From: an uncultured Pelagibacteraceae bacterium | GTDB taxonomy: Bacteria > Pseudomonadota > Alphaproteobacteria > Pelagibacterales > Pelagibacteraceae | NCBI GenBank assembly: GCA_902571425.1 | Contig: CACGBZ010000001.1 | Location: 248,001-312,000 of the forward strand | Direction: 5' to 3' | Length of the DNA stretch: 64,000 bases | Shown here: one piece after another, positions 1 through 64,000 of the stretch | Numbering within the stretch: the stretch's first letter is position 1 | Layout: every line of letters starts with the position of its first letter | The notes under the pieces: model-generated | The model's input: the letters and a program-made list of their open reading frames with translations, nothing else | The model's database searches: none | What the model was told of the DNA's origin: nothing | Position numbers and translations under genes: made by a program

Positions 1-498
1 TTTTTCAGCTCTAGTTTTAGAAACAAAATAATCTGTGGTTTTATCCCACTCTAAGTCAGTCCAATCATTTTCACCAAATGTATACGGGTTGGATCTGTTT
101 GGTTTACGGAACATACATACAATGGAAGAAGTTTTTACAAAATGTTGAACTCCCGCATCTATTCCAGCATTCAAAACTCTTAAGGTCCCATCTTTTGCTG
201 CCGGGGTGAGTGACTCCCTATCATTTGAAACTTTTAAAGGAAACGGAGAAGCTACATGTATAATATATTTGCAGCCTTTAGCAGCTTCATTCCAACCCTC
301 ATCTTTTAATAAATCTAATTCTACAAAAGATAGATTATTAATTGCAACATTATTTTTTTCTAATGTTTTTTTTGTTTGTTCAATTGAATTTGAATTCCTA
401 ACAGTACCTAAAACTTCATAACCTGAATTTAGTAATTCAATAGCGACATGTTTTGCAACAAATCCACTAATACCAGTAAGCAATACTTTTTCTGACAT
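1..498 (-). CDS. NAD-dependent epimerase/dehydratase (extended SDR), C-terminus cut off by window edge
   Basis: This open frame starts at the ATG on the complement of 496-498 and runs off the left edge, giving 166 codons with no stop. The N-terminus reads MSEKVLLTGISGFVAKHVA, a Rossmann G-x-x-G-x-x-A nucleotide-binding motif. Further on come a VASPFPL segment and an SSIV segment around the catalytic Ser of extended short-chain dehydrogenases. The sequence ends with YFVSKTRAEK, which supplies the Y-x-x-x-K catalytic pair. This pattern is closest to the dihydroflavonol-4-reductase-like epimerase/dehydratases, which reduce or epimerise a carbonyl substrate with NAD(P)H. The substrate cannot be read from the sequence. 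It lies 8 nt downstream of the 137-residue membrane protein and is probably cotranscribed with it and trxB. Family assignment is good; specific function is unknown. Confidence 0.85.
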   Translation of the reverse strand, partial: MSEKVLLTGISGFVAKHVAIELLNSGYEVLGTVRNSNSIEQTKKTLEKNNVAINNLSFVELDLLKDEGWNEAAKGCKYIIHVASPFPLKVSNDRESLTPAAKDGTLRVLNAGIDAGVQHFVKTSSIVCMFRKPNRSNPYTFGENDWTDLEWDKTTDYFVSKTRAEK

Positions 499-506
499 TT
501 AATTTT

Positions 507-920
507 TTAAAATTTAAAATATTCTTTTATGTCTTTTTGAAATAATAAGTAAATACAAGAAATTTGAAATAAAGTATTCAAACTTAAAATAAATCTTACA
601 ACCAATTCATTAAATCCTATTTCTGGTATAGGTCCATAAGGAGCAACAAAACTTACATTTATTGCCCCAATTAAATCTAACAAACCAATCACATTCCAAG
701 ACAGCAAAAGACCCCATAGTATAGTGCTTGGTTTTTTTATAATGTGGTAAACTAAAAATAAAGCAGTTATCCCAATAAAAAAGTCACCCACAAAAGGAAT
801 TATCCATTCGGATGGTGCCGAACGCTCATTTTCGGTAAAAATCCAAAACAAAAACAAACCTGACCCAACTGCTCTGAATGACATCCATCCAGTTACAAAA
901 ATAATCCAATTTAATTTCAT
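507..920 (-). CDS. Hypothetical four-helix membrane protein
   Basis: A 137-residue protein of no family I recognise. It has about four hydrophobic stretches (roughly residues 5-25, 40-60, 65-87 and 107-127) separated by short loops, so it is probably an inner-membrane protein with both ends on the same side. There are no cysteines or histidines arranged like a redox or metal site. It begins 3 nt after the trxB stop and ends 8 nt before the epimerase start, so the three genes probably form one transcript. The tight packing in a streamlined genome supports it being real. No function is proposed. Confidence 0.75.
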   Translation of the reverse strand: MKLNWIIFVTGWMSFRAVGSGLFLFWIFTENERSAPSEWIIPFVGDFFIGITALFLVYHIIKKPSTILWGLLLSWNVIGLLDLIGAINVSFVAPYGPIPEIGFNELVVRFILSLNTLFQISCIYLLFQKDIKEYFKF

Positions 921-923
921 TTT

Positions 924-1868
924 TTAGTGAGATAAAAATTTTTCTGCTTCAAGTGCAGCCATACATCCCATACCGGCAGCAGTTACTGCTTGTCTAAATG
1001 TTTTGTCTTTTACATCTCCAGCTGCATAAACACCAGGAACATTTGTCTCTGTAGAATCTGGTTTAGTAACTAAATAACCCTCAGTATCCATTTCCAATTG
1101 ATCTTTAAAAAGTTTAGTTGCAGGATCGTGACCAATTGCAATGAAAACACCATCAAGTTTTAATTCTTCTACATTATTTGTTTTTACATTTTTAATTTTT
1201 AAACCTTTAACATTTTTAGGATCTTTATCTCCAATTACATCTTCAACTACTGTATCCCAAATAATTTCTATTTTTTTATTTTCCATTAATTTTTTTTGAA
1301 GCATCTTTTCAGCTCTTAGACTATCTCTTCTATGAATTAATTTTACTTTTGAAGCAAACTTTGTAAGAAACATTGCCTCCTCTACAGCAGCATTTCCTCC
1401 ACCAACTACAGCAACCTCTTTATTTTTAAAAAAGAAACCATCGCATGTAGCACATGCTGAAACTCCAAAACCTCTAAATTCCTGTTCTGATTTTATATTT
1501 AGCCATCTAGCTTGTGCCCCAGTAGATATAATAATACTATCAGCAGTGTATTTCTGACCACTATCACCAATTGCTTCAAATGGTGAACTTTTTAAATTTA
1601 CAGATCCAATATGGTCTTCAATCATTTCAGTTCCAACTGCTTTTGCTTGTTCTTTCATTTGATCCATTAACCATGGCCCTTGAATAACTTCAGAAAATCC
1701 AGGATAATTTTCAACATCAGTTGTCGTTGTTAATTGTCCTCCAGGCTCAGATCCATAAACTAAAATAGGATTTAACATTGCACGAGCAGCATAAACTGCT
1801 GCAGTGTATCCAGCTGGACCTGATCCAATTATTAACACTTTTGTGTGTTTAGTTGGATTTTGACTCAT
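924..1868 (-). CDS. trxB: Thioredoxin-disulfide reductase
   Basis: A 314-residue FAD/NADPH flavoprotein that reduces thioredoxin in the cytoplasm. The FAD-binding motif GSGPAGYTAA is at residues 15-24, the redox-active CATC at 139-142, the NADPH motif GGGNAA at 156-161, and a second FAD motif with YAAGD near the C-terminus. Length is typical of the low-molecular-weight bacterial enzyme. The ATG at 1868 is only 21 bp from the divergent ELM1-like gene's ATG, so its promoter must overlap that start or the neighbouring coding sequence. It leads a minus-strand run with the small membrane protein and the epimerase. A distinct NADPH-dependent relative of this fold, without the CxxC, is at 52.2 kb and is the ferredoxin reductase. 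Confidence 0.97.
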   Translation of the reverse strand: MSQNPTKHTKVLIIGSGPAGYTAAVYAARAMLNPILVYGSEPGGQLTTTTDVENYPGFSEVIQGPWLMDQMKEQAKAVGTEMIEDHIGSVNLKSSPFEAIGDSGQKYTADSIIISTGAQARWLNIKSEQEFRGFGVSACATCDGFFFKNKEVAVVGGGNAAVEEAMFLTKFASKVKLIHRRDSLRAEKMLQKKLMENKKIEIIWDTVVEDVIGDKDPKNVKGLKIKNVKTNNVEELKLDGVFIAIGHDPATKLFKDQLEMDTEGYLVTKPDSTETNVPGVYAAGDVKDKTFRQAVTAAGMGCMAALEAEKFLSH

Positions 1869-1889
1869 ATGAAAGCTATATAATGATTA

Positions 1890-2834
1890 ATGACTAAATT
1901 AAAAGGTATTTTATTAACTCAAGGTATGCATGGCATGATAAGCCAGGTAGAAGGTTTAGCAAAAGCCTTAGATATTGATTTTACTCACCACAAGGTTGAA
2001 CTAAATAATTTTTGGAAAATTTTTCCACCAAGATTAACGCCAATATCACAAAATGTTTATAAAAAAATAAACGAGTATGATTTTGATTTAATTATTTCAT
2101 GTGGAAGAAAAAGTGTGATTCCATCAATCCACTTAAAAAGTATCTCAAAAAAAAAAGTTTCAAATATTCATATTCAAGATCCAAAGGTAGATTTTAATCA
2201 TTTTGATTTTATTGTTGCTCCCGAACATGATGGGATAAGCGGTACAAATGTAATTAAAACAAAAGGTGCAATTCATTATTTAACGGAAAATGAAATTGAA
2301 GAAAATAGAAGTTATTTAAATTCATATATTAAAAAGGATAATAGAAAAGTTTGGTGTTTGATAATGGGTGGTCCTACAAAATATTATGACTACTCAACAA
2401 AAAATATGAAGCATATATTTTCAATTTTTTACAAACTATTGAAAAAACATGATTTTCAACTTGTGGTGATACCTTCAATGAGAACACCATTAAATACTAT
2501 ACATTATGCAAAAGAGTTTTTTGGAGAAAATCACACTGTGATTATGAATGTTGATAAAAAAGCTTATCTTTCAGCTTTAGCAATTTCGGAAAATATAGTT
2601 GTTACATGTGACTCTAGTTCGATGATATCTGAAGCTGCTTTAACTGGAAAACCAATTTATGTTGCTAATATTTTACCAAAAAGAAAAGACGTTAGATTTC
2701 AGAATTTTAGAAATTTATTCAGAGAATTAAATATTACTAGAAACTTAGGTGAAGAAATTGAAAATTGGAACTATCAAAAATTAGATGAAACGAATAGAGT
2801 AGCAAAAATTATTAAAGAAAAAATTCAATCATAA
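1890..2834 (+). CDS. ELM1-like protein (DUF1022, mitochondrial-fission ELM1 family)
   Basis: A 314-residue protein matching what I know of the ELM1/DUF1022 family. The N-terminus is KGILLTQGMHGMISQVEGLA, followed by DLIISCGRKSVIP, HIQDPKV and DFIVAPEHD segments and a CDSSSMISEA-LTGKPIYV stretch that resembles the nucleotide-sugar binding region of GT-B glycosyltransferases. The family is conserved in alphaproteobacteria and named after a plant mitochondrial fission factor; its biochemical activity is not established. A TATAAT at 1879-1884 lies 5 nt before the ATG, so the transcript may be leaderless. Its stop overlaps the start of the following oxygenase by one base, implying coupled expression. 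Family call is fairly sure; activity is unknown. Confidence 0.8.
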   Translation: MTKLKGILLTQGMHGMISQVEGLAKALDIDFTHHKVELNNFWKIFPPRLTPISQNVYKKINEYDFDLIISCGRKSVIPSIHLKSISKKKVSNIHIQDPKVDFNHFDFIVAPEHDGISGTNVIKTKGAIHYLTENEIEENRSYLNSYIKKDNRKVWCLIMGGPTKYYDYSTKNMKHIFSIFYKLLKKHDFQLVVIPSMRTPLNTIHYAKEFFGENHTVIMNVDKKAYLSALAISENIVVTCDSSSMISEAALTGKPIYVANILPKRKDVRFQNFRNLFRELNITRNLGEEIENWNYQKLDETNRVAKIIKEKIQS

Positions 2835-3499
2835 TGTCATTTTTAAATTCAATTAAAAATAATTCAAAACAACATCATTTCCCTTTTGATCACTGGGAGT
2901 ATAGCGATGCCTTGTCCGAAAAGGCAATTGATGAAATAGTCAAAGCAGATATTCCTGATGTGAGTAAACTTAATCTTAATTATGATGGAACAAGAGCAAT
3001 AGATGGTGGAGCTGCAGAATTTAGAAAAGGTATAGCTTCAGGCGGACAAGCGATAAAGTTTAGATGTTTTATTAATAAAGAAAACTCATCTCAATTTCCA
3101 AATTTAGTAAAATTTATCAATGAACTTCAATCTAAAGAAACATATGAAACAATTTCTAAAATGATAAATAAAGATTTATCAAATTCATATGTTAGGGTTG
3201 AGGTTATATGTGACCGAGAGGGTTTTTGGTTAAAACCTCATTGCGATATAAAGGAAAAACTTATGTCAGGCTTAATATTTGTTAATAAAACAAATGAGTC
3301 TGAAGATTTAGGAACTGATTTTTATAATGAAAAATTAGAAAAGGTTAAGACACTTCCTTACAAACATAATTATGGTTATCTTTTTACCAGTGGACCAAAC
3401 ACTTGGCATGGGATGGAGAAGAAAAAGATCGTTAAAGAAAGACGATGTATTCAAGTAAATTATGTTACCTTTGAAACTGATTGGAAAGTAAATTCTTAA
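2834..3499 (+). CDS. 2-oxoglutarate/Fe(II)-dependent oxygenase superfamily protein
   Basis: A 221-residue protein with the facial triad of the double-stranded beta-helix oxygenases. H136-x-D138 lies in [11 protein letters not shown], the distal His is H192 in NTWHGM, and an Arg (R203 or R204) about 11 residues later would bind 2-oxoglutarate. These enzymes hydroxylate small molecules, proteins or glycans using O2 and 2-oxoglutarate. No substrate is evident. The start codon overlaps the stop of the ELM1-like gene by one base, so both probably act in one process, perhaps on a cell-surface glycan given the GT-B look of ELM1 (inference). It ends head-on with carB, sharing the four bases TTAA as both stop codons. 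Confidence 0.75.
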
Positions 3500-6400
3500 A
3501 CGTCCTGAAGAGAAGTTACTTCTAATTTTTTTGTTTTTAGCGATCTAATCGCCTCTAAACATGCCTGAGCAGTGGACATATTAGTGCAATAAGGAACTTT
3601 ATTCTTAAGCGTTGCTCTTCTTAAAGCTATTGCATCGCTTAATCTATGTTCACTATTTCCACCTCCAGTATTTATTACTAATGCAATTTTTTTAGAGTCT
3701 AAAACATCAACTATGTGAGGTGATCCAGTGCTTACTTTATTTATAATTTTACATTTCATCCCATGCTTTCGAATATATTCTGCAGTTCCTCTAGTTGCAC
3801 ATAATGTAAACTTAAGTTGAAGAAGTTCTTTAGCTAAATCTATTCCTTCATCTTTGTGACTATTTTTGAGAGATATAAAAGCTAATCCTTGTTTTGGCAA
3901 TGAGTTAGCTGCTGCGATTTGACTTTTGGCAAATGCCATTCCAAAATTTTTATCATATCCCATAACCTCTCCGGTTGATTTCATCTCAGGCCCTAACAAT
4001 AAGTCACTGTTTGGAAATTTATTAAATGGGAATACAGCTTCTTTAACTGCATACATACCTTTAGATTTATCTTTTAAATTAAACTTAGATAACTTTTCAC
4101 CAGCCATTACTCTTGATGCTATTTTAGCTAGCGGCAATCCTTTTGCTTTTGATACGAAAGGAACTGTTCGACTTGCTCTTGGATTAACTTCGATCACATA
4201 AATTTCATCTTTTTTAATTGCAAACTGGATGTTCATGAAACCTTTAACATTTAAAGCTATAGCAAGCTTTTTAGTTTGATTTTCTATTTCTTTAAGTAGG
4301 TAAGGTTTAATTGATATAGGGGGCAGACTACACGCCGAGTCTCCTGAGTGAATTCCAGCTTCTTCAATATGTTGCATAATACCTGCAACATGAACCTGTT
4401 TTCCATCTGATATGGCATCCACATCTACTTCCATTGCATGATCGATAAATTTATCAATCAGAATTGGATTTTCTTCTGCAGCTTTAAATGCTTCTTCAAC
4501 AAATTTTTTAAGCTGATTTTTTTCATGAACAATTTCCATTGCTCTTCCACCCAAAACATAAGAAGGTCTCACCATTAATGGTAACCCAATTTTATCTGCT
4601 ATTTTTATTGCCTGATTAAACGTCTTTGCAATTCCACTCTCTGCTTGTTTTAATTTTAATTTATTTAATAAATTTCTAAATCGGTCTCTATCTTCTGCTA
4701 AATCAATCGATGTATACTGCGTTCCTAAAATTGGAAGCTTGTTGTCGTGTAAAAATTTAGCAAGCTTAATTGGAGTTTGGCCACCAAATTGAGCTATTAC
4801 ACCTATCAGATTTCCTTTTTCTTGTTCTTTTTTAATTATATTAAAAACGTATTCTTCTTTTAAAGGCTCAAAGTATAATCTATCACTCGTATCATAGTCT
4901 GTTGATACTGTTTCAGGGTTACAATTAACCATTATAGTTTCAAAACCTGCGTCTTTTAATGAAAAACTGGCCTGACAGCAACAATAATCAAACTCAATTC
5001 CTTGACCAATTCTATTTGGTCCTCCTCCAAGAATAATTATTTTTTTCTTATTAGATGGATCAGCTTCACATTCAGAATTAATTGAAAAATTTCTTTGATA
5101 AGTTGAGTACATATATGGAGTAAAAGATTTGAATTCAGCAGCACACGTATCTACTTTTTTATAAACCGGAAGTATTTTAAGAGCTGATCTTTTTCTTCTA
5201 ACAACGTCCTCAGAAGTTTTAGTTAATTCTGAAAGTTTTTTATCCGAAAATCCTATTGATTTTACTCTATTAAACTCTACAAAATCTTTAGGAAGTCCAT
5301 TACTTTTAATCTGTTTTTCGCAATCAACTATTTCTTTAATTTGTTCTAAAAACCAAGGATCAATTTTGGATAAATTATATATTTTCTTTAAGTTTATTTT
5401 TTTTCTAATTGCTTCAGCGACTAGTAATATCTTATTTGGAATAGATTCTCTAAGCTTCTTTTCAATTTGTTTTTTATTTAAATCAAAAATTCTATCTAAA
5501 CCTGAAAAACCGGTTTCCAGAGATACCAGTGCCTTTTGCAAAGATTCTTTAAAGTTTCTTCCAATAGCCATTGCTTCACCCACTGATTTCATAGATGTTC
5601 CTAAAGTTGCAGGAGAGGTTGAAAATTTTTCAAAAGTAAATCTTGGAATTTTAGTTACAACATAATCTATACTTGGCTCAAACGATGCAGGTGTAACTTT
5701 AGTTATTTCATTTTTTAGTTCATCCAAGGTATATCCAACTGCTAATTTTGCAGCCACTTTCGCAATTGGAAATCCAGTTGCTTTTGATGCAAGTGCTGAG
5801 GATCTTGATACACGTGGATTCATTTCAATGACAACCATTCGACCATTTTTAGGATTGATAGCAAACTGAACATTTGATCCACCAGTTTCAACTCCAATTT
5901 TTCTTAAACATGCAATAGATGCATTTCTCATTATCTGGTACTCTTTATCAGTAAGAGTGAGAGCAGGCGCAATCGTGACCGAGTCACCAGTATGAATTCC
6001 CATCGGATCTACATTTTCAATAGAGCAAATTATGATACAATTATCTTTCTTATCTCTTACCACCTCCATTTCAAATTCTTTCCAACCCTCCAAACATTCC
6101 TCAACAAGAACTTGGCTTACAGGAGACTCGTGCAATCCATTTTTAACAATCTTAAAATAATCTTTTTTAGTTTTAGCTATTCCTCCACCGAGTCCACCAA
6201 GTGTAAATGCAGGCCTTATAATTGCAGGTAAACCAATTTTTTTTAATACTTTTGATGCTTGGTTATTGTTATTGACGATTTCTGATTTTGGTAAATCTAA
6301 ACCAATATCAATCATATTTTTTCTAAATTTCTTTCTGTCTTCAGCGTTAGAAATTGCCTTTGAGTTCGCTCCAATCAATTCTATTTTGTATTTTTTTAAA

Positions 6401-6720
6401 ACTCCTTTTTTCTCAGCTTCCATTGCAAGATTAAGAGCAGTTTGACCACCCATAGTCGGTAGAATTGCGTCTGGCTTTTCTTTTTTAAGAATTTTTTCTA
6501 GTACTCCTAGTGTAATTGGTTCAATGTAAGTTTTATCTGCAACATTTGGATCCGTCATAATGGTTGCAGGATTTGAGTTAATTAAAACTACTTTATAACC
6601 TTCATCTTTCAGAGCTTTACATGCTTGGGTCCCTGAATAATCAAATTCACATGCTTGTCCTATAATTATTGGACCAGCACCCACGACTAAAATTTTTTTA
6701 ATATCTTTTCTTTTTGGCAT
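3496..6720 (-). CDS. carB: Carbamoyl-phosphate synthase, large subunit
   Basis: A full-length 1074-residue CarB. It makes carbamoyl phosphate from bicarbonate, ATP and ammonia delivered by CarA, feeding pyrimidine and arginine synthesis. Two tandem ATP-grasp synthetase halves are visible: the first opens with [19 protein letters not shown], the second with [19 protein letters not shown]. Each has a paired [12 protein letters not shown] segment and an [13 protein letters not shown] metal-binding segment. The C-terminal MGS-like regulatory domain holds TRGTAEY and NTGGG. Its start overlaps the end of carA by 23 nt, as expected for a coupled operon. Its stop overlaps that of the convergent oxygenase gene by 4 nt. 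Confidence 0.98.
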
Positions 6721-7894
6721 TTTTTTTCATGTTGTTAATAAATTCTTGAAACAAATAAACACTATCTTGGGGTCCAGGATTAGATTCTGGATGATATTGA
6801 ACTGAAAATATTGGTTTATTTTTAAGTTTTATTCCTTCAATAGTATTATCAAAAAGAGATTTATGAGTTACTTCAATTTTTTTTGGTAAAGTTTCTTCAA
6901 CTACTACAAACCCATGATTTTGACTGGTAATTTCAACTTTGTCATGAATTAAATTTTTAACAGGATGGTTTGCACCTCTATGTCCTAACTTCATTTTTTT
7001 TGTTTTGCCACCTAAAGCTAATGCTAAAATCTGATGACCTAAACAAATACCAAATATAGGTAAATTATTTTTTATAAGCTCATTAATTATAGCGATTGAA
7101 TACTTTCCAGTTGCAGCTGGGTCTCCTGGTCCATTAGATAAAAAAATTCCATTTGGTTTCAAACTTAGTATTTCTTGTGCATTTGTTTTGCAAGAAACAA
7201 CAGTAACTTTACAGTTGAAGTCCGAGAAATATCTTAAGATATTTTTTTTTATTCCATAATCAACCGCAACTACATGAAATAAATTTTTATTATTTTTTTT
7301 ATATCCTGACTCTTTTTTCCAGGTTTGAAGACCTCTCCAAGTATAATTTTTCTTAGTTGAAACTACTTGTGCAAGATCTAAATTTTTTAATCCACTCCAT
7401 TTAATTGTGTTATTAGTTATTTTACTAATATTAAATTTTCCATTTTTTGAATTAGATATTGTTCCCTTAGGTGCCCCTTTATCTCTTATAAAGTTTGTAA
7501 GGCTTCGTGTGTCTAAACCAGTAATTCCAACAATCTTATTTTTCTTTAGCCAAGCATCTAAATGTATAAATGATCTGTAGTTTGATGGTGAAGTTATTTC
7601 AGAGTTAACTATTACACCTCTAGCCCATATTCTATCTGACTCATGATCATCTTTGTTAGTTCCAACATTACCAATATGTGGAAAGGTAAAATTAATAATT
7701 TGACCTGCATATGATGGATCAGAGATAATTTCTTGATAACCTGTTAAAGATGTATTAAAGCAAACTTCGCCAGTGGCTTCTCCTTGATACCCAATTCCAA
7801 TGCCTTTAAATACTTTTTTATTTTCTAGAACTAAAACGCCTGTATTGATTTGTAATTTTTTTTTTGAGTTAGTTTTTTTTGCTTTTTTCTTCAA
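6698..7894 (-). CDS. carA: Carbamoyl-phosphate synthase, small (glutaminase) subunit
   Basis: A 398-residue class I glutamine amidotransferase that hydrolyses glutamine and passes ammonia to CarB. The N-terminal CarA-specific domain holds [20 protein letters not shown]. The amidotransferase domain has the nucleophile C284 in FGICLGHQ and the rest of the triad, H368 and E370, in QYHPE. The first 14 residues are almost all Lys, Thr, Asn and Ser, a short basic extension before the conserved INTGVLVLE. Transcription is divergent from yqeY across a 126-bp gap. That gap contains an 8-bp perfect inverted repeat around six A residues at 7959-7980. Confidence 0.97.
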
Positions 7895-8020
7895 TTACAA
7901 CTCATGAGTTAAAGGTTAATACAATAATTGCTTTATTATCGCAACAGAGATGTAATATAAAATTGTAAAAAAACAATTTTTCTTTTGAAGAATTTTTTCT
8001 TTACAGTAGATTAAAAAATT

Positions 8021-8482
8021 ATGTCATTAAAACAGACTATCGAAAACGATTATAAAAATGCTCTTAAATCTAAAGATAAAAATAAAATATCAACCTATAG
8101 GTTAATATTATCTTCAATTAAGGATTTGGATATTGTGAACAGATCAGGTCCCAATAAAAAAGAAACTGATGATGAGGATATTAAGAAACTTTTGAAAAAA
8201 ATGGTTAAGCAGCGAGCCGAATCAATCGATATTTATAAAAAAAATAATAGAACAGATCTTTTAGAAGTTGAGCAAAATGAATATGATATTTTAATAAGTT
8301 TCTTACCAAAGCAGCTTAGTGAAGAGGAAACCAAGAAAATTTGTGCAGATGTTATTTCGAAAATTGGAGCAAATTCATTAAAAGATATGGGAAAGGTTAT
8401 GGGCGAACTCAAAAAAACTCATGCAGACGAAATTGATTTTTCCAAAGCAGGATCAATGATTAAAGAATTGTTGAACAAATAA
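8021..8482 (+). CDS. GatB/YqeY domain protein
   Basis: A 153-residue all-helical protein of the YqeY family, which resembles the C-terminal tRNA-binding tail of the GatB amidotransferase subunit. It shows the typical KQRAESIDIYKKNNR and EYDILISFLPKQLSEEE segments and a C-terminal MGKVMGELK motif. Its function as a free-standing protein is not firmly known; a role with aminoacyl-tRNA is assumed from the domain. The stop overlaps the dnaG start by one base. The order yqeY-dnaG-rpoD opposite carA is a conserved arrangement in alphaproteobacteria, which supports the call. Confidence 0.92.
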   Translation: MSLKQTIENDYKNALKSKDKNKISTYRLILSSIKDLDIVNRSGPNKKETDDEDIKKLLKKMVKQRAESIDIYKKNNRTDLLEVEQNEYDILISFLPKQLSEEETKKICADVISKIGANSLKDMGKVMGELKKTHADEIDFSKAGSMIKELLNK

Positions 8483-10257
8483 TGAAATATCCGAAAGAGT
8501 ATCTTGATGAAATTAAAAATAGGTTGAAAGTTTCAACAGTAGTATCAAAAACTGTTTCCTTAAAAAAAAGAGGTAAAGAATTTGTAGGTTTATCACCTTT
8601 CAAAAATGAAAAAACACCTTCTTTTACTATTAATGATGAAAAAGAATTTTATCATTGTTTTGCAACATCAGAACATGGCAATATTTTTGATTTTGTGATG
8701 AAAACTCAAAATTTAAAATTTGGAGAGGCAGTCAAATACTTGGCTCAAATGGCAGGGATGCAGCCATATATGTTTTCAAAACAAGATGAAGAAAGAGAAA
8801 AAAAGTGGAATGAGTATAAATCTATTTTTAATCAATATGTTGACTTTTATCATAATGAACTTTTAAAAAATGAAAATTATTCAATTGCTAGAGATTATTT
8901 AAAAAATAGATCACTGGGTAAAGATGAAGTAAAAAAATTTAAAATAGGATACATAGAAAAAAATCCCAATTTTTTCAAAAAATTAAAACAAGATTATACT
9001 GAACAAACTTTAGTCGAGACTGGTTTATTCTATTTAGATGAGAAAAAAAAAATTTATGTCGAAAGATTTAGAGGTCGATTAATATTTCCAATCAATAATA
9101 TTTCAGGTCAACCAATAGCACTAGGTGGAAGAATAATAGAAAATTTAGATTACTTAGCTAAATATATAAATTCACCTGAAACAAACTTTTTTAAGAAAGG
9201 ATCAAATTTATATAATTTAGATGTAGCAAGAAAACTTTCTAATAAAGTTGATCACATTTATCTGGTTGAGGGATATATGGATGTAGTAGGTCTAAGTAAA
9301 AATGGAATAGATAATGCAGTAGCAAATCTTGGCACGTCTTTAACTGACAAGCAAATTTTAACTTTAAACCAATTTTTTGATGATATAATAATATGTTTTG
9401 ATGGTGATGAAAGTGGATATAAAGCTGCTGTCAGAGCGGCTGAAAATTCAATTAAGGAATTAAAACCTGAAAAACAAATTTCATTTTTATTTTTACCAGA
9501 TAAAGAGGATCCAGATAGCTATGTGAATAAAAATGGCAAAGCTAAGTTTGTAGATTTTACAAAGCAGACCAAATTATCAATACATCAATTTATTTTTAGT
9601 CATTATAAAAAACAAACTAAAAATAATCCTTCATCGATGGCTATTTTTGATAAAAAACTAAGAAGTATTGCAAATACAATTAAAGATGATTTTATAAAAA
9701 AATATGTTTTAGAATATTTTTTAGAAAAAATTGCTGAGCTAACTCCACATTCTAATCATAATAATAAGAGGTTTTATTCAAAAAAAACAAAATCTTTAGA
9801 AAGTACAAAAAAATATTTTAAGGAAAGCCAATCTTTGACTGGAGTAGAATTAAAAGAGTTTTCTTTATTATATTTAGTAATAAATAACTTAGATTTGTTG
9901 CAAGCAAATATTAATTTGATTGAAAATATTAAATTATTTACTGAGTTTAATAGAAAAATATTTGAAATGATAATTGAAAAATTAAAATCAGGTTCACAAA
10001 TTACAATTCAAGATCTTAAATTAGACGATCAATTAATTGAAAAAATAAACAAATTTGCTCCGATCAAATATATTGTTAAAAATCAATCTGAAGATGATCA
10101 AAAAATAATAGAATTACTAGAGGATATTTCTAGAGATTTAATGAATTATGATCTTGAGTTTAGGATTCGAGAATTAGAGTCGAAGTTTTTAGTTGATATG
10201 AGCGAAAGCACATTTAATGAGCTAAAAGAGCTAAAAAAAAAGCAGAATATCAATTAA
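8482..10257 (+). CDS. dnaG: DNA primase
   Basis: A 591-residue primase that makes RNA primers at the replication fork. The N-terminal zinc-ribbon region is recognisable (GLSPFKNEKTPSFTINDEKEF, split by motif, about residues 36-57) but only one of the four usual zinc ligands, C59 in YHCF, remains. The other positions are Leu, Lys and Ser/Thr, a loss I associate with alphaproteobacterial primases. The catalytic TOPRIM core follows with VEGYMDV and CFDGDESG motifs, then a helicase-binding C-terminal domain. It starts at the overlapping base of the yqeY stop and lies 67 nt upstream of rpoD, in the order of the macromolecular synthesis operon. Confidence 0.97.
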   Translation: MKYPKEYLDEIKNRLKVSTVVSKTVSLKKRGKEFVGLSPFKNEKTPSFTINDEKEFYHCFATSEHGNIFDFVMKTQNLKFGEAVKYLAQMAGMQPYMFSKQDEEREKKWNEYKSIFNQYVDFYHNELLKNENYSIARDYLKNRSLGKDEVKKFKIGYIEKNPNFFKKLKQDYTEQTLVETGLFYLDEKKKIYVERFRGRLIFPINNISGQPIALGGRIIENLDYLAKYINSPETNFFKKGSNLYNLDVARKLSNKVDHIYLVEGYMDVVGLSKNGIDNAVANLGTSLTDKQILTLNQFFDDIIICFDGDESGYKAAVRAAENSIKELKPEKQISFLFLPDKEDPDSYVNKNGKAKFVDFTKQTKLSIHQFIFSHYKKQTKNNPSSMAIFDKKLRSIANTIKDDFIKKYVLEYFLEKIAELTPHSNHNNKRFYSKKTKSLESTKKYFKESQSLTGVELKEFSLLYLVINNLDLLQANINLIENIKLFTEFNRKIFEMIIEKLKSGSQITIQDLKLDDQLIEKINKFAPIKYIVKNQSEDDQKIIELLEDISRDLMNYDLEFRIRELESKFLVDMSESTFNELKELKKKQNIN

Positions 10258-10324
10258 TCTGACCAAATTAACAATGGATTTTTATACAATTCACACTATA
10301 TAAGACTTCCAAATTCAGATTACT

Positions 10325-12148
10325 GTGGAAAAAATTATTACAAAATCATTCGCTAGATTAATGGGTCGAGGAACTCATAGAGGATTCATTACTTATGAAG
10401 AGTTAAGTAAATCTCTAGGAAAAAGAAACTTATCTGATGAAAATTTATCTAAGGCTTTTATTCACATATTAGATGAAAATATTACTTTGGTAGAAAAAAA
10501 ATCTGATTTTAAAATTTTAAGAAAAAAAGAGAGCTCAAATAAAGAGGAAGGAAGGACAATCGAAAAAAGTGACGACCCTATCAGAATGTATTTAAGAGAG
10601 ATGGGAGGAGTAGAGCTGCTTTCACGTGAGGGTGAGATTGCAATAGCAAAGAGAATTGAGGCAGGAAAAGATGTTATGCTTATTGCACTTTCTCAAACTC
10701 CTATAACTGCTCAGCAGTTTTTTGAATGGAATAAAAAATTACAAAATGATGAAATTTTAGTTAGAGAAATAATTGATATAGATACAAATTATATGGAGGA
10801 CGATTCTACAGGTCCAAGTGCGAAGCAAAAAAATGCTGGAGATGTTGATAAGGACGAAAACTCAAATGATGATGATGAAGAATTTAACCCAACTCTTGCC
10901 GCAATGGAAACAGAAATAAAGCCTAAAGTTTTAAAAACAGTTTTGAATTTAACAAAAGAATATACAAAACTAATCAAATATCAAAAAGAAAAATTAGATT
11001 GTGTATTAAGTTCAAAACTTTTTTCATCTGCAAAAGAAAAAAGTTACGAAAAAATTGTAAATGATATCTTAGCAAATATTAAAACATTACAATTATCACC
11101 TTCTGTATTAGAAGATTTGGTTCAAAAGCACTATAATGAAAATAAAAAAATTATATCTTTAGAGGGAAACTTACTAAGACTTGCAATAGATAATAAAATT
11201 TCTAGAAATGAATTTATAAAATTTTATATTGGTAATGAAATAAACCCTAATCTAAAAAAATTTCTAGATACAAACACAATTTGGAAACAATTTTTTAATA
11301 AAAATAAAAATGAATTTGTAAATATAAGAGAAAGATTAATCGAAATTAGTAATAAATTAGGAATTTCAGTAACAGACTTTAAAAAATTAGTAAGTAGAAT
11401 TCAAAAAGGTGAAAAAGAGTCAAGAATTGCTAAAAAAGAAATGGTAGAAGCAAACCTAAGATTGGTTATATCTATTGCGAAAAAATATACCAATAGAGGC
11501 CTTCAGTTTCTTGATTTAATTCAAGAAGGCAACATAGGATTGATGAAAGCAGTTGATAAATTTGAATATAGAAGAGGATATAAATTTTCTACTTATGCTA
11601 CTTGGTGGATTAGACAAGCTATAACAAGATCTATAGCCGACCAAGCAAGAACAATTAGAATACCAGTCCACATGATAGAAACAATTAATAAAATAGTTAG
11701 GACTCAAAGATTGATTTTAAGTGAATTTGGAAGAGAAGCTACTCCAGAAGAATTAGCAAAAAAATTAAGAATGCCTCTAGATAAAGTTAGAAAAGTTCTC
11801 AAAATATCAAAAGAACCAGTTTCATTGGAAAAACCAGTTGGTGATGAAGAGGATAGTAGTTTAGGAGATTTTATAGAAGATACTAAAGCTTTGGCTCCGT
11901 TAGAACAAGCAATTAAATCAAACCTAGGAGAAGCTACAACTAAAATTTTATCTACATTAACTCCAAGAGAGGAAAGAGTTTTAAGAATGAGATTTGGAGT
12001 TGGAATGAATACTGATCATACTTTAGAGGAAGTTGGATTACAGTTTTCAGTAACTAGAGAAAGAATTAGACAAATTGAAGCTAAAGCACTTAGAAAATTA
12101 AAACATCCAAGTAGATCGAAACAATTAAAAAGTTTTTTAGAAAGTTAG
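10325..12148 (+). CDS. rpoD: RNA polymerase primary sigma factor (sigma-70)
   Basis: A 607-residue housekeeping sigma factor. The GTG at 10325 is chosen because it gives a complete region 1.1 (residues ~1-60, with [13 protein letters not shown]). Region 1.2 is [22 protein letters not shown]. An acidic non-conserved insert with DNDDDEE-type runs is near residues 155-190. Region 2 spans [16 protein letters not shown] through [17 protein letters not shown] (core binding, -10 recognition). Region 3 contains [13 protein letters not shown]. Region 4 has the helix-turn-helix [28 protein letters not shown] (split motif) for -35 recognition. Two tRNA genes follow, the first only 5 nt downstream, suggesting read-through transcription. 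Confidence 0.98.
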
Positions 12149-12153
12149 TTCTT

Positions 12154-12228
12154 GGGCCGTTAGCTCAATAGTAGAGTACTGCATTGACATTGCAGGGGTA
12201 GTTGGAGCATAACCAACACGGCCCACCA
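12154..12228 (+). tRNA. tRNA-Val (GAC), with non-canonical D and T loops
   Basis: A 75-nt cloverleaf with encoded CCA. The acceptor stem GGGCCGT pairs perfectly with ACGGCCC. The D stem is GCTC/GAGT, the anticodon stem CTGCA/TGCAG encloses loop TTGACAT (anticodon GAC, Val), and the T stem GTTGG/CCAAC is perfect. The D loop, AATAGTA, has no GG pair, and the T loop, AGCATAA, lacks the usual TTC start. The conserved D-loop/T-loop elbow contacts therefore cannot form normally. All four stems are intact, so the gene is under selection for folding and does not look like a pseudogene. Amino acid identity is read only from the anticodon. Confidence 0.75.
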
Positions 12229-12287
12229 TGTAAAGATTATCTTTAATTGATAACTATAAAAAAATGATATAACTAATAATTAATTTT

Positions 12288-12364
12288 GGGCCTGTAGCTC
12301 AGTTGGTTAGAGCAGTACACTCATAATGTATTGGTCCCAGGTTCGAGTCCTGGCGGGCCCACCA
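12288..12364 (+). tRNA. tRNA-Ile (CAT, probably lysidine-modified); elongator Met is the alternative
   Basis: A canonical 77-nt tRNA with encoded CCA. The D loop AGTTGGTTA has the GG pair and the T arm CCAGG-TTCGAGT-CCTGG is standard. The anticodon loop is CTCATAA, anticodon CAT. C4-G69 and C5-G68 acceptor pairs, together with a TTGGTC variable region, match the minor isoleucine tRNA whose C34 is converted to lysidine by TilS. An elongator methionine tRNA shares the same anticodon loop and is not fully excluded. Confidence 0.8.
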
Positions 12365-12384
12365 AATTAAGTAAAATCACTAAA

Positions 12385-12978
12385 CTAATTTTTAGAAAAT
12401 TCCTCTAAAATTTCAAATAGAGCATTTATATTGCCATCGTTAGAATTTAAGATAGATGTAAATTCCTCCTTTTGTGTTCTTGCTAAACTAAGACCTTCGA
12501 TAATTAAATCTCTAATTAAAGGATTGTCTGAATTTTTTGTATAAACTCTCCAATCAATTTTCACCTCAGGTCTATCTTTAGTAGCAATCAAAACGCTATT
12601 AACTATTGTGTAAGTATCATTTAGGATTTTTTTGTTTCTAACTTCAATCTCAGGATTTGTATATTCTGCTAATCTACTTGAAAAACTTTTTAAAAAGTAA
12701 CTTTCGAATAAATTAGAGTAAGTATTTTTTTGTTCATCGTTAAGACTTTTTCTTGCAGCACCCAAAGAATAGAAACCAACTCCTCTTATATCCACAGTTT
12801 CCTTCGCAATTAATTTAAGTTTATTTATTTTTTCCTCTTTAGAGATTTTTTCAGATAATACTTGAGAAGCTCTATTCACTGTAGATTGAATAAAAACATC
12901 AGGGGAAATAGAGTATGCATTATTAGAATTTGTAAGAGATATAATTATAAATAGAGTTAAAATAAATATTTTTTGCAT
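12385..12978 (-). CDS. mlaC: Periplasmic phospholipid-binding protein MlaC (Ttg2D family)
   Basis: A 197-residue secreted protein: residues 1-23 form a signal peptide (MQKIFILTLFIIISLTNSNNAYS). The mature part has the MlaC pattern of helical N-terminal half with RGVGFYSLGAARKSL and a C-terminal sheet with VKIDWRVYTKN and IRDLIIEGLSLARTQKEEF. MlaC shuttles phospholipids between the outer-membrane MlaA complex and the inner-membrane MlaFEDB ABC transporter, keeping the outer leaflet asymmetric. The gene follows mlaA by 11 nt on the same strand; the transporter subunits are not in this window. Confidence 0.9.
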   Translation of the reverse strand: MQKIFILTLFIIISLTNSNNAYSISPDVFIQSTVNRASQVLSEKISKEEKINKLKLIAKETVDIRGVGFYSLGAARKSLNDEQKNTYSNLFESYFLKSFSSRLAEYTNPEIEVRNKKILNDTYTIVNSVLIATKDRPEVKIDWRVYTKNSDNPLIRDLIIEGLSLARTQKEEFTSILNSNDGNINALFEILEEFSKN

Positions 12979-12990
12979 TTAATTATTAAT

Positions 12991-13779
12991 TTATTTTGTA
13001 TCTATTTCTTCCCAATCACCATCTTCTTTAAAAATTACTTCTATACTTCCTCTTTGAATATTTTTAATTTTATTTTCTCTGTCTTGTGTATACAAACTTC
13101 TCACAGAAGCATAAAAATCTACAGAATTTTTTTCTAAATTATCTAATGATTCAATATTGTTTGCTCTAAATTCTACGCCTGATAATATTTTTGTAACAGC
13201 AAACAATTCACCATCTAAATATTCATTATTACCATTTACTGAAATATTATAATAAGGATCACCACCCATTACATTGACGAACATTCCTGCAGTATCTCTA
13301 ATTGTTGATGGTCCTAAAACTGGTAAAACTAAATAGCAACCTGGGCCTACCCCCCAAGCTCCGAGTGTTTGTCCGTAATCTTCTTTAACATATTTTGGAA
13401 AACCCATTTCAGATGCAGGATCAAATATACCCAGTATTCCAAGTGTTGTGTTTACAACAAGTCTTCCTGTATTAATTGCTGCTAGTTTGATGTCTCCCTG
13501 TAACACATTATTTGGAATAGTTATTAAAGTTGAGAGATTATTTAAAACATTACTAGTTCCTCTTTTAATAGGTGCTGGTAAAGCCCTATAACTTTTAGAA
13601 ACCGGTTTAAGAATAGCTTTATCTAAACCTTGGTTTAATGCAAAGGTTGCTCTGTTTAAAGGCTCAAAGCAATCTTTAGTAGATTCATTTTTTTTCGATA
13701 ATTCTAATTTTCCATCTGACCCCGCTAGAGCGTTTGCGGTAAGAAAGAAGAATAAAAAGATTATTTTTAAAGTTCTCAT
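12991..13779 (-). CDS. mlaA: Phospholipid transport outer-membrane component MlaA (VacJ family)
   Basis: A 262-residue VacJ/MlaA protein with the family signature FEPLNRATFALNQGLDKA, TSNVLNNLSTLITIPN, GDIKLAAINTGRLVVNTTLG and DYGQTLGAWGVGPGCYLVLP (short motifs across residues ~37-160). MlaA forms a channel in the outer membrane that removes mislocalised phospholipid and hands it to MlaC, whose gene follows directly. The signal sequence ends ANALAGS without a lipobox cysteine, so unlike the E. coli lipoprotein this copy seems to be cleaved by the ordinary signal peptidase. Start ATG at 13779 keeps the whole signal peptide. Confidence 0.92.
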   Translation of the reverse strand: MRTLKIIFLFFFLTANALAGSDGKLELSKKNESTKDCFEPLNRATFALNQGLDKAILKPVSKSYRALPAPIKRGTSNVLNNLSTLITIPNNVLQGDIKLAAINTGRLVVNTTLGILGIFDPASEMGFPKYVKEDYGQTLGAWGVGPGCYLVLPVLGPSTIRDTAGMFVNVMGGDPYYNISVNGNNEYLDGELFAVTKILSGVEFRANNIESLDNLEKNSVDFYASVRSLYTQDRENKIKNIQRGSIEVIFKEDGDWEEIDTK

Positions 13780-13882
13780 TATTTATTGAATTATATATTG
13801 TTTATTTATGTAAAGTAAATCAACATTTAGTGCTAAAAATGACTTAAATATGGCCTAAAAATTATCTAATAATACAACCTAT

Positions 13883-14626
13883 ATGAGTTTAAAAATTATT
13901 TCAAATTATTCACCTAATTTTAATTCAAAAAAAAGAAAAAAAAATGAAATAAAATTTTTAATTTTCCATTATACAGGTATGAAGAAAGAGTCTGAAGCGA
14001 TTAAAAAATTAACAAATTTCGAATCTGATGTTAGTTGCCATTATTTCATAAAAAAAGGAGGGGAAACTTTAGTTACTGTTCCTGATTTATATATATCGTG
14101 GCATGCAGGTAAATCTCAATGGAAAAATTTTAAATCATTGAATAAATATTCTATAGGTATAGAAGTTAGTAATCCAGGTCATAATTTCAATTATAAAAAA
14201 TTTTCTAAAAACCAGGTTCAATCAATTAAAAAATTAAGCAAATTTTTAATAAAAAAATATAAAATTAAAAGTAAAAATATCTTAGGGCATTCTGATATAG
14301 CTCCAGAAAGAAAAAAAGATCCAGGAGAGAAATTTCCTTGGAAAGAACTTGCTAAGCAAAATATAGGTTTATGGCATTCAATATCTGCTCAAACACTAAG
14401 AAAAAATAGAAAAATAAAATTAGACAAAGTTAGTGATAAAATGTTTTTTAACAATCTATCTAAAATTGGATATATAACAAAAAATAATAGAGATATTTCT
14501 AATAGAAAGTTCAAAGATTATATTGTTAAGGCTTTTCAAAGAAGGTTTAGACAGGAATTGATTAATGGAAAAATAGATAGAGAATGTTTAATTATTAGTG
14601 AAAATTTAGCAAATAAATTTAAATAA
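13883..14626 (+). CDS. N-acetylmuramoyl-L-alanine amidase, AmpD/AmiD type
   Basis: A 247-residue Amidase_2 zinc enzyme that cuts the bond between muramic acid and the stem peptide. Zinc and catalytic positions are visible as FHYTGM, the SCHYFI segment, WHAGKS, and the C-terminal GHSDIAPERKKDPGEKFPW, which carries the second zinc His and the Asp/Lys region. A C-terminal helical region (about residues 190-247) resembles a peptidoglycan-binding domain. No signal peptide is evident, so it is more likely a cytoplasmic recycling enzyme acting on anhydromuropeptides (AmpD role) than a periplasmic autolysin. It sits immediately before rnpB and the dcw cluster. Confidence 0.88.
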   Translation: MSLKIISNYSPNFNSKKRKKNEIKFLIFHYTGMKKESEAIKKLTNFESDVSCHYFIKKGGETLVTVPDLYISWHAGKSQWKNFKSLNKYSIGIEVSNPGHNFNYKKFSKNQVQSIKKLSKFLIKKYKIKSKNILGHSDIAPERKKDPGEKFPWKELAKQNIGLWHSISAQTLRKNRKIKLDKVSDKMFFNNLSKIGYITKNNRDISNRKFKDYIVKAFQRRFRQELINGKIDRECLIISENLANKFK

Positions 14627-14665
14627 AATTTCTTGAACTTTCTAAGATTACCACTAAATTAAGAA

Positions 14666-15022
14666 CGCCAGATAAATGACTTATCGCTTTAATCACTTTT
14701 AAAGAGGAAAGTCCGGGCTCTACAAGGACACAGTGCCAGGTAATACCTGGCGGGGGAAACCCTAGGGACAGTGCCACAGAAAATAAACCGCCATAACATG
14801 GCAAGGGTGAAAAGGTGTGGTAAGAGCACACCGGTTCTATTGGTAACAATGAACGCTGGAAAACCCCACTGAGAGCAAGACTAAGTAGAGATGACATTGT
14901 TGAAAAACTAAAAGCCGTCCTTGGCTAGTCATCAGGGTTAGTTGCTTGAGCTTAAGAGTGATCTTAAGCCTAGACAAATGATAGGTTTAAATGACAGAAC
15001 CCGGCTTACAGTTTATCTGGCA
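14666..15022 (+). ncRNA. rnpB: RNase P RNA (M1 RNA, type A)
   Basis: The catalytic RNA of RNase P, which trims tRNA 5' leaders. The universally conserved GAGGAAAGTCCGGGCTC is at 14704-14720 and its distal partner ACAGAACCCGGCTTACAG at about 14994-15011. Helix P1 is formed by GCCAGATAAA (14667-14676) and TTTATCTGGC (15012-15021), which fixes both ends within a few bases. The roughly 357-nt length fits bacterial type A. No strong rho-independent terminator follows. The 180 bases after it hold only the mraZ promoter region. Confidence 0.96.
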
Positions 15023-15129
15023 CTTTAAATTAAAATATCACTTCAAGTTTCTTAGTTTGTTCTCATTTTATAAGTTCCAGTGTTTATTTTCTTTATTATT
15101 AAACCAAAAAAGATCTTAAATAATAGGTA

Positions 15130-15183
15130 TTGACGTCTAGTTGTAAAACCCATAATATCCCATAAATTCCCATTTATATGGGA
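15130..15183 (+). promoter_or_regulatory. mraZ promoter with three 10-bp-phased MraZ boxes
   Basis: A sigma-70 promoter is readable as TTGACG (15130-15135), a 17-bp spacer and TAATAT (15153-15158), predicting a start near 15165. CCCAT occurs at 15149-15153, 15159-15163 and 15169-15173, exactly 10 bp apart, with a facing TGGG at 15179-15182. On the complementary strand these are TGGG boxes with one helical turn spacing, the arrangement known for MraZ binding. Because they straddle the -10 and start site, bound MraZ should repress the whole dcw transcript. Sequence is observed; repression is inferred. Confidence 0.8.
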
Positions 15184-15202
15184 ATAAAGGAATTTATGTT
15201 TT

Positions 15203-15661
15203 ATGTTTTTATCAACATACGAAAACAAATTAGACAAAAAAGGGAGAGTATCTGTGCCTGCTAGTTTCAGGTCACATTTATCCAACTTAGGTTACAATGG
15301 CGTTATTTGTTATCCATCATTTAATAACCCATCTATAGAAGCATGTTCCCAAGATAGAATTGAAAAAATTTCTTCAGCAATTGACTCCTTAAATCCCTTT
15401 GAGGAAAAAAGAGATTACTTTGCAACATCAATATTAGCAGAAAGTATAAATTTGCAATTTGATAGTGAGGGCAGAATTTCACTTTCATCAAAATTATTAA
15501 AACATGCAAAAATAAAAAATAGCATGTTGTTTGTTGGTCAAGGCCAAACATTTCAAATATGGGAGCCAACAGCATTTGAAAAATTTAAGATAGCAGCGAG
15601 GAAAAAAGCAAAGATTAATCGTGGTAATCTTAAATGGGAGCTTCAACATAACAAACAATAG
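15203..15661 (+). CDS. mraZ: Transcriptional regulator MraZ
   Basis: A 152-residue protein with two AbrB-like MraZ repeats: the first has NKLDKKGRVSVPASFR (residues ~8-23) and the second has INLQFDSEGRISLSSKLL (~89-106). MraZ assembles into a ring that binds repeated TGGG sites and represses the division and cell-wall operon in other bacteria. The phased boxes at 15149-15182, directly upstream, are its expected target. An AAAGG sits 12 nt before the chosen ATG. It is followed 10 nt later by ftsZ, not by rsmH as in most bacteria. Confidence 0.95.
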   Translation: MFLSTYENKLDKKGRVSVPASFRSHLSNLGYNGVICYPSFNNPSIEACSQDRIEKISSAIDSLNPFEEKRDYFATSILAESINLQFDSEGRISLSSKLLKHAKIKNSMLFVGQGQTFQIWEPTAFEKFKIAARKKAKINRGNLKWELQHNKQ

Positions 15662-15671
15662 GGGATAAAAG

Positions 15672-17153
15672 ATGACAATTAATTTTAAAGCACCAGAGAT
15701 AAAAGAGCTACAGCCACGACTACTAGTTTTAGGAGTTGGTGGAGCTGGCGGAAATGCAATTAACGAAATGATAGAAAATAATCTACAAGGAGTAGAATTT
15801 ATTGCAGTAAATACTGATGCTCAAGATTTAAAATTAAGTAAAGCAAAAACAAGAATTCAAATTGGTTTAAATTTAACAAAAGGTTTAGGAGCAGGAGCAA
15901 AACTTGATATTGGACAAGCTGCAGCTGATGAATCTTTAAATGAAATTGTAAATACACTTCAAGGTGCAAATATGGTTTTTATAGCAGCTGGTATGGGTGG
16001 TGGAACAGGTACTGGTGCTGCCCATGTCATTGCAAGGGCTGCGAAAGAATTAAATATATTAACTGTAGGTGTTGTGACTCTTCCATTTTTATACGAAGGC
16101 CCCTCTAGAATGAGAAGAGCACAACAAGGTTTGGAGGAATTAAGAAAACATGTTGATACAATAATTGTTATTCCAAATCAAAATTTGTTTAAAATAGCAA
16201 ATGAACAAACAACTTTTGAAGAGTCATTCAACTTATCAAACAACGTTTTGATGCATGGTGTTCAAAGTATCACTGATTTGATGGTTAGACCTGGTTTAAT
16301 TAACTTAGATTTTGCTGATGTTGAAACTGTTATGGCAGCAATGGGCAAAGCTATGATGGGAACAGGAGAAGCCGAAGGTGAAGGTAGAGCTTTAAAAGCA
16401 GCAGAGATGGCAATTAGTAATCCGTTAATAGATGATTATACTTTAAAAGGTGCAAAAGGTTTACTAGTAAACATTACTGGCGGTAAAGATCTTAAACTTT
16501 TTGAAGTTGATGAGGCTGTAAATAAAGTAAGAGCTGAGGTCGATCCAGAAGCAGAGTTAATTATTGGTGCAATTACTGATACAGAACTTGATGGAAAAAT
16601 GAGAGTTTCAATTGTTGCAACTTCTTTGGACGGCCAGCAACCTGAGTCAAAATCTGTAGTAAACATGGTCCACAGAATCCAAAATCGTAATCCAGGTTAC
16701 TCAGATTTTTCAAATATGGGGTCGTCTCAGTCATTCAATTTTTCAAACACAACAGCATCAAACCCAATTACACATGGTGCTAATGCTTTAAAACTTGAAA
16801 ATGAGATTATCCAAGAGAGACAAGCTGAAAGTTCTCATAATCAGATGATGAATGAAGAAGTTATCCAAAACACTAGCATGGAAAGTGAAAGTATAGTTGA
16901 GGATAATTCAGTTAATGAAATAGAAAGATCTTTTGCGCAAGAGGCTATGGAGACTCCACATGAAGAAATTAAGGAGACTAATAGCGAGGAAGAAGCTTCT
17001 AATGATCTAAGAGAGTTTGGAGTTGATTCTGATTCACCGGATTTATTTAGCTCAGAAGATGAGAATTCAAGTTCCGAAGATTTATTGTCCTCAAACGAAG
17101 AAGAAGAGGATGATCTAGAGATACCAGCATTCTTAAGAAGACAAAAAAATTAA
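15672..17153 (+). CDS. ftsZ: Cell division protein FtsZ
   Basis: A 493-residue tubulin-like GTPase that forms the Z ring. The GTP signature GGGTGTGA is at residues 109-116 and the T7 loop [11 protein letters not shown] follows in the C-terminal half of the core. After about residue 330 comes a long linker, very rich in Glu, Ser and Asn. The extreme C-terminus [11 protein letters not shown] is the conserved tail that binds FtsA and other ring proteins. In most alphaproteobacteria ftsZ lies between ftsA and lpxC; here it is the second gene of the cluster, between mraZ and rsmH, so its expression is probably tied to MraZ. Confidence 0.98.
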
Positions 17154-17171
17154 TGGTCTTCCAAGAAATAA

Positions 17172-18182
17172 ATGGACGCCACCTTAGTACCGAAAATGCA
17201 AAAGCATTATCCGGTACTGCTAAAAGAAATTATTAGCGTTATTTCCCCTCAACATGGTGGCACATTTATCGATTGTACTTTCGGTCAAGGCGGTTATTCC
17301 AAAAAAATTTTAGATTTTAAAAATACAAACGTAATAGCTTTAGATAGAGATATAGAGAGTACAAAAATTGCTAACCAATTAAAAGAAAGTTTTGAAGATA
17401 GATTTATTTTTAAAAATATTAAATTTAGTCAATTAAATAATTTAAAGCTTAAAAACGAAAACATAAGAGGAATAATTTTTGATCTTGGTTATTCTTATAC
17501 TCAAATTAAAGACCCGCAAAAAGGACTATCATTTGAAGCAGATGGCAAATTAAATATGCAGCTTGGATTAAATAGTTATTCAGCAGAGGATGCAATAAAC
17601 AAACTTGATGAAAAAGAATTAGAAAAGATTTTTAAATTTTTTGGAGATGAAAAAGAAGCAAAATACATTGCAAGAAATATTATAAAAGAGAGATTAAAAA
17701 ATAAAATTGATACAAAAATTTTAGTTGAAATTATTGATAAATCAAAAAAAAGAAAAAATTTTAAAGTGCATAATGCGACTAAGGTTTTTCAAGCACTTAG
17801 AATATTTGTGAATAAAGAAATAAGTGAGTTAATTCTTGGACTTATCAATGCTTCCAAAGTTTTAAAAAAAGGTGGTGTTTTAGGTGTAGTCACATTTCAC
17901 TCTTTAGAAGATAAAATAGTAAAATATTTTTTTAAAAGTCTTTCTGAAAATAAAAGTATTTCAAGATATAGCCCAATTTTAGAACAAGCAGAAACATTAT
18001 TTAATTTAATTCAAAAAAAACCAATAACTCCTTCGGATGAAGAGATAATTGAAAATCCACCATCAAGATCTGCTAAATTTAGATATGCAATAAAAAAAAC
18101 TGATTTTTATAATTTTGATACAGATATAAAGGAGCAGTTTAAAAATTATATTGAAATTGAGAATTATGGAGACAAATTATGA
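17172..18182 (+). CDS. rsmH: 16S rRNA (cytosine1402-N4)-methyltransferase
   Basis: A 336-residue RsmH/MraW enzyme that uses S-adenosylmethionine to methylate N4 of C1402 in 16S rRNA. The family start HYPVLLKEI is at residues 12-20, the SAM-binding [15 protein letters not shown] at ~29-43, and the signature [12 protein letters not shown] and PPSRSAKFR are near the C-terminus. ATG at 17172 is used; an in-frame ATG at 17196 (residue 9) would remove eight residues and cannot be excluded, as neither has a clear Shine-Dalgarno. Its end overlaps ftsL by 4 nt. Confidence 0.95.
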
Positions 18183-18484
18183 AAAAATTTGTTCTAGCAG
18201 CACTAATTTTTTTTTTAGTCTTATCAACTGCAATAATAAAAAATACGACTAAACAGATTGAAGATGAAATATTTACAGCAAAAGAGAATATTAGAGTTTT
18301 AAAGTCTGAATTTGAAAATATATCCTTGGAGTATGATTATTTAAGTTCCTCAGAAAGGTTAATTGAATATCAGTCTCAGTATTTTGAGGATGAGTTAATT
18401 CAAATAAATATAAACGATATAAGAGTCTACAATATATTAAATGATGTAAATAAAATTCAAAATTTTAAAATTATTAAAGAGTAA
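18179..18484 (+). CDS. ftsL: Probable cell division protein FtsL
   Basis: A 101-residue protein with one transmembrane helix (about residues 4-20) followed by a heptad-like, Glu/Lys-rich coiled-coil region (about 22-65). Sequence identity to known FtsL is hard to judge by eye, as usual for this fast-evolving family. The call rests on topology, size and position: it overlaps rsmH by 4 nt and ftsI by one base, exactly the ftsL slot. FtsL joins FtsB and FtsQ to activate septal peptidoglycan synthesis by FtsW and FtsI. Confidence 0.85.
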
Positions 18485-20175
18485 TGCCTGATAATAAATC
18501 GAAATTAATTATAGAGGACTATAAAAGTGATTTTACATTTAAGAAAAAAGAAAATGGATTAAATATTCAATTTAATCGTGTAGCTTTTATTTTCTTTGTT
18601 TTTTTTATTATATATTTAATATACACGATACACCTAATTCACTTAGGTTCACGAAAAAGTAAATTAGAAAACATCAATAATCTTCCTGGATCTAAAAATC
18701 AGCTTTATCGAGCAGACATCATAGATATTAATGGAAATTATTTAGCTAAGACAGTTAAATCGATTGATATTGGTTTAAAAACTTCAGATATAATCAATGA
18801 AAAAAAATTACTTCTAAGTTTAAATATTATTTTTCCTGATAAAAATTTTGATGAAATTAAAAAAAAAATAAAAACTAAGAAATTTTTTTATTTAGAGAAG
18901 AAAATTTCAGAGGAAAATTATGAAAAAATAATGAAATTAGGAGACAAATCTTTAGTTCCAGAAGAAAGAGTATTAAGAATGTATCCACAAAAAAATCTTT
19001 TTAGTCATATTTTAGGTCAGATAGATGATGATAATAATGGTATTTCGGGATTAGAAAAATCGTTAAATGATGAACTTAGAAGATCATTAGAGTCAATTAA
19101 ACTTACATTAGATAAAGATATCCAATTTTTAATTAGAAGAGAATTAATTAAATATCAGGAAATTTTTAAAAGCAAAGGTAGTGCAGCCATTTTAATGGAT
19201 GTCAATAATGGCAATATTTTATCATTAGTTTCTTTGCCAGATTTTAATCCAAATGAAAGACAAAATATTACAGATGTAAATTATATTAACAGGGTAACTA
19301 AAGGAACATATGAACTTGGGTCTGTATTTAAAGCATTTACTTTTGCTAGCGCCTTAAATGAAAATGTAATTAAACCAGAGACTGAATTTTTAGATTTGCC
19401 CAAATCAATTAAATGTGACAAATACAGAATAGGTGAGTATGACAATGAAATACCATCAGATTTAACTGCAGAGCAAATTCTAGTTAGATCTGGAAACATA
19501 GGATCAGTAAAAATTGCCCAAAAAGTTGGCTCAGAAAAATTTAAATTATTTTTAGAAAAAGTTGGTGTGTTAAGTGATATTGATTTTGATATTGAAGAAG
19601 TTGCTCCTCAAAAAAATTATGATTTTGGAAAATGTAGATTAGCTACAGCTTCTTTTGGACATGGAATAGCAACTACAATTCTTCAATTAGCAAAAGGCTA
19701 TTCTGTTTTATCTAATGGTGGGTATGAAATTAAGCCAACATTAATTTATAAAGAAAATAATTTTAATAAAAAAAATAAAAGAATATTAAACAAGGGTATC
19801 TCAGAACAAGTTGTTAGCGCATTAAGAAAAATTGTAAATACTGAGGAAGGGACAGCTAAATTTGCAGATGTTCAAAATTATGAAATTGGTGGAAAAACAG
19901 GAACAGCTGATCAACCTGAGGGAGGAGCATATTCTGAGGCAAAAATAAATACTTTTGCATCTATTTTCCCCACATCAAATCCACAATTTGTTTTTGTTGT
20001 AATGCTAGATACTCCAAAAAAATCTAAAGATTATTATTATAAGTATAGACATCGAAAAGGAGGGTGGAAGGGCACACTTTATAATACTGCTGGCTGGACC
20101 TCAGTAGAGGTAGCTGGAAAAGTCATAGATAAAATCGGGCCTATTTTAGCCACAAAATATATAGAGGTTTATTAA
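18484..20175 (+). CDS. ftsI: Septal peptidoglycan transpeptidase FtsI (PBP3)
   Basis: A 563-residue class B penicillin-binding protein. A short cytoplasmic N-terminus is followed by one membrane helix (residues ~33-55) and a periplasmic dimerisation region. The transpeptidase domain has SVFK at 280-283 (nucleophile S280), SGN at 336-338 and KTGTAD at 471-476. It cross-links peptide stems at the septum together with FtsW. The start overlaps the last base of ftsL, and the fused murE-murF gene begins 2 nt after its stop. Confidence 0.96.
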   Translation: MPDNKSKLIIEDYKSDFTFKKKENGLNIQFNRVAFIFFVFFIIYLIYTIHLIHLGSRKSKLENINNLPGSKNQLYRADIIDINGNYLAKTVKSIDIGLKTSDIINEKKLLLSLNIIFPDKNFDEIKKKIKTKKFFYLEKKISEENYEKIMKLGDKSLVPEERVLRMYPQKNLFSHILGQIDDDNNGISGLEKSLNDELRRSLESIKLTLDKDIQFLIRRELIKYQEIFKSKGSAAILMDVNNGNILSLVSLPDFNPNERQNITDVNYINRVTKGTYELGSVFKAFTFASALNENVIKPETEFLDLPKSIKCDKYRIGEYDNEIPSDLTAEQILVRSGNIGSVKIAQKVGSEKFKLFLEKVGVLSDIDFDIEEVAPQKNYDFGKCRLATASFGHGIATTILQLAKGYSVLSNGGYEIKPTLIYKENNFNKKNKRILNKGISEQVVSALRKIVNTEEGTAKFADVQNYEIGGKTGTADQPEGGAYSEAKINTFASIFPTSNPQFVFVVMLDTPKKSKDYYYKYRHRKGGWKGTLYNTAGWTSVEVAGKVIDKIGPILATKYIEVY

Positions 20176-20177
20176 TT

Positions 20178-23021
20178 ATGCTTCTAGGAAACTACTTTCA
20201 TAACATAAATAAAAATTATAAAAATTTTTCTTTTTCAGGAATTTCATTTGACACGAAGAGTATTAAAAAAAATAATATTTTTTTTGCAATCAAAGGTAAT
20301 AGTATTGATGGTAATAAATTTATTCCTACAGCAATTAAAAAAGGATCTAAAATTATTGTAACCGAAAAAAAAACAAATCAATTCCAAAATGGAATTTTGT
20401 ATATTCATACAAATAATGTAAGAAAATTATTAGCTGAAATTGCTTTTAAAATTTATAATAAAAAACCAAAAAATTTAATTGCAGTTACTGGTACAAATGG
20501 AAAATCATCAGTTGCAGATTTTTATTATCAAATATTAAAATTAAATAATAAAAAAGGTGCTTCAATTGGCACATTAGGTGTTAAATCAAAAAATATTAAT
20601 TTAAATTTATCTAATACCACAATAGATCCAATAAAATTGGCTAAAATATTAAGCATGTTAAAAAATCGAAAAATAGAAAATGTAATTATGGAAGCCTCAA
20701 GCCATGGTTTAAAGCAAAATAGATTAGATGGTTTAAAGTTTAATTCAGGTATATTTACTAATCTATCCCAAGATCATCTTGATTATCATAAAAATTTAAA
20801 AAACTATTTAAATGCAAAACTTTATTTATTTGAAAACTTAATTTCAAAAAGAGGAAATGTAATTACAGATCAATTAATACCTGAGTTTAAAAATATAAAA
20901 AAAATTGCAATTAATAAGAAATTAAAATTACATACACTAAATGATAAGAAAAGTAATCTAACCCTTTTATCTCATAATTTTAAAGGAGAGGGTCAATTTC
21001 TTAGAATTAAATTATATGACTCAATAAGGGATATAAATTTAAATTTAATTGGAAAAATACAATTAAAAAATGTTTTGATGGTAATAATTGCAGCAAATTA
21101 TAGTGGTATTAGTCTAGATAAAATTTTAAATACGATTCCAAAGTTAAAACCAGTTGATGGAAGGTTAGAAAAAATTGGTAAAATTAAAAATCAATCAAAA
21201 GTAATTCTTGATTATGCTCATACACCCGATGCTCTAAAAACGTGTCTTATAAATCTTAGAGAACAATTTCCTAATAAAACAATCACAGTTCTATTCGGTT
21301 GTGGTGGAAATAGGGATCAAAATAAAAGATCAAAAATGGGAAAAATAGCTAGTGATTTTGCAGATAGTATAATTCTTACAAATGATAACCCTAGATTTGA
21401 AAATCCTCAAAAAATAAGAAGAGATATAAAAAAGGGAATTAAAAAAAAGAGGATTACCGAAATATCTAATAGAGCAATAGCAATAACTCAAGCTATTCTT
21501 AATTTGAATTCAGGAGAGATTTTATTAATTGCTGGAAAAGGCCATGAGAAAACACAAGATATTGGAAACAAGAAAATTTTCTTTTCAGATAGAAAGGTAA
21601 TTCTAAATGCAATTAAGAATAAAAATGATAATTTATCAGATAATCTAAAATTAAATATAGTTAAAGAAGCAGCTAAAATTAAAAAATTGTCTTCATCTAC
21701 ATCTTTAAAAATGGCAAGAATTAATTCTCGTGAAGTAAATAAAAACGATATTTTTTTTGCCATTAGAGGAAAAAAAAATGATGGTAATAAATATGTTGCG
21801 CAATCATTTAATAGAAAAGCATCGTTAGCTGTAGTAAATAAAATTCAAAATAAATTAAATAAAAATCGCCAGATTAAAGTAAAAAATACTTTAAAATTCT
21901 TAACAGATATTTCAAAAACTTTTAGAAAATGCATTGATACAAATATTATAGCTATCACTGGCAGTTGTGGCAAAACTACACTCAAAGAATTGTTGGGTAA
22001 TGTTTTAAGTAAAATTTCAAAAGTAAGTATTTCTCCAAAATCTTATAACAATAAATTTGGGGTTCCTTTAAGTCTTTTTAATTTAAAACAAAATGATGAA
22101 TTTGGAATTTTAGAAATTGGAATGGATAAAAAAGGTGAAATTGATTATTTATCAAAAATAATAAAACCAGATGTTGGTGTGATAACAAATATAAATTATG
22201 CACATGCTAAAAATTTTAAAAATATTAAACAAATTGCTTTAGCAAAATCTGAAATAATTAATAATATAAAACCTTATGGCTATATTGTATTGAATGCAGA
22301 TGACAGCTTTTTTCAATTACACAAAAAAATTGCCATAGAAAATAAAATTAAAGTAGTTTCTTTTGGAATTAAAAGTCAGAAATCAGACATTAAATTAATT
22401 AATGTAAAGCCCTCTGGAAAAAAATTTAAAATTAATATTAAATTAAATAATAAAAAAAAGTATTTTATATTGTCTAATGATTTTCAAAACAATATATATA
22501 ACACACTTTCTGCTTTAGCAGTTATTAGTATTTATAAAAATATATTTAAACTTAATGAAAATATTTTTCTCAATTTCAAAATTCCTGGGGGAAGGGGAGA
22601 CCATTCTGTAGTAAAAGTTGAAAATAAAAAAATTAATTTAATTGATCAAAGTTATAATTCAAATCCTTTATCATTAAAATCAGCAATAAAAAATTTTGAT
22701 AAAATAAATTCCAAAAAATCAAATAAATATTTATTAATTGGTGACATGTTAGAGCTTGGTAGTCATTCTAAAAAACTTCATCAATCTATTGCCCCAATAA
22801 TAAATCAAACCAAGATAGATAAGGTATTTGTAAAAGGAAAATTGGCTTCAATAATATTTGAAAATATCTCAAAAGCTAAAAAAGGTAGGATTTTATTAAA
22901 CAAATCTCAAATTATTGAATTGATTAGAAAAGATTTAAATAATAATGATTATTTAATGATTAAAGCCTCACTTGCGACAGGATTCAACGACATAGTAAAA
23001 GATTTGAAAGGATTACATTAA
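20178..23021 (+). CDS. murEF: Fused MurE-MurF ligase (UDP-MurNAc-tripeptide synthetase / D-Ala-D-Ala ligase)
   Basis: One 947-residue frame contains two complete Mur ligases. Residues ~1-485 are MurE: N-terminal ISFDTKSIKKNNIFFAIKG, P-loop GTNGKS at 105-110, EASSHGL near 173, and DNPR at 403-406, the motif that selects meso-diaminopimelate. Residues ~490-947 are MurF: NSREVNKNDIFFAIRG, P-loop GSCGKT at 595-600, and a DQSYNSNPLS segment. MurE adds diaminopimelate and MurF adds D-Ala-D-Ala. The linker is only about 20 residues and I see no internal stop or frameshift. The usual alphaproteobacterial neighbours murE and murF have merged at their usual place between ftsI and mraY. Confidence 0.95.
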   Translation: MLLGNYFHNINKNYKNFSFSGISFDTKSIKKNNIFFAIKGNSIDGNKFIPTAIKKGSKIIVTEKKTNQFQNGILYIHTNNVRKLLAEIAFKIYNKKPKNLIAVTGTNGKSSVADFYYQILKLNNKKGASIGTLGVKSKNINLNLSNTTIDPIKLAKILSMLKNRKIENVIMEASSHGLKQNRLDGLKFNSGIFTNLSQDHLDYHKNLKNYLNAKLYLFENLISKRGNVITDQLIPEFKNIKKIAINKKLKLHTLNDKKSNLTLLSHNFKGEGQFLRIKLYDSIRDINLNLIGKIQLKNVLMVIIAANYSGISLDKILNTIPKLKPVDGRLEKIGKIKNQSKVILDYAHTPDALKTCLINLREQFPNKTITVLFGCGGNRDQNKRSKMGKIASDFADSIILTNDNPRFENPQKIRRDIKKGIKKKRITEISNRAIAITQAILNLNSGEILLIAGKGHEKTQDIGNKKIFFSDRKVILNAIKNKNDNLSDNLKLNIVKEAAKIKKLSSSTSLKMARINSREVNKNDIFFAIRGKKNDGNKYVAQSFNRKASLAVVNKIQNKLNKNRQIKVKNTLKFLTDISKTFRKCIDTNIIAITGSCGKTTLKELLGNVLSKISKVSISPKSYNNKFGVPLSLFNLKQNDEFGILEIGMDKKGEIDYLSKIIKPDVGVITNINYAHAKNFKNIKQIALAKSEIINNIKPYGYIVLNADDSFFQLHKKIAIENKIKVVSFGIKSQKSDIKLINVKPSGKKFKINIKLNNKKKYFILSNDFQNNIYNTLSALAVISIYKNIFKLNENIFLNFKIPGGRGDHSVVKVENKKINLIDQSYNSNPLSLKSAIKNFDKINSKKSNKYLLIGDMLELGSHSKKLHQSIAPIINQTKIDKVFVKGKLASIIFENISKAKKGRILLNKSQIIELIRKDLNNNDYLMIKASLATGFNDIVKDLKGLH

Positions 23022-24107
23022 ATGCTTTATCAATTTTTATTAAATTTTGTTGATACCTTTAGTTTTTTAAATGTATTTAAATATTTAACTTTTAGAACTG
23101 GTTTATCTTTTTTTACATCATTGGTTATTGTGCTGATAATTGGAGGTCCTTTTATTCAATTTTTTTCAAAACAAAAAATTTTAAATCCAATCCGGGACGA
23201 TGGACCTGAAGATCATATAGTTAAAAAAATTGGCACACCGACAATGGGAGGTTTAATAATTTTATTCGGCTTGTTGGTATCAGTAATATTTTGGGCAGAT
23301 TTATCAAATATTAATATTTTATTTTGTACCTACATAGCAATTACTTTTGGTTTATTAGGGGCATATGATGACTTTAAGAAGATTAAATTTAGCAACTCAT
23401 CAGGTATTTCCTCAAAGTTTAAAATAACTTCACAAATAATATTAGCAATTATTGGTGTAAGTTTTTTTGTTTATTTAAATGATTATCAAGATTTAAATAA
23501 TTTATATTTTCCATTCTTTAAAAATTTAATCATAAACCTTGGATGGTTTTTTATACCATTTGCAATATTTGTGATTATTGGTTCGTCTAATGCTGTTAAC
23601 CTTACGGATGGATTAGATGGTCTAGCAACAGTGCCAGTAATATTAGTTGCAGCATGTTTTGCATTTATAAGTTATGTTACTGGGAACATCGTATTTTCAA
23701 ATTATTTACAAATACCATACATAGAAGGAACTGGTGAAGTATCAATTTTTTGTGGTGCAATTATTGGCTCTTGTTTAGGTTTCTTATGGTTTAATGCTCC
23801 ACCTGCTAAAATTTTTATGGGTGACACAGGCTCATTATCTCTTGGAGGATCTTTAGGTGCTGTAGGAATTATCACAAAGCATGAAATTGTTTTAGCTATT
23901 ACTGGCGGTCTTTTTGTACTAGAGGCATTTTCAGTAATGGTTCAAGTAATTTCGTTTAAACTTACTGGAAAAAGAATTTTTAGAATGGCGCCTATTCACC
24001 ATCATTTTGAGAAAAAGGGATGGCCAGAATCTACAGTTGTGATTAGGTTTTGGATTATCTCTATCATCCTAGCAATGATTGGTTTAGCTACCCTAAAATT
24101 AAGATAA
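23022..24107 (+). CDS. mraY: Phospho-N-acetylmuramoyl-pentapeptide transferase
   Basis: A 361-residue polytopic enzyme that makes lipid I by joining phospho-MurNAc-pentapeptide to undecaprenyl phosphate at the inner membrane. Signature motifs are GTPTMGGLIIL, AYDDFKK (an Asp-rich catalytic loop), NLTDGLDGLA, FMGDTGSLSLG, and the C-terminal MAPIHHHFE. About ten hydrophobic segments are visible. It starts at the base after the murE-murF stop and its stop overlaps the murD start by one base. Confidence 0.97.
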   Translation: MLYQFLLNFVDTFSFLNVFKYLTFRTGLSFFTSLVIVLIIGGPFIQFFSKQKILNPIRDDGPEDHIVKKIGTPTMGGLIILFGLLVSVIFWADLSNINILFCTYIAITFGLLGAYDDFKKIKFSNSSGISSKFKITSQIILAIIGVSFFVYLNDYQDLNNLYFPFFKNLIINLGWFFIPFAIFVIIGSSNAVNLTDGLDGLATVPVILVAACFAFISYVTGNIVFSNYLQIPYIEGTGEVSIFCGAIIGSCLGFLWFNAPPAKIFMGDTGSLSLGGSLGAVGIITKHEIVLAITGGLFVLEAFSVMVQVISFKLTGKRIFRMAPIHHHFEKKGWPESTVVIRFWIISIILAMIGLATLKLR

Positions 24108-25405
24108 TGAAAATATTTAATAATATTTTTTTAAGAAAAAAAATATTAATTTACGGTTTAGGAAAGAGTGGCATTTCGTCCTATAAGTTTTTAAAAAACA
24201 AGTCTGATGTATATTTGTTTGATGACAATCAAAAAATTAAATTAAAAATTAAAAAAAAAATTATTAAACTAGAGCAAATTCAAAAAATAAACTTCGATAG
24301 AATTATTATTAGTCCTGGAATTGATATCTCAAATTGTAAATTATCAAAATTTTTAAAGAAAAATTTTAAAAAAATTCATACCGATCTTGATGTTTTGTTT
24401 TCATTTTATAAAAATGAAAGTATTACGATTACTGGAACTAACGGTAAATCTACAACTGCTAAAATTTTACATGATGCTTTAATCGATCAAAAAAGAGACT
24501 CAAGACTTATTGGGAATATTGGCAATCCAGCATTATCAGAAAAAAATATTACAAAAAAAACAATCTTTGTAATAGAGGCTTCTTCTTATCAGCTAGATTA
24601 CAGCAGTGTATTTAGATCAAAATATGCTGTAATTTTAAACATAACCGCAGACCACATTGAAAGACATAAAAGTTTAAAGAATTATGTGAACGCAAAATTT
24701 AAATTATTAAAATCTCAAATAAGAGGATCTTTCGCATACGTAAAAAAAGAGGATAAAATAATAACTAAAAAATTAAATAAAAATAAATATAGCTCAAAAA
24801 TTTATAGAGTACAGACCTCAAGTATAGATAAAAAGTTTAATAAAATTTCTAATAAATATTTTTTATCTGATGGCAATAAAGAAAATTTATCATTTATATT
24901 AAAAATTGCTCCAAGATTTAAACTTAATTACAAAAAATTAATTAAAACTATTAATAAATTTAAAGGCCTAGATTTCAGACAACAAATTATATTTGATAAA
25001 AAAAATCTCACAATAATTAACGACTCTAAATCTACAAGTTTTGCTTCCTCGGAAAATATATTAAAAAATTTAAATCATGCATATTGGATCTTAGGTGGAA
25101 TTCCCAAAAAAGGAGACAGATTTAAACTATCAAAAATAAAGTGCGAAAATATCAAAGCCTATATATTTGGATCACATCATAGAAAATTTAAGAAAATTTT
25201 AAAAAATAGATTAAAAATTAAAAATTTTAAAAATTTAAAAGAAACTCTTAAAGTTATTTTTTCAGAAATTAATATTCAACAATTTAAAAAAAATATTATT
25301 TTTTTCAGTCCAGCTGGAGCTTCATTTGATAGTTTCAAAAATTTTGAAGACAGAGGGTATTATTTTAATCAAATAATTAAAAAGTATATAAATGCAAAGC
25401 GATAG
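24107..25405 (+). CDS. murD: UDP-N-acetylmuramoyl-L-alanine--D-glutamate ligase
   Basis: A 432-residue Mur ligase adding D-glutamate. ATG at 24107 is chosen over an upstream in-frame ATG at 24050 because it overlaps the mraY stop as TAATG and gives the normal N-terminus, with the Rossmann-like ILIYGLGKSGISSYKFL soon after. The ATP site TGTNGKSTTAKIL, the EASSYQLD segment and the later NDSKSTSFASSE and FFSPAGASFDSF segments are typical of MurD. Its coding is unusually Lys/Ile/Asn rich even for this window. It overlaps ftsW by 14 nt. Confidence 0.94.
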   Translation: MKIFNNIFLRKKILIYGLGKSGISSYKFLKNKSDVYLFDDNQKIKLKIKKKIIKLEQIQKINFDRIIISPGIDISNCKLSKFLKKNFKKIHTDLDVLFSFYKNESITITGTNGKSTTAKILHDALIDQKRDSRLIGNIGNPALSEKNITKKTIFVIEASSYQLDYSSVFRSKYAVILNITADHIERHKSLKNYVNAKFKLLKSQIRGSFAYVKKEDKIITKKLNKNKYSSKIYRVQTSSIDKKFNKISNKYFLSDGNKENLSFILKIAPRFKLNYKKLIKTINKFKGLDFRQQIIFDKKNLTIINDSKSTSFASSENILKNLNHAYWILGGIPKKGDRFKLSKIKCENIKAYIFGSHHRKFKKILKNRLKIKNFKNLKETLKVIFSEINIQQFKKNIIFFSPAGASFDSFKNFEDRGYYFNQIIKKYINAKR

Positions 25406-26513
25406 TATTGTTTACAAATTTTATTATCAATGGTGGAAAAACATAGATAAATCTATTTTTTTACTAATAAGTCTATTATTTGTTATTGGATTATTTTTTT
25501 CTTTAGTTTCAACTTCTCTAATAGCCTCTGACAAGTTAGATACCAACAGTTATTTTTTCTTTTTTAAACATTTGATTTATGTGTTAATTGGAATATCTCT
25601 TATTTTTATATTTTCCTCTTTAAATTCAGATCAATTATATAAATACTCTATTTTTCTTTTTTTTATTTCGCTTATTGCTTTATTTTTGGTGCCATTCGTT
25701 GGAGTTGAAGTTAAAGGGTCTAAAAGATGGATAGACTTATTATTCTTACCAAGGTTTCAGCCCATTGAGGTTCTAAAACCATTTTTGGTAATAATTTTAG
25801 CAACTATTCTATGTGATATTAAATCAAATATTTTATTTAAGTATTTAATATCTATTTTTTTGATATCTCTCATTTCTTTACTGTTAATAGCTCAACCAGA
25901 TATCGGCCAAACTTTATTAGTGATATTTTGTTGGGCAGTTCTAATCTTCACATCAGGAATTAATATATATATTCTTTTAGCAATATTTTTTGCTGGTGCG
26001 TCTTTGCTTACTTATCTTATTATTTATGTTCCAAGGTTTGATTATATTCAAGGACGTATTTTTTCATTTTTTAATAGAGAAACAGGTACTCATAACTTCC
26101 AATCTGATAAAGCAATAGAGTCAATTACAAGTGGAGGCTTTTTTGGAAAAGGTATAGGTGAAGGAGTTCTTAAAAATAGAGTTCCCGAAGCTCATACTGA
26201 CTACATTATTTCAGTAATTTCTGAAGAGTTTGGTGTTGTTGCCATAATGTTAATATTATTATTGTTTTTGATCTTAATCTATATGGTTTTTAAAAAAATA
26301 AGTTTTGAGACAAATGATAAAGTTAAACTTATTTTAATAGGATCAATTAGTTTAATATTAATGCAGGCCACAATTCATGTGGGCGTTAATATAAGATTAT
26401 TTCCAACTACTGGAATGACATTACCTTTTCTAAGTTATGGTGGTTCATCGATAATAAGTACATCAATATTAGCTGGAATAATTTTAAACTTAACAAAAAG
26501 AAAAATAACTTAA
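25392..26513 (+). CDS. ftsW: Septal peptidoglycan glycosyltransferase FtsW (SEDS family)
   Basis: A 373-residue SEDS protein with about ten membrane helices that polymerises lipid II at the septum in partnership with FtsI. Family motifs visible are KGSKRWIDL with PIEVLKP, QPDIGQTLL, the extracellular NFQSDKAIESITSGGFFGKGIGEG-type loop (about residues 235-255), PEAHTDYIISVISEEFG, and the C-terminal TTGMTLPFLSYGGSS. It overlaps the end of murD by 14 nt and is followed 3 nt later by murG. RodA is a paralogue, but the position inside the dcw cluster favours FtsW. Confidence 0.96.
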   Translation: MQSDSIVYKFYYQWWKNIDKSIFLLISLLFVIGLFFSLVSTSLIASDKLDTNSYFFFFKHLIYVLIGISLIFIFSSLNSDQLYKYSIFLFFISLIALFLVPFVGVEVKGSKRWIDLLFLPRFQPIEVLKPFLVIILATILCDIKSNILFKYLISIFLISLISLLLIAQPDIGQTLLVIFCWAVLIFTSGINIYILLAIFFAGASLLTYLIIYVPRFDYIQGRIFSFFNRETGTHNFQSDKAIESITSGGFFGKGIGEGVLKNRVPEAHTDYIISVISEEFGVVAIMLILLLFLILIYMVFKKISFETNDKVKLILIGSISLILMQATIHVGVNIRLFPTTGMTLPFLSYGGSSIISTSILAGIILNLTKRKIT

Positions 26514-26516
26514 TAA

Positions 26517-27581
26517 ATGACAAAAAAAGTTTTAATTTCCACAGGTGGATCTGGAGGTCATGTGATACCAGCAATTACAATTTATAATCATTTAAAGCAT
26601 ACACATGAAACCTTCATTTCTACTGATATAAGAGGCCTTGCGTATTTAGACCAGGATTACAAAGTATTTGTAATCAACACCCCAAAATTAAATAATTACT
26701 TTCTACTTCCTTTTTCATTTTTAAAAATACTTTTTCTAACTGTTAAATCTTTTTTTATTTTAAAAAAAAATAATATTTCAATTTTAATTTCTACAGGTGG
26801 CTATATGTCTTTACCAATATGTTTAGCAGCGAAAATGTTGGGAATTAATATTTTTTTAATTGAACCAAATATGGTTCTTGGAAGAGCAAATAAATTTTTT
26901 TTAAATTTTTCAAGAAAATTAATATGCTATTCAAGGAATTTAATTAATTTACCATCTGGAATTAATCACAAACTAAATACTATTAAACCTTTGATAAGAA
27001 AAGAATATTATGAAACTAGTACGTATCAAAAACATGATGATTTATTTACCATTATAATCATGGGAGGTAGTCAGGGTGCAAAAATCTTTGATGAGCTTTT
27101 AAATAAATCTTTTCTTAGTGTAGCAAAACAAGCATCTATAAAAATTATTCATCAAACGAGTAAGAAAAATATTAATTTTTTAAAAAATTTTTATTCTCAA
27201 AATAATATTAAAAGTAGAGTTTTTAATTTTGATCACAATCTTAATGAAGTTTTAAAACAGGGAGATTTATGCATAACAAGAGCAGGTGCCTCAAGTTTAG
27301 CTGAACTATCTTTTTTAAATGTTCCATTTATAGCAATACCGCTCCCGTCATCAAAAGATAATCATCAGTATCAAAATGCAAAATACTATAAGGAACAGGA
27401 TTGTTGTTGGATAATTGATCAAAAAAATTTTGATGATCAAAAATTTAAGAAATTTTTACTGGAATTGACAAATAAAAGTCAGGATTACATGACAAAAAAA
27501 AATAATTTACAGAAATTAAATTATCAAAATACATGGAATAATGTTAATCAAAAAATATTAAAGATTATTAATGAAAATTAA
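26517..27581 (+). CDS. murG: Lipid II synthase MurG (UDP-GlcNAc transferase)
   Basis: A 354-residue GT-B glycosyltransferase acting on the inner face of the membrane, transferring GlcNAc to lipid I. The N-terminal loop STGGSGGHVIPA, the STGGYMSLP motif, the second-domain IMGGSQGAKIFDE and the donor-binding ITRAGASSLAELSFLNVPFIAIPLP segment are all present. The start is 3 nt after ftsW and the end overlaps murC by 11 nt. Confidence 0.96.
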   Translation: MTKKVLISTGGSGGHVIPAITIYNHLKHTHETFISTDIRGLAYLDQDYKVFVINTPKLNNYFLLPFSFLKILFLTVKSFFILKKNNISILISTGGYMSLPICLAAKMLGINIFLIEPNMVLGRANKFFLNFSRKLICYSRNLINLPSGINHKLNTIKPLIRKEYYETSTYQKHDDLFTIIIMGGSQGAKIFDELLNKSFLSVAKQASIKIIHQTSKKNINFLKNFYSQNNIKSRVFNFDHNLNEVLKQGDLCITRAGASSLAELSFLNVPFIAIPLPSSKDNHQYQNAKYYKEQDCCWIIDQKNFDDQKFKKFLLELTNKSQDYMTKKNNLQKLNYQNTWNNVNQKILKIINEN

Positions 27582-28968
27582 ATTAGCAAAATCAGAACTC
27601 ATACATTTCGTTGGAATAGGTGGAATAGGTATGAGTGGCCTAGCATTAATAATGAAGGGTAAAGGTTTTAAAGTTCAAGGAAGCGATATTTCAAATAATA
27701 AAAATATTGAAAGATTGAAAAAAGAAAAAATAAAAGTTTTTATTGGACATAAGAAACAAAATATAAATAAGGCAACTATCCTAGTTATATCTTCAGCTAT
27801 TAAAAAAAATAATCCTGAGCTTGTCGAAGCTAAAAAAAAACAATTACCTATTTATAAAAGAGGAGAGATGCTTGCCAATATTGTTTCTTTAACAAAAAAT
27901 ATTGTAGTTGTTGGATCACACGGTAAAACCACAACAACTTCATTGATAGCATCTATATTTCAAGAAACAAAAATTGATCCTACAATAATCAATGGTGGTG
28001 TAATAAATTCAATTAATAATTCCGCAAAACTCGGGAAAAGTGAATGGTCTATATTAGAGGCAGACGAGTCAGATGGAAGTTTTATTTTTATACCCCCAAC
28101 ATATTCAATCATCACCAACATAGATCGAGAGCACATGGATTATTATGGCACTATGGACAAATTAAATAAATATTTTGAAAATTTTGTAAATAAGGTTCCT
28201 TCATTTGGAAAATCATTTATTTGTTTAGATGACAAAAATAATAAAAATTTAATTAAAAATATCAAAAATAAAAACTTCTATACATATGGTTTGGATAACA
28301 AATCAAATTTTTGTATTAAAAATATAAAACAATTAAAAGAGTACTCTGAGTTTGACTTAAATATAAAATTACCTAATAAGAAAAATCAAATAATTAAAAA
28401 ATTCAAAATTCCTTTATTAGGAACTCATAATATTAAAAATTCTGTAGCTGCAGCTGCATTAGCGTTAACTGTGGGTCTGCCAATAAATAATATAAAAAAA
28501 GGACTTAAAAATTTTAAAGGAGTTCAAAGAAGATTTAATAAAATTTTCAATTTTAATAAAGTAGATTTTTATGATGATTATGCCCATCATCCTACAGAAA
28601 TTAAAGAAGTGCTGGATGGTGTAAAAAACGTTTATAAAGATTATGAAAAAATATGTATTTTCCAACCACATAGAATATCAAGATTAAAAGATTTAAAAAA
28701 AGAATTTACCTTTGCTTTTAAAGATGCAGATAAAGTTATTTTATTTCCCATATATACTGCTGGAGAAAAAATTAAACTTGGATTTAATTATATAAATTTT
28801 GCAAAAGAAATAATTAAAAATTCAAAAGTTCAATTATTTTTAGTGGAAGATAGATTTCAATTAGCTAAGTTTATTAAAGCAAATATATTCGGAAAAAAAA
28901 TTGTTATAGGAATGGGTGCGGGAACTATTTCGAGTTGGATGCGAGAATTACCTAAATTGTTATCATGA
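27571..28968 (+). CDS. murC: UDP-N-acetylmuramate--L-alanine ligase
   Basis: A 465-residue Mur ligase that adds the first stem-peptide residue. The N-terminal Rossmann motif is HFVGIGGIGMSGLA, the ATP P-loop VVGSHGKTTTTS, followed by ILEADESDGSF, the DREHMDYYG segment and DDYAHHPTEI. These are the diagnostic MurC motifs, distinguishing it from the related Mpl. It overlaps murG by 11 nt and murB by 4 nt, consistent with translational coupling through the cluster. Confidence 0.97.
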   Translation: MKIKLAKSELIHFVGIGGIGMSGLALIMKGKGFKVQGSDISNNKNIERLKKEKIKVFIGHKKQNINKATILVISSAIKKNNPELVEAKKKQLPIYKRGEMLANIVSLTKNIVVVGSHGKTTTTSLIASIFQETKIDPTIINGGVINSINNSAKLGKSEWSILEADESDGSFIFIPPTYSIITNIDREHMDYYGTMDKLNKYFENFVNKVPSFGKSFICLDDKNNKNLIKNIKNKNFYTYGLDNKSNFCIKNIKQLKEYSEFDLNIKLPNKKNQIIKKFKIPLLGTHNIKNSVAAAALALTVGLPINNIKKGLKNFKGVQRRFNKIFNFNKVDFYDDYAHHPTEIKEVLDGVKNVYKDYEKICIFQPHRISRLKDLKKEFTFAFKDADKVILFPIYTAGEKIKLGFNYINFAKEIIKNSKVQLFLVEDRFQLAKFIKANIFGKKIVIGMGAGTISSWMRELPKLLS

Positions 28969-29870
28969 AAATTGATTTAAAAGAGCTGATTTCTGAATTT
29001 AGTAATAATTTAAAGTTAGATTATGACCTAAAAAAAAAAAATTGGTTTAACATAGGAGGTAAAACTAAAGCTTTCTATAAAGCTGATAATTTAAAAGAAT
29101 TAATTAAGTTTCTTAAAAAAATTCAAGGTAAAGAAAAAATATTTATATTAGGAGCTGGTTCTAATACACTTATATCTGACTCAAAATTTGACGGAGTTGT
29201 AATAAAACTTACTCAAAATTTTAATAATATTTCTTTACATTCTAAAGAAGTCATAGTCGCTGGTAGTGCTGTCACAGATAAATCTTTATCTGAATTTGCA
29301 ATGGAAAATAGTTTAGGTGGTTTTGAGTTTCTTTCTTGTATACCTGGAACAATAGGTGGTGGTATTAAAATGAATGCAGGTTGCTTTCAAAGGGAGTTCA
29401 AAGATATTCTTATTTCTATTCAAGCAGTAAATAAATCAGGTCAAGTAATTACTATACCTGCAAAAGATATTAATTTTAAATATAGAGACAGTGGATTACC
29501 TGAAGATCTTATTTTTTTAAGTGCGTCTTTTAAAGGTTTTAAGAAAGATAGGAGTTTAATAGAGAATGAAATAATGCTACTTAAAGAAAAAAAGGAGCAA
29601 GCACAACCGACAAAAATTAGAACCAGTGGTAGCACATTTAAAAATCCTATAGATCAATCTGATAAAAAAGTTTGGCAATTAATCAAAGAGTCTGTGCCGT
29701 TAGAAAAATCATTTGGAGATGCTTCAATTTCTCAAAAACACTGTAATTTTTTTGTAAATAAAGGTAATGCTAAATTTGAGGATATGAAAAAATTAATAAA
29801 TTTTGTGTCTGAAAGTGTTTTTAAGAAAACAGGAATTAAACTAGAAACTGAAATAAAAATATTAGAATAA
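28965..29870 (+). CDS. murB: UDP-N-acetylenolpyruvoylglucosamine reductase
   Basis: A 301-residue FAD enzyme that reduces enolpyruvyl-UDP-GlcNAc to UDP-MurNAc with NADPH. FAD-binding motifs are NIGGKTKAFYKADN, LGAGSNTLISD and the CIPGTIGGGIKMNAG loop. The catalytic Ser lies in TSGSTFKNP, and the C-terminal QKHCNFFVNKGNAKFEDM closes the substrate site. It overlaps the murC stop by 4 nt and ddl follows after one base. MurA, which supplies its substrate, is not in the window. Confidence 0.96.
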   Translation: MKIDLKELISEFSNNLKLDYDLKKKNWFNIGGKTKAFYKADNLKELIKFLKKIQGKEKIFILGAGSNTLISDSKFDGVVIKLTQNFNNISLHSKEVIVAGSAVTDKSLSEFAMENSLGGFEFLSCIPGTIGGGIKMNAGCFQREFKDILISIQAVNKSGQVITIPAKDINFKYRDSGLPEDLIFLSASFKGFKKDRSLIENEIMLLKEKKEQAQPTKIRTSGSTFKNPIDQSDKKVWQLIKESVPLEKSFGDASISQKHCNFFVNKGNAKFEDMKKLINFVSESVFKKTGIKLETEIKILE

Positions 29871-29871
29871 T

Positions 29872-30786
29872 TTGAAAAAAAAAATATTAATAATATCAGG
29901 TGGGATATCGAAAGAGAGACTAATCAGTCTTGATACAGGGCAACAGGTTGCTAATGAGCTTAAAAGAAATGGTTACAGAATTAAAATCACTGAACCGGAT
30001 AATAATTTAGAAAAAAATATTAAATTTTTTAAACCAAATGTAATTTTTAATGCTCTGCATGGCCAATTTGGTGAGGATGGTTATATTCAAACTATTCTCG
30101 AGAGATTTAAAATTCCTTATACTCATTCAGGTGTAATTGCATCGTCTATTGCAATGGATAAAGAAATTTCAAAAAAAATATTTATAAAAAATAAAATAAA
30201 TACACCAAAATTTTTTACATATTCTTACGATGTTAAACATGGAGATTTAATAAAAAAAATAAAAAAAAAATTAAGATTTCCAGTAGTAGTAAAGCCTTTA
30301 AATGAGGGTTCTAGTGTTAACGTATATATTTGTAATGAAAAAAACATAATTAAAATCCTTAATTCAATAAAACAATATAAAAAAGTTATGATTGAAGAAT
30401 TTATAGGAGGAAGGGAAATACAAGTTGCAATAATGGGAAATAAAAAACTAGGAGCAATAGAACTAAAACCAAAAAGAAAATTTTATGATTACCAAGCAAA
30501 ATATAATTCCAGTGCGAAAACTGAACATATAATCCCAGTTGATTTGCCCAAAGGTAAAATGGATATAGTAATGAATATGGCATATAAAGCTCATAAAGTG
30601 ATTGGTTGTATGGGTGTAACAAGATCTGATTTTAAATTTTTTAATAATAAATTTTATCTTTTAGAAATAAACACCCAACCAGGTATGACCAAACTTTCAC
30701 TCGTACCTGAAATTGCAGCATACAGAGGTATTAGTTTTTTAGAGTTAATCGAGTGGATAATGCAAGATGCATCAAAGAAAAAGTAA
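29872..30786 (+). CDS. ddl: D-alanine--D-alanine ligase
   Basis: A 304-residue ATP-grasp enzyme that makes the D-Ala-D-Ala dipeptide used by the MurF half of the fused ligase. Motifs are LISGGISKERLISLDTGQQ near the N-terminus, NALHGQFGEDGYIQ, MDKEISKKIF, VVKPLNEGSSV, and the metal-binding EINTQPGMTKLSL. It starts with TTG at 29872, one base after the murB stop; no ATG gives the conserved N-terminus. The end overlaps ftsQ by 20 nt. Confidence 0.95.
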   Translation: MKKKILIISGGISKERLISLDTGQQVANELKRNGYRIKITEPDNNLEKNIKFFKPNVIFNALHGQFGEDGYIQTILERFKIPYTHSGVIASSIAMDKEISKKIFIKNKINTPKFFTYSYDVKHGDLIKKIKKKLRFPVVVKPLNEGSSVNVYICNEKNIIKILNSIKQYKKVMIEEFIGGREIQVAIMGNKKLGAIELKPKRKFYDYQAKYNSSAKTEHIIPVDLPKGKMDIVMNMAYKAHKVIGCMGVTRSDFKFFNNKFYLLEINTQPGMTKLSLVPEIAAYRGISFLELIEWIMQDASKKK

Positions 30787-31438
30787 AAAGTTATTAATTT
30801 ATTTTTTTTTGTTAATAATAATAAGTTCGATTAATAATATTTCATTAAAAAATTTAGAATTTCAAAAAGTTAGAAATATTGAAGTTTCAGGATTAGGTGA
30901 AATTGAAAATAAACTTATAACTGATCAAATAAAAAATCTTAACTTAAGTAATATTTTTTTTATTAATAAAGCAGAAATCAATAATTTAATAAATTCAAAT
31001 CCACTAATTGAAAAATATGAAATTTTTAAAAGTTATCCTTCAGCTATAAAAATTAGTTTTAAAAAAACAAATTTTATAGCTAGAATAAATCATAATAAAG
31101 AAATATTTGTAATTGGTTCAAATGGCAAATTAATACCAAATAATTCCCAAGCATCTGATTTACCCTATATTTTTGGAAAACCAGAGATTCAAGAATTTTT
31201 AAAATTTAAAAAAATTATAGATCAATCTAGATTTTCATTTGATGAAATCGACAGTTTATATTTTTTTCCATCTAAAAGATGGGATATTAAACTAAAAAAT
31301 AATATTTTATTAAAATTATCTAATAATTTAACCGTGGCCTCTTTAGATAATGCTTATAAATTTTTACAGGATAAAAATATTGGAAAATTTACAGCAATTG
31401 ATATTAGAATAGATAATCAAATTATATTAAATGAATGA
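30767..31438 (+). CDS. ftsQ: Cell division protein FtsQ
   Basis: A 223-residue single-pass membrane protein: a basic N-terminus (RKSKK), one hydrophobic helix (about residues 8-25), then a POTRA domain beginning near FQKVRNIEVSGLGEIENKLI (split motif, residues ~32-52) and a C-terminal beta domain. FtsQ scaffolds FtsL, FtsB and FtsWI. It is a little shorter than the E. coli protein. It overlaps ddl by 20 nt and the shortened ftsA-like gene by 8 nt, the standard gene order. Confidence 0.92.
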   Translation: MHQRKSKKLLIYFFLLIIISSINNISLKNLEFQKVRNIEVSGLGEIENKLITDQIKNLNLSNIFFINKAEINNLINSNPLIEKYEIFKSYPSAIKISFKKTNFIARINHNKEIFVIGSNGKLIPNNSQASDLPYIFGKPEIQEFLKFKKIIDQSRFSFDEIDSLYFFPSKRWDIKLKNNILLKLSNNLTVASLDNAYKFLQDKNIGKFTAIDIRIDNQIILNE

Positions 31439-32129
31439 AATTTTGGAGTTTGAAACTTATTTAAGCATTTCTCAAAATAAATTTGGAATTTATTTGTTTG
31501 ATAATAAAAATAGAAAGAACTTATATGCTAAAGAAATAACTTTTGAAAAAACAGATTTTATTAATAACTCTCATTTAAAGCAATTCCTTGATAACAATAT
31601 TTTTGAAATAGAAAAATTAGTAGGAAAATTTATTGAGAATATTTTTATTATTATCGATTTTGAAAATATTTTGAATACCCAAATAGGAATTAAACAAAAA
31701 AATTATCAACCTTCAAAAAGCAATGTTTATCTCAAAAGTTCTATAACTAACGCCAAAGATTTATTCAAAGAAAATTATCCTAATGAAAAAATAATGCATA
31801 TTATAATAAATAACTATTTTATTGACGGTAAAAACTATGATTATCTAGAAGATAATTTAGAGTATGGGCAGTTAAATTTAGTAATTCAATTTAAATCTAT
31901 ATCAAATGAAATTATACATAATTTAACTAAGTTATTACAAAATTATCAAATAAATATTATCAAGTTTATAGACGGAAATTATGTTAAGAATTTTTTTAAT
32001 AAAGACATTGAAATATCAGAAATGGCTTTTGATATTTTAAATGGTTGCAATGTCAATGAAGTCATAGTTGTTCAAAAAAATCTCAAAAAATTAGGCTTTT
32101 TTGAAAAATTTTTTCAACTTTTCAGTTAA
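31431..32129 (+). CDS. ftsA: Shortened FtsA-like protein (domain 1A/SHS2 plus C-terminal amphipathic helix)
   Basis: A 232-residue protein in the ftsA slot, just over half the normal ~410 residues. Residues ~1-80 resemble FtsA domain 1A but lack the D-x-G-T phosphate-binding motif. Residues ~75-190 align by eye with the SHS2 (1C) domain: IENIFIIIDF, then IMHIIINNYFIDGKNYDYLEDN, matching the usual ILHVIP-x-x-F-x-[IV]DG pattern, and LTKLLQNYQINI. No ATP-binding domains 2A/2B are recognisable. The C-terminus LKKLGFFEKFFQLFS looks like the membrane-targeting amphipathic helix of FtsA. FtsA links FtsZ to the membrane; this version may do so without ATP. Family call rests on position plus the SHS2 resemblance and should be tested by profile search. 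Confidence 0.7.
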   Translation: MNEILEFETYLSISQNKFGIYLFDNKNRKNLYAKEITFEKTDFINNSHLKQFLDNNIFEIEKLVGKFIENIFIIIDFENILNTQIGIKQKNYQPSKSNVYLKSSITNAKDLFKENYPNEKIMHIIINNYFIDGKNYDYLEDNLEYGQLNLVIQFKSISNEIIHNLTKLLQNYQINIIKFIDGNYVKNFFNKDIEISEMAFDILNGCNVNEVIVVQKNLKKLGFFEKFFQLFS

Positions 32130-32191
32130 TCTCGTCTTTTAATGTAATATTAGTTGTTTTTTGATTTTTAAAAAAAGACTTATGTTGGGGT

Positions 32192-33112
32192 GTGTCTTAC
32201 TTAAACCAAAAAACTATTAAACAAAAAATACATTTTTCAGGTATAGGCTTACATAGTGGCAAAAAAGTTAACTTGAGTATAGTACCTGCTAATCCTGATA
32301 GTGGAGTTATTTTTAAAAGAGTTGATTTAAAAAATAATAACATTGTTATTCCAAATTTCATGAATGTCACTAACACATCACTTAATACGACAATAGAAAA
32401 TGATTGTGGCGTTAAAGTTTCAACTATTGAGCACTTGATGGGAGCTTTATTTGGTGCTGGAATAGATAATGCTCTAATAGAAATAGATAATGAAGAAGTT
32501 CCAATACTAGATGGCTCAGCAAAAGAATTTATAAAAAAAATTTTCTCTACCGGTTTTGATATAAGTGAGTCTCCAATCAAAATTATTAAAATAAACAAAA
32601 AAGTTGAATTTAGTAATAAAGAAAAATTTATTTCAATAGAACCTTCAAAACTTAGTCTCGATATAGACTTTAGATTAAAATATCATAATGAAATAATTGG
32701 TAATCAAGAAAATAAAATAAATGTTTATGAGGATGAGTTGTTGGATATATTTAATTCTAGAACCTTTTGTTTATATGAAGATATAGAAGCTATTAAAAAA
32801 GCAGGATTAGCAAGGGGTGGAAGTTTAGATAATGCGATAGTAGTAAAAAACAATGAAGTACTTAATGCTGAAGGATTAAGAAATAAAAAAGAATTTGTTA
32901 ATCATAAAATACTCGATTGTATTGGAGATCTTTATACAACAGGATACAGAATTATTGGAAGCGTTGTTTGTTCTCAAGGTGGACATTTTTTGACCAATCA
33001 ATTATTAAGAAAAATTTTTCAAAACAAAGAAAATTTTTCTATTTTAGAGATAAAAGAAAGAAATCTTCCACACACACTAATAAACAAAAGTTTACTTAAG
33101 TCTATAGCTTAA
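32192..33112 (+). CDS. lpxC: UDP-3-O-acyl-N-acetylglucosamine deacetylase
   Basis: A 306-residue zinc deacetylase, the committed step of lipid A synthesis. The start KIHFSGIGLHSGKKVNLSI and the zinc ligands H in STIEHLMGALFG and H in the late HKILDCIGDLY motif with its Asp are present, plus the catalytic His in SQGGHFLTNQLL. It begins with GTG at 32192, preceded by a G-rich TTGGGG; the nearby ATG at 32182 is out of frame. It follows the ftsA-like gene by 62 nt; in related bacteria ftsZ would lie between them. Confidence 0.96.
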   Translation: MSYLNQKTIKQKIHFSGIGLHSGKKVNLSIVPANPDSGVIFKRVDLKNNNIVIPNFMNVTNTSLNTTIENDCGVKVSTIEHLMGALFGAGIDNALIEIDNEEVPILDGSAKEFIKKIFSTGFDISESPIKIIKINKKVEFSNKEKFISIEPSKLSLDIDFRLKYHNEIIGNQENKINVYEDELLDIFNSRTFCLYEDIEAIKKAGLARGGSLDNAIVVKNNEVLNAEGLRNKKEFVNHKILDCIGDLYTTGYRIIGSVVCSQGGHFLTNQLLRKIFQNKENFSILEIKERNLPHTLINKSLLKSIA

Positions 33113-33162
33113 AACATATTAAACTTTAAAATTAATTACACTAACTATATAAATTAGTGATT

Positions 33163-34005
33163 ATGGATAAATTGAAAATTTCGATTTTGTTATTAATTAT
33201 TTTTTTTTCATTTTCTTGTTCAAAAAAACAAATTGAAACAGAGAAAAAAATAAATACTAAAAGTCAAGATTTAGAAATGATAACAAATTATAATGAGGCT
33301 TATGAATTATTAAAAAAAAATGATACATATAATGCTGCTCAAAAGTTTTTAAATGCAGAGCTTTTATTTCCTCAATCTGTATGGGCTCCTAGAGCTGCGT
33401 TAATGGCTTCTTATTCTTATTATTTACAAAATTATTATTCAGAAGCTTTAGATAATCTTAAAAGATATACAATCACATATCCAAACGACAAAAATTTAGC
33501 ATATGGATATTATTTAATTGCAATTTGTTATTATGAAATGATAGAGGACGAAAAAAGAGATATTGAACCAATATTAGAGGCAAAAGAAAACTTTGAATAT
33601 ATAATAGAAAACTATCCTGGTTCAGATTTTGCTTTAGATGCTAAATTCAAACTTGATTACATTAAAGATATGTTGGCATCAAAAGAAATGTATGTTGGAA
33701 GACATTACCAAAAAAAAAATAAATGGATAGCTGCTATTAACAGGTTCAAAGTTGTGATAGAGGAATATGATCAGACAATTTATGTGGAGGAAGCTTTGCA
33801 TAGGTTGGTTGAAATTAATTACAAAATTGGATTAATAGAAGAATCAAAATTATACGCAAACCTCTTGGGTTACAATTATCAATCAGGTGAATGGTACAAA
33901 AAATCATATAAAATTTTTAATAAGAATTACAATGAGAAAAAAAATGATAAAAAAATAATTAAAAAAGATGGAGTTATTAAAAAATTTAAAAAACTTTTTG
34001 ATTAA
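33163..34005 (+). CDS. bamD: Outer-membrane assembly lipoprotein BamD (ComL)
   Basis: A 280-residue lipoprotein with a signal sequence ending FFSFSC, whose Cys is the lipidation site. The rest is TPR-like helices with AAQKFLNAELLFPQSVWAPRA, EALDNLKRYTITYPND and a C-terminal YVEEALHRLVEINYKIG, the BamD pattern. BamD is the essential partner of BamA in inserting beta-barrel proteins. ATG at 33163 is preferred to the GTG two codons upstream. It lies between lpxC and ligA; recN, commonly found after bamD in alphaproteobacteria, is absent. Confidence 0.92.
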   Translation: MDKLKISILLLIIFFSFSCSKKQIETEKKINTKSQDLEMITNYNEAYELLKKNDTYNAAQKFLNAELLFPQSVWAPRAALMASYSYYLQNYYSEALDNLKRYTITYPNDKNLAYGYYLIAICYYEMIEDEKRDIEPILEAKENFEYIIENYPGSDFALDAKFKLDYIKDMLASKEMYVGRHYQKKNKWIAAINRFKVVIEEYDQTIYVEEALHRLVEINYKIGLIEESKLYANLLGYNYQSGEWYKKSYKIFNKNYNEKKNDKKIIKKDGVIKKFKKLFD

Positions 34006-34007
34006 TT

Positions 34008-36035
34008 ATGAATAAAAAGTTGATCAAGGATGATTACAAAAAAAAATTAAGTCAAATCAATATATATAATAAAAATTATTACGATAAGAATAAATCCCTA
34101 GTATCTGATCAAGAATATGATCATTTAAAAAAAGAAATTATTCTACTAGAAAAAAAATATAGTTTTCTTAAATCTAAATTTTCACCATCTCAAACAGTAG
34201 GCTATAAACCGTCAAAAAATTTTTCAAAGTCAAAACACATAGTACCAATGTTATCACTTGCCAACGCATTTTCAGAGGAAGACTTAAATAATTTTGAAAA
34301 AAAGATACTTAATTTTTTATCAAAAGAAAATTTCGAAATTAGCTATTCAGCAGAACCAAAGATTGACGGTATATCTGCGTCATTAACTTATATAGATGGA
34401 AAGTTCCATAAAGGCTTATCTAGAGGTGATGGTAAAGAAGGAGAAGATATAACAAAAAATTTAGAAACAATAGATGATATTCCAAAAAAAATTCTATCAA
34501 ATGATTTCCCAGAGAAAATAGACATAAGGGGCGAAGTTTTTATTCAAAACAGTGATTTTCAAAATTTAAATGAAAAATTTGCAAACCCAAGAAATGCTGC
34601 ATCAGGCTCTTTAAGACAAAAAAATCCAGATGATACAAGAAAAATACCCTTAAAATTTATTGCTTACACATTTGGTTTTGAAAAAGGGTTAAAAGTAAAA
34701 AACCAATTTGATTTTATAAAAAAACTAAATGAATGGGGTTTTAAAACTAATCAGCAAAATAAATTAATTTCTGGAGTTAAAAATTTAATTAAAAATTATA
34801 AAGAAATTGAAAAAAAAAGATTAGATATAGATTATGATATTGACGGGATTGTTTATAAAGTAAACGACTTTGAACTTCAAAGAAGGTTAGGCAATATCTC
34901 AAATGCACCAAGATGGGCAATTGCACATAAATTTTCTTCCGACAAAGCTATTTCTAAAATATTAGATATTGAAATTCAAATTGGAAGGACAGGAGCTTTG
35001 ACGCCTGTAGCAAAAATAGAAACTGTTAATATAGGTGGAGTTAAAGTATCTAACGCAACTCTTCATAATGAGGATGAAATAACTAGAAAAGATATAAGAA
35101 TTGGAGACACAGTGACAGTAGAAAGAGCAGGTGATGTAATTCCTCATATACTTTCTGTTGATTTTAGCAAAAGGTTAAAAAAAAGTGTGCCATTTAGTTT
35201 TCCCAAGAAATGCCCATCTTGTGGATCAAAAACAATTAAAGAATTTAACTTAATAACAAAAAAAAAGGATGCTGTTAGAAGATGTTCTAGTGAAGGTTAT
35301 TATTGTGAAAAGATTTCAATAGAAAAATTAAAACATTTTGTATCAAAAGACGCTTTTAATATAGATGGATTTGGAAAAAAAATAGTAGAAAATTTTTGGA
35401 AATTAAAATTAATTAAATATCCCCAAGATATTTTTAATTTAGATTTTTCAAAAATTGAAAATTTAGAAGGCTGGGGCAAACTTTCTGTTCAAAATTTAAA
35501 GTATTCAATTGATCAAAAAAAAAACATTTCTTTAGAAAAATTTATATATTCTTTAGGTATAAGGCATATAGGTTTAGAAAATGCAAAATTGTTGTCTAAA
35601 CATTTTGTATCATTTTCAAAATTTAAAAATTTATCTAAACAAATTGATTATGAAGATATGCTAAATATTGATGGAATTGGTGAAACACAAGTAAGTTCAA
35701 TTGAGAGTTTTTTTTCAAATAATACTAACAAAAAAGTTGTAAATGAATTGGGAAATGTTTTGTTAATTAAAGATGCTATTCAAAATTCAGGTGATGGTTT
35801 GTTAAATAATAAGACTTTTTTAGTTACTGGTAAATTAAATGGAATTAGTAGAGCGGAAGTAAAATCTCTGATTGAGGAAAATTCCGGGAAAACAATAAGC
35901 AGTGTATCAAAAAAACTAAATTTCTTAATTATCGGGGACAAACCAACTAAAAAAAAAGTAGATTATGCCAAACAGTTAAAAATAAAAGTAATTAACCAAG
36001 CTGAATTTTTGAAAATGCTAAATAAAAGTAGCTAA
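34008..36035 (+). CDS. ligA: NAD-dependent DNA ligase
   Basis: A 675-residue LigA that seals nicks in replication and repair using NAD+. The adenylated Lys is K118 in the KIDG motif (118-121). An OB fold follows, then a zinc finger with CPSC and a distal C-x6-C pair (CSSEGYYC), helix-hairpin-helix repeats with IDGFGKKIVENFW and LGIRHIGLENAKLL, and a C-terminal BRCT domain (about residues 595-675) with KTFLVTGKLNGISRAEV. It starts 2 nt after bamD and overlaps the convergent aminopeptidase gene by 18 nt. Confidence 0.97.
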   Translation: MNKKLIKDDYKKKLSQINIYNKNYYDKNKSLVSDQEYDHLKKEIILLEKKYSFLKSKFSPSQTVGYKPSKNFSKSKHIVPMLSLANAFSEEDLNNFEKKILNFLSKENFEISYSAEPKIDGISASLTYIDGKFHKGLSRGDGKEGEDITKNLETIDDIPKKILSNDFPEKIDIRGEVFIQNSDFQNLNEKFANPRNAASGSLRQKNPDDTRKIPLKFIAYTFGFEKGLKVKNQFDFIKKLNEWGFKTNQQNKLISGVKNLIKNYKEIEKKRLDIDYDIDGIVYKVNDFELQRRLGNISNAPRWAIAHKFSSDKAISKILDIEIQIGRTGALTPVAKIETVNIGGVKVSNATLHNEDEITRKDIRIGDTVTVERAGDVIPHILSVDFSKRLKKSVPFSFPKKCPSCGSKTIKEFNLITKKKDAVRRCSSEGYYCEKISIEKLKHFVSKDAFNIDGFGKKIVENFWKLKLIKYPQDIFNLDFSKIENLEGWGKLSVQNLKYSIDQKKNISLEKFIYSLGIRHIGLENAKLLSKHFVSFSKFKNLSKQIDYEDMLNIDGIGETQVSSIESFFSNNTNKKVVNELGNVLLIKDAIQNSGDGLLNNKTFLVTGKLNGISRAEVKSLIEENSGKTISSVSKKLNFLIIGDKPTKKKVDYAKQLKIKVINQAEFLKMLNKSS

Positions 36036-37712
36036 CCAGCTTCTTTCATTTGGATTTAAATATTTTGATATCCTTGAATAAACTTCTAAATGATATTTAA
36101 ACAGGTAGTTTTTCTCATCAATTGTCAATAAATCAAAATTTATAAGATCTTTTTCTATAGGTGCCATTGTTAAATTTTGAAATGACAAATTTTTTTTTAT
36201 TTTTTTTACATAAACTAAATTTTCAATCCTAATTCCATATTCATTGGTTTTATAATACCCGGGTTCATTACTTAAAATCATACCTTCTCTTATTTTTACT
36301 GTATTTATTTTTGTAATAGATTGAGGTCCTTCATGAACATTAAGAAAAAAACCGACACCGTGTCCTGTACCATGCGCGTAATCCAGGTTGCTTTTATTTA
36401 AAAATTTTCTCGCTCTTTTGTCAATTTTTTTACCTGTGTTATCTTTGTTAATATTAGTCGTAGCAACAGCAATATGACCTTTTAATACTTTTGTGAAAAT
36501 ATTTTTGATACTATTTTTTTGTTTGGAAAAACATATTGTTCTTGTGACATCAGTTGTACCATACTTATATTGTCCACCTGAGTCACATAGTAAAATATCA
36601 TTTCTATTAATAGTTCTGCATTTTTCTTTTTTTGCACGGTAATGTACAATAGCACCATTTTTGCCTGAGCCCGCTATTGTATCAAAACTAAGATATAGAA
36701 AGTTTTTATTTAATTTTCTAAAATTTTCTAATTTCTTAGCTGCTTCTACTTCAGTGATTTTTTTTTTATTAATTTTTTTTATCCAAAATAAAAATTTAGT
36801 TAATGCTACTCCATCTAAGATATGAGCATTTATCATATTCTTAATCTCTGTTTCATTTTTGATTGCTTTTAAAAGATAAATTGGATCTTCTCTTTTTATG
36901 ATCTTAAATTTAGACTTAATTAAATTTTCATAAAATATAGAACAAGATTTATCATCTACAATAAAGTTTTTTCCTTTAAGATCTAGTATTTTACTTGGTA
37001 AAGTGTTTACATCTAAAAATTCGTTTTTCTTAATAATTTTATTTTTTAATAATTGCTTACATTTTTTAAGATTACTTATAAGTAGTATTTTTTTTGATTT
37101 ACTTACTATCAATCTTGAATTGGGTATTGGACTGTTGGGGCCATCTCCGCCTCGTACATTTAAAGTCCATGCAACATTTTCTGGTGCACTAATAAAAATA
37201 TAATCAGATTTATTTTTTTTTAAGTAATTAGTTATTTTATTTAATTTAGAATTAACACTTTCACCAACAATATTTTTATCTAAAGAAAAAAACGGAATGG
37301 AAGCATGTTCTTTCTGTTTTTTAATTTCATCAATTAGATTTTTTTCAACATATTTGATTTTATTGTGTTTTAAAAAATAATTTTTAATTTGAGTGTAGGT
37401 AAATAACTTTGGATCTATGCCAAGTGTAAGATTTTTAGATAAACTAAAATCTATTAATTTTTCAAATCCATAAATTTTAAAATTTTTTCCACTCTCAATT
37501 TTACTTTGAATTGTATATCTTCCGTCAGTAAACAAATAATTTTTATTTTTAAGAATTATGGCTAAACCAGCAGATCCACTAAAGTTAGAGATGACCTCTA
37601 ATCGATTTAATTTTGAATATTCCGTAAAATAATCGTCATTTTTTGGAATTACATAGCCATCAATTCCATATTTCTTAAATTTGCTTCTTAATTTTTTTAT
37701 GTAATTTTTCAT
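36018..37712 (-). CDS. pepP: Xaa-Pro aminopeptidase (M24B family)
   Basis: A 564-residue metallopeptidase that removes N-terminal residues next to proline. It has the three-domain layout of the long aminopeptidase P: two creatinase-like N-terminal domains (first with DGYVIPKNDDYFTEY), then the pita-bread catalytic domain with CDSGGQYKYGTTDVTRT, HGTGHGVGFFLNVHEGP and NEPGYY, which carry the metal ligands, and a C-terminal tail with LNPNERSWL. Probably cytoplasmic, as there is no signal peptide. It overlaps uvrD by 4 nt, so the two are coupled. Confidence 0.93.
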   Translation of the reverse strand: MKNYIKKLRSKFKKYGIDGYVIPKNDDYFTEYSKLNRLEVISNFSGSAGLAIILKNKNYLFTDGRYTIQSKIESGKNFKIYGFEKLIDFSLSKNLTLGIDPKLFTYTQIKNYFLKHNKIKYVEKNLIDEIKKQKEHASIPFFSLDKNIVGESVNSKLNKITNYLKKNKSDYIFISAPENVAWTLNVRGGDGPNSPIPNSRLIVSKSKKILLISNLKKCKQLLKNKIIKKNEFLDVNTLPSKILDLKGKNFIVDDKSCSIFYENLIKSKFKIIKREDPIYLLKAIKNETEIKNMINAHILDGVALTKFLFWIKKINKKKITEVEAAKKLENFRKLNKNFLYLSFDTIAGSGKNGAIVHYRAKKEKCRTINRNDILLCDSGGQYKYGTTDVTRTICFSKQKNSIKNIFTKVLKGHIAVATTNINKDNTGKKIDKRARKFLNKSNLDYAHGTGHGVGFFLNVHEGPQSITKINTVKIREGMILSNEPGYYKTNEYGIRIENLVYVKKIKKNLSFQNLTMAPIEKDLINFDLLTIDEKNYLFKYHLEVYSRISKYLNPNERSWLATFI

Positions 37713-39745
37713 TTAATTCTTTTTTGATATCTTATCCAACCAGGACTTCTTGTACCTTCTTCAATTTCAAAATCTTGATTAAAATCAAAATCATCATCAG
37801 TATTAATTTCCTCATCAAAGAAAGAGTTTTTTTCTAAATGTTTTTCTGGAAGTTCTTCAACAAATCTTGAAGCCATACTATCAATCCAATCTCCTTGATA
37901 AAATCTATTCATTGAAAAGGAAATGATAGCTTTTTTCTTTGCTCTTGTAATTCCCACATATGCTAACCTTCTTTCTTCCTCTAGGCCATTTTGACCTTTT
38001 TCTTCGATAGATTTTTGGTGTGGAAACAACCCTTCCTCCCATCCAGGTAAAAATACAACATCAAACTCCAAACCTTTTGCAGCGTGCATAGTCATCATGT
38101 TAATTTTTTCACCATCCCATTCCTGATCTACAGAAGTTGCTAAAGAAACGTGCTCTAAAAAACTTTCTAGATTATCAAATTCTTTCATCGCACTTAATAA
38201 CTCTTTAATGTTTTCTAATCTATTTTCATTATCCAAGTCTTTTTTATTTTTAAGCATTGCTGAATATCCTGATTCATCCAAAACAATTTGTAATAATTTT
38301 ATATGACTTGATTTTTTTACAATTAGATCGTTTCTCCACTTCATCAAAGAATTGATAAATAAACTAAGACCAATTTTAGCTTTCGGTTTAATTAAATTTT
38401 GTTCGAGCATTTTTATTGATGCTCTTTCTAAATTTAAATTATTTTCCTTAGCAAACTCATGAATATTTTTTAAAGTACTATCACCTATCGATCTCTTAGG
38501 GTTGTTCACTATTCTTTCAAAAGCCAAATCATCTTTTTCCTGATGAATTAATCTTAAATACGCAACACAATCTTTAATTTCAGCTCTTTCATAAAATTTT
38601 GTACCACCTAATATTCTATAAGGCATACCAATTTTTAGAAATCTTTCCTCAAATTCACGTGTTTGAAAAATGGCTCTAACTAAAATTGCAATATTATTAT
38701 ATGAAAACTTTTTTTTTATTTTTTTTTCAATTTCATCAGAAATCCCAATTGCTTCATCTTTACCATTTTTAAAACAGTTTAATTGCACTGGATCACCTTC
38801 TTCCATTGTAGTAATTAATGTTTTTCCAACTCTGTTTTGATTATTAGAAATAAGATTTGAAGCCACAGATAAAATATTTTGCGATGATCTGTAATTTTGT
38901 TCTAATCTAATTACTTCTGTATTTTCATAAATTTGATCAAATTCTAAAAAATTCTTTATCTCTGCACCCCTCCAACTATAAATAGATTGATCGTCATCAC
39001 CTACACAACAAAGATTTTTATTTTTTTCCGATAAGAGATTAAGCCATTTGCTCTGAATAAAATTTGTATCTTGATATTCATCAACTAAAATATATTTAAA
39101 ATTTTTTGAATATATTTCCCTAATATCAGAATTGAGTTCCAAAATTTTTACAGCATGCAAAATGAGATCTCCAAAGTCACAAGAGTTTAAGTCTATTAAC
39201 TTTTTTTGATAAATTTTATAAAGTGGTAGAATTGTTTTTTCATAAATATCTTTTTTATTGATTATTACCTGATCAGGATAAAATCCTTTATTTTTCCATC
39301 TATCAATTATTGCCAATATAAATTTTGGAGATAATTGTTTAATGTCAACATTTTCTGCCTTACAAATATTTTTGATTAGTCTGACTTGGTCGTCTGTATC
39401 TATAATAGTAAAGTTAGAATTAAGATTTGCCGCTGAGGCATGTTTTCTTAGTAATTTTGCACAAATTGAATGAAATGTTCCGAGCCAAGAAAGTCCAACA
39501 GCTGTAGAGCCAAGAATTTTACTTACTCTATTTTGCATTTCTTTAGCTGCTTTATTAGTAAATGTTACTGCTAAAATTTGATTAGGAAATGCCTTTTTTT
39601 CTTTAATTATATGAGCAATTCTAGAGGTTAGAACTTTTGTTTTCCCTGATCCAGCCCCAGCAACAATTAAAAGAGGCCCATCAAGATGCATAACCGCTTT
39701 TTTTTGTGCATCATTTAAACTTTTTAGATAATCTTTGTTTATCAT
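37709..39745 (-). CDS. uvrD: UvrD/PcrA-type DNA helicase
   Basis: A 678-residue superfamily 1A helicase. Motif I is AGAGSGKTKVLTSRI, motif Ia AVTFTNKAAKEMQ, motif II VDEYQDTN, motif III GDDDQSIYSWRGAE, motif IV EQNYRSSQNI, motif V MTMHAAKGLEFDVVFLPG and motif VI EERRLAYVGITRAKK. It unwinds DNA 3'-5' in mismatch and excision repair and removes recombinase filaments. The C-terminus is acidic and lacks a clear Tudor-like end. It overlaps pepP by 4 nt, and lies 34 bp from the divergent AsmA-like gene. Confidence 0.95.
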   Translation of the reverse strand: MINKDYLKSLNDAQKKAVMHLDGPLLIVAGAGSGKTKVLTSRIAHIIKEKKAFPNQILAVTFTNKAAKEMQNRVSKILGSTAVGLSWLGTFHSICAKLLRKHASAANLNSNFTIIDTDDQVRLIKNICKAENVDIKQLSPKFILAIIDRWKNKGFYPDQVIINKKDIYEKTILPLYKIYQKKLIDLNSCDFGDLILHAVKILELNSDIREIYSKNFKYILVDEYQDTNFIQSKWLNLLSEKNKNLCCVGDDDQSIYSWRGAEIKNFLEFDQIYENTEVIRLEQNYRSSQNILSVASNLISNNQNRVGKTLITTMEEGDPVQLNCFKNGKDEAIGISDEIEKKIKKKFSYNNIAILVRAIFQTREFEERFLKIGMPYRILGGTKFYERAEIKDCVAYLRLIHQEKDDLAFERIVNNPKRSIGDSTLKNIHEFAKENNLNLERASIKMLEQNLIKPKAKIGLSLFINSLMKWRNDLIVKKSSHIKLLQIVLDESGYSAMLKNKKDLDNENRLENIKELLSAMKEFDNLESFLEHVSLATSVDQEWDGEKINMMTMHAAKGLEFDVVFLPGWEEGLFPHQKSIEEKGQNGLEEERRLAYVGITRAKKKAIISFSMNRFYQGDWIDSMASRFVEELPEKHLEKNSFFDEEINTDDDFDFNQDFEIEEGTRSPGWIRYQKRIK

Positions 39746-39779
39746 TTAAAATAATACTTTATAAGTTTCCTTGGTTAAT

Positions 39780-41270
39780 ATGCGTAAAACAAATTTTTTT
39801 TCAAAATTTTTTAAAAACATAAGTCATTTAATTAATAGTCTTTTAGAAAAAAATTTAAACAAGTTAAATTTTAAAAATTTAAGCTATTTGTTTAAAAATA
39901 ATAAAATAATTTTAACTTTTGTCGCATTTTTTGTCATATTCATATCTTATTTACTGCTTCCTACTTTTTATAGTCAGTCAGATATTTCAAAGGAGTTGAA
40001 AATTGAGCTTCAAAAAAAATTTGATGTTAATTTTGAATTTTCAGCAAAAATTAGATATAATTTTTTTCCAAGACCACATTTTATAATAACATCATCAACA
40101 ATTTTTGATAAAAAAAAAGAAATTTCCAAAATTAATAAATTAACAATTTTTGTATCATTAGATAATCTTTTTTCATTCAAAAATATTAATATTAAAGATC
40201 TTATTTTTGAAGATGCAAATTTTAACCTTAGTAAAGAGAATCATAATTTTTTTATTCAACTTTTAAGTAAAAATTTTAAAGATGGAAATCTTACAATAAA
40301 AAATAGTAATATATTTTTTAAAAATTCAGAGCATGAAGTTTTGTTCATAAATAAAATTAAGAACATGAAGTATTATTATGATCCAAAAGAACTTAAAAAT
40401 ATTTTTGTTTCAGATAATGAAATTTTTAATATTCCTTATTCCATAAAATCATATTTTAATGGTAAAAAAAGTAAAATTTTTTCACAGATAGATCTTAATT
40501 TAATGAAGTTTAAAATTGAAAACGAATTAACCATTAATGATGAAAAAAAAATAGGAAAGGCTGATTTTGTTTTAAATAAAAAAAAATATGGTGCGGGATA
40601 TGAAATTAAAAAAAAATATTTTGAATTCCATATTTATGACAGAAAAGAGCAACCAAGTATTAGATATAAAGGAAAGTTTAACTTAAAGCCCTTTTATGCT
40701 AATTTAGAGGGGGATTTGGAAGAAATAAATTTCGTCAATTTATTTGGCTCTAATGCCATTATAGCAGATCTTTTAAAAACTGAGATATTTAATAGTAAAA
40801 ATATAGACTTTAAATTAGAAATAAACGCAAATTATCTTCATAAAAATTTTCAATTTCAAAATATTAATTTTAGGGCAAAAATTCAAGAAGGATTAATTGA
40901 TACAGATAATACAAAATTTAAATGGAAAAATTTTGCAGAATTTGAAGTATTAGAAAGTTTAATTTTTGTTAAAAATGGTGAATTGATTTTAGATGGAAAA
41001 CTGAAAATAAATATTAATGATTCTGATGAGATATATAAGTTTTTACTTACACCAAAAAATTATAGAAATAAAATTAAACAAATTGATTTAAATTTCACTT
41101 ATAATTTTGATCAAAACATTGCTGAATTAAAACATATCAAAATTGATAATATTATTAATAAAGATGTAAGTAAGATTTTGAATAATTTAATATTAAAAAA
41201 AAATAACCTAAAAAATAAAATTTATTTCAAAAACTTATTAAATGAAGCACTAAAGAATTATGCTGGATAG
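39780..41270 (+). CDS. AsmA-like envelope protein
   Basis: A 496-residue protein with one N-terminal membrane helix (about residues 45-65) and a long periplasmic region of repetitive beta strands. The region FFPRPHFIITSSTIFDKKKEISKINKLTIFVSLDNLFS (split motifs after the helix) looks like the start of AsmA-family proteins, where a PxPxxxxxxL element precedes repeated beta segments. AsmA-like proteins are linked to outer-membrane biogenesis and lipid transport between membranes. ATG at 39780 is used rather than a TTG three codons upstream. It ends overlapping the convergent fumC gene by 13 nt. Family assignment is by eye and moderate. Confidence 0.6.
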   Translation: MRKTNFFSKFFKNISHLINSLLEKNLNKLNFKNLSYLFKNNKIILTFVAFFVIFISYLLLPTFYSQSDISKELKIELQKKFDVNFEFSAKIRYNFFPRPHFIITSSTIFDKKKEISKINKLTIFVSLDNLFSFKNINIKDLIFEDANFNLSKENHNFFIQLLSKNFKDGNLTIKNSNIFFKNSEHEVLFINKIKNMKYYYDPKELKNIFVSDNEIFNIPYSIKSYFNGKKSKIFSQIDLNLMKFKIENELTINDEKKIGKADFVLNKKKYGAGYEIKKKYFEFHIYDRKEQPSIRYKGKFNLKPFYANLEGDLEEINFVNLFGSNAIIADLLKTEIFNSKNIDFKLEINANYLHKNFQFQNINFRAKIQEGLIDTDNTKFKWKNFAEFEVLESLIFVKNGELILDGKLKININDSDEIYKFLLTPKNYRNKIKQIDLNFTYNFDQNIAELKHIKIDNIINKDVSKILNNLILKKNNLKNKIYFKNLLNEALKNYAG

Positions 41271-42646
41271 ATCATTTTTTTAGGGTTAACAATTCTGTCG
41301 TAATCTTTTTCGTTTATTAATCCTGTTTTTAAAGTTTCATGTTTGAGAGTAGTATTATTTTTTAATGCAGTTTTTGCAATTTTAGCAGCATTATCATATC
41401 CAATATGAGGAGCTAAAGCAGTTACCAACATTAGAGAATTATCTAAATGTTCTTGAATTTTCTTTTTATTAGCTTTTATTCCTTTAACGCAATAAAGAGC
41501 AAAATTTTTTGTGCTGTCAGCAATTAAATCGATTGATTGTAAAATATTATGTGCAATTAAAGGTTTAAAAACATTTAGTTCAAAATGTCCATGCGATCCT
41601 GCCATTGTTATTCCGTTATGGTTTCCTATTACTTTAACACAAACCATAGTTACAGCTTCACATTGTGTTGGATTTACTTTACCTGGCATTATTGATGAGC
41701 CTGGTTCATTCTCAGGAAGAATTAATTCTCCATAACCAGCTCTAGGACCTGAGCCTAAAAACCTTATATCATTTGAAATTTTCATAAGGGCAACTGCACA
41801 TGTATTTAGAGTACCTGAAAAATTTACTATTGCATCATGAGCAGCAAGTTCAGCAAATTTATTTGGAGCAGGTTTAAATTTTATTTTTGTGAATTTTGCT
41901 ATCTCTTTAACAATTTTTTTATCAAAATTTTTTTTTGAATTTATTCCAGTGCCAACGGCTGTACCTCCTTGTGCAAGAAACAATATTTCTTTTAAAGCAT
42001 ATTCTATTCTTTCAATACTTTTTTTAACTTGAAAATGATATCCTGAAAATTCCTGTCCAAGAGATAATGGGGTTGCATCTTGAAGATGTGTTCTTCCAAT
42101 TTTTACTATATTTTTAAATTCATTAGATTTGCTTTTCAACTCTTTTTCTAAAATTTTTAAGCTTGGCAGCATTTTACTGATTGTCTGTTCAGCGACAGAG
42201 ACATGCATTGCAGTTGGAAAAACATCATTTGTAGATTGCGATTTATTTACATGATCATTTGGATGAACAGGTTTTTTTGTTCCTTTTTTACCGCCTAAAA
42301 TTTCTATTGCTCTGTTAGCAATGACCTCATTTACGTTCATATTTGTTTGCGTACCAGAACCTGTTTGCCAAACTTTTAAAGGAAAATTTTCATCTAATTT
42401 ACCCTTGATTACTTCATCTGATGCTTTGATTATTGCTTTAGAAATTCTTCCATCTATTAATTTGTCTTTAGCATGCACTATTGCAGCTGATCTTTTAATA
42501 ATAGCTATCGATTTGATGATTGAAATATTTACTAAAATTTTTCCAATATTAAAAAATTTGTTAGATCTTTGAGTGGATGCGCCCCAGTACTTATCATTTG
42601 GGACATTTATACTTCCAATACTGTCAAATTCTTTTCTTAATTTCAT
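41258..42646 (-). CDS. fumC: Fumarate hydratase, class II
   Basis: A 462-residue iron-independent fumarase interconverting fumarate and malate in the TCA cycle. Motifs are TGSGTQTNMNVNEVIANRA, the KSQSTNDVFPTAMH segment, RTHLQDATPLSLGQEFSG, and the superfamily signature GSSIMPGKVNPTQCEA, whose Ser and Lys belong to the active-site loop. Length is normal. The promoter region faces the MazG-like gene across 66 bp. The 3' end overlaps the AsmA-like gene by 13 nt. Confidence 0.97.
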   Translation of the reverse strand: MKLRKEFDSIGSINVPNDKYWGASTQRSNKFFNIGKILVNISIIKSIAIIKRSAAIVHAKDKLIDGRISKAIIKASDEVIKGKLDENFPLKVWQTGSGTQTNMNVNEVIANRAIEILGGKKGTKKPVHPNDHVNKSQSTNDVFPTAMHVSVAEQTISKMLPSLKILEKELKSKSNEFKNIVKIGRTHLQDATPLSLGQEFSGYHFQVKKSIERIEYALKEILFLAQGGTAVGTGINSKKNFDKKIVKEIAKFTKIKFKPAPNKFAELAAHDAIVNFSGTLNTCAVALMKISNDIRFLGSGPRAGYGELILPENEPGSSIMPGKVNPTQCEAVTMVCVKVIGNHNGITMAGSHGHFELNVFKPLIAHNILQSIDLIADSTKNFALYCVKGIKANKKKIQEHLDNSLMLVTALAPHIGYDNAAKIAKTALKNNTTLKHETLKTGLINEKDYDRIVNPKKMIYPA

Positions 42647-42712
42647 TGATAAATTTTAAGTAACAAATAATTATTAACATACAATAAAATTTTAAAAACA
42701 TACAGGAGCATT

Positions 42713-43084
42713 ATGTCGAATTTTAGCAAAGTAGGCACTTTCATGAAAACTTTTGGTCAGGAGGTTAAAACTAAACCTTCATTAAGTACTGATAAAATAA
42801 ATAAATTAAGGATAGATTTAATAAAAGAGGAATTACAGGAGCTCACAGAAGCTATGAATAACAGGGATTTATTGGAAGTAGCTGATGCGCTTACAGACTT
42901 ATTATATGTAACTTATGGAGCAGGACATGCATTTGGAATTGATTTGGATAAATGTTTTGAGGAGGTTCAAAACTCAAACATGAGTAAGTTAGATGAAAAT
43001 GGAAAACCAATTTACAATGAGTCTGGAAAAGTCATGAAAGGTCCAAATTATTTTAAACCAGATCTATTAAAGTTTGTGAATTAA
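42713..43084 (+). CDS. MazG-like nucleotide pyrophosphohydrolase
   Basis: A 123-residue all-alpha NTP pyrophosphatase-fold protein. The metal-binding pattern E-E-x-x-E ... D-x-x-x-D appears as KEELQELTEAM followed by EVADALTDLLYVTYGAGHAFG. The N-terminus FSKVGTFMKTFGQEVK is shared with the phosphoribosyl-ATP pyrophosphohydrolase-like group found in bacteria and phages. Such enzymes hydrolyse nucleoside triphosphates to monophosphates, often for house-cleaning; the substrate here is unknown. An AGGAG lies 7 nt before the ATG, one of the few clear Shine-Dalgarno sites in the window. Its stop shares TTAA with the convergent nadC stop. Confidence 0.85.
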   Translation: MSNFSKVGTFMKTFGQEVKTKPSLSTDKINKLRIDLIKEELQELTEAMNNRDLLEVADALTDLLYVTYGAGHAFGIDLDKCFEEVQNSNMSKLDENGKPIYNESGKVMKGPNYFKPDLLKFVN

Positions 43085-43914
43085 ATTTCTAATTTAAAAT
43101 CAATTGCAGGAGCGCTGTGTGTGATACTGCCAACAGAAATTCTGTTAACCCCAGTAGATGTAATAGCTTTAACAGTTTTTAAAGTAACATTTCCTGAAGC
43201 TTCAGTTTCATATAACTTTTTTGCAATTTTAACACCATGTTTTAGATTTTTAACACTCATATTGTCGAGCAGAACAGTATTAAATTTTAGACCTAATATT
43301 GATTTAAGTTGTTTAATTGTATCAACCTCAACTGTAATTTTTTTTCCTTTTTTATTTTTTATTGCCTTTAAGACTAAAGTTTTTAAATCTGTACTAGCAA
43401 TATGGTTATCTTTAATTAAATATTCATCACTTAAATTAAATCTATGATTTGTGCCACCTCCTAATTTAACGGCATATTTTTGGATAACTCTTAAATTAGG
43501 AATTGTTTTTCTTGTGCAACAAATTTTAGTTTTTTTTCCTGCCAATTTAACAAACTCATTTGTTTTAGTTGCTATTCCAGAAATATGAGATAAAAAATTT
43601 AAAGCTACCCTTTCAGCGATTAGAATATTTTTTGCATTACCTTTAATTAAAGCTACTAGATTTCCTTTTTTAACCTTAGAACCATCTTTTTTCTTAATAA
43701 TGAATTTTATTTTGTCATCAATTAATACAAAAGTTTGTTTAGCAAATAATAATCCCCCAACGATTGCACTTTGATTTGCAATTAATTTAATCGTTACAAT
43801 TTTATCATCTTTAATTAAACTTGAAGTGATATCTCCTGAAGGATAAAGATCCTCATTTAATGCTAGCTTTACAGTACTCTTGATAAATTCTTTGCTTAAT
43901 TTAATTTTTGACAC
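43081..43914 (-). CDS. nadC: Quinolinate phosphoribosyltransferase (decarboxylating)
   Basis: A 277-residue type II phosphoribosyltransferase converting quinolinate and PRPP to nicotinate mononucleotide in de novo NAD synthesis. Motifs are LNEDLYPSGDITSSLI, ERVALNFLSHISGIAT, CTRKTIPNLRVIQKYAVKLGGGTNHRF (split substrate-binding motif) and the C-terminal VNRISVGSITHSAPAIDF. It follows nadA by 4 nt on the same strand. NadB (aspartate oxidase) is not between or next to them, so iminoaspartate must come from an enzyme encoded elsewhere. Confidence 0.96.
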   Translation of the reverse strand: MSKIKLSKEFIKSTVKLALNEDLYPSGDITSSLIKDDKIVTIKLIANQSAIVGGLLFAKQTFVLIDDKIKFIIKKKDGSKVKKGNLVALIKGNAKNILIAERVALNFLSHISGIATKTNEFVKLAGKKTKICCTRKTIPNLRVIQKYAVKLGGGTNHRFNLSDEYLIKDNHIASTDLKTLVLKAIKNKKGKKITVEVDTIKQLKSILGLKFNTVLLDNMSVKNLKHGVKIAKKLYETEASGNVTLKTVKAITSTGVNRISVGSITHSAPAIDFKLEI

Positions 43915-43918
43915 TTAA

Positions 43919-44908
43919 TTATCTGCCAATTGCTGCCATTCTCTCTACAGATATTCTAGCTTTCTCGATTGTTTCTTTGTCCATAATTATTTCACCAGTC
44001 TCATTTTCTAAACAATCTAATATTTTTGGAAGTGTAATTTTTTTCATATGAGGACACATATTACATGGTTTAACAAAATCTACATTTGGATTTTCTATTT
44101 GAATATTGTCACTCATAGAGCACTCAGTAACCATCATTACTTTTTTTGGTTGATTATCTTTTACATATTTTATCATTCCAGATGTTGATCCAGCGAAATC
44201 ACTTACTTCAATAACATCAGGAGGACATTCTGGATGTGCAATAATTTTAATTCCTGGATTATTTTTTCTAATATCCTCTATTTCTTTTTTATTAAATTGA
44301 TCATGAACAATACAAATTCCTTTCCATGAAATAATTTCAACATCAGTTTGAGAAGCAACATATTTAGCCAAATAATCATCAGGTAAAAATATTACTCTTT
44401 TTACACCTAGTGATTTAACAATTTTAACCGCATTAGCAGATGTACAACAAACATCTGTTTCTGCCTTAACCTCAGCTGAAGTGTTCACATAAGACACAAC
44501 AGGAACCCCGGGATATTTTTCTTTTAGTAATCTAACATCTTTACCTGTAATAGATGATGATAAAGAACAACCAGCATCCATATCAGGAAGAATAACTTTT
44601 TTATTAGGGCTCATTAATTTTGCAGTTTCTGCCATGAAATGTACCCCGGCCATTAAAATAATATCAGCTGAAGTTTTTGAGGCTTCAATTGCTAATGCAA
44701 GAGAGTCCGCAGAAAAATCTGCAACACCATGATAAATTTCTGGAGTTTGATAATTGTGGGCTAGAATTACAGCATTCTTTTCTTTTTTTAATTTATTAAT
44801 TTTGTGAATGTATGGAGCATGCACAGACCATTCAATTTCAGGCATAACCTTAGAAATTTTTTGATAAATAGGATCTGTTGCTTTACGCACTTCTTGTGTA
44901 AATTCCAT
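43919..44908 (-). CDS. nadA: Quinolinate synthase
   Basis: A 329-residue [4Fe-4S] enzyme that condenses iminoaspartate with dihydroxyacetone phosphate to quinolinate. Cluster ligands correspond to C114 (AGCSLSS), C199 (WKGICIVHDQF) and one of C282/C285 (PCNMCPHM). Substrate-binding motifs AHNYQTPEIY, HFMAETAK and HPECP are present. The ATG at 44908 is preferred over a TTG five codons upstream because it gives a normal N-terminus; the longer form is possible. It heads the nadA-nadC operon. tRNA-Leu lies upstream on the other strand. Confidence 0.95.
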   Translation of the reverse strand: MEFTQEVRKATDPIYQKISKVMPEIEWSVHAPYIHKINKLKKEKNAVILAHNYQTPEIYHGVADFSADSLALAIEASKTSADIILMAGVHFMAETAKLMSPNKKVILPDMDAGCSLSSSITGKDVRLLKEKYPGVPVVSYVNTSAEVKAETDVCCTSANAVKIVKSLGVKRVIFLPDDYLAKYVASQTDVEIISWKGICIVHDQFNKKEIEDIRKNNPGIKIIAHPECPPDVIEVSDFAGSTSGMIKYVKDNQPKKVMMVTECSMSDNIQIENPNVDFVKPCNMCPHMKKITLPKILDCLENETGEIIMDKETIEKARISVERMAAIGR

Positions 44909-44963
44909 GACGATTTTTACCAATTTGAATCATGATTGTCATTCATTTATTATGGGACATATC

Positions 44964-45049
44964 GCGGTCGTGCTGAAATTGGTAGACAGGCACGGTTGAG
45001 GGCCGTGTGGACTTAGTCCATGAGAGTTCGAGTCTCTCCGACCGCACCA
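44964..45049 (+). tRNA. tRNA-Leu (GAG)
   Basis: An 86-nt class II tRNA with a long variable arm and encoded CCA. Acceptor GCGGTCG pairs with CGACCGC. The anticodon stem CACGG/CCGTG encloses TTGAGGG, anticodon GAG. The D loop AAATTGGTAGA carries GG and the T arm begins GTTCGAG, so this one is fully canonical, in contrast to the Val gene at 12.2 kb. Confidence 0.95.
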
Positions 45050-45076
45050 AAATGAATTTTATAAAGGTGTTTTTTG

Positions 45077-45238
45077 ATGGATAAATTACTTTTGGTAATA
45101 TTTATGGTTGGGGTTTTGCTTTTAGTTCTACCAAGTTTTTTACAATCAAATTCTCAATTAAAGCAATTTCTTAAAAACTTCAGTATTTGGATTATTGTAC
45201 TTTTTATAATTTTAGTGATTCTTTATTTATTTAAATAA
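45077..45238 (+). CDS. Small two-helix membrane protein, 53 residues
   Basis: An open frame of 53 codons starting ATG at 45077 and ending TAA at 45238. The product starts MDKLLLVIFMVGVLLLVLPS, has a short polar loop with QSNSQLKQFLKNFS, then a second hydrophobic segment WIIVLFIILVILYLF ending in Lys. An AAGGTG lies about 8 nt before the ATG. It fills almost all of the gap between tRNA-Leu and the convergent ygfZ-like gene, leaving 5 nt at its end. The hydrophobic bipartite pattern and fit to the gap argue for a real gene. I do not recognise a family. Confidence 0.6.
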   Translation: MDKLLLVIFMVGVLLLVLPSFLQSNSQLKQFLKNFSIWIIVLFIILVILYLFK

Positions 45239-45243
45239 GAAAA

Positions 45244-46134
45244 TTAGTTTCTTATCCAATTAGGTTTATTGATTTTTATTGAAGCTTCTTTAGTTTTAAA
45301 ATTTACTTTTTCATCAAAGTTTTCGTTTAAGTGTTTAATTAAAGCAAAAGGGTAGTCGCTATCAATTAAAACCTTCCCTATTTCAATTTCATCATTATAA
45401 ATGCTTTCTCCTTCGTATAGTTTTCCATTAATTAAATTTATAGGAAACAATCTTTTAGAAAGCTTATTCTTTAATTTAATTCGTGCTGTATTTTCTTGGC
45501 CTACATAACAGCCCTTTTTGAAATCAATTCCATTTAATTCTTCAAAATTACATTCAATACCAAACAATTTTTCTTTTAATTTATTTAAATCTTTTGGAAC
45601 AATTCCAAGCTCATGACTTAATGAATAATATTCTTTAAGATCTGCATCGTGAAGATCTAGTTTTTTTAAAGATAAATAAAGTTTTTCTAAATTAATAATT
45701 AATCTAGCTCCCAATTGTTTATTTCTTGGATCTAAAAATATTGGATCTTCTCTATATTTAATTGTGTGCCCAGGTTGATCTTTAGCGTCATCAAAAGTTA
45801 AGAATTTTTCTTGAGAAAAAGCTGCCACAACAAATTCATTACTTAAATTGAGTATTTCAACTTTTGATCTTAGTTTGTATAGGGATAATTGTTTGAATAA
45901 CTCCTCTGCCTGAGGTTTTTCGCAATCTAAAATATATCCAGACTTATGTTTCACGATTATAAATTCATATAAAAATTTGCCTTGGGGTGTAAGCAATGAA
46001 CTAAAGCAACTATTTATATCTCTTACTTTGTTAATGTCGTTACTGATAAGATTTTGAAGAAATTCTTTTGCATCTTCTCCATTAATATAAAGAATTGCTC
46101 TGTCATCTAAAATGTAAACGTTTTTTATATTCAT
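45244..46134 (-). CDS. ygfZ: YgfZ/GcvT-domain folate-binding protein
   Basis: A 296-residue protein of the YgfZ (IBA57-like) family, related to the T protein of glycine cleavage. The N-terminal RAILYINGEDAKEFLQNLISNDI and FLYEFIIV segments match, and the diagnostic signature KGCYVGQENTAR, with its reactive Cys, is at about residues 207-218. These proteins use tetrahydrofolate and help assemble or repair certain iron-sulfur enzymes such as MiaB. It is convergent with the 53-residue membrane protein and divergent from pyrC with a 43-bp gap. Confidence 0.92.
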   Translation of the reverse strand: MNIKNVYILDDRAILYINGEDAKEFLQNLISNDINKVRDINSCFSSLLTPQGKFLYEFIIVKHKSGYILDCEKPQAEELFKQLSLYKLRSKVEILNLSNEFVVAAFSQEKFLTFDDAKDQPGHTIKYREDPIFLDPRNKQLGARLIINLEKLYLSLKKLDLHDADLKEYYSLSHELGIVPKDLNKLKEKLFGIECNFEELNGIDFKKGCYVGQENTARIKLKNKLSKRLFPINLINGKLYEGESIYNDEIEIGKVLIDSDYPFALIKHLNENFDEKVNFKTKEASIKINKPNWIRN

Positions 46135-46177
46135 AATTGATTAATTCTTGAATGTAATATAATAACAATTTCTCAAA

Positions 46178-47485
46178 ATGTTAGATCTTAAAATTATAAA
46201 TGGTCAATGTTACATCGATGGTGAGTTAAAAGATGTTGATGTTGCTATAAAAGATGGAAAAATTCAACAGATTGGACAAATTTCAGAGGAAGCGAAAGAG
46301 ACTATTAACGCAGAAGGTCACACAGTATTACCTGGTTGCATAGATACACAGACACATTTTAGAGAACCAGGATCAACAGATACTGAGGATCTTCATTCAG
46401 GAAGTAGAGCAGCAATTGCAGGTGGAATAACCAGTGTGTTTGAAATGCCAAATACTAATCCTCCAACTTCAAATATGAGAGAGTTTCAAAGAAAACTAGA
46501 TCTCGCTAAAAATAGAATGTATTGCAACTATGCTTTTTATTTTGGAGCAACAGCAGACAATGCGGATGATTTAGCAAGTCTAGAGGGTTTGGAAGGGTGC
46601 TGTGGAATAAAACTTTTTGCAGGTTCTTCGACTGGTAATTTATTAGTTGCTGAAGAGGATGACATAGATAAGGTTTTTCAAAATGCTTCAAAAGTTGTGG
46701 CAGTTCATTCTGAGGATGAAGCAATTTTAAAAGTTAATAAGAAATTGATTAAAGAGGGTGATGTTCATACTCATCCAGTATGGAGAAGTGCAGAATGTTC
46801 AATAGCATCTACAAGACGAATTGTTCGAATTGCAGAAAAGCACAACAAAAAAGCTCATGTGCTTCACATTACTACAAAAGAAGAAATTGATTTTTTATCT
46901 CAACATAAAGGAAATATTACATTTGAAATTACTCCTCAGCATTTAACTCTTTATGCTCCAGATTGTTATGACAAGCTTGGAACATATGCTCAAATGAACC
47001 CGCCATTAAGAGATAAATCTCATTATGATAGATTATGGTATGGGGTGAGAAATAACTTTAATGATACTATTGGGTCCGATCATGCCCCTCACTTAAAAGA
47101 AAATAAAGATAAGGTATATCCAAACACGCCCTCAGGAATGCCAGGAGTTCAAACTTTAATGCCTGTAATGTTAAATCACATAAATGATGGAAAATTATCT
47201 CTTAACCAATTGATGAACTTTGTTAGTGAAAATCCAGTGAAAATCTTTGGAATAAAAAATAAAGGATTTATTAAAGAGGGTTACGATGCAGACTTTACAA
47301 TCGTTGATATGAATAAAACAATTGAAATTAAAAATGAAAATATAGAAAGCAAATGTAAATGGTCACCTTTTAATGGTTTCAAATTTAAGGGAACACCCAC
47401 ACACACAATAATTGCTGGAAAAATTAAAATGCAGGATGGAAAAATTTTAGGTGATCCTGATGGAACACCTTTGCAGTTTAGCTAA
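46178..47485 (+). CDS. pyrC: Dihydroorotase
   Basis: A 435-residue amidohydrolase closing the pyrimidine ring, the step after aspartate transcarbamoylase. The zinc motif DTQTHFREPGSTDTED, a later HSEDE, HVLHITT and the GSDHAPH segment with the catalytic Asp are visible. A TATAAT at 46158-46163 is 14 nt before the ATG, so the leader is probably very short. Together with carAB at 3.5-7.9 kb this gives two separate pyrimidine loci in the window. It overlaps the convergent SMR gene by 8 nt. Hydantoinases are related, but the HFREPG form favours dihydroorotase. Confidence 0.93.
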   Translation: MLDLKIINGQCYIDGELKDVDVAIKDGKIQQIGQISEEAKETINAEGHTVLPGCIDTQTHFREPGSTDTEDLHSGSRAAIAGGITSVFEMPNTNPPTSNMREFQRKLDLAKNRMYCNYAFYFGATADNADDLASLEGLEGCCGIKLFAGSSTGNLLVAEEDDIDKVFQNASKVVAVHSEDEAILKVNKKLIKEGDVHTHPVWRSAECSIASTRRIVRIAEKHNKKAHVLHITTKEEIDFLSQHKGNITFEITPQHLTLYAPDCYDKLGTYAQMNPPLRDKSHYDRLWYGVRNNFNDTIGSDHAPHLKENKDKVYPNTPSGMPGVQTLMPVMLNHINDGKLSLNQLMNFVSENPVKIFGIKNKGFIKEGYDADFTIVDMNKTIEIKNENIESKCKWSPFNGFKFKGTPTHTIIAGKIKMQDGKILGDPDGTPLQFS

Positions 47486-47810
47486 GCTTTCCAGTAAAAC
47501 TATTTACTAAAATTATACCTACCACTATTAAGAATAGTCCCATTATTGCTTGCCAAGCCAAAGTTTGTTTAAAAAATATATATCCAAGGATTGCTATAGT
47601 AAAAATTCCAAGACCACTCCATGTTGCATACATAATAGCGATAGGAATCTTATCTGCTACAAAAGTTAAAAGATAGAAAGCACAAAGATAAAAAAATGCA
47701 AGAGCTGCTGTTGGGATTAGTTTTGTAAAATTTTGAGTTACAGGTAGTAACATTGTACCTGCAACTTCAAAAAGTACTGCACCTGCAAGAAATAAATATG
47801 TTTTAACCAT
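47478..47810 (-). CDS. Small multidrug resistance (SMR) family transporter
   Basis: A 110-residue four-helix membrane protein. The conserved membrane Glu lies in LFEVAGTMLLP (helix 1) and the YATWSGLGIFTIAILGY motif is the SMR helix 3 signature. These proteins dimerise and export cationic compounds or guanidinium in exchange for protons. Which of the SMR subtypes it is cannot be told from sequence alone. It overlaps the prpE stop by 8 nt at its start and pyrC at its end. Confidence 0.9.
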   Translation of the reverse strand: MVKTYLFLAGAVLFEVAGTMLLPVTQNFTKLIPTAALAFFYLCAFYLLTFVADKIPIAIMYATWSGLGIFTIAILGYIFFKQTLAWQAIMGLFLIVVGIILVNSFTGKLS

Positions 47811-49704
47811 TGTTTAAAATTTTGTGTTGTATCAAATCTTCTTTTATTTCTGTTAAAATTGCCGGATCATCAATTGTTGGAGGAACTTTATACTCAGTAC
47901 CATCTGCAATTTTTCTAATTGTTCCTCTTAAAATTTTACCCGATCTTGTTTTTGGTAATCTTTTAATAACAATCACTACTTTAAATGCAGCAACTGGTCC
48001 AATTTTATCTCTCACCATTTGTACACATTCTTTAGATATAGTTTCGTTATCTTTATCAACACCAGATTTTAAAACTACTAAACCAATAGGTAATTGACCT
48101 TTTAATTTATCTGCAATTCCAAGTACCGCACATTCTGCAACCGATTGATGTTCGGATAATACTTCCTCAATTGCACCTGTTGATAATCTATGACCTGCTA
48201 CATTTATAATGTCATCAGTTCTAGACATGATCCAAATATAACCATCATCATCTATATGGCCCGCATCATATGTTTGATAAAATCCCTTGTAATTAGACAT
48301 ATAGTTTTCTTTATATCTTTGATCTGCATTCCATAATGTTGGGAAAGTGCCAGGAGGCAAAGGCAGTTTAACAACAATGTCTCCCATTTCATTTGGTTTT
48401 GCTAAAGATTGATCTGGCTTAATTATTTTTACATCATATCCAGGAACAGCTTTGCAGGCTGAACCATATTTCGTTTCCATCATTTCAATACCAGTACAAT
48501 TTGAACTGATCGCCCAACTAGTCTCTGTTTGCCACCAATGATCTATCACAGGCAATTTGAGTAAATTCTCAGCCCACTTTATAGTATCTGGATCAGCTCT
48601 CTCTCCAGCAAGGAATAAGCTTTCAAAACTGCTCAAATCATATTTTGAAAAAAATTTACCGTCAGGATCTTCTTTTTTAATTGCTCTAAAAGCTGTTGGA
48701 GCAGTGAATAAGGATTTGACTTTGTAGTCAGAAATTATTTTCCAAAAAGCTCCTGCATCTGGAGTTCCTACAGGCTTACCTTCAAATAAAACTGTAGTGC
48801 ATCCTTTAAATAATGGAGCGTAGACAATATATGAGTGTCCAACAATCCAACCAATATCACTAGCAGACCACCAAATATCATCTGTTTCTATGTTGTAGAT
48901 ATTTTTCATAGTCCATTTGAGTGCAACAATGTGACCTCCAATGTCTCTTACTATACCTTTGGGGGTTCCGGTCGTACCTGATGTGTATAAAATATAGGCA
49001 AACTCATTGGAGTTCATCTCAACACAGTCAGCATCTTTAGCATTAGAGACCACTTCTTCCCAGCTGACTTCATTTGGAGTATTTAATTTAACTTCATGAC
49101 CAGGTCTTTGAAACAAAATCATCTTTTCAATTTTGTGATTGGCTATTTTAATAGCTTCATCAACAAGTGGCTTATATTCAACTGTTCTTCCAGGCTCAAA
49201 ACCACACGAAGCAGTCACTAATATTTTTGCTTCACTGTCATCTATTCTACTTGCAAGCTCATTTGAGGCAAATCCACCAAAAACAACAGAGTGAATTGCA
49301 CCAATTCTTGCACAAGCAAGCATAGCAACCACTGCTTCTGGGATCATTGGCATGTAAATGATCACCCGGTCTCCTTTATTAGCCCCTTGAGATTTCAATG
49401 CCCCTGCAAACTTAGAAACCTTTGACTTTAATTCCTCATAAGTGAACTGACTTTTGTTACCTGTAATTGGACTATCGTAGATTAAAGCTGTCTTTTGACC
49501 TCTTCCTTGATCAATATGGATGTCTAAAGCGTTATAACAGGTGTTGGTAACTCCATCTTCGAACCATTTGTAGAAAGGCGGGTTAGATTTATTTAAAATT
49601 TTTGTTGGTTTTTTAAACCAAAAAATATCTTCAGAGGCTTCACGCCAAAATTTTTCAGGATTTTTAATAGAATTTTCGTAAATTTCATTAAACTTAAAAG
49701 ACAT
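47803..49704 (-). CDS. prpE: Propionyl-CoA synthetase (acyl-CoA synthetase, ANL family)
   Basis: A 633-residue AMP-forming acyl-CoA synthetase activating short-chain acids, most likely propionate. The AMP-binding signature YILYTSGTTGTPKGIVRD, the EVSWEEV region, HWWQTETSWAI and the C-terminal KTRSGKILRGTIRK, whose Lys (SGK) is the catalytic and acetylation site, are present. The stretch ASCGFEPGRTVEYKPLVDEAI (split motif) is characteristic of PrpE rather than acetyl-CoA synthetase. It is divergent from proteorhodopsin across 211 bp. It overlaps the SMR transporter gene by 8 nt. Confidence 0.88.
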   Translation of the reverse strand: MSFKFNEIYENSIKNPEKFWREASEDIFWFKKPTKILNKSNPPFYKWFEDGVTNTCYNALDIHIDQGRGQKTALIYDSPITGNKSQFTYEELKSKVSKFAGALKSQGANKGDRVIIYMPMIPEAVVAMLACARIGAIHSVVFGGFASNELASRIDDSEAKILVTASCGFEPGRTVEYKPLVDEAIKIANHKIEKMILFQRPGHEVKLNTPNEVSWEEVVSNAKDADCVEMNSNEFAYILYTSGTTGTPKGIVRDIGGHIVALKWTMKNIYNIETDDIWWSASDIGWIVGHSYIVYAPLFKGCTTVLFEGKPVGTPDAGAFWKIISDYKVKSLFTAPTAFRAIKKEDPDGKFFSKYDLSSFESLFLAGERADPDTIKWAENLLKLPVIDHWWQTETSWAISSNCTGIEMMETKYGSACKAVPGYDVKIIKPDQSLAKPNEMGDIVVKLPLPPGTFPTLWNADQRYKENYMSNYKGFYQTYDAGHIDDDGYIWIMSRTDDIINVAGHRLSTGAIEEVLSEHQSVAECAVLGIADKLKGQLPIGLVVLKSGVDKDNETISKECVQMVRDKIGPVAAFKVVIVIKRLPKTRSGKILRGTIRKIADGTEYKVPPTIDDPAILTEIKEDLIQHKILNNG

Positions 49705-49915
49705 AAAAATTTGATTCGAATTCCTTAATTTTTTTGGTTTTTAACTTATAAATTGTATTTAATTTTAAAAATTAAGTAAAATCAATGCTTATTAGTGACA
49801 ATTAAGTCTTCATAAAACTATTTTAATTTGCTATTTAACCACAATCTTGGTTTAGGGAGACCTAAGTCTAGTTTATATAAACTAAAAATAAAAACTAACG
49901 AAGAGGGAGTTTTTT
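49705..49915 (+). promoter_or_regulatory. prpE / proteorhodopsin divergent control region with a TTAGG-CCTAA inverted repeat
   Basis: A 211-bp AT-rich gap between two divergent starts. TTAGG (49852-49856), a 4-base loop GAGA, and CCTAA (49861-49865) form an inverted repeat about 50 nt before the proteorhodopsin ATG. TATAAA-like sequences at 49874-49881 could be the -10, with a poor TTGGTT (49847-49852) upstream at non-ideal spacing. AGAGGGAG, a strong Shine-Dalgarno, lies a few bases before the ATG. Promoter assignment is tentative; the repeat is directly visible. Confidence 0.4.
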
Positions 49916-50689
49916 ATGAAAAAACTTAAATTGTTTGCTTTAGCAGCTATGGCTCTGATTGGATTTTCAGGTATAGCTATTGCAGCAGACGCAACGATGT
50001 TGATGCAAGATGACTTCGTCGGAATTTCATTCTGGGTTATCTCTATGGGAATGTTAGCAGCTACTGCTTTCTTTTTCATGGAAGCAGGCAATGTCGCATC
50101 AGGCTGGAGAACATCAGTTATTGTTGCTGGTCTAGTAACTGGTATTGCATTCATACACTACATGTACATGAGAGAAGTATGGGTTGCTACTGGAGACTCG
50201 CCAACTGTTTACAGATACATTGACTGGTTAATCACTGTGCCATTACAGATGGTAGAATTCTATTTAATTCTAGCAGCTATTGGTAAAGCAAACTCTGGAA
50301 TGTTCTGGAGATTGTTAATTGGTTCATTAGTAATGCTAATTGGTGGATACTTAGGTGAAGCAGGATATATTAATGCTACACTAGGTTTCATCATCGGAAT
50401 GGCAGGTTGGGTATACATTCTTTATGAAGTATTCTCAGGTGAAGCTGGTAAAGCTGCAGCGAAAAGTGGTAACAAGGCTCTTGTAACTGCTTTTGGTGCA
50501 ATGAGAATGATCGTTACAGTAGGTTGGGCAATTTACCCATTAGGTTATGTATTTGGTTACTTAACTGGTGGAGTAGACGCTAACTCACTTAACGTCGTTT
50601 ATAACTTAGCTGACTTCATTAACAAAATTGCATTCGGTCTAGTAATTTGGGCTGCTGCAACTAGTTCTGCGGGAAGAAGAGCTAAGTAA
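49916..50689 (+). CDS. Proteorhodopsin, blue-absorbing type, light-driven proton pump
   Basis: A 257-residue seven-helix retinal protein with a cleavable-looking signal sequence (residues ~1-24, ending AIAADA). Numbering is +6 relative to the classic green proteorhodopsin. The retinal Lys is K237 (FINKIAFGLVIW), counterion D103 and proton donor E114 (RYIDWLITVPLQMVEFYL, split), and H81 (FIHYMYMREVW). D and E at these places mark a proton pump. Residue 111, equivalent to position 105, is Gln, which tunes absorption to blue (about 490 nm by established work). Codon use is more GC-rich at third positions than neighbours, typical of high expression. Followed by a strong terminator. No retinal-synthesis gene is in the window. 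Confidence 0.98.
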   Translation: MKKLKLFALAAMALIGFSGIAIAADATMLMQDDFVGISFWVISMGMLAATAFFFMEAGNVASGWRTSVIVAGLVTGIAFIHYMYMREVWVATGDSPTVYRYIDWLITVPLQMVEFYLILAAIGKANSGMFWRLLIGSLVMLIGGYLGEAGYINATLGFIIGMAGWVYILYEVFSGEAGKAAAKSGNKALVTAFGAMRMIVTVGWAIYPLGYVFGYLTGGVDANSLNVVYNLADFINKIAFGLVIWAAATSSAGRRAK

Positions 50690-50709
50690 TTAGCTAAAAT
50701 TTAAATTAA

Positions 50710-50745
50710 GGGCAGGTACAATTTTTGTACTTGCCCTTTTTTTTT
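50710..50745 (+). terminator. Rho-independent terminator of proteorhodopsin
   Basis: GGGCAGGTACAA and TTGTACTTGCCC form a 12-bp stem with one G-T pair around a 3-base loop, followed by nine T residues. It is the strongest hairpin I see in the window. It begins 21 bases after the proteorhodopsin stop, so the pump gene is probably transcribed alone and the desaturase needs its own promoter. Confidence 0.92.
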
Positions 50746-50754
50746 ACCTTTATT

Positions 50755-50785
50755 AAAATTATGTATAATAACTATACATAATTTT
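50755..50785. promoter_or_regulatory. 13-bp perfect inverted repeat overlapping a TATAAT, before the desaturase
   Basis: AAAATTATGTATA (50755-50767), loop ATAAC, then TATACATAATTTT (50773-50785) is a perfect palindrome ending 5 nt before the desaturase ATG. A perfect -10 hexamer TATAAT (50764-50769) spans the left arm and loop. It could be an operator over the promoter or, less likely because it is all A-T, a second terminator. The arrangement is observed; the regulatory role is inferred. Confidence 0.55.
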
Positions 50786-50790
50786 TATCT

Positions 50791-51792
50791 ATGGATGTTA
50801 AATTAGAAAAATGGCACAAATGCCAAGTTGATAAAGAAGTTCTTAAAAAGCTTTCTAAGAAATCAGATATAAAAGGACTTCAACATGTTTCAGTTTTTTT
50901 TGGACTACTGTTAGTAACTGGAATTCTTGCATATCAAACTTGGGGCACATGGTGGTCAGTATTTTGGTTTTTAGTTTATGGAAACATTTATTCTTTCTCT
51001 AATCCATTATGGCATGAGACAGGTCACAAAACTGCTTTTCAATCAAAATTTTTAAATGAATTTTTTTATTATATCTCTTCTTATATGGCTAACTTCGAAC
51101 CAACTAGATGGAGATACACACATTTTGTTCATCATGGAAATACCTATTCAACAGAAAATCCTTTTGATCACGAAATTGAATATGGAAATGATTTAAAAGA
51201 AACACCAAAAAGATTAATTATAAATATAATTCCATTTTTAGATTTAGTATTTTTTAAAAAGCATATTTCCTTCGAAATTATTCAACATGCTTTAGGTATT
51301 AAAACAAAAGTTATGCAAGATAGTATTCCAGAGAATGCACAAGCAAAAGCAATATTAATTTCAAGAATTTATGTTGCTATTTGGCTTTCAATTGTTTTAT
51401 GGTCTTTAATTGTTTCTTCTTGGATGCCTTTATTGTATTTTGTGTTACCACAATTTTATGGAAAAACTTTACACAAACTTGTTGCATTTACTCAACATGC
51501 AGGTTTGGCAAGAAACATAAAAGATCATAGAGTTACATCACGTGAAATGTATTTAAATCCAATACTTAGTTTTTTATATTGGAAAATGGAATATCATTTA
51601 ACTCATCATATGTTTCCAACAGTTCCATCATATAATCTGGATAAATTGCATCATCATATAAAAAATCAATTACCAAAGCCAAATGATGGATTAATAGATG
51701 CATATAAAGAAATTATTCCTGCATTAATGAAACAAAAAGAAGATACGAGCTATTTTATAAAAAAAGAGCTACCTGAACCTCAAAATATTTAA
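50791..51792 (+). CDS. Membrane fatty-acid-desaturase superfamily di-iron oxygenase
   Basis: A 333-residue integral membrane enzyme with the three histidine boxes of the desaturase/hydroxylase superfamily: H75-E-T-G-H79, H111-x-x-H114-H115, and H269-x-x-H272-H273, plus a QHAG segment near residue 236. Two iron atoms held by these would activate O2 to desaturate or hydroxylate a lipid, an alkane-like chain or a carotenoid. About four membrane segments lie between boxes one and three. The next two genes encode ferredoxin and ferredoxin reductase, which would supply its electrons. It has no clear Shine-Dalgarno; a 13-bp palindrome ends 5 nt before its ATG. Substrate is unknown; lipid desaturation or a carotenoid role are both possible. 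Confidence 0.87.
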   Translation: MDVKLEKWHKCQVDKEVLKKLSKKSDIKGLQHVSVFFGLLLVTGILAYQTWGTWWSVFWFLVYGNIYSFSNPLWHETGHKTAFQSKFLNEFFYYISSYMANFEPTRWRYTHFVHHGNTYSTENPFDHEIEYGNDLKETPKRLIINIIPFLDLVFFKKHISFEIIQHALGIKTKVMQDSIPENAQAKAILISRIYVAIWLSIVLWSLIVSSWMPLLYFVLPQFYGKTLHKLVAFTQHAGLARNIKDHRVTSREMYLNPILSFLYWKMEYHLTHHMFPTVPSYNLDKLHHHIKNQLPKPNDGLIDAYKEIIPALMKQKEDTSYFIKKELPEPQNI

Positions 51793-51853
51793 AAATACAC
51801 TAAGTATGATTTTACTTACTTGTCCTATTTATATAAGAAACTATATATAACGC

Positions 51854-52174
51854 ATGGCAAAAATTACTTACCACACTCACGATAACAAAACTCATACAGT
51901 TGATGTTCAAAAGGGATTAACTGTAATGGAAGGAGCGGTTCAAAACGATATTCCAGGTATTGATGCAGATTGTGGAGGTGGAATGGCGTGCGCTACTTGC
52001 CATGTTTATGTCAAAGAGGAATGGTTAGATAAGCTTCCATCAAAAGAAGATGGTGAAGAAGATATGCTTGATATGGCTTTTGAACCAAAAAATAATAGCA
52101 GGTTGAGCTGTCAGTTAATAGTTTCAGATGAGCTAGATGGTTTAGAAGTTAATATTCCATCAAAACAAGGTTAA
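51854..52174 (+). CDS. [2Fe-2S] ferredoxin, adrenodoxin type
   Basis: A 106-residue vertebrate-type ferredoxin. Cluster ligands C40, C46, C49 (C-x5-C-x2-C in [17 protein letters not shown]) and C86 (LSCQLIV) are all present, with an acidic interaction helix at 67-78 ([12 protein letters not shown]). This type carries electrons to P450s, membrane oxygenases or FeS assembly. The next base after its stop begins the ferredoxin reductase. A TATATA at 51842-51847, with TTGTCC 16 bp upstream (51820-51825), puts a predicted start right at the ATG, so the transcript may be leaderless. The isc-type assembly ferredoxin is usually next to hscA; that context is absent here. Confidence 0.93.
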
Positions 52175-53191
52175 ATGAATAAAACAGATGTATTAATTAT
52201 TGGAGCAGGACCAACAGGTTTATTTTGTGCTCATCAACTTGGAATTATTGGGTTAGGTTGTGAGATAGTAGATAATCTTGATAAAGCAGGAGGCCAATGT
52301 ATTGAACTTTATCCAGATAAACCTATTTATGATATACCAGCAGTGCCTGAGTGTACTGGGGAAGAGCTAACAAATAATCTTTTACAACAAATTAAACCTT
52401 TCAATGTTAAATTTCATTTAAATGAGAGAGTAGAAGAGCTTAAAAAAGTTGAAAATCGATGGCATGTTAAAACTTCAGGTGGAGTAGGGTTTGATGTTGC
52501 ATCAATTGTAATCGCTGGTGGCGTTGGTTCTTTTGAACCCAGGAAATTTCCAGTGAAGGAGTGCGAAAAATTTGAGGGCAATTCTTTATTTTATTCAATT
52601 AAAGATAAATCAATATTTAAAGACAAAACTATTTCAATATTTGGAGGAGGAGATTCAGCTTTAGATTGGGCCATTGAATTATCAAACAGCTCCAAAGTAA
52701 ATTTAATTCACAGAAGAGATGGTTTTAGTGGAGCAGAAGCAAGTGTCCAAAAAGTAAAAGAGCTTAATGAACAAGGAAAATTAAATTTATATACAAAGTT
52801 TCAAATGGACTCAGTTTTAGGAGACAAAAACATTGAGAAAGTAAAAATAAAACATGATGAAGGAGAAATTAAAGAAATTAAATCTGATTACGTATTAGGT
52901 TTTTTTGGTTTAATTATGCAACTTGGTCCTATTTTAGATTGGGGATTAAATATTGATAAGAAAACAGTTCAGGTAAATACTGAAAACTTTGAAACAAATA
53001 TTAATGGAATATTTGCTATAGGTGATATTTGTTCTTATCCGGGAAAATTAAAATTAATTCTTTCAGGTTTTCATGAAGGTGCGTTAGCTGCCAGAGGTTG
53101 TTTTAAATATGCAAAACCAGATGAGAAATTAAGATTTGAATTCACAACAACCTCCAAAGCTGCACAAGAAAGACTTGGAATTAAAAAATGA
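52175..53191 (+). CDS. Ferredoxin--NADP reductase, thioredoxin-reductase-like type
   Basis: A 338-residue flavoprotein of the FNR2 type. It has the two dinucleotide folds of thioredoxin reductase, GAGPTGLFCAHQLG near the N-terminus for FAD and GGGDSALDWAIEL for NADPH, and the late FAIGDICSYPGK, but no CxxC redox pair. The early AGGQCIELYPDKPIYDIP is characteristic of this reductase family. It passes electrons from NADPH to the ferredoxin encoded immediately before it, with no spacer. It overlaps the glutathione transferase gene by 4 nt. Confidence 0.92.
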   Translation: MNKTDVLIIGAGPTGLFCAHQLGIIGLGCEIVDNLDKAGGQCIELYPDKPIYDIPAVPECTGEELTNNLLQQIKPFNVKFHLNERVEELKKVENRWHVKTSGGVGFDVASIVIAGGVGSFEPRKFPVKECEKFEGNSLFYSIKDKSIFKDKTISIFGGGDSALDWAIELSNSSKVNLIHRRDGFSGAEASVQKVKELNEQGKLNLYTKFQMDSVLGDKNIEKVKIKHDEGEIKEIKSDYVLGFFGLIMQLGPILDWGLNIDKKTVQVNTENFETNINGIFAIGDICSYPGKLKLILSGFHEGALAARGCFKYAKPDEKLRFEFTTTSKAAQERLGIKK

Positions 53192-53814
53192 TAGAACTTT
53201 TTTCTGCCAATACTCCAAATGGATGGAAAATAAGCATCATGCTTGAAGAAATTGGGTATGAATACAAAGTAACCAAAGTTGATATTGGTAACGATGAGCA
53301 ATTCAAACCAGAATTTATAAAGCTGAGCCCTTTTGGAAAAATTCCTGTAATCATTGATCATGATAGCAGCAAGAGTATTTTCGAGTCTGGAGCAATATTA
53401 ATGTACTTGGCAGATAAAAGTGGAAAACTTTACAATGAAAAAGATAGACTGGTTATTAATCAATGGTTAATGGCTCAAATGGGTACTGTAGGCCCTATGA
53501 TTGGTCAACATCATCAGTTTCATCACTACAATCCAGGTGAAAGTGAGTTTGGTGAGGAAAGATATTTTAAAATTACTAAAAGACTTTATGGAGAACTGGA
53601 TGCAAGGTTAAAAGAATCTAAATTTCTTGCTGGTACTAATTATACAATTGCTGATATTGCAACCTGGCCATGGATGGCAAGACATGAATGGCATGATATT
53701 GGTTTAAAAAATTATAAAAATCTATCCAGATGGTATTTAGAGATTTCTGAGAGAGAAGCAGTTGTAAAAGGTTATGCCTTTATGGATAAAGAAGCTAAAA
53801 TTCCTAAACCTTGA
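53188..53814 (+). CDS. Glutathione S-transferase family protein (YfcG/nu-like)
   Basis: A 208-residue GST. The thioredoxin-like N-terminal domain contains TPNGWKISIMLEE, then SPFGKIPVI with the cis-Pro and FESGAILMYLADK for glutathione contact. The C-terminal helical domain holds NYTIADIATWPW, the N-capping motif. The TPNGWK start is typical of the YfcG/YghU group, which act as disulfide reductases on glutathione. It is the last gene of the run and overlaps the reductase by 4 nt, suggesting a role in coping with by-products or thiol balance of that module (inference). Confidence 0.9.
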   Translation: MIELFSANTPNGWKISIMLEEIGYEYKVTKVDIGNDEQFKPEFIKLSPFGKIPVIIDHDSSKSIFESGAILMYLADKSGKLYNEKDRLVINQWLMAQMGTVGPMIGQHHQFHHYNPGESEFGEERYFKITKRLYGELDARLKESKFLAGTNYTIADIATWPWMARHEWHDIGLKNYKNLSRWYLEISEREAVVKGYAFMDKEAKIPKP

Positions 53815-53818
53815 AGAT

Positions 53819-53914
53819 TTATCCAAACAACCTATAGAGAGTACTAAGAATTCCATAACCTGAAAATTCAATAGCAACAATTATTATAATTATTAAAACT
53901 AATTTTTTGTTCAT
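53819..53914 (-). CDS. Micro-ORF, 31-residue single-helix membrane peptide
   Basis: An open frame of 31 codons starting at the ATG complementary to 53912-53914, ending TAA at 53819. The product is MNKKLVLIIIIIVAIEFSG followed by YGILSTLYRLFG: a basic start, one hydrophobic helix with a Glu inside it, and a short polar tail. The start overlaps the stop of the next upstream micro-ORF as ATGA, the coupling used by many gene pairs in this window. It ends 4 nt from the convergent GST stop. No family is known to me. Confidence 0.5.
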   Translation of the reverse strand: MNKKLVLIIIIIVAIEFSGYGILSTLYRLFG

Positions 53915-54027
53915 TTCAAAAATAAATAAATCAACAACACAACCCAAAAAAAGGGGTAATAAAAGTAAATATATTTCTTAGCAAAAAGAAATGATATTGA
54001 ATTTTTTTTAGATGTTTTTTTTCTCAT
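53911..54027 (-). CDS. Micro-ORF, 38-residue basic membrane peptide
   Basis: An open frame of 38 codons, ATG at the complement of 54025-54027, TGA ending at 53911. The product begins MRKKTSKKNSISFLFAKKY, very Lys-rich, followed by IYFYYPFFWVVLLIYLFLK, a single aromatic-rich membrane helix. It begins 2 nt after the dksA stop and overlaps the 31-residue frame by 4 nt (ATGA). Together these two frames fill the gap after dksA. Real translation is an inference from spacing and composition. Confidence 0.5.
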   Translation of the reverse strand: MRKKTSKKNSISFLFAKKYIYFYYPFFWVVLLIYLFLK

Positions 54028-54029
54028 AA

Positions 54030-54545
54030 CTAATCATCTGCATGAACTTTTTCATCTTTTTCATGCTTTTCTTGTGCCGCTATCGTATATTTTGCAACAG
54101 GTCTGGCCATTAATCTTTTTAATCCAATTGGTTCTGCCGTATCTAAACAATAACCATAAGTATCTTCTCTAATTCTTCTTAATGCTTTATCAATTTCTGA
54201 TATTAATTTAATCTGACGATTAATCGCTTTCATTTCTACATTGCTATCAATATAGGAGTTTGCTTGATCCACAATATCTGCAGAAATATTATTGTCATCC
54301 ATACTACCATTGTACAGAGCTTCGTTATTAGCTTTAATCAATTCCTTTTTCCATTCTGTTAGTCTTATTCTGAAATATACTTTATGTTTTTCACACATAT
54401 ATTTTTCAGTATCTTTTGGAACATATGTTTTTGAAATTTTTATAGGTCCTTTTGAAACAACTTTGGCTGCAGTTGTTTTTGGCTTGCTTGCAACTTTATT
54501 TTTTGGTTTTGATACTTTTTTCTTTGCTTTAGAACTCTTTGGCAT
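54030..54545 (-). CDS. dksA: DksA/TraR-type RNA polymerase-binding regulator with reduced zinc finger
   Basis: A 171-residue DksA relative. Residues ~2-45 form a Lys/Ala/Thr-rich basic extension. The helical coiled coil follows with FRIRLTEWKKELI, and the C-terminal globular part has RIREDTYGYCLDTAEPIGLKRLMARPVAKYT. Only one Cys of the usual C-x2-C/C-x2-C set is clearly left at that site, so it probably does not bind zinc, as in DksA2-like and many alphaproteobacterial forms. DksA works with ppGpp in the secondary channel of RNA polymerase to retune transcription in starvation. Two micro-ORFs follow closely downstream. Confidence 0.88.
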   Translation of the reverse strand: MPKSSKAKKKVSKPKNKVASKPKTTAAKVVSKGPIKISKTYVPKDTEKYMCEKHKVYFRIRLTEWKKELIKANNEALYNGSMDDNNISADIVDQANSYIDSNVEMKAINRQIKLISEIDKALRRIREDTYGYCLDTAEPIGLKRLMARPVAKYTIAAQEKHEKDEKVHADD

Positions 54546-54623
54546 AGCGTAAATTTGATCACGCGCAGTATATTCAGCAAATTAGGGGTGTCAAGCAAGC
54601 TTAATTGATATAAATATTTATAA

Positions 54624-55946
54624 ATGACCATTAATAACAAAAATATTAATAATGTTTTTTATATTTTTGTAATAACTCATCTTATTTTCTGGACATTGAT
54701 TCCATCACTTACAAATCATAATTTACCCTTAGATACTATTGAGGCTTTAGCTTGGGGGAGTAATTTAGATTGGGGTTTTAATAAGCATCCACCCATGAGT
54801 GCCTTCTTTCCAGAAATATTTTTTCAAATTTTTGGATCTCAAGATTGGGTTTATTATTTGTTAAGTCAAATTTTTGTAATTATTTCTTTTTATTATGTTT
54901 TTAAATTTTCAAATGAAATATTTAATAATAAATTATTAGGTTTAGTTTCCTTATTATTAATTGAAGCTATTTATTTTTATAATTTCACCACTCCAGAATT
55001 CAATGTAAATGTTTGCCAGTTACCTTTCTGGTCTTTAACAATTTATTATTCATGGAAAATTTATGGCAGTAAAGAAATAAAGTTTTTAGATTGTTTTTTA
55101 GTTGGGTTATTTGCAGCTTTTGGATTTTTATCAAAATATTTATTTATTTATTTATTAGTTTCAATTGACCTTTTATTTATTTATTTAATATTCTTTAAAA
55201 AGGAGAGAAAGTTTGATTTTAAATATCTAATTACCATTGAAGTTTTTTTAGTAGTTTTAGTCCCACATTTAATTTGGTTAAATAATAATGAATTCATTAC
55301 TATTACATATGGATTAGCTAGAACTGGCTTAGAACAATCTAGTTTTATAGATCATATTAAATTTCCATTTATTTTTTTGTTAAAACAAGTAGGGATTTTA
55401 ATTCCTTTTTTTATACTATCTTGGTTATTAATTAAAAAAATTAAATTAAATTTAAATTTTAAAGATAAAAAATTACTATTTTTACTAACAATTAATATTT
55501 TGCCAATTATTTTAATGTTTTTAACATCATTAATTACTGGATCAAAAATAAGAACGATGTGGATGACACCATTCTATTTGTTTTTTGGCACATTAACTGT
55601 TTATTTGTTTCAAGCTCAAATTAATCTTAAGAATTTAAAACCATTCATGGTTGGATTTATTTTCTTCTTTTTTTTATCACCTGTGCTTTACGCTTATGTT
55701 TCGATTTCAAAAGATGATAAGAGAACTGATTATCCAGGAAAAGAAATCGCAGTTAAAACACAATATGTCTGGGATCAACAATTTAACTCAAAAATTAACG
55801 TAGTTTTAGGTGATGAGTGGAGTGCTGGAAACATATCTTATCATTTAAAATCCAGACCAGTTTGGAATGGTTTTGTTGAAAGAGAAAAACTCGATCAATT
55901 GAAAGATTACATGTGCCTTGATAATGTTTGTGTAGGATCAAGATAG
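54624..55946 (+). CDS. Glycosyltransferase family 39-type membrane protein
   Basis: A 440-residue polytopic protein with about ten membrane helices. The first periplasmic loop has LPLDTIEALAWGSNLDWGFNKHPPMSAFF, where D-x-x-E, the LDWG and KHPP groups match the ArnT/PMT-like GT39/83 family. A C-terminal soluble region after residue ~370 is short. Such enzymes use polyprenyl-phosphate sugars to modify lipid A or other envelope glycans on the periplasmic side. The next gene, one codon boundary later, is a family 2 glycosyltransferase, a common partner that makes the lipid-linked sugar donor. Substrate unknown. Confidence 0.82.
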   Translation: MTINNKNINNVFYIFVITHLIFWTLIPSLTNHNLPLDTIEALAWGSNLDWGFNKHPPMSAFFPEIFFQIFGSQDWVYYLLSQIFVIISFYYVFKFSNEIFNNKLLGLVSLLLIEAIYFYNFTTPEFNVNVCQLPFWSLTIYYSWKIYGSKEIKFLDCFLVGLFAAFGFLSKYLFIYLLVSIDLLFIYLIFFKKERKFDFKYLITIEVFLVVLVPHLIWLNNNEFITITYGLARTGLEQSSFIDHIKFPFIFLLKQVGILIPFFILSWLLIKKIKLNLNFKDKKLLFLLTINILPIILMFLTSLITGSKIRTMWMTPFYLFFGTLTVYLFQAQINLKNLKPFMVGFIFFFFLSPVLYAYVSISKDDKRTDYPGKEIAVKTQYVWDQQFNSKINVVLGDEWSAGNISYHLKSRPVWNGFVEREKLDQLKDYMCLDNVCVGSR

Positions 55947-56816
55947 ATGAAATATGTAATTTTAATTCCAATTTATAATGATAGAGAGTCATTAAAACTT
56001 CTGATTGAGAATATTAACAATGAAATAAATAATTTAAATCATGATATTTCATTAGTGGTTATTAATGATGCGTCATCCCAACAGATAATTGATACTTATC
56101 TAAATACAGAAAATATTAGCTCTATAGAAATTATAAATATGAGAGAAAATAGAGGCCATGCAAGATGTATTGCTTCTGGTTTAAAGTATATATTTGAAAA
56201 GAAAGATTTTGATTTTGTAATTCCAATGGATGGTGATGGCGAAGATAGACCTGAAGAAATTAAAAGTTTCATTCAACTTTCAGAACAATCAAGTGAAAAG
56301 TCTATTATAGGCGAAAGAGTCAAGAGATCTGAAGGTATAATTTTTCAATTATGTTATCAGTTTCACAAATTCTTAACTTATGCATTTACAGGAAAATCAA
56401 TTAAATTTGGCAACTTTACTTGTTTGTCAAAATCAACTGTAAAGAAACTTTTAGATGAAAAGGCTACCTGGAATAGTTTTTCTGGCTCATTAAAAAAAAT
56501 AGAAAAAGATTTAATTTCTATTCCATCCATAAGAGGCAAAAGATATTTTGGACCATCTCAAATGAGCTTCTTTAATTTGTTAAAACATTCACTTTCAATA
56601 ATTAGTGTATTCAGAAAAACTGTTCTTATTCGGTCAGCTTTATTTATAATTTTTTATATTTTACTTATTAAAAGTTATGCATCGGTAATTACATCGTTAC
56701 CTTTAGTTTTCTTGTTAATAATGATTTATTCAATTTCTAGTTTAGCTTTAAGAGAAAATATTGAAGAATTTAATAATTGCTTAACAAATATTCACGATAT
56801 TGATAAAATTAAATAA
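55947..56816 (+). CDS. Glycosyltransferase family 2
   Basis: A 289-residue GT-A enzyme. It begins YVILIPIYNDRESLKLLI, then VVINDASS, and has IPMDGDGEDRPEEI, the acidic nucleotide-sugar and metal-binding DxD-type motif. Two hydrophobic segments near the C-terminus (about residues 225-245 and 248-265) anchor it in the membrane, similar to polyprenyl-phosphate sugar transferases. It starts immediately after the GT39 stop, so it probably makes the donor for that enzyme (inference). Confidence 0.88.
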   Translation: MKYVILIPIYNDRESLKLLIENINNEINNLNHDISLVVINDASSQQIIDTYLNTENISSIEIINMRENRGHARCIASGLKYIFEKKDFDFVIPMDGDGEDRPEEIKSFIQLSEQSSEKSIIGERVKRSEGIIFQLCYQFHKFLTYAFTGKSIKFGNFTCLSKSTVKKLLDEKATWNSFSGSLKKIEKDLISIPSIRGKRYFGPSQMSFFNLLKHSLSIISVFRKTVLIRSALFIIFYILLIKSYASVITSLPLVFLLIMIYSISSLALRENIEEFNNCLTNIHDIDKIK

Positions 56817-56819
56817 AAT

Positions 56820-58256
56820 ATGAAAAACTTTTTTAGAAAAGTTGCATACGGAATTGGACCAAATGAAGATATTCCTTCAGATCCATTAAATTGGGCACTC
56901 AATCAAGTTGATGAAATTCCAGACTTTTCGTGGAAAGGAAAAATATACTCTGAAAAAGAACTTAGAAAACATTATAGAGATTGGGTTTATGGCGATAGAA
57001 AAGTTTTACGAAAAAAATATAAAGACAATAAAACTCTTTATAAAACACACAAAGATATTTTAAGACACAAGACTGGTCAAAAATTTTGGGAGTCTCTAGA
57101 AATATCAATCAGACATAATGAAGGTATCAATAGTAACCATCCTGTATTAGCTAAACTTTGGATGTTTTGGGGGAATTTTTTTGCAATTAGCGAAAAAGAT
57201 TTTTTAGCAAATTATTCAACAGGCGCATATCAAAGAGAAATTATTCGACCAAATTTAAATCAATCATTTGAAAAAATGGTTTATGATGTAACGACTTCTT
57301 GGGCAATGATCCATCATTTAGATAATAGCGAAAGTGCTGGACCAAAGAGTGTTACTGCTGGTGAAGAGTGGAGACGTAGAAAAAAAGAACCTGCAACAAT
57401 TAACGAAAATCACGGAAGAGAGCTCTTAGAATTACATACAGTTTCACCGAAAGCTGGATACACTCAAGAAGATGTTGTTCAATTAGCATATATTATGACA
57501 GGTTGGCAACATAGATGGAGCAAACAAAATCTAGAAACAGGGAATGTTTGGTTTAATTCTGAGTATCATCAAAGAGGAAAAAAAACTGTTTTAGGGAAAG
57601 AATATAAGAGAGGAAAAAAAGCTTTAGCAGCTGTGATCAAGGATTTGGTAAATCATCCAAATTGCAGAGATTTTGTTGCTGAAAGACTTTGTAGATATTT
57701 AATTACAGATGAACCTACAAAAGACATGAAACAACCTATTATTGATGCTTTCAAAAATTCTGAGGGACATTTACCAGAGATACACAAAGCAGCAATAAAG
57801 GTGGCATTTGATTACAACGATAAATACAAAAAATTTCAAACGCCTGAAAATTGGTTAATTCAAGTTGCAAAAATTGCTGATTTAAATTGGCCACCATCAC
57901 CAGAACTAATGGATAAATACGAGCTTGGTCAGAGACCGTTTGATTCACAACGAGAACCTGAATGGATTTTACAAAATATTGGTCACCATCCTTATAGAGC
58001 AAAACAACCAAATGGTTGGTCAGACCATTCTGATGATTGGATTTCACCAGAATTATTAATTAGAAGACTTGTATACGCAAAAGCAAGTTACAATTTTTCT
58101 AAAATGGAAAATAATAAAAATGCTGCATATTATGAAAATATTGTTGAAAAAAATTTTGATAATCCAAGTAAAATAATGAAATATATAAACCAAAAAAATA
58201 GAGCTGTTGAAAAACATACTTTACTTTTTAACCACCCGGAGTTTTTAAAAGCATGA
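56820..58256 (+). CDS. DUF1800 family protein
   Basis: A 478-residue protein with the DUF1800 signature: SMR-like helical start, HFNxF-type region reduced to WGNFFAIS, then NENHGRELLELHTVSPKAGYTQEDVVQLAYIMTGW (split motif, about residues 197-231), and a late PENWLIQVAK. No export signal is clear at the given start. The family's activity is unknown, but its genes are nearly always next to DUF1501, as here with a 4-nt overlap, so the two act together. Sequence around HGRELLELH could hold metal or a heme-like group, but this is not shown. Confidence 0.85.
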   Translation: MKNFFRKVAYGIGPNEDIPSDPLNWALNQVDEIPDFSWKGKIYSEKELRKHYRDWVYGDRKVLRKKYKDNKTLYKTHKDILRHKTGQKFWESLEISIRHNEGINSNHPVLAKLWMFWGNFFAISEKDFLANYSTGAYQREIIRPNLNQSFEKMVYDVTTSWAMIHHLDNSESAGPKSVTAGEEWRRRKKEPATINENHGRELLELHTVSPKAGYTQEDVVQLAYIMTGWQHRWSKQNLETGNVWFNSEYHQRGKKTVLGKEYKRGKKALAAVIKDLVNHPNCRDFVAERLCRYLITDEPTKDMKQPIIDAFKNSEGHLPEIHKAAIKVAFDYNDKYKKFQTPENWLIQVAKIADLNWPPSPELMDKYELGQRPFDSQREPEWILQNIGHHPYRAKQPNGWSDHSDDWISPELLIRRLVYAKASYNFSKMENNKNAAYYENIVEKNFDNPSKIMKYINQKNRAVEKHTLLFNHPEFLKA

Positions 58257-59404
58257 AGATATCAAGACGAGATTTTTTAAAAACCACAGCTGTAACTTCA
58301 TTATATTTTGCTGGTTTTGGAGCTGCCAGTTATGCAAATTCAGGACCAAAAAAAAATCTAGTCATAATTATGTTGCGTGGTGGAATGGACGGTTTATGTG
58401 CAATTCCTGTTAAAGGCGATAAAAATTTTGAAAAATTAAGAAGCAAAATAAATCTTGATAGAACTTTAAAATTAACATCAGACTTTGATTTGCACCCAGC
58501 ATTAAAAACATTCAAAAGTCTTTGGGATCAAAATTTAAGCGCAGCCGTGCATGCAACAAACATTCCTTATACAGGTAGATCACATTTTGATGGTCAAAAT
58601 TTAATGGAGTCGGGTGGAAAAATTCCTTATCAAGAAAAAACAGGTTGGCTTGGAAGGGGAATGAAAACAGCTGGGCTAACAGGGCAAGGATTAGCTTTAG
58701 CTCTACCAATGCCTTTACTGATTAGAGGCGTTCCAATGAATAATAATTATTTTCCTGTGGGTCGTAGCCTACCATATCCTGCAACTCTAGAATTAATAAA
58801 ACAAGCATACAAAGAGCATGATGAAAAATTGTTAAGTAATAATTTAGAAATAATTCTAAATAGAGATTTTAACAACAGATCAAGGGATGATGCTTGGATT
58901 TTAGCTTCAAGTGCTGGTACAGAGTTATCAAAACCCGATGGGCCTAAAGTTGCAGTATTCGAAGTGGATGGCTTTGATACACATGCTGCACAAGGAGCAA
59001 CGGACGGTGCTCATGCAGATTGTCTATCAGATTACGACAATATCGTTAGATCTCTAAAATCATCAATGTCTGAAGAGGCATTTAATAATACTTTAGTTTT
59101 AACTCTAACTGAGTTTGGAAGAACAATTAAACAGAACAGTAGTAATGGGACAGAGCATGGTTACGGCTCAGCTATTTTAATGGCAGGAGGACTTGTTAAA
59201 AAAGCGCAAGTTCATGCAGATTGGCCAGGATTAAAGAAAAAAGAATTATTTGAAGGAAGAGACTTAAATTCTACAATAGACTCTAGAGCAATTTACGCTT
59301 CAGCAATGTCTACAGTTTTTGATGTAGATTTTAAGAAAATTACTAAAGAAGTTTTCTGGGGTGAAAATCTACCAAATTTATCTGATAAACTTTTTAAAGT
59401 TTAG
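58253..59404 (+). CDS. DUF1501 family protein, Tat-exported
   Basis: A 383-residue protein of the DUF1501 (sulfatase/alkaline-phosphatase-like fold) family. The N-terminus MKISRRDFLKTTAVTSLYF is a twin-arginine signal with a hydrophobic stretch, so the folded protein is exported to the periplasm. Later motifs are IIMLRGGMDGLCAIPV, HFDGQNLMESG, EVDGFDTHAAQGATDGAH and TLTEFGRTIKQN-EHGYGSAILMAGG, typical of the family. Function is unknown. It overlaps the DUF1800 gene by 4 nt and ends sharing TTAG stop bases with the convergent small Cys-tailed gene. Confidence 0.9.
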   Translation: MKISRRDFLKTTAVTSLYFAGFGAASYANSGPKKNLVIIMLRGGMDGLCAIPVKGDKNFEKLRSKINLDRTLKLTSDFDLHPALKTFKSLWDQNLSAAVHATNIPYTGRSHFDGQNLMESGGKIPYQEKTGWLGRGMKTAGLTGQGLALALPMPLLIRGVPMNNNYFPVGRSLPYPATLELIKQAYKEHDEKLLSNNLEIILNRDFNNRSRDDAWILASSAGTELSKPDGPKVAVFEVDGFDTHAAQGATDGAHADCLSDYDNIVRSLKSSMSEEAFNNTLVLTLTEFGRTIKQNSSNGTEHGYGSAILMAGGLVKKAQVHADWPGLKKKELFEGRDLNSTIDSRAIYASAMSTVFDVDFKKITKEVFWGENLPNLSDKLFKV

Positions 59405-59622
59405 CAGCAGCCACAACTTTTTTTAGCAGCTTTTGGCTGAACTTCAGTTTTTGCAGCTTCTAATTCTTTCTGTTCGTTTTCAAGAACTTTTTGTTTCTTT
59501 GAGATTTTGTCTTCAAAGTAATCATAAAGAGAAGCAAAACCTAATTTAGAGGCTTTTTTTTCCTCATAATTTTTTCGCCCTTTAAGGTTTTCAATTATTT
59601 TGACTATTTCTTGGTTCTGCAT
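59401..59622 (-). CDS. Small helical protein with a C-terminal Cys-rich tail, 73 residues
   Basis: A 73-residue protein. Residues ~1-45 are charged and helical (EIVKIIENLKGRKNYEEKKA, then GFASLYDYFEDKI). Residues 46-73 are Lys/Glu/Ala-rich and end KKSCGCC, three Cys in the last four residues. The pattern suggests a metal-binding or thiol-reactive tail; no family is known to me. It is convergent with the DUF1501 gene, overlapping it by 4 nt, and faces the urease operon 82 bp away. Composition is normal for the window and the length of open frame favours a real gene. Confidence 0.65.
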   Translation of the reverse strand: MQNQEIVKIIENLKGRKNYEEKKASKLGFASLYDYFEDKISKKQKVLENEQKELEAAKTEVQPKAAKKSCGCC

Positions 59623-59704
59623 GCTTTCTTTTTATTTAAAAAGGTAAATTAATCAAGCTATAAAATTAGCAAACTATAAAGAGGTTTTTTTGTGCTAGGA
59701 TGAT

Positions 59705-60517
59705 ATGATGAATATAAGTCAAAAAAAATTAGAAAAATCTAAAGGCAGATTAGAAATAAAAATAAAAGACCAAAACTTACAAAAACTTTATCAACAAGGA
59801 TCTTTAAAAGCTTTGATGCCAGATTTTCATGAAAATTTAAAACAATTGATGCTCATCAATACTGCTGGTGGAATTACTAGTGGAGATGAATATAATTACG
59901 ATATAGAGATTGATAAATCTGATCTCTGTATTTCAACTCAGGCTGCAGAAAAGATTTACAGCGGTTTCGGAGATCCAGCCAACTTAGTAATTAATTTAAA
60001 TTTATCAAACAATTCAAATTTATTTTGGTTACCTAAAGAATTAATTTTATTTAACAATTGTAACTTAAAAAGAAAAATTAATTTTAATTTATCAAAAGAC
60101 TCAAATTTACTTCTTTGTGAAAGTATTATTTTTGGACGAACTTCTATGAAGGAGGAGTTTGAAAAGGGATATTTTTCAGATTTTTGGAATATTAATATTG
60201 ATAAAAAATTAATTCATACAGAAGCAATAAATACAGGTTTATTCGAAAAAAAATATTTGAACAGTCTTTCGATATTAAATAATAATTCTGCAGTTGCGAC
60301 AATTATTATTGTAGGAAATAAGTTTTTGAATAACGTTAATAATCTGTCTGAAACTTTAACTAACAATGAAAATACAACTTCAAATTATTCACATTGGGAT
60401 AATAAATTGATCGTAAGACTTTTATCTAAAGATAGTTATAATCTTAAATTTGCAATTAATAAAATTTTGTCTTATTTTTTTGAAGGTTCAAAGATACCAA
60501 AAGTATGGAATATATAA
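59705..60517 (+). CDS. ureD: Urease accessory protein UreD (UreH)
   Basis: A 270-residue urease accessory protein. Family motifs are GSLKALMP, LINTAGGITSGDEY, STQAAEKIY and the LWLPKELILFNN-type strand, followed by ESIIFGRTSM. UreD forms the scaffold with UreF and UreG that delivers nickel into UreC. It starts at an ATGATG pair; the second ATG one codon later is also possible. It opens the urease cluster and the ureA start follows directly after its stop. Confidence 0.93.
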   Translation: MMNISQKKLEKSKGRLEIKIKDQNLQKLYQQGSLKALMPDFHENLKQLMLINTAGGITSGDEYNYDIEIDKSDLCISTQAAEKIYSGFGDPANLVINLNLSNNSNLFWLPKELILFNNCNLKRKINFNLSKDSNLLLCESIIFGRTSMKEEFEKGYFSDFWNINIDKKLIHTEAINTGLFEKKYLNSLSILNNNSAVATIIIVGNKFLNNVNNLSETLTNNENTTSNYSHWDNKLIVRLLSKDSYNLKFAINKILSYFFEGSKIPKVWNI

Positions 60518-60820
60518 ATGAAACTTACTCCTAGAGAAAAAGATAAACTTTTAATAAGTCTTGCAGCAATTGTTGCTAAAAATAGATTGTCAAAGGGTAT
60601 AAAATTAAATTATCCAGAAGCTATAGCTTTAATAACAGATTTTGTAGTGGAGGGAGCTAGAGAAGGAAAAAGTGTTGCAGAACTAATGGAGGCAGGAGCT
60701 CATGTCATTAAAAAAAAGGATTGTATGGAAGGAATTCCAGATATGGTGAAGGAAGTTCAAGTAGAAGCTACTTTTCCAGACGGAACTAAATTAGTAACAG
60801 TGCACAAACCAATTAGATGA
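60518..60820 (+). CDS. ureA: Urease gamma subunit
   Basis: A 100-residue UreA, the smallest structural subunit. [20 protein letters not shown] at the start, [22 protein letters not shown] and the C-terminal [21 protein letters not shown] are all standard. Length is exactly the family norm. Its start is the base after the ureD stop and ureB begins 7 nt after its stop. Confidence 0.98.
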
Positions 60821-60827
60821 CAATATT

Positions 60828-61133
60828 ATGAAGCCAGGTGAAATAATTGCAAAAAACGAGGATATAGACTTAAATAAAGACTCCAAAGTTACTAAGATAA
60901 AAATTTCTAATACTGGAGACAGACCTGTGCAAGTAGGAAGTCATTATCATTTTTTTGAAACTAACGAGCATTTAGTGTTTGATCGAGAATTAGCATATGG
61001 AAAAAGATTAAATATCCCTTCAGGGACTGCTGTGAGATTTGAACCAGGACAATCCAAAGATGTTGAGCTTATAGAAATAAATGGGTTAAAAAAAATATTT
61101 GGGTTCAATAAGAAAGTTATGGGTAGTCTATAA
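60828..61133 (+). CDS. ureB: Urease beta subunit
   Basis: A 101-residue UreB. The motifs [35 protein letters not shown] and [18 protein letters not shown] are typical, and the length is normal. UreB packs between UreA and UreC in the (abc)3 complex. Its stop shares a base with the ureC start. Confidence 0.98.
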
Positions 61134-62839
61134 TGGCAAAGATTTCTAGAGCAGCTTATGCGGATATGTATGGGCCTACTACAGGAGATAAAGTAAGGCT
61201 TGCAGATACTGACTTATTTATAGAAGTTGAGAACGACTTAACTACTTATGGTGAAGAAGTAAAATTTGGTGGTGGAAAAGTAATAAGAGATGGGATGGGC
61301 CAATCACAAGCTAGTAGAGAAAAAGGAGCCGCTGATACAGTTATTACAAATGCTTTAATAGTTGATGTAAATGGAATTTATAAAGCTGATGTTGGTTTAA
61401 AAGATGGAAAAATATTTGAAATTGGTAAAGCCGGAAATCCAGACACTCAATCTAAAGTAAATATTATTATTGGTCCAGGAACAGAGATAATTGCTGGTGA
61501 AGGAAAAATTTTAACAGCTGGGGGTTTTGATAGTCATATTCATTATATATGTCCCCAACAAATTGACGATGCTTTACACTCAGGTATTACAACTATGTTA
61601 GGAGGAGGTACTGGACCTGCTCATGGCACACTTGCAACAACGTGTACACCTGGACCATGGCACATACAAAGAATGATTCAATCTGCAGATGGTTTTTCTA
61701 TGAATTTAGCTTTTGCAGGGAAAGGAAATTCTTCATTACCTGATGGTCTTGAAGAACAAATTCTAGCAGGAGCTTCAGCTTTAAAATTACATGAGGATTG
61801 GGGAACCACTCCTGGAGCAATTGATAATTGTTTGAATATTGCTGACAAAAATGATGTTCAAGTAATGATTCACACAGACACTTTAAATGAAAGTGGGTTT
61901 GTAGAAAACACAATAAAAGCAATAAACAAAAGAACTATTCATGCTTTTCATACAGAGGGTGCTGGTGGTGGACACGCACCAGATATAATTAAAGTTTGTG
62001 GAGAAGAGTATGTTATTCCTTCTTCCACAAATCCGACCAGACCATATACTGTCAATACAATAGAAGAACACTTGGACATGTTGATGGTTTGTCATCATCT
62101 CGATAAATCTATTCCAGAGGATGTAGCATTTGCTGAAAGTAGAATCAGACGAGAAACAATTGCAGCAGAAGATATTCTACATGACATGGGAGCCTTTTCA
62201 ATTATTGCATCAGATAGCCAGGCTATGGGTAGAGTTGGAGAAGTTATCATCAGAACTTGGCAAACTGCCCACAAAATGAAAGTTCAAAGAGGAAGTTTAC
62301 CAGAAGAAAAAGGAGATAGTGATAATTATAGAGTTAAAAGGTATTTAGCAAAATATACAATTAATCCAGCAATTGCTCATGGAATTTCAAAACATATTGG
62401 TAGTATTGAAAAAAATAAACGTGCAGATTTAGTTTTGTGGGACCCAGCATTTTTTGGTGCCAAACCAGAGATGATATTAATAGGTGGAAGTATAGCTTGT
62501 GCGCAAATGGGAGACCCGAATGCATCAATTCCAACCCCTCAACCAGTTTACACCAGACCTATGTTTTCATCATTTGGGACTTCGTTAGAAAAATCTTCTG
62601 TAATTTTCACAAGCAAATTAGCTCTTGAAAAGAATTCATTAAAAGATGCAAGTATAAGAAAAGACTTGTTACCTGTGGAAAATACAAGAGCTATTTCTAA
62701 AAAAGATATGATTTTAAATAACAAGTGTCCAAAGATTGAGGTTAATCCCGAGACTTATGAAGTAAAAGCTGATGGTGAAATAATTACTTGTGAACCAGCC
62801 AAAGAACTTCCTTTGGCACAAAGATACTTTATGTTTTAG
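61133..62839 (+). CDS. ureC: Urease alpha subunit (catalytic)
   Basis: A 568-residue nickel amidohydrolase hydrolysing urea to ammonia and carbamate. Active-site residues are all present: H135 and H137 ([12 protein letters not shown]), carbamylated K218 (ALKLHEDWG), H247 ([11 protein letters not shown]), H273 ([15 protein letters not shown]), the flap C320-H321 (VCHHLD) and D361 ([14 protein letters not shown]). C-terminal [13 protein letters not shown] is the family ending. Sequence is well conserved over its whole length, so the enzyme is likely functional. It overlaps ureB by one base and ureE begins 3 nt after its stop. Confidence 0.98.
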
Positions 62840-62842
62840 CTT

Positions 62843-63286
62843 ATGGATAATTGTTTTTTAATAGTTAATAAAATAATCAAAAATAAAGCAAAAGATCAGA
62901 TATCTTTATCTTATGATGAGAGATTTTTAAGAAGAAAAAAACTTGTTTCAGATAATGGTTTTGAATTTTTAGTCAACTTGCCAGAGACAAAATCACTTTC
63001 AGAAAATCAAGCGTTTAGACTTCAAAGTGGAAACTTGATTTTAATAAAAAACAAAAAAGAAAGTTTACTTGAAATAAAAGGTAAAAATTTAATGCAACTT
63101 ATATGGCATATTGGAAATAGACATATGCCTTGCCAAATTGAAAAAGATAGAATTTTTATTCAGTATGATGAAGTAATAAAAAAAATGATATTAAAATTAG
63201 GAGGAAAGGTTAAGAAAGTTTTAAGACCTTTTAAACCAGAGGGAGGAGCATATGGAATTGGTAGAACCCATAGCCACAGACACTAA
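62843..63286 (+). CDS. ureE: Urease accessory protein UreE
   Basis: A 147-residue nickel-binding metallochaperone that hands nickel to the UreDFG complex. The N-terminal peptide-binding region includes KDQISLSYDERFLRRKKLV and the metal-site motif HIGNRHMPCQIEKDRIFIQYDE. The C-terminus is only a short GRTHSHRH, so nickel storage capacity is limited compared with His-rich UreE. It overlaps ureF by 35 nt. Confidence 0.93.
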   Translation: MDNCFLIVNKIIKNKAKDQISLSYDERFLRRKKLVSDNGFEFLVNLPETKSLSENQAFRLQSGNLILIKNKKESLLEIKGKNLMQLIWHIGNRHMPCQIEKDRIFIQYDEVIKKMILKLGGKVKKVLRPFKPEGGAYGIGRTHSHRH

Positions 63287-63932
63287 AATAAAAGGTAAAA
63301 AAGATTTAAAAGAATCGTTACAAATTCTTCAAACTTGGTTTTCACCATCATTTCCTGTTGGAAGTTTTTCATATTCTCATGGTTTAGAGGCAATGATTAA
63401 TGATAATTTTATTAAGTCAAAAGAAGATATTCTGGATTATTTAAAATGTATCTTAAAATATGGAACAGGTAAAAATGATATAATTTTAATGAAATATACC
63501 TACCAGGGAGAAGACTTAAATGAACTGGCATTATCTCTTTGTCCATCCAAAGAAAGAAAAATAGAGTCTATTGAAATGGGTAATGCTTTTAGAAAAGTGT
63601 TAGCTGATAGTTGGGATTTTAAAATTCTTGAAAATACTGCTTATCCAATTGCAGTTGCTAAAGCAGCTAAACATTTTGATATACCACTTAACTTAACAAT
63701 AATATCTTATCTACAATCCTTTGTATCAAATCTAATAAATGTTTGCATTAAACATATACCAATTGGGCAAAAAATTGGACAGGACTGTATAATACAGACT
63801 TACGAATTAATAAGAGAAATAGAAAAAGAAAATCAAAATTTAAATTTAGAAGACTTAGGTGGAATTTGTTTTAATAGTGATATCTACAGTATCAAGCATG
63901 AAATTTTGAAAACGCGAATTTATAAGACATGA
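63252..63932 (+). CDS. ureF: Urease accessory protein UreF
   Basis: A 226-residue all-helical UreF. LQTWFSPSFPVGSFSYSHGLEAMI (split), EMGNAFRKVL, AVAKAAKHF and LQSFVSNLINVCIKHIPIGQ match the family. UreF gates GTP hydrolysis by UreG during nickel insertion. The ATG at 63252 gives a 35-nt overlap with ureE; a later start would lose the conserved region only beyond residue ~25, so a start somewhat downstream is possible. It overlaps ureG by 4 nt. Confidence 0.93.
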   Translation: MELVEPIATDTKIKGKKDLKESLQILQTWFSPSFPVGSFSYSHGLEAMINDNFIKSKEDILDYLKCILKYGTGKNDIILMKYTYQGEDLNELALSLCPSKERKIESIEMGNAFRKVLADSWDFKILENTAYPIAVAKAAKHFDIPLNLTIISYLQSFVSNLINVCIKHIPIGQKIGQDCIIQTYELIREIEKENQNLNLEDLGGICFNSDIYSIKHEILKTRIYKT

Positions 63933-64000
63933 AAAATATAAATGGACCATTAAAAGTTGGAATAGGTGGACCCGTTGGTGCAGGGAAGACAAGTTTAACA
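63929..64000 (+). CDS. ureG: Urease accessory GTPase UreG, cut by window edge
   Basis: Only the first 24 codons are in the window: MKNINGPLKVGIGGPVGAGK followed by TSLT. The P-loop GGPVGAGKTSL is the UreG signature and the position after ureF confirms it. UreG hydrolyses GTP to insert nickel into UreC. It overlaps the ureF stop by 4 nt. Confidence 0.93.
   Translation, partial: MKNINGPLKVGIGGPVGAGKTSLT

Follow-up and report, generated by a model that had tools for sequence, protein, structure and literature searches.

A short FtsA without the second actin lobe in SAR11-type bacteria

The canonical FtsA proteins of E. coli, V. maritimus and T. maritima share three features with the protein described here, namely the IA+IC fold, the H..D stretch of the SHS2 domain and an amphipathic C-terminal tail, and their genes likewise lie in a neighbourhood with ftsQ. 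Unlike this protein, however, they also possess the IIA/IIB lobe, the phosphate and adenosine motifs, the known docking domain for FtsZ and the surface for longitudinal filament contacts. We take the tail of FtsZ to dock on domain IIB, as in the T. maritima FtsA:FtsZ complex, an entry that recurs among our fold matches. A study by Corbin and colleagues from 2004 reportedly describes, to go by its title, how a subdomain of FtsA interacts with late septation proteins independently of the Z-ring. A fold like that of FtsA is also found in the cytoplasmic domain of GspL/EpsL, a membrane-bound scaffold of type II secretion that carries its own transmembrane segment.

For V. maritimus FtsA, the structural study places the FtsN tail in the cleft between IA and IC, and assigns lateral contacts almost wholly to IC and longitudinal contacts to IIA–IIB (Nierhaus et al. 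2022, PMC7613929). The same study describes a related arrangement for the FtsA-like PilM of type IV pili, whose IA–IC cleft receives the short cytoplasmic tail of PilN (PMC7613929); unlike the short FtsA, PilM is full-size, with structures that contain bound nucleotides. In E. coli, it is a matter of debate whether FtsA needs ATP and filaments and which surface it cannot do without, and models are laid out in two papers (PMC7613929, PMC11323482). According to a review, strongly reduced intracellular bacteria with ftsZ retain ftsA as well (PMC10591338). Among the literature matches listed, no title or abstract opening mentions either a shortened FtsA or the FtsA of SAR11, and nothing of this sort appears in passages of PMC2877005 and PMC10906006.

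The window, a stretch of 64,000 nucleotides, belongs to a SAR11-type genome (G000; 1.31 Mb in 22 contigs, completeness rating 95%), and the 80 named relatives of its short FtsA are Pelagibacteraceae, Pelagibacterales or Candidatus Pelagibacter. The original prediction had seen a reduced FtsA of 232 residues in the ftsA slot, and this is what the window contains: an intact ORF between ftsQ and lpxC (Table 1), so that the ftsQ–ftsA neighbourhood by which an FtsA gene can be recognised is present. The full order reads mraZ, ftsZ, rsmH, ftsL, ftsI, a murE-murF fusion, mraY, murD, ftsW, murG, murC, murB, ddl, ftsQ, short ftsA, lpxC. Here, ftsQ and lpxC are named with Pfam matches, and the other names, ftsZ included, are those that we presume from sequence and position. 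As far as the contigs extend, the order mraZ-ftsZ...ddl-ftsQ-slot-lpxC is common to genomes with the short and with the full form. ftsZ lies about 14 kb upstream of the short ftsA, within the same cluster and not adjoining it; it heads the cluster directly after mraZ (window 15203–17153) rather than following ftsA, and relatives with sufficient contig keep this order. A further peculiarity of the cluster is a single ORF of 947 codons (window 20178–23021) that resembles a murE-murF fusion, an identity that we assume from its sequence.

Table 1. Positions of the short ftsA gene, its domains and selected cluster genes in the window
Feature	Position	Strand	Remarks
FtsZ gene (ftsZ)	15672..17153	+	second gene in cluster, between mraZ and rsmH
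FtsZ C-terminal tail (14 residues)	17109..17150	+	
ftsQ	30767..31438	+	3′ end overlaps short ftsA by 8 bases; PF08478, PF03799
short ftsA (FtsA without lobe II)	31431..32129	+	232 codons plus stop, ATG start
start of domain IA (beta-hairpin, third strand, helix), residues 5-64	31443..31622	+	AlphaFold2 E7-14, E17-24, E29-37, H46-64; no phosphate-1 D-x-G
domain IC (SHS2) including IMHIIINNYFIDG, residues ~77-157	31659..31901	+	profile positions 47-189 align with E. coli FtsA 54-194
second segment of domain IA (helix, strand, helix), up to the excision point, residues 158-193	31902..32009	+	from model and alignment
last IA helix and NEV stretch, residues 194-210	32010..32060	+	E210 invariant; comes after lobe II in full-length FtsA
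amphipathic tail GFFEKFFQLFS, residues 222-232	32094..32126	+	presumed membrane-targeting
lpxC	32192..33112	+	downstream neighbour of short ftsA, gap 62 bases; PF03331

Taken singly, the short FtsA of the window gives no hit to an FtsA family in either Pfam or NCBIfam, and its descent is established because its relatives supply the link, not by the protein alone. TIGR01174 (ftsA) matches 19 of 25 short forms at E ≤ 0.01 (best 6.3e-13) and aligns with the slot gene in the genomes mostly at model positions 45–190, while PF02491 (SHS2_FTSA) is reached at E ≤ 0.1 by 12 of the 25, the window's own protein not among them. When a profile of the 25 short forms was compared with 22 full-length FtsA sequences from the same slot using hhalign, the two aligned with a probability of 99.8 (E 3e-30) over residues 1–195 of the short profile, and a PDB sequence search with the short-form profile returned E. 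coli FtsA (7q6d, E 1.5e-4). The SHS2-like motif proposed for the window's protein, IMHIIINNYFIDGK, sits where the family profile aligns with VLHVIPQEYAIDYQ of E. coli FtsA. The 232-residue ORF descends from FtsA.

The predicted structure agrees. An AlphaFold2 model built on an alignment of 60 sequences reached a pLDDT of 85.1 and a pTM of 0.80, and FtsA chains head the lists of both fold searches, which makes the predicted structure FtsA-like: they fill ranks 1–19 in Foldseek (E 2.4e-10 to 3.8e-7, with 3wt0 included as FtsA) and make up the top 11 entries in VIA-align (Z 15.1 to 12.0), where GspL/EpsL and PilM follow. On E. coli FtsA, whose IC domain we take to span residues 84–162, the fold alignment places 200 residues within the span 6–388, a range that includes the last IA helix. 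The short form thus contains an IC (SHS2) domain set in an IA frame. The amphipathic C-terminus anticipated from the sequence is also present, as GFFEKFFQLFS, the last 11 residues, has a hydrophobic moment of 0.54, a value reached in 171 of 5000 permutations of these residues; this helix is recognised by sequence, and model confidence is low there (pLDDT under 50 for residues 216–232). Of the parts kept, the original prediction had named the SHS2 part and the membrane helix. Both are there, but more of domain I survives than SHS2: the N-terminal IA beta-hairpin, the segment that leads back into IA and the closing IA helix have been retained as well.

What the short form has lost is confined to one block. 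In an alignment with full-length FtsA from the genus, all 31 intact short forms in our first set lack a single segment, of 140 residues relative to the type of 368–369 residues and of 152–160 relative to the others, which begins at the phosphate-2 strand (FIDIGF...) and stops before the last helix. In 31 of 31 cases, exactly 39 residues follow the junction. The alignment and the fold match together indicate that the missing block is lobe II (IIA+IIB). Same-genus full-length FtsA, for example that of G026, shares the slot with the short form and aligns with its N-terminal ~190 and last ~39 residues, and differs in having lobe II with D-x-G and GxGS. A motif scan found the D-x-G phosphate-1, phosphate-2 and GxG[SA] adenosine patterns in 0 of 38 short forms each, compared with 26/26, 24/26 and 26/26, respectively, in the full forms of the same genus that served as controls. 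The predicted absence of D-x-G-T and of domains 2A/2B is thereby upheld. Because two defining features of FtsA, the second actin lobe IIA+IIB and the nucleotide-binding motifs, were looked for and are absent, we do not class the short form as a full FtsA.

A different situation is seen in the sister genera g2 and g4, where the four FtsA proteins sampled are full-length (395–397 aa; L092:2762–3952, L093:16964–18148, L094:16938–18125 and L095:16977–18164). All four of these proteins are without any of the three nucleotide patterns, and four FtsA sequences from other genera of the family have all three. Judging from these patterns, ATP binding may have been lost in g2 and g4 without loss of the lobe, and the use of ATP has thus possibly been abandoned more than once in the family.

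The missing lobe could in principle be encoded elsewhere. A missed frameshift at 32130–32191, raised as a concern together with the original prediction, does not exist: the short ORF is intact in 31 genomes, and the gap of 62 bases has no room for the ~150 missing codons, which a frameshift there can thus not restore. Nor did TIGR01174 detect a full-length FtsA elsewhere, either in G000, where it matched only MreB-like and DnaK-like frames, or in 31 further genomes with the short form (G078 included; five single-contig), with 0 of 31 over the cut-off. Its matches in the short-form genomes are frames of ~344–366 codons (MreB-like), frames of ~547–655 codons (presumably DnaK-like, given their length) and the slot gene, and nothing else. 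The MreB-like ORF of G000, which stands beside mreC/mreD-like ORFs (all three names being assumed from sequence), is also the only match to PF14450 in this genome. Finally, a profile of lobe II was run over 26 of the 32 short-form genomes and returned nothing at E ≤ 0.1 in 25 of them and one match of E 0.02, in a frame of 654 codons, while the positive controls were found in five of five cases (E 1e-42 to 1e-56). Based on these negatives, lobe II has seemingly not moved into a second gene.

Short and full forms occur side by side within the genus. Our first set comprised 49 of 51 same-genus genomes (G069 and G109 were left out, and L089–L091, which gave weak secondary matches only, were dropped) and contained 31 intact short forms (222–244 codons), 14 full-length forms (368–391 codons), one frameshifted short form and three genes cut by contig ends. 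Twenty further genomes picked for unusual lengths yielded 12 full forms (363–399 codons), seven short forms (232–237 codons) and one broken gene. Examples from the same slot and genus are G026 (full form, 369 aa) and G035 (short form), and the record of Candidatus Pelagibacter ubique SCGC AAA795-P11 (L126) also carries the short form. Regarding the two damaged genes, the frameshifted short ftsA of the single-contig genome G078 (L076:16763–17459) is divided over two frames at a homopolymer run, through either a sequencing error or decay, and the slot match of G616 (L217:1–15487) contains several stops, its longest slot ORF having 161 codons, and is possibly a broken short ftsA.

Across the genus, a mixed profile matched 275 of 399 genomes, and 150 of these matches, as listed, include 133 frames of 220–250 codons and 15 of more than 340; these counts are not to be read as a frequency because the profile favours short forms and many of the genomes are incomplete. 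At the level of the class, PF02491 matched 258 of 289 genomes and gave no match in 31, and the places listed include one frame below 300 codons (G432, 228 codons, with a match from contig base 195), in a scan that is nearly blind to short forms and also missed those of G000 and G003.

The distribution can be explained in two ways: a single excision that was spread by allele exchange, or several excisions at the same site, with convergence. A tree of eight cluster proteins (54 rows) interleaves short and full forms and implies three changes, as does a mixture-model tree of 25 chosen rows, and a 70-row version implies four; of the 20 loci added for the latter, L202, L208 and L209 were excluded for having too few genes and L217 for its broken frame. 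For groups that were defined after inspection of the tree, AU tests on the cluster-protein tree rejected a single clade of all short forms (p-AU 0.0008) as well as two groups (0.017). In a tree of the FtsA columns common to both forms, from which L076 is absent in both versions, all short forms lie together to one side of a branch (SH-aLRT 82 for 53 rows and 87 for 72 rows), and AU tests on these columns did not reject the groups of the species tree (p 0.19 and 0.27). The full form L201 falls among short forms by its neighbour genes and with full forms by its own FtsA. FtsQ used singly gives three changes, just one of which is forced by starred branches. The identical junction leans towards a single excision followed by allele exchange.

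How might such a protein work? We propose that lobe II (IIA+IIB) was excised from ftsA as one piece, leaving IA and IC as a closed body with the tail behind it. At the division site, the short FtsA would reside on the membrane, where it may act as a nucleotide-free adaptor through the IA–IC cleft and the IC surface. It would thus keep the surfaces for partners and for sideways pairing and give up those that serve ATP binding, filament formation and docking of the FtsZ tail. The functional ideas put forward with the original prediction, namely recruitment of late proteins, a rewired FtsZ tail and a stripped-down divisome, would be compatible with this anatomy. With the IIA–IIB contact surface absent, ordinary actin-like protofilaments are not to be expected, and with IIB absent, the FtsZ tail would not be held in the known way. 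The tail itself is conserved: its retention by FtsZ of the same cluster, part of the original prediction, was borne out in the window (Table 1), and the FtsZ tail reads EIPAFLRRQ in 29 of the 29 short-form loci where FtsZ could be read, among them that of G078. As the tail persists and IIB is gone, its probable holder is either a different protein or a new site. Overall, we consider it likely that the short FtsA is a nucleotide-free membrane adaptor which preserves the half of FtsA that binds partners, while FtsZ is anchored in one of these two other ways.

Several candidate partners were searched for. SepF was not found in G000 by a search that was positive in 10 of 14 control genomes, and ZapA was found. 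No FtsN was recognised in G000, in which PF05036 (SPOR) matches one lipoprotein-like ORF only; this result is negative for a recognisable FtsN and is no proof of its absence. The ORF in question, the sole SPOR-domain match of the genome (L184:964–1725), lies between two ORFs that we take to be MltB-like and DacA-like. Among 13 genomes searched with PF05036, nine match at E ≤ 1 and four are over the cut-off, and two of five further matches (L188 and L189) are similar lipoprotein-like ORFs. With the only SPOR match of G000 being lipoprotein-like, the known ligand of the IA–IC cleft may be missing, a point against the adaptor reading.

The most serious alternative is that the short FtsA has stayed the anchor of the Z-ring, gripping the FtsZ tail itself at a new site in IA or IC, and that only ATP use and polymerisation have been lost. 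The complete conservation of EIPAFLRRQ in the short-form loci, the retained amphipathic tail of the short FtsA and the failure to find SepF in G000 all speak for it. Yet IIB, the known docking domain, is absent, and the FtsZ tail is conserved beside full-length FtsA too (EIPAFLRRQ in 15 and EIPAFLRKQ in 4 of 19 full-form loci), which may mean that it is kept for other partners. FtsE and MinC are both binders of the FtsZ tail. On balance, direct tethering by the short FtsA seems rather unlikely to us.

It is far less probable that the gene is a functionless relic of a decaying ftsA. The damaged copies of G078, with its frameshift at a homopolymer run, and G616, with its stops, could be read in this way, as could the fast divergence of the gene, which retains about 50% identity between G000 and G168 where FtsZ retains 95%. 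However, FtsQ diverges equally fast in the same comparison (53%), and the rate of short ftsA is thus similar to that of ftsQ. Further arguments against decay are the intact ORF in 31 genomes of the first set and seven more of the second, the predominance of 220–250 codons among the genus-wide matches listed (see above), and the presence of invariant residues and of the tail, with E61, H123, G222 and F228 among the most constant positions. In 12 close pairs, dN/dS is 0.14–0.31, and short ftsA is under purifying selection.

Replacement of FtsA in its slot by an unrelated SHS2-like or PilM/GspL-like protein is highly improbable. GspL/EpsL (Z 10.9, 10.6 and 10.4) and PilM (Z 10.6) do come directly after FtsA in the fold list, but FtsA is first by both sequence and fold, with GspL/EpsL acting in another pathway and scoring 10.9 at best against 15.1 for FtsA, and an alignment with full-length FtsA from this slot covers the first 195 residues and resumes at the last helix and tail. 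A closer kinship with PilM or GspL than with FtsA is refuted as far as sequence and fold tell. Lastly, an assembly error or a split gene, with lobe II located elsewhere or lost in assembly, might be suspected in a genome of 22 contigs and 95% completeness, but it is almost inconceivable given that the short ORF and its 39 post-junction residues recur in 31 genomes, four of which are single-contig (G003, G017, G035 and G063), and that the lobe-II profile has no credible match in 26 genomes with all five controls positive.

The short FtsA is a genuine, widespread and selected derivative of FtsA without lobe II. It represents a domain deletion made by evolution in free-living members of one of the most abundant clades in the sea, and the full-length relatives in the same genus provide a control with which the separate roles of the two lobes become directly testable. 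The finding also raises the question of how FtsZ is linked to the membrane when its usual docking domain is missing. There is an even chance, in our estimation, that a large part of the SAR11 clade would build its Z-ring with a half-actin FtsA that has neither ATP, nor protofilaments, nor the known hold on the FtsZ tail; the essential job of FtsA in these bacteria would then be recruitment or activation through IA–IC alone, the tail having passed to another anchor. The existence of the short form suggests that bacterial division can proceed without the second lobe of FtsA.
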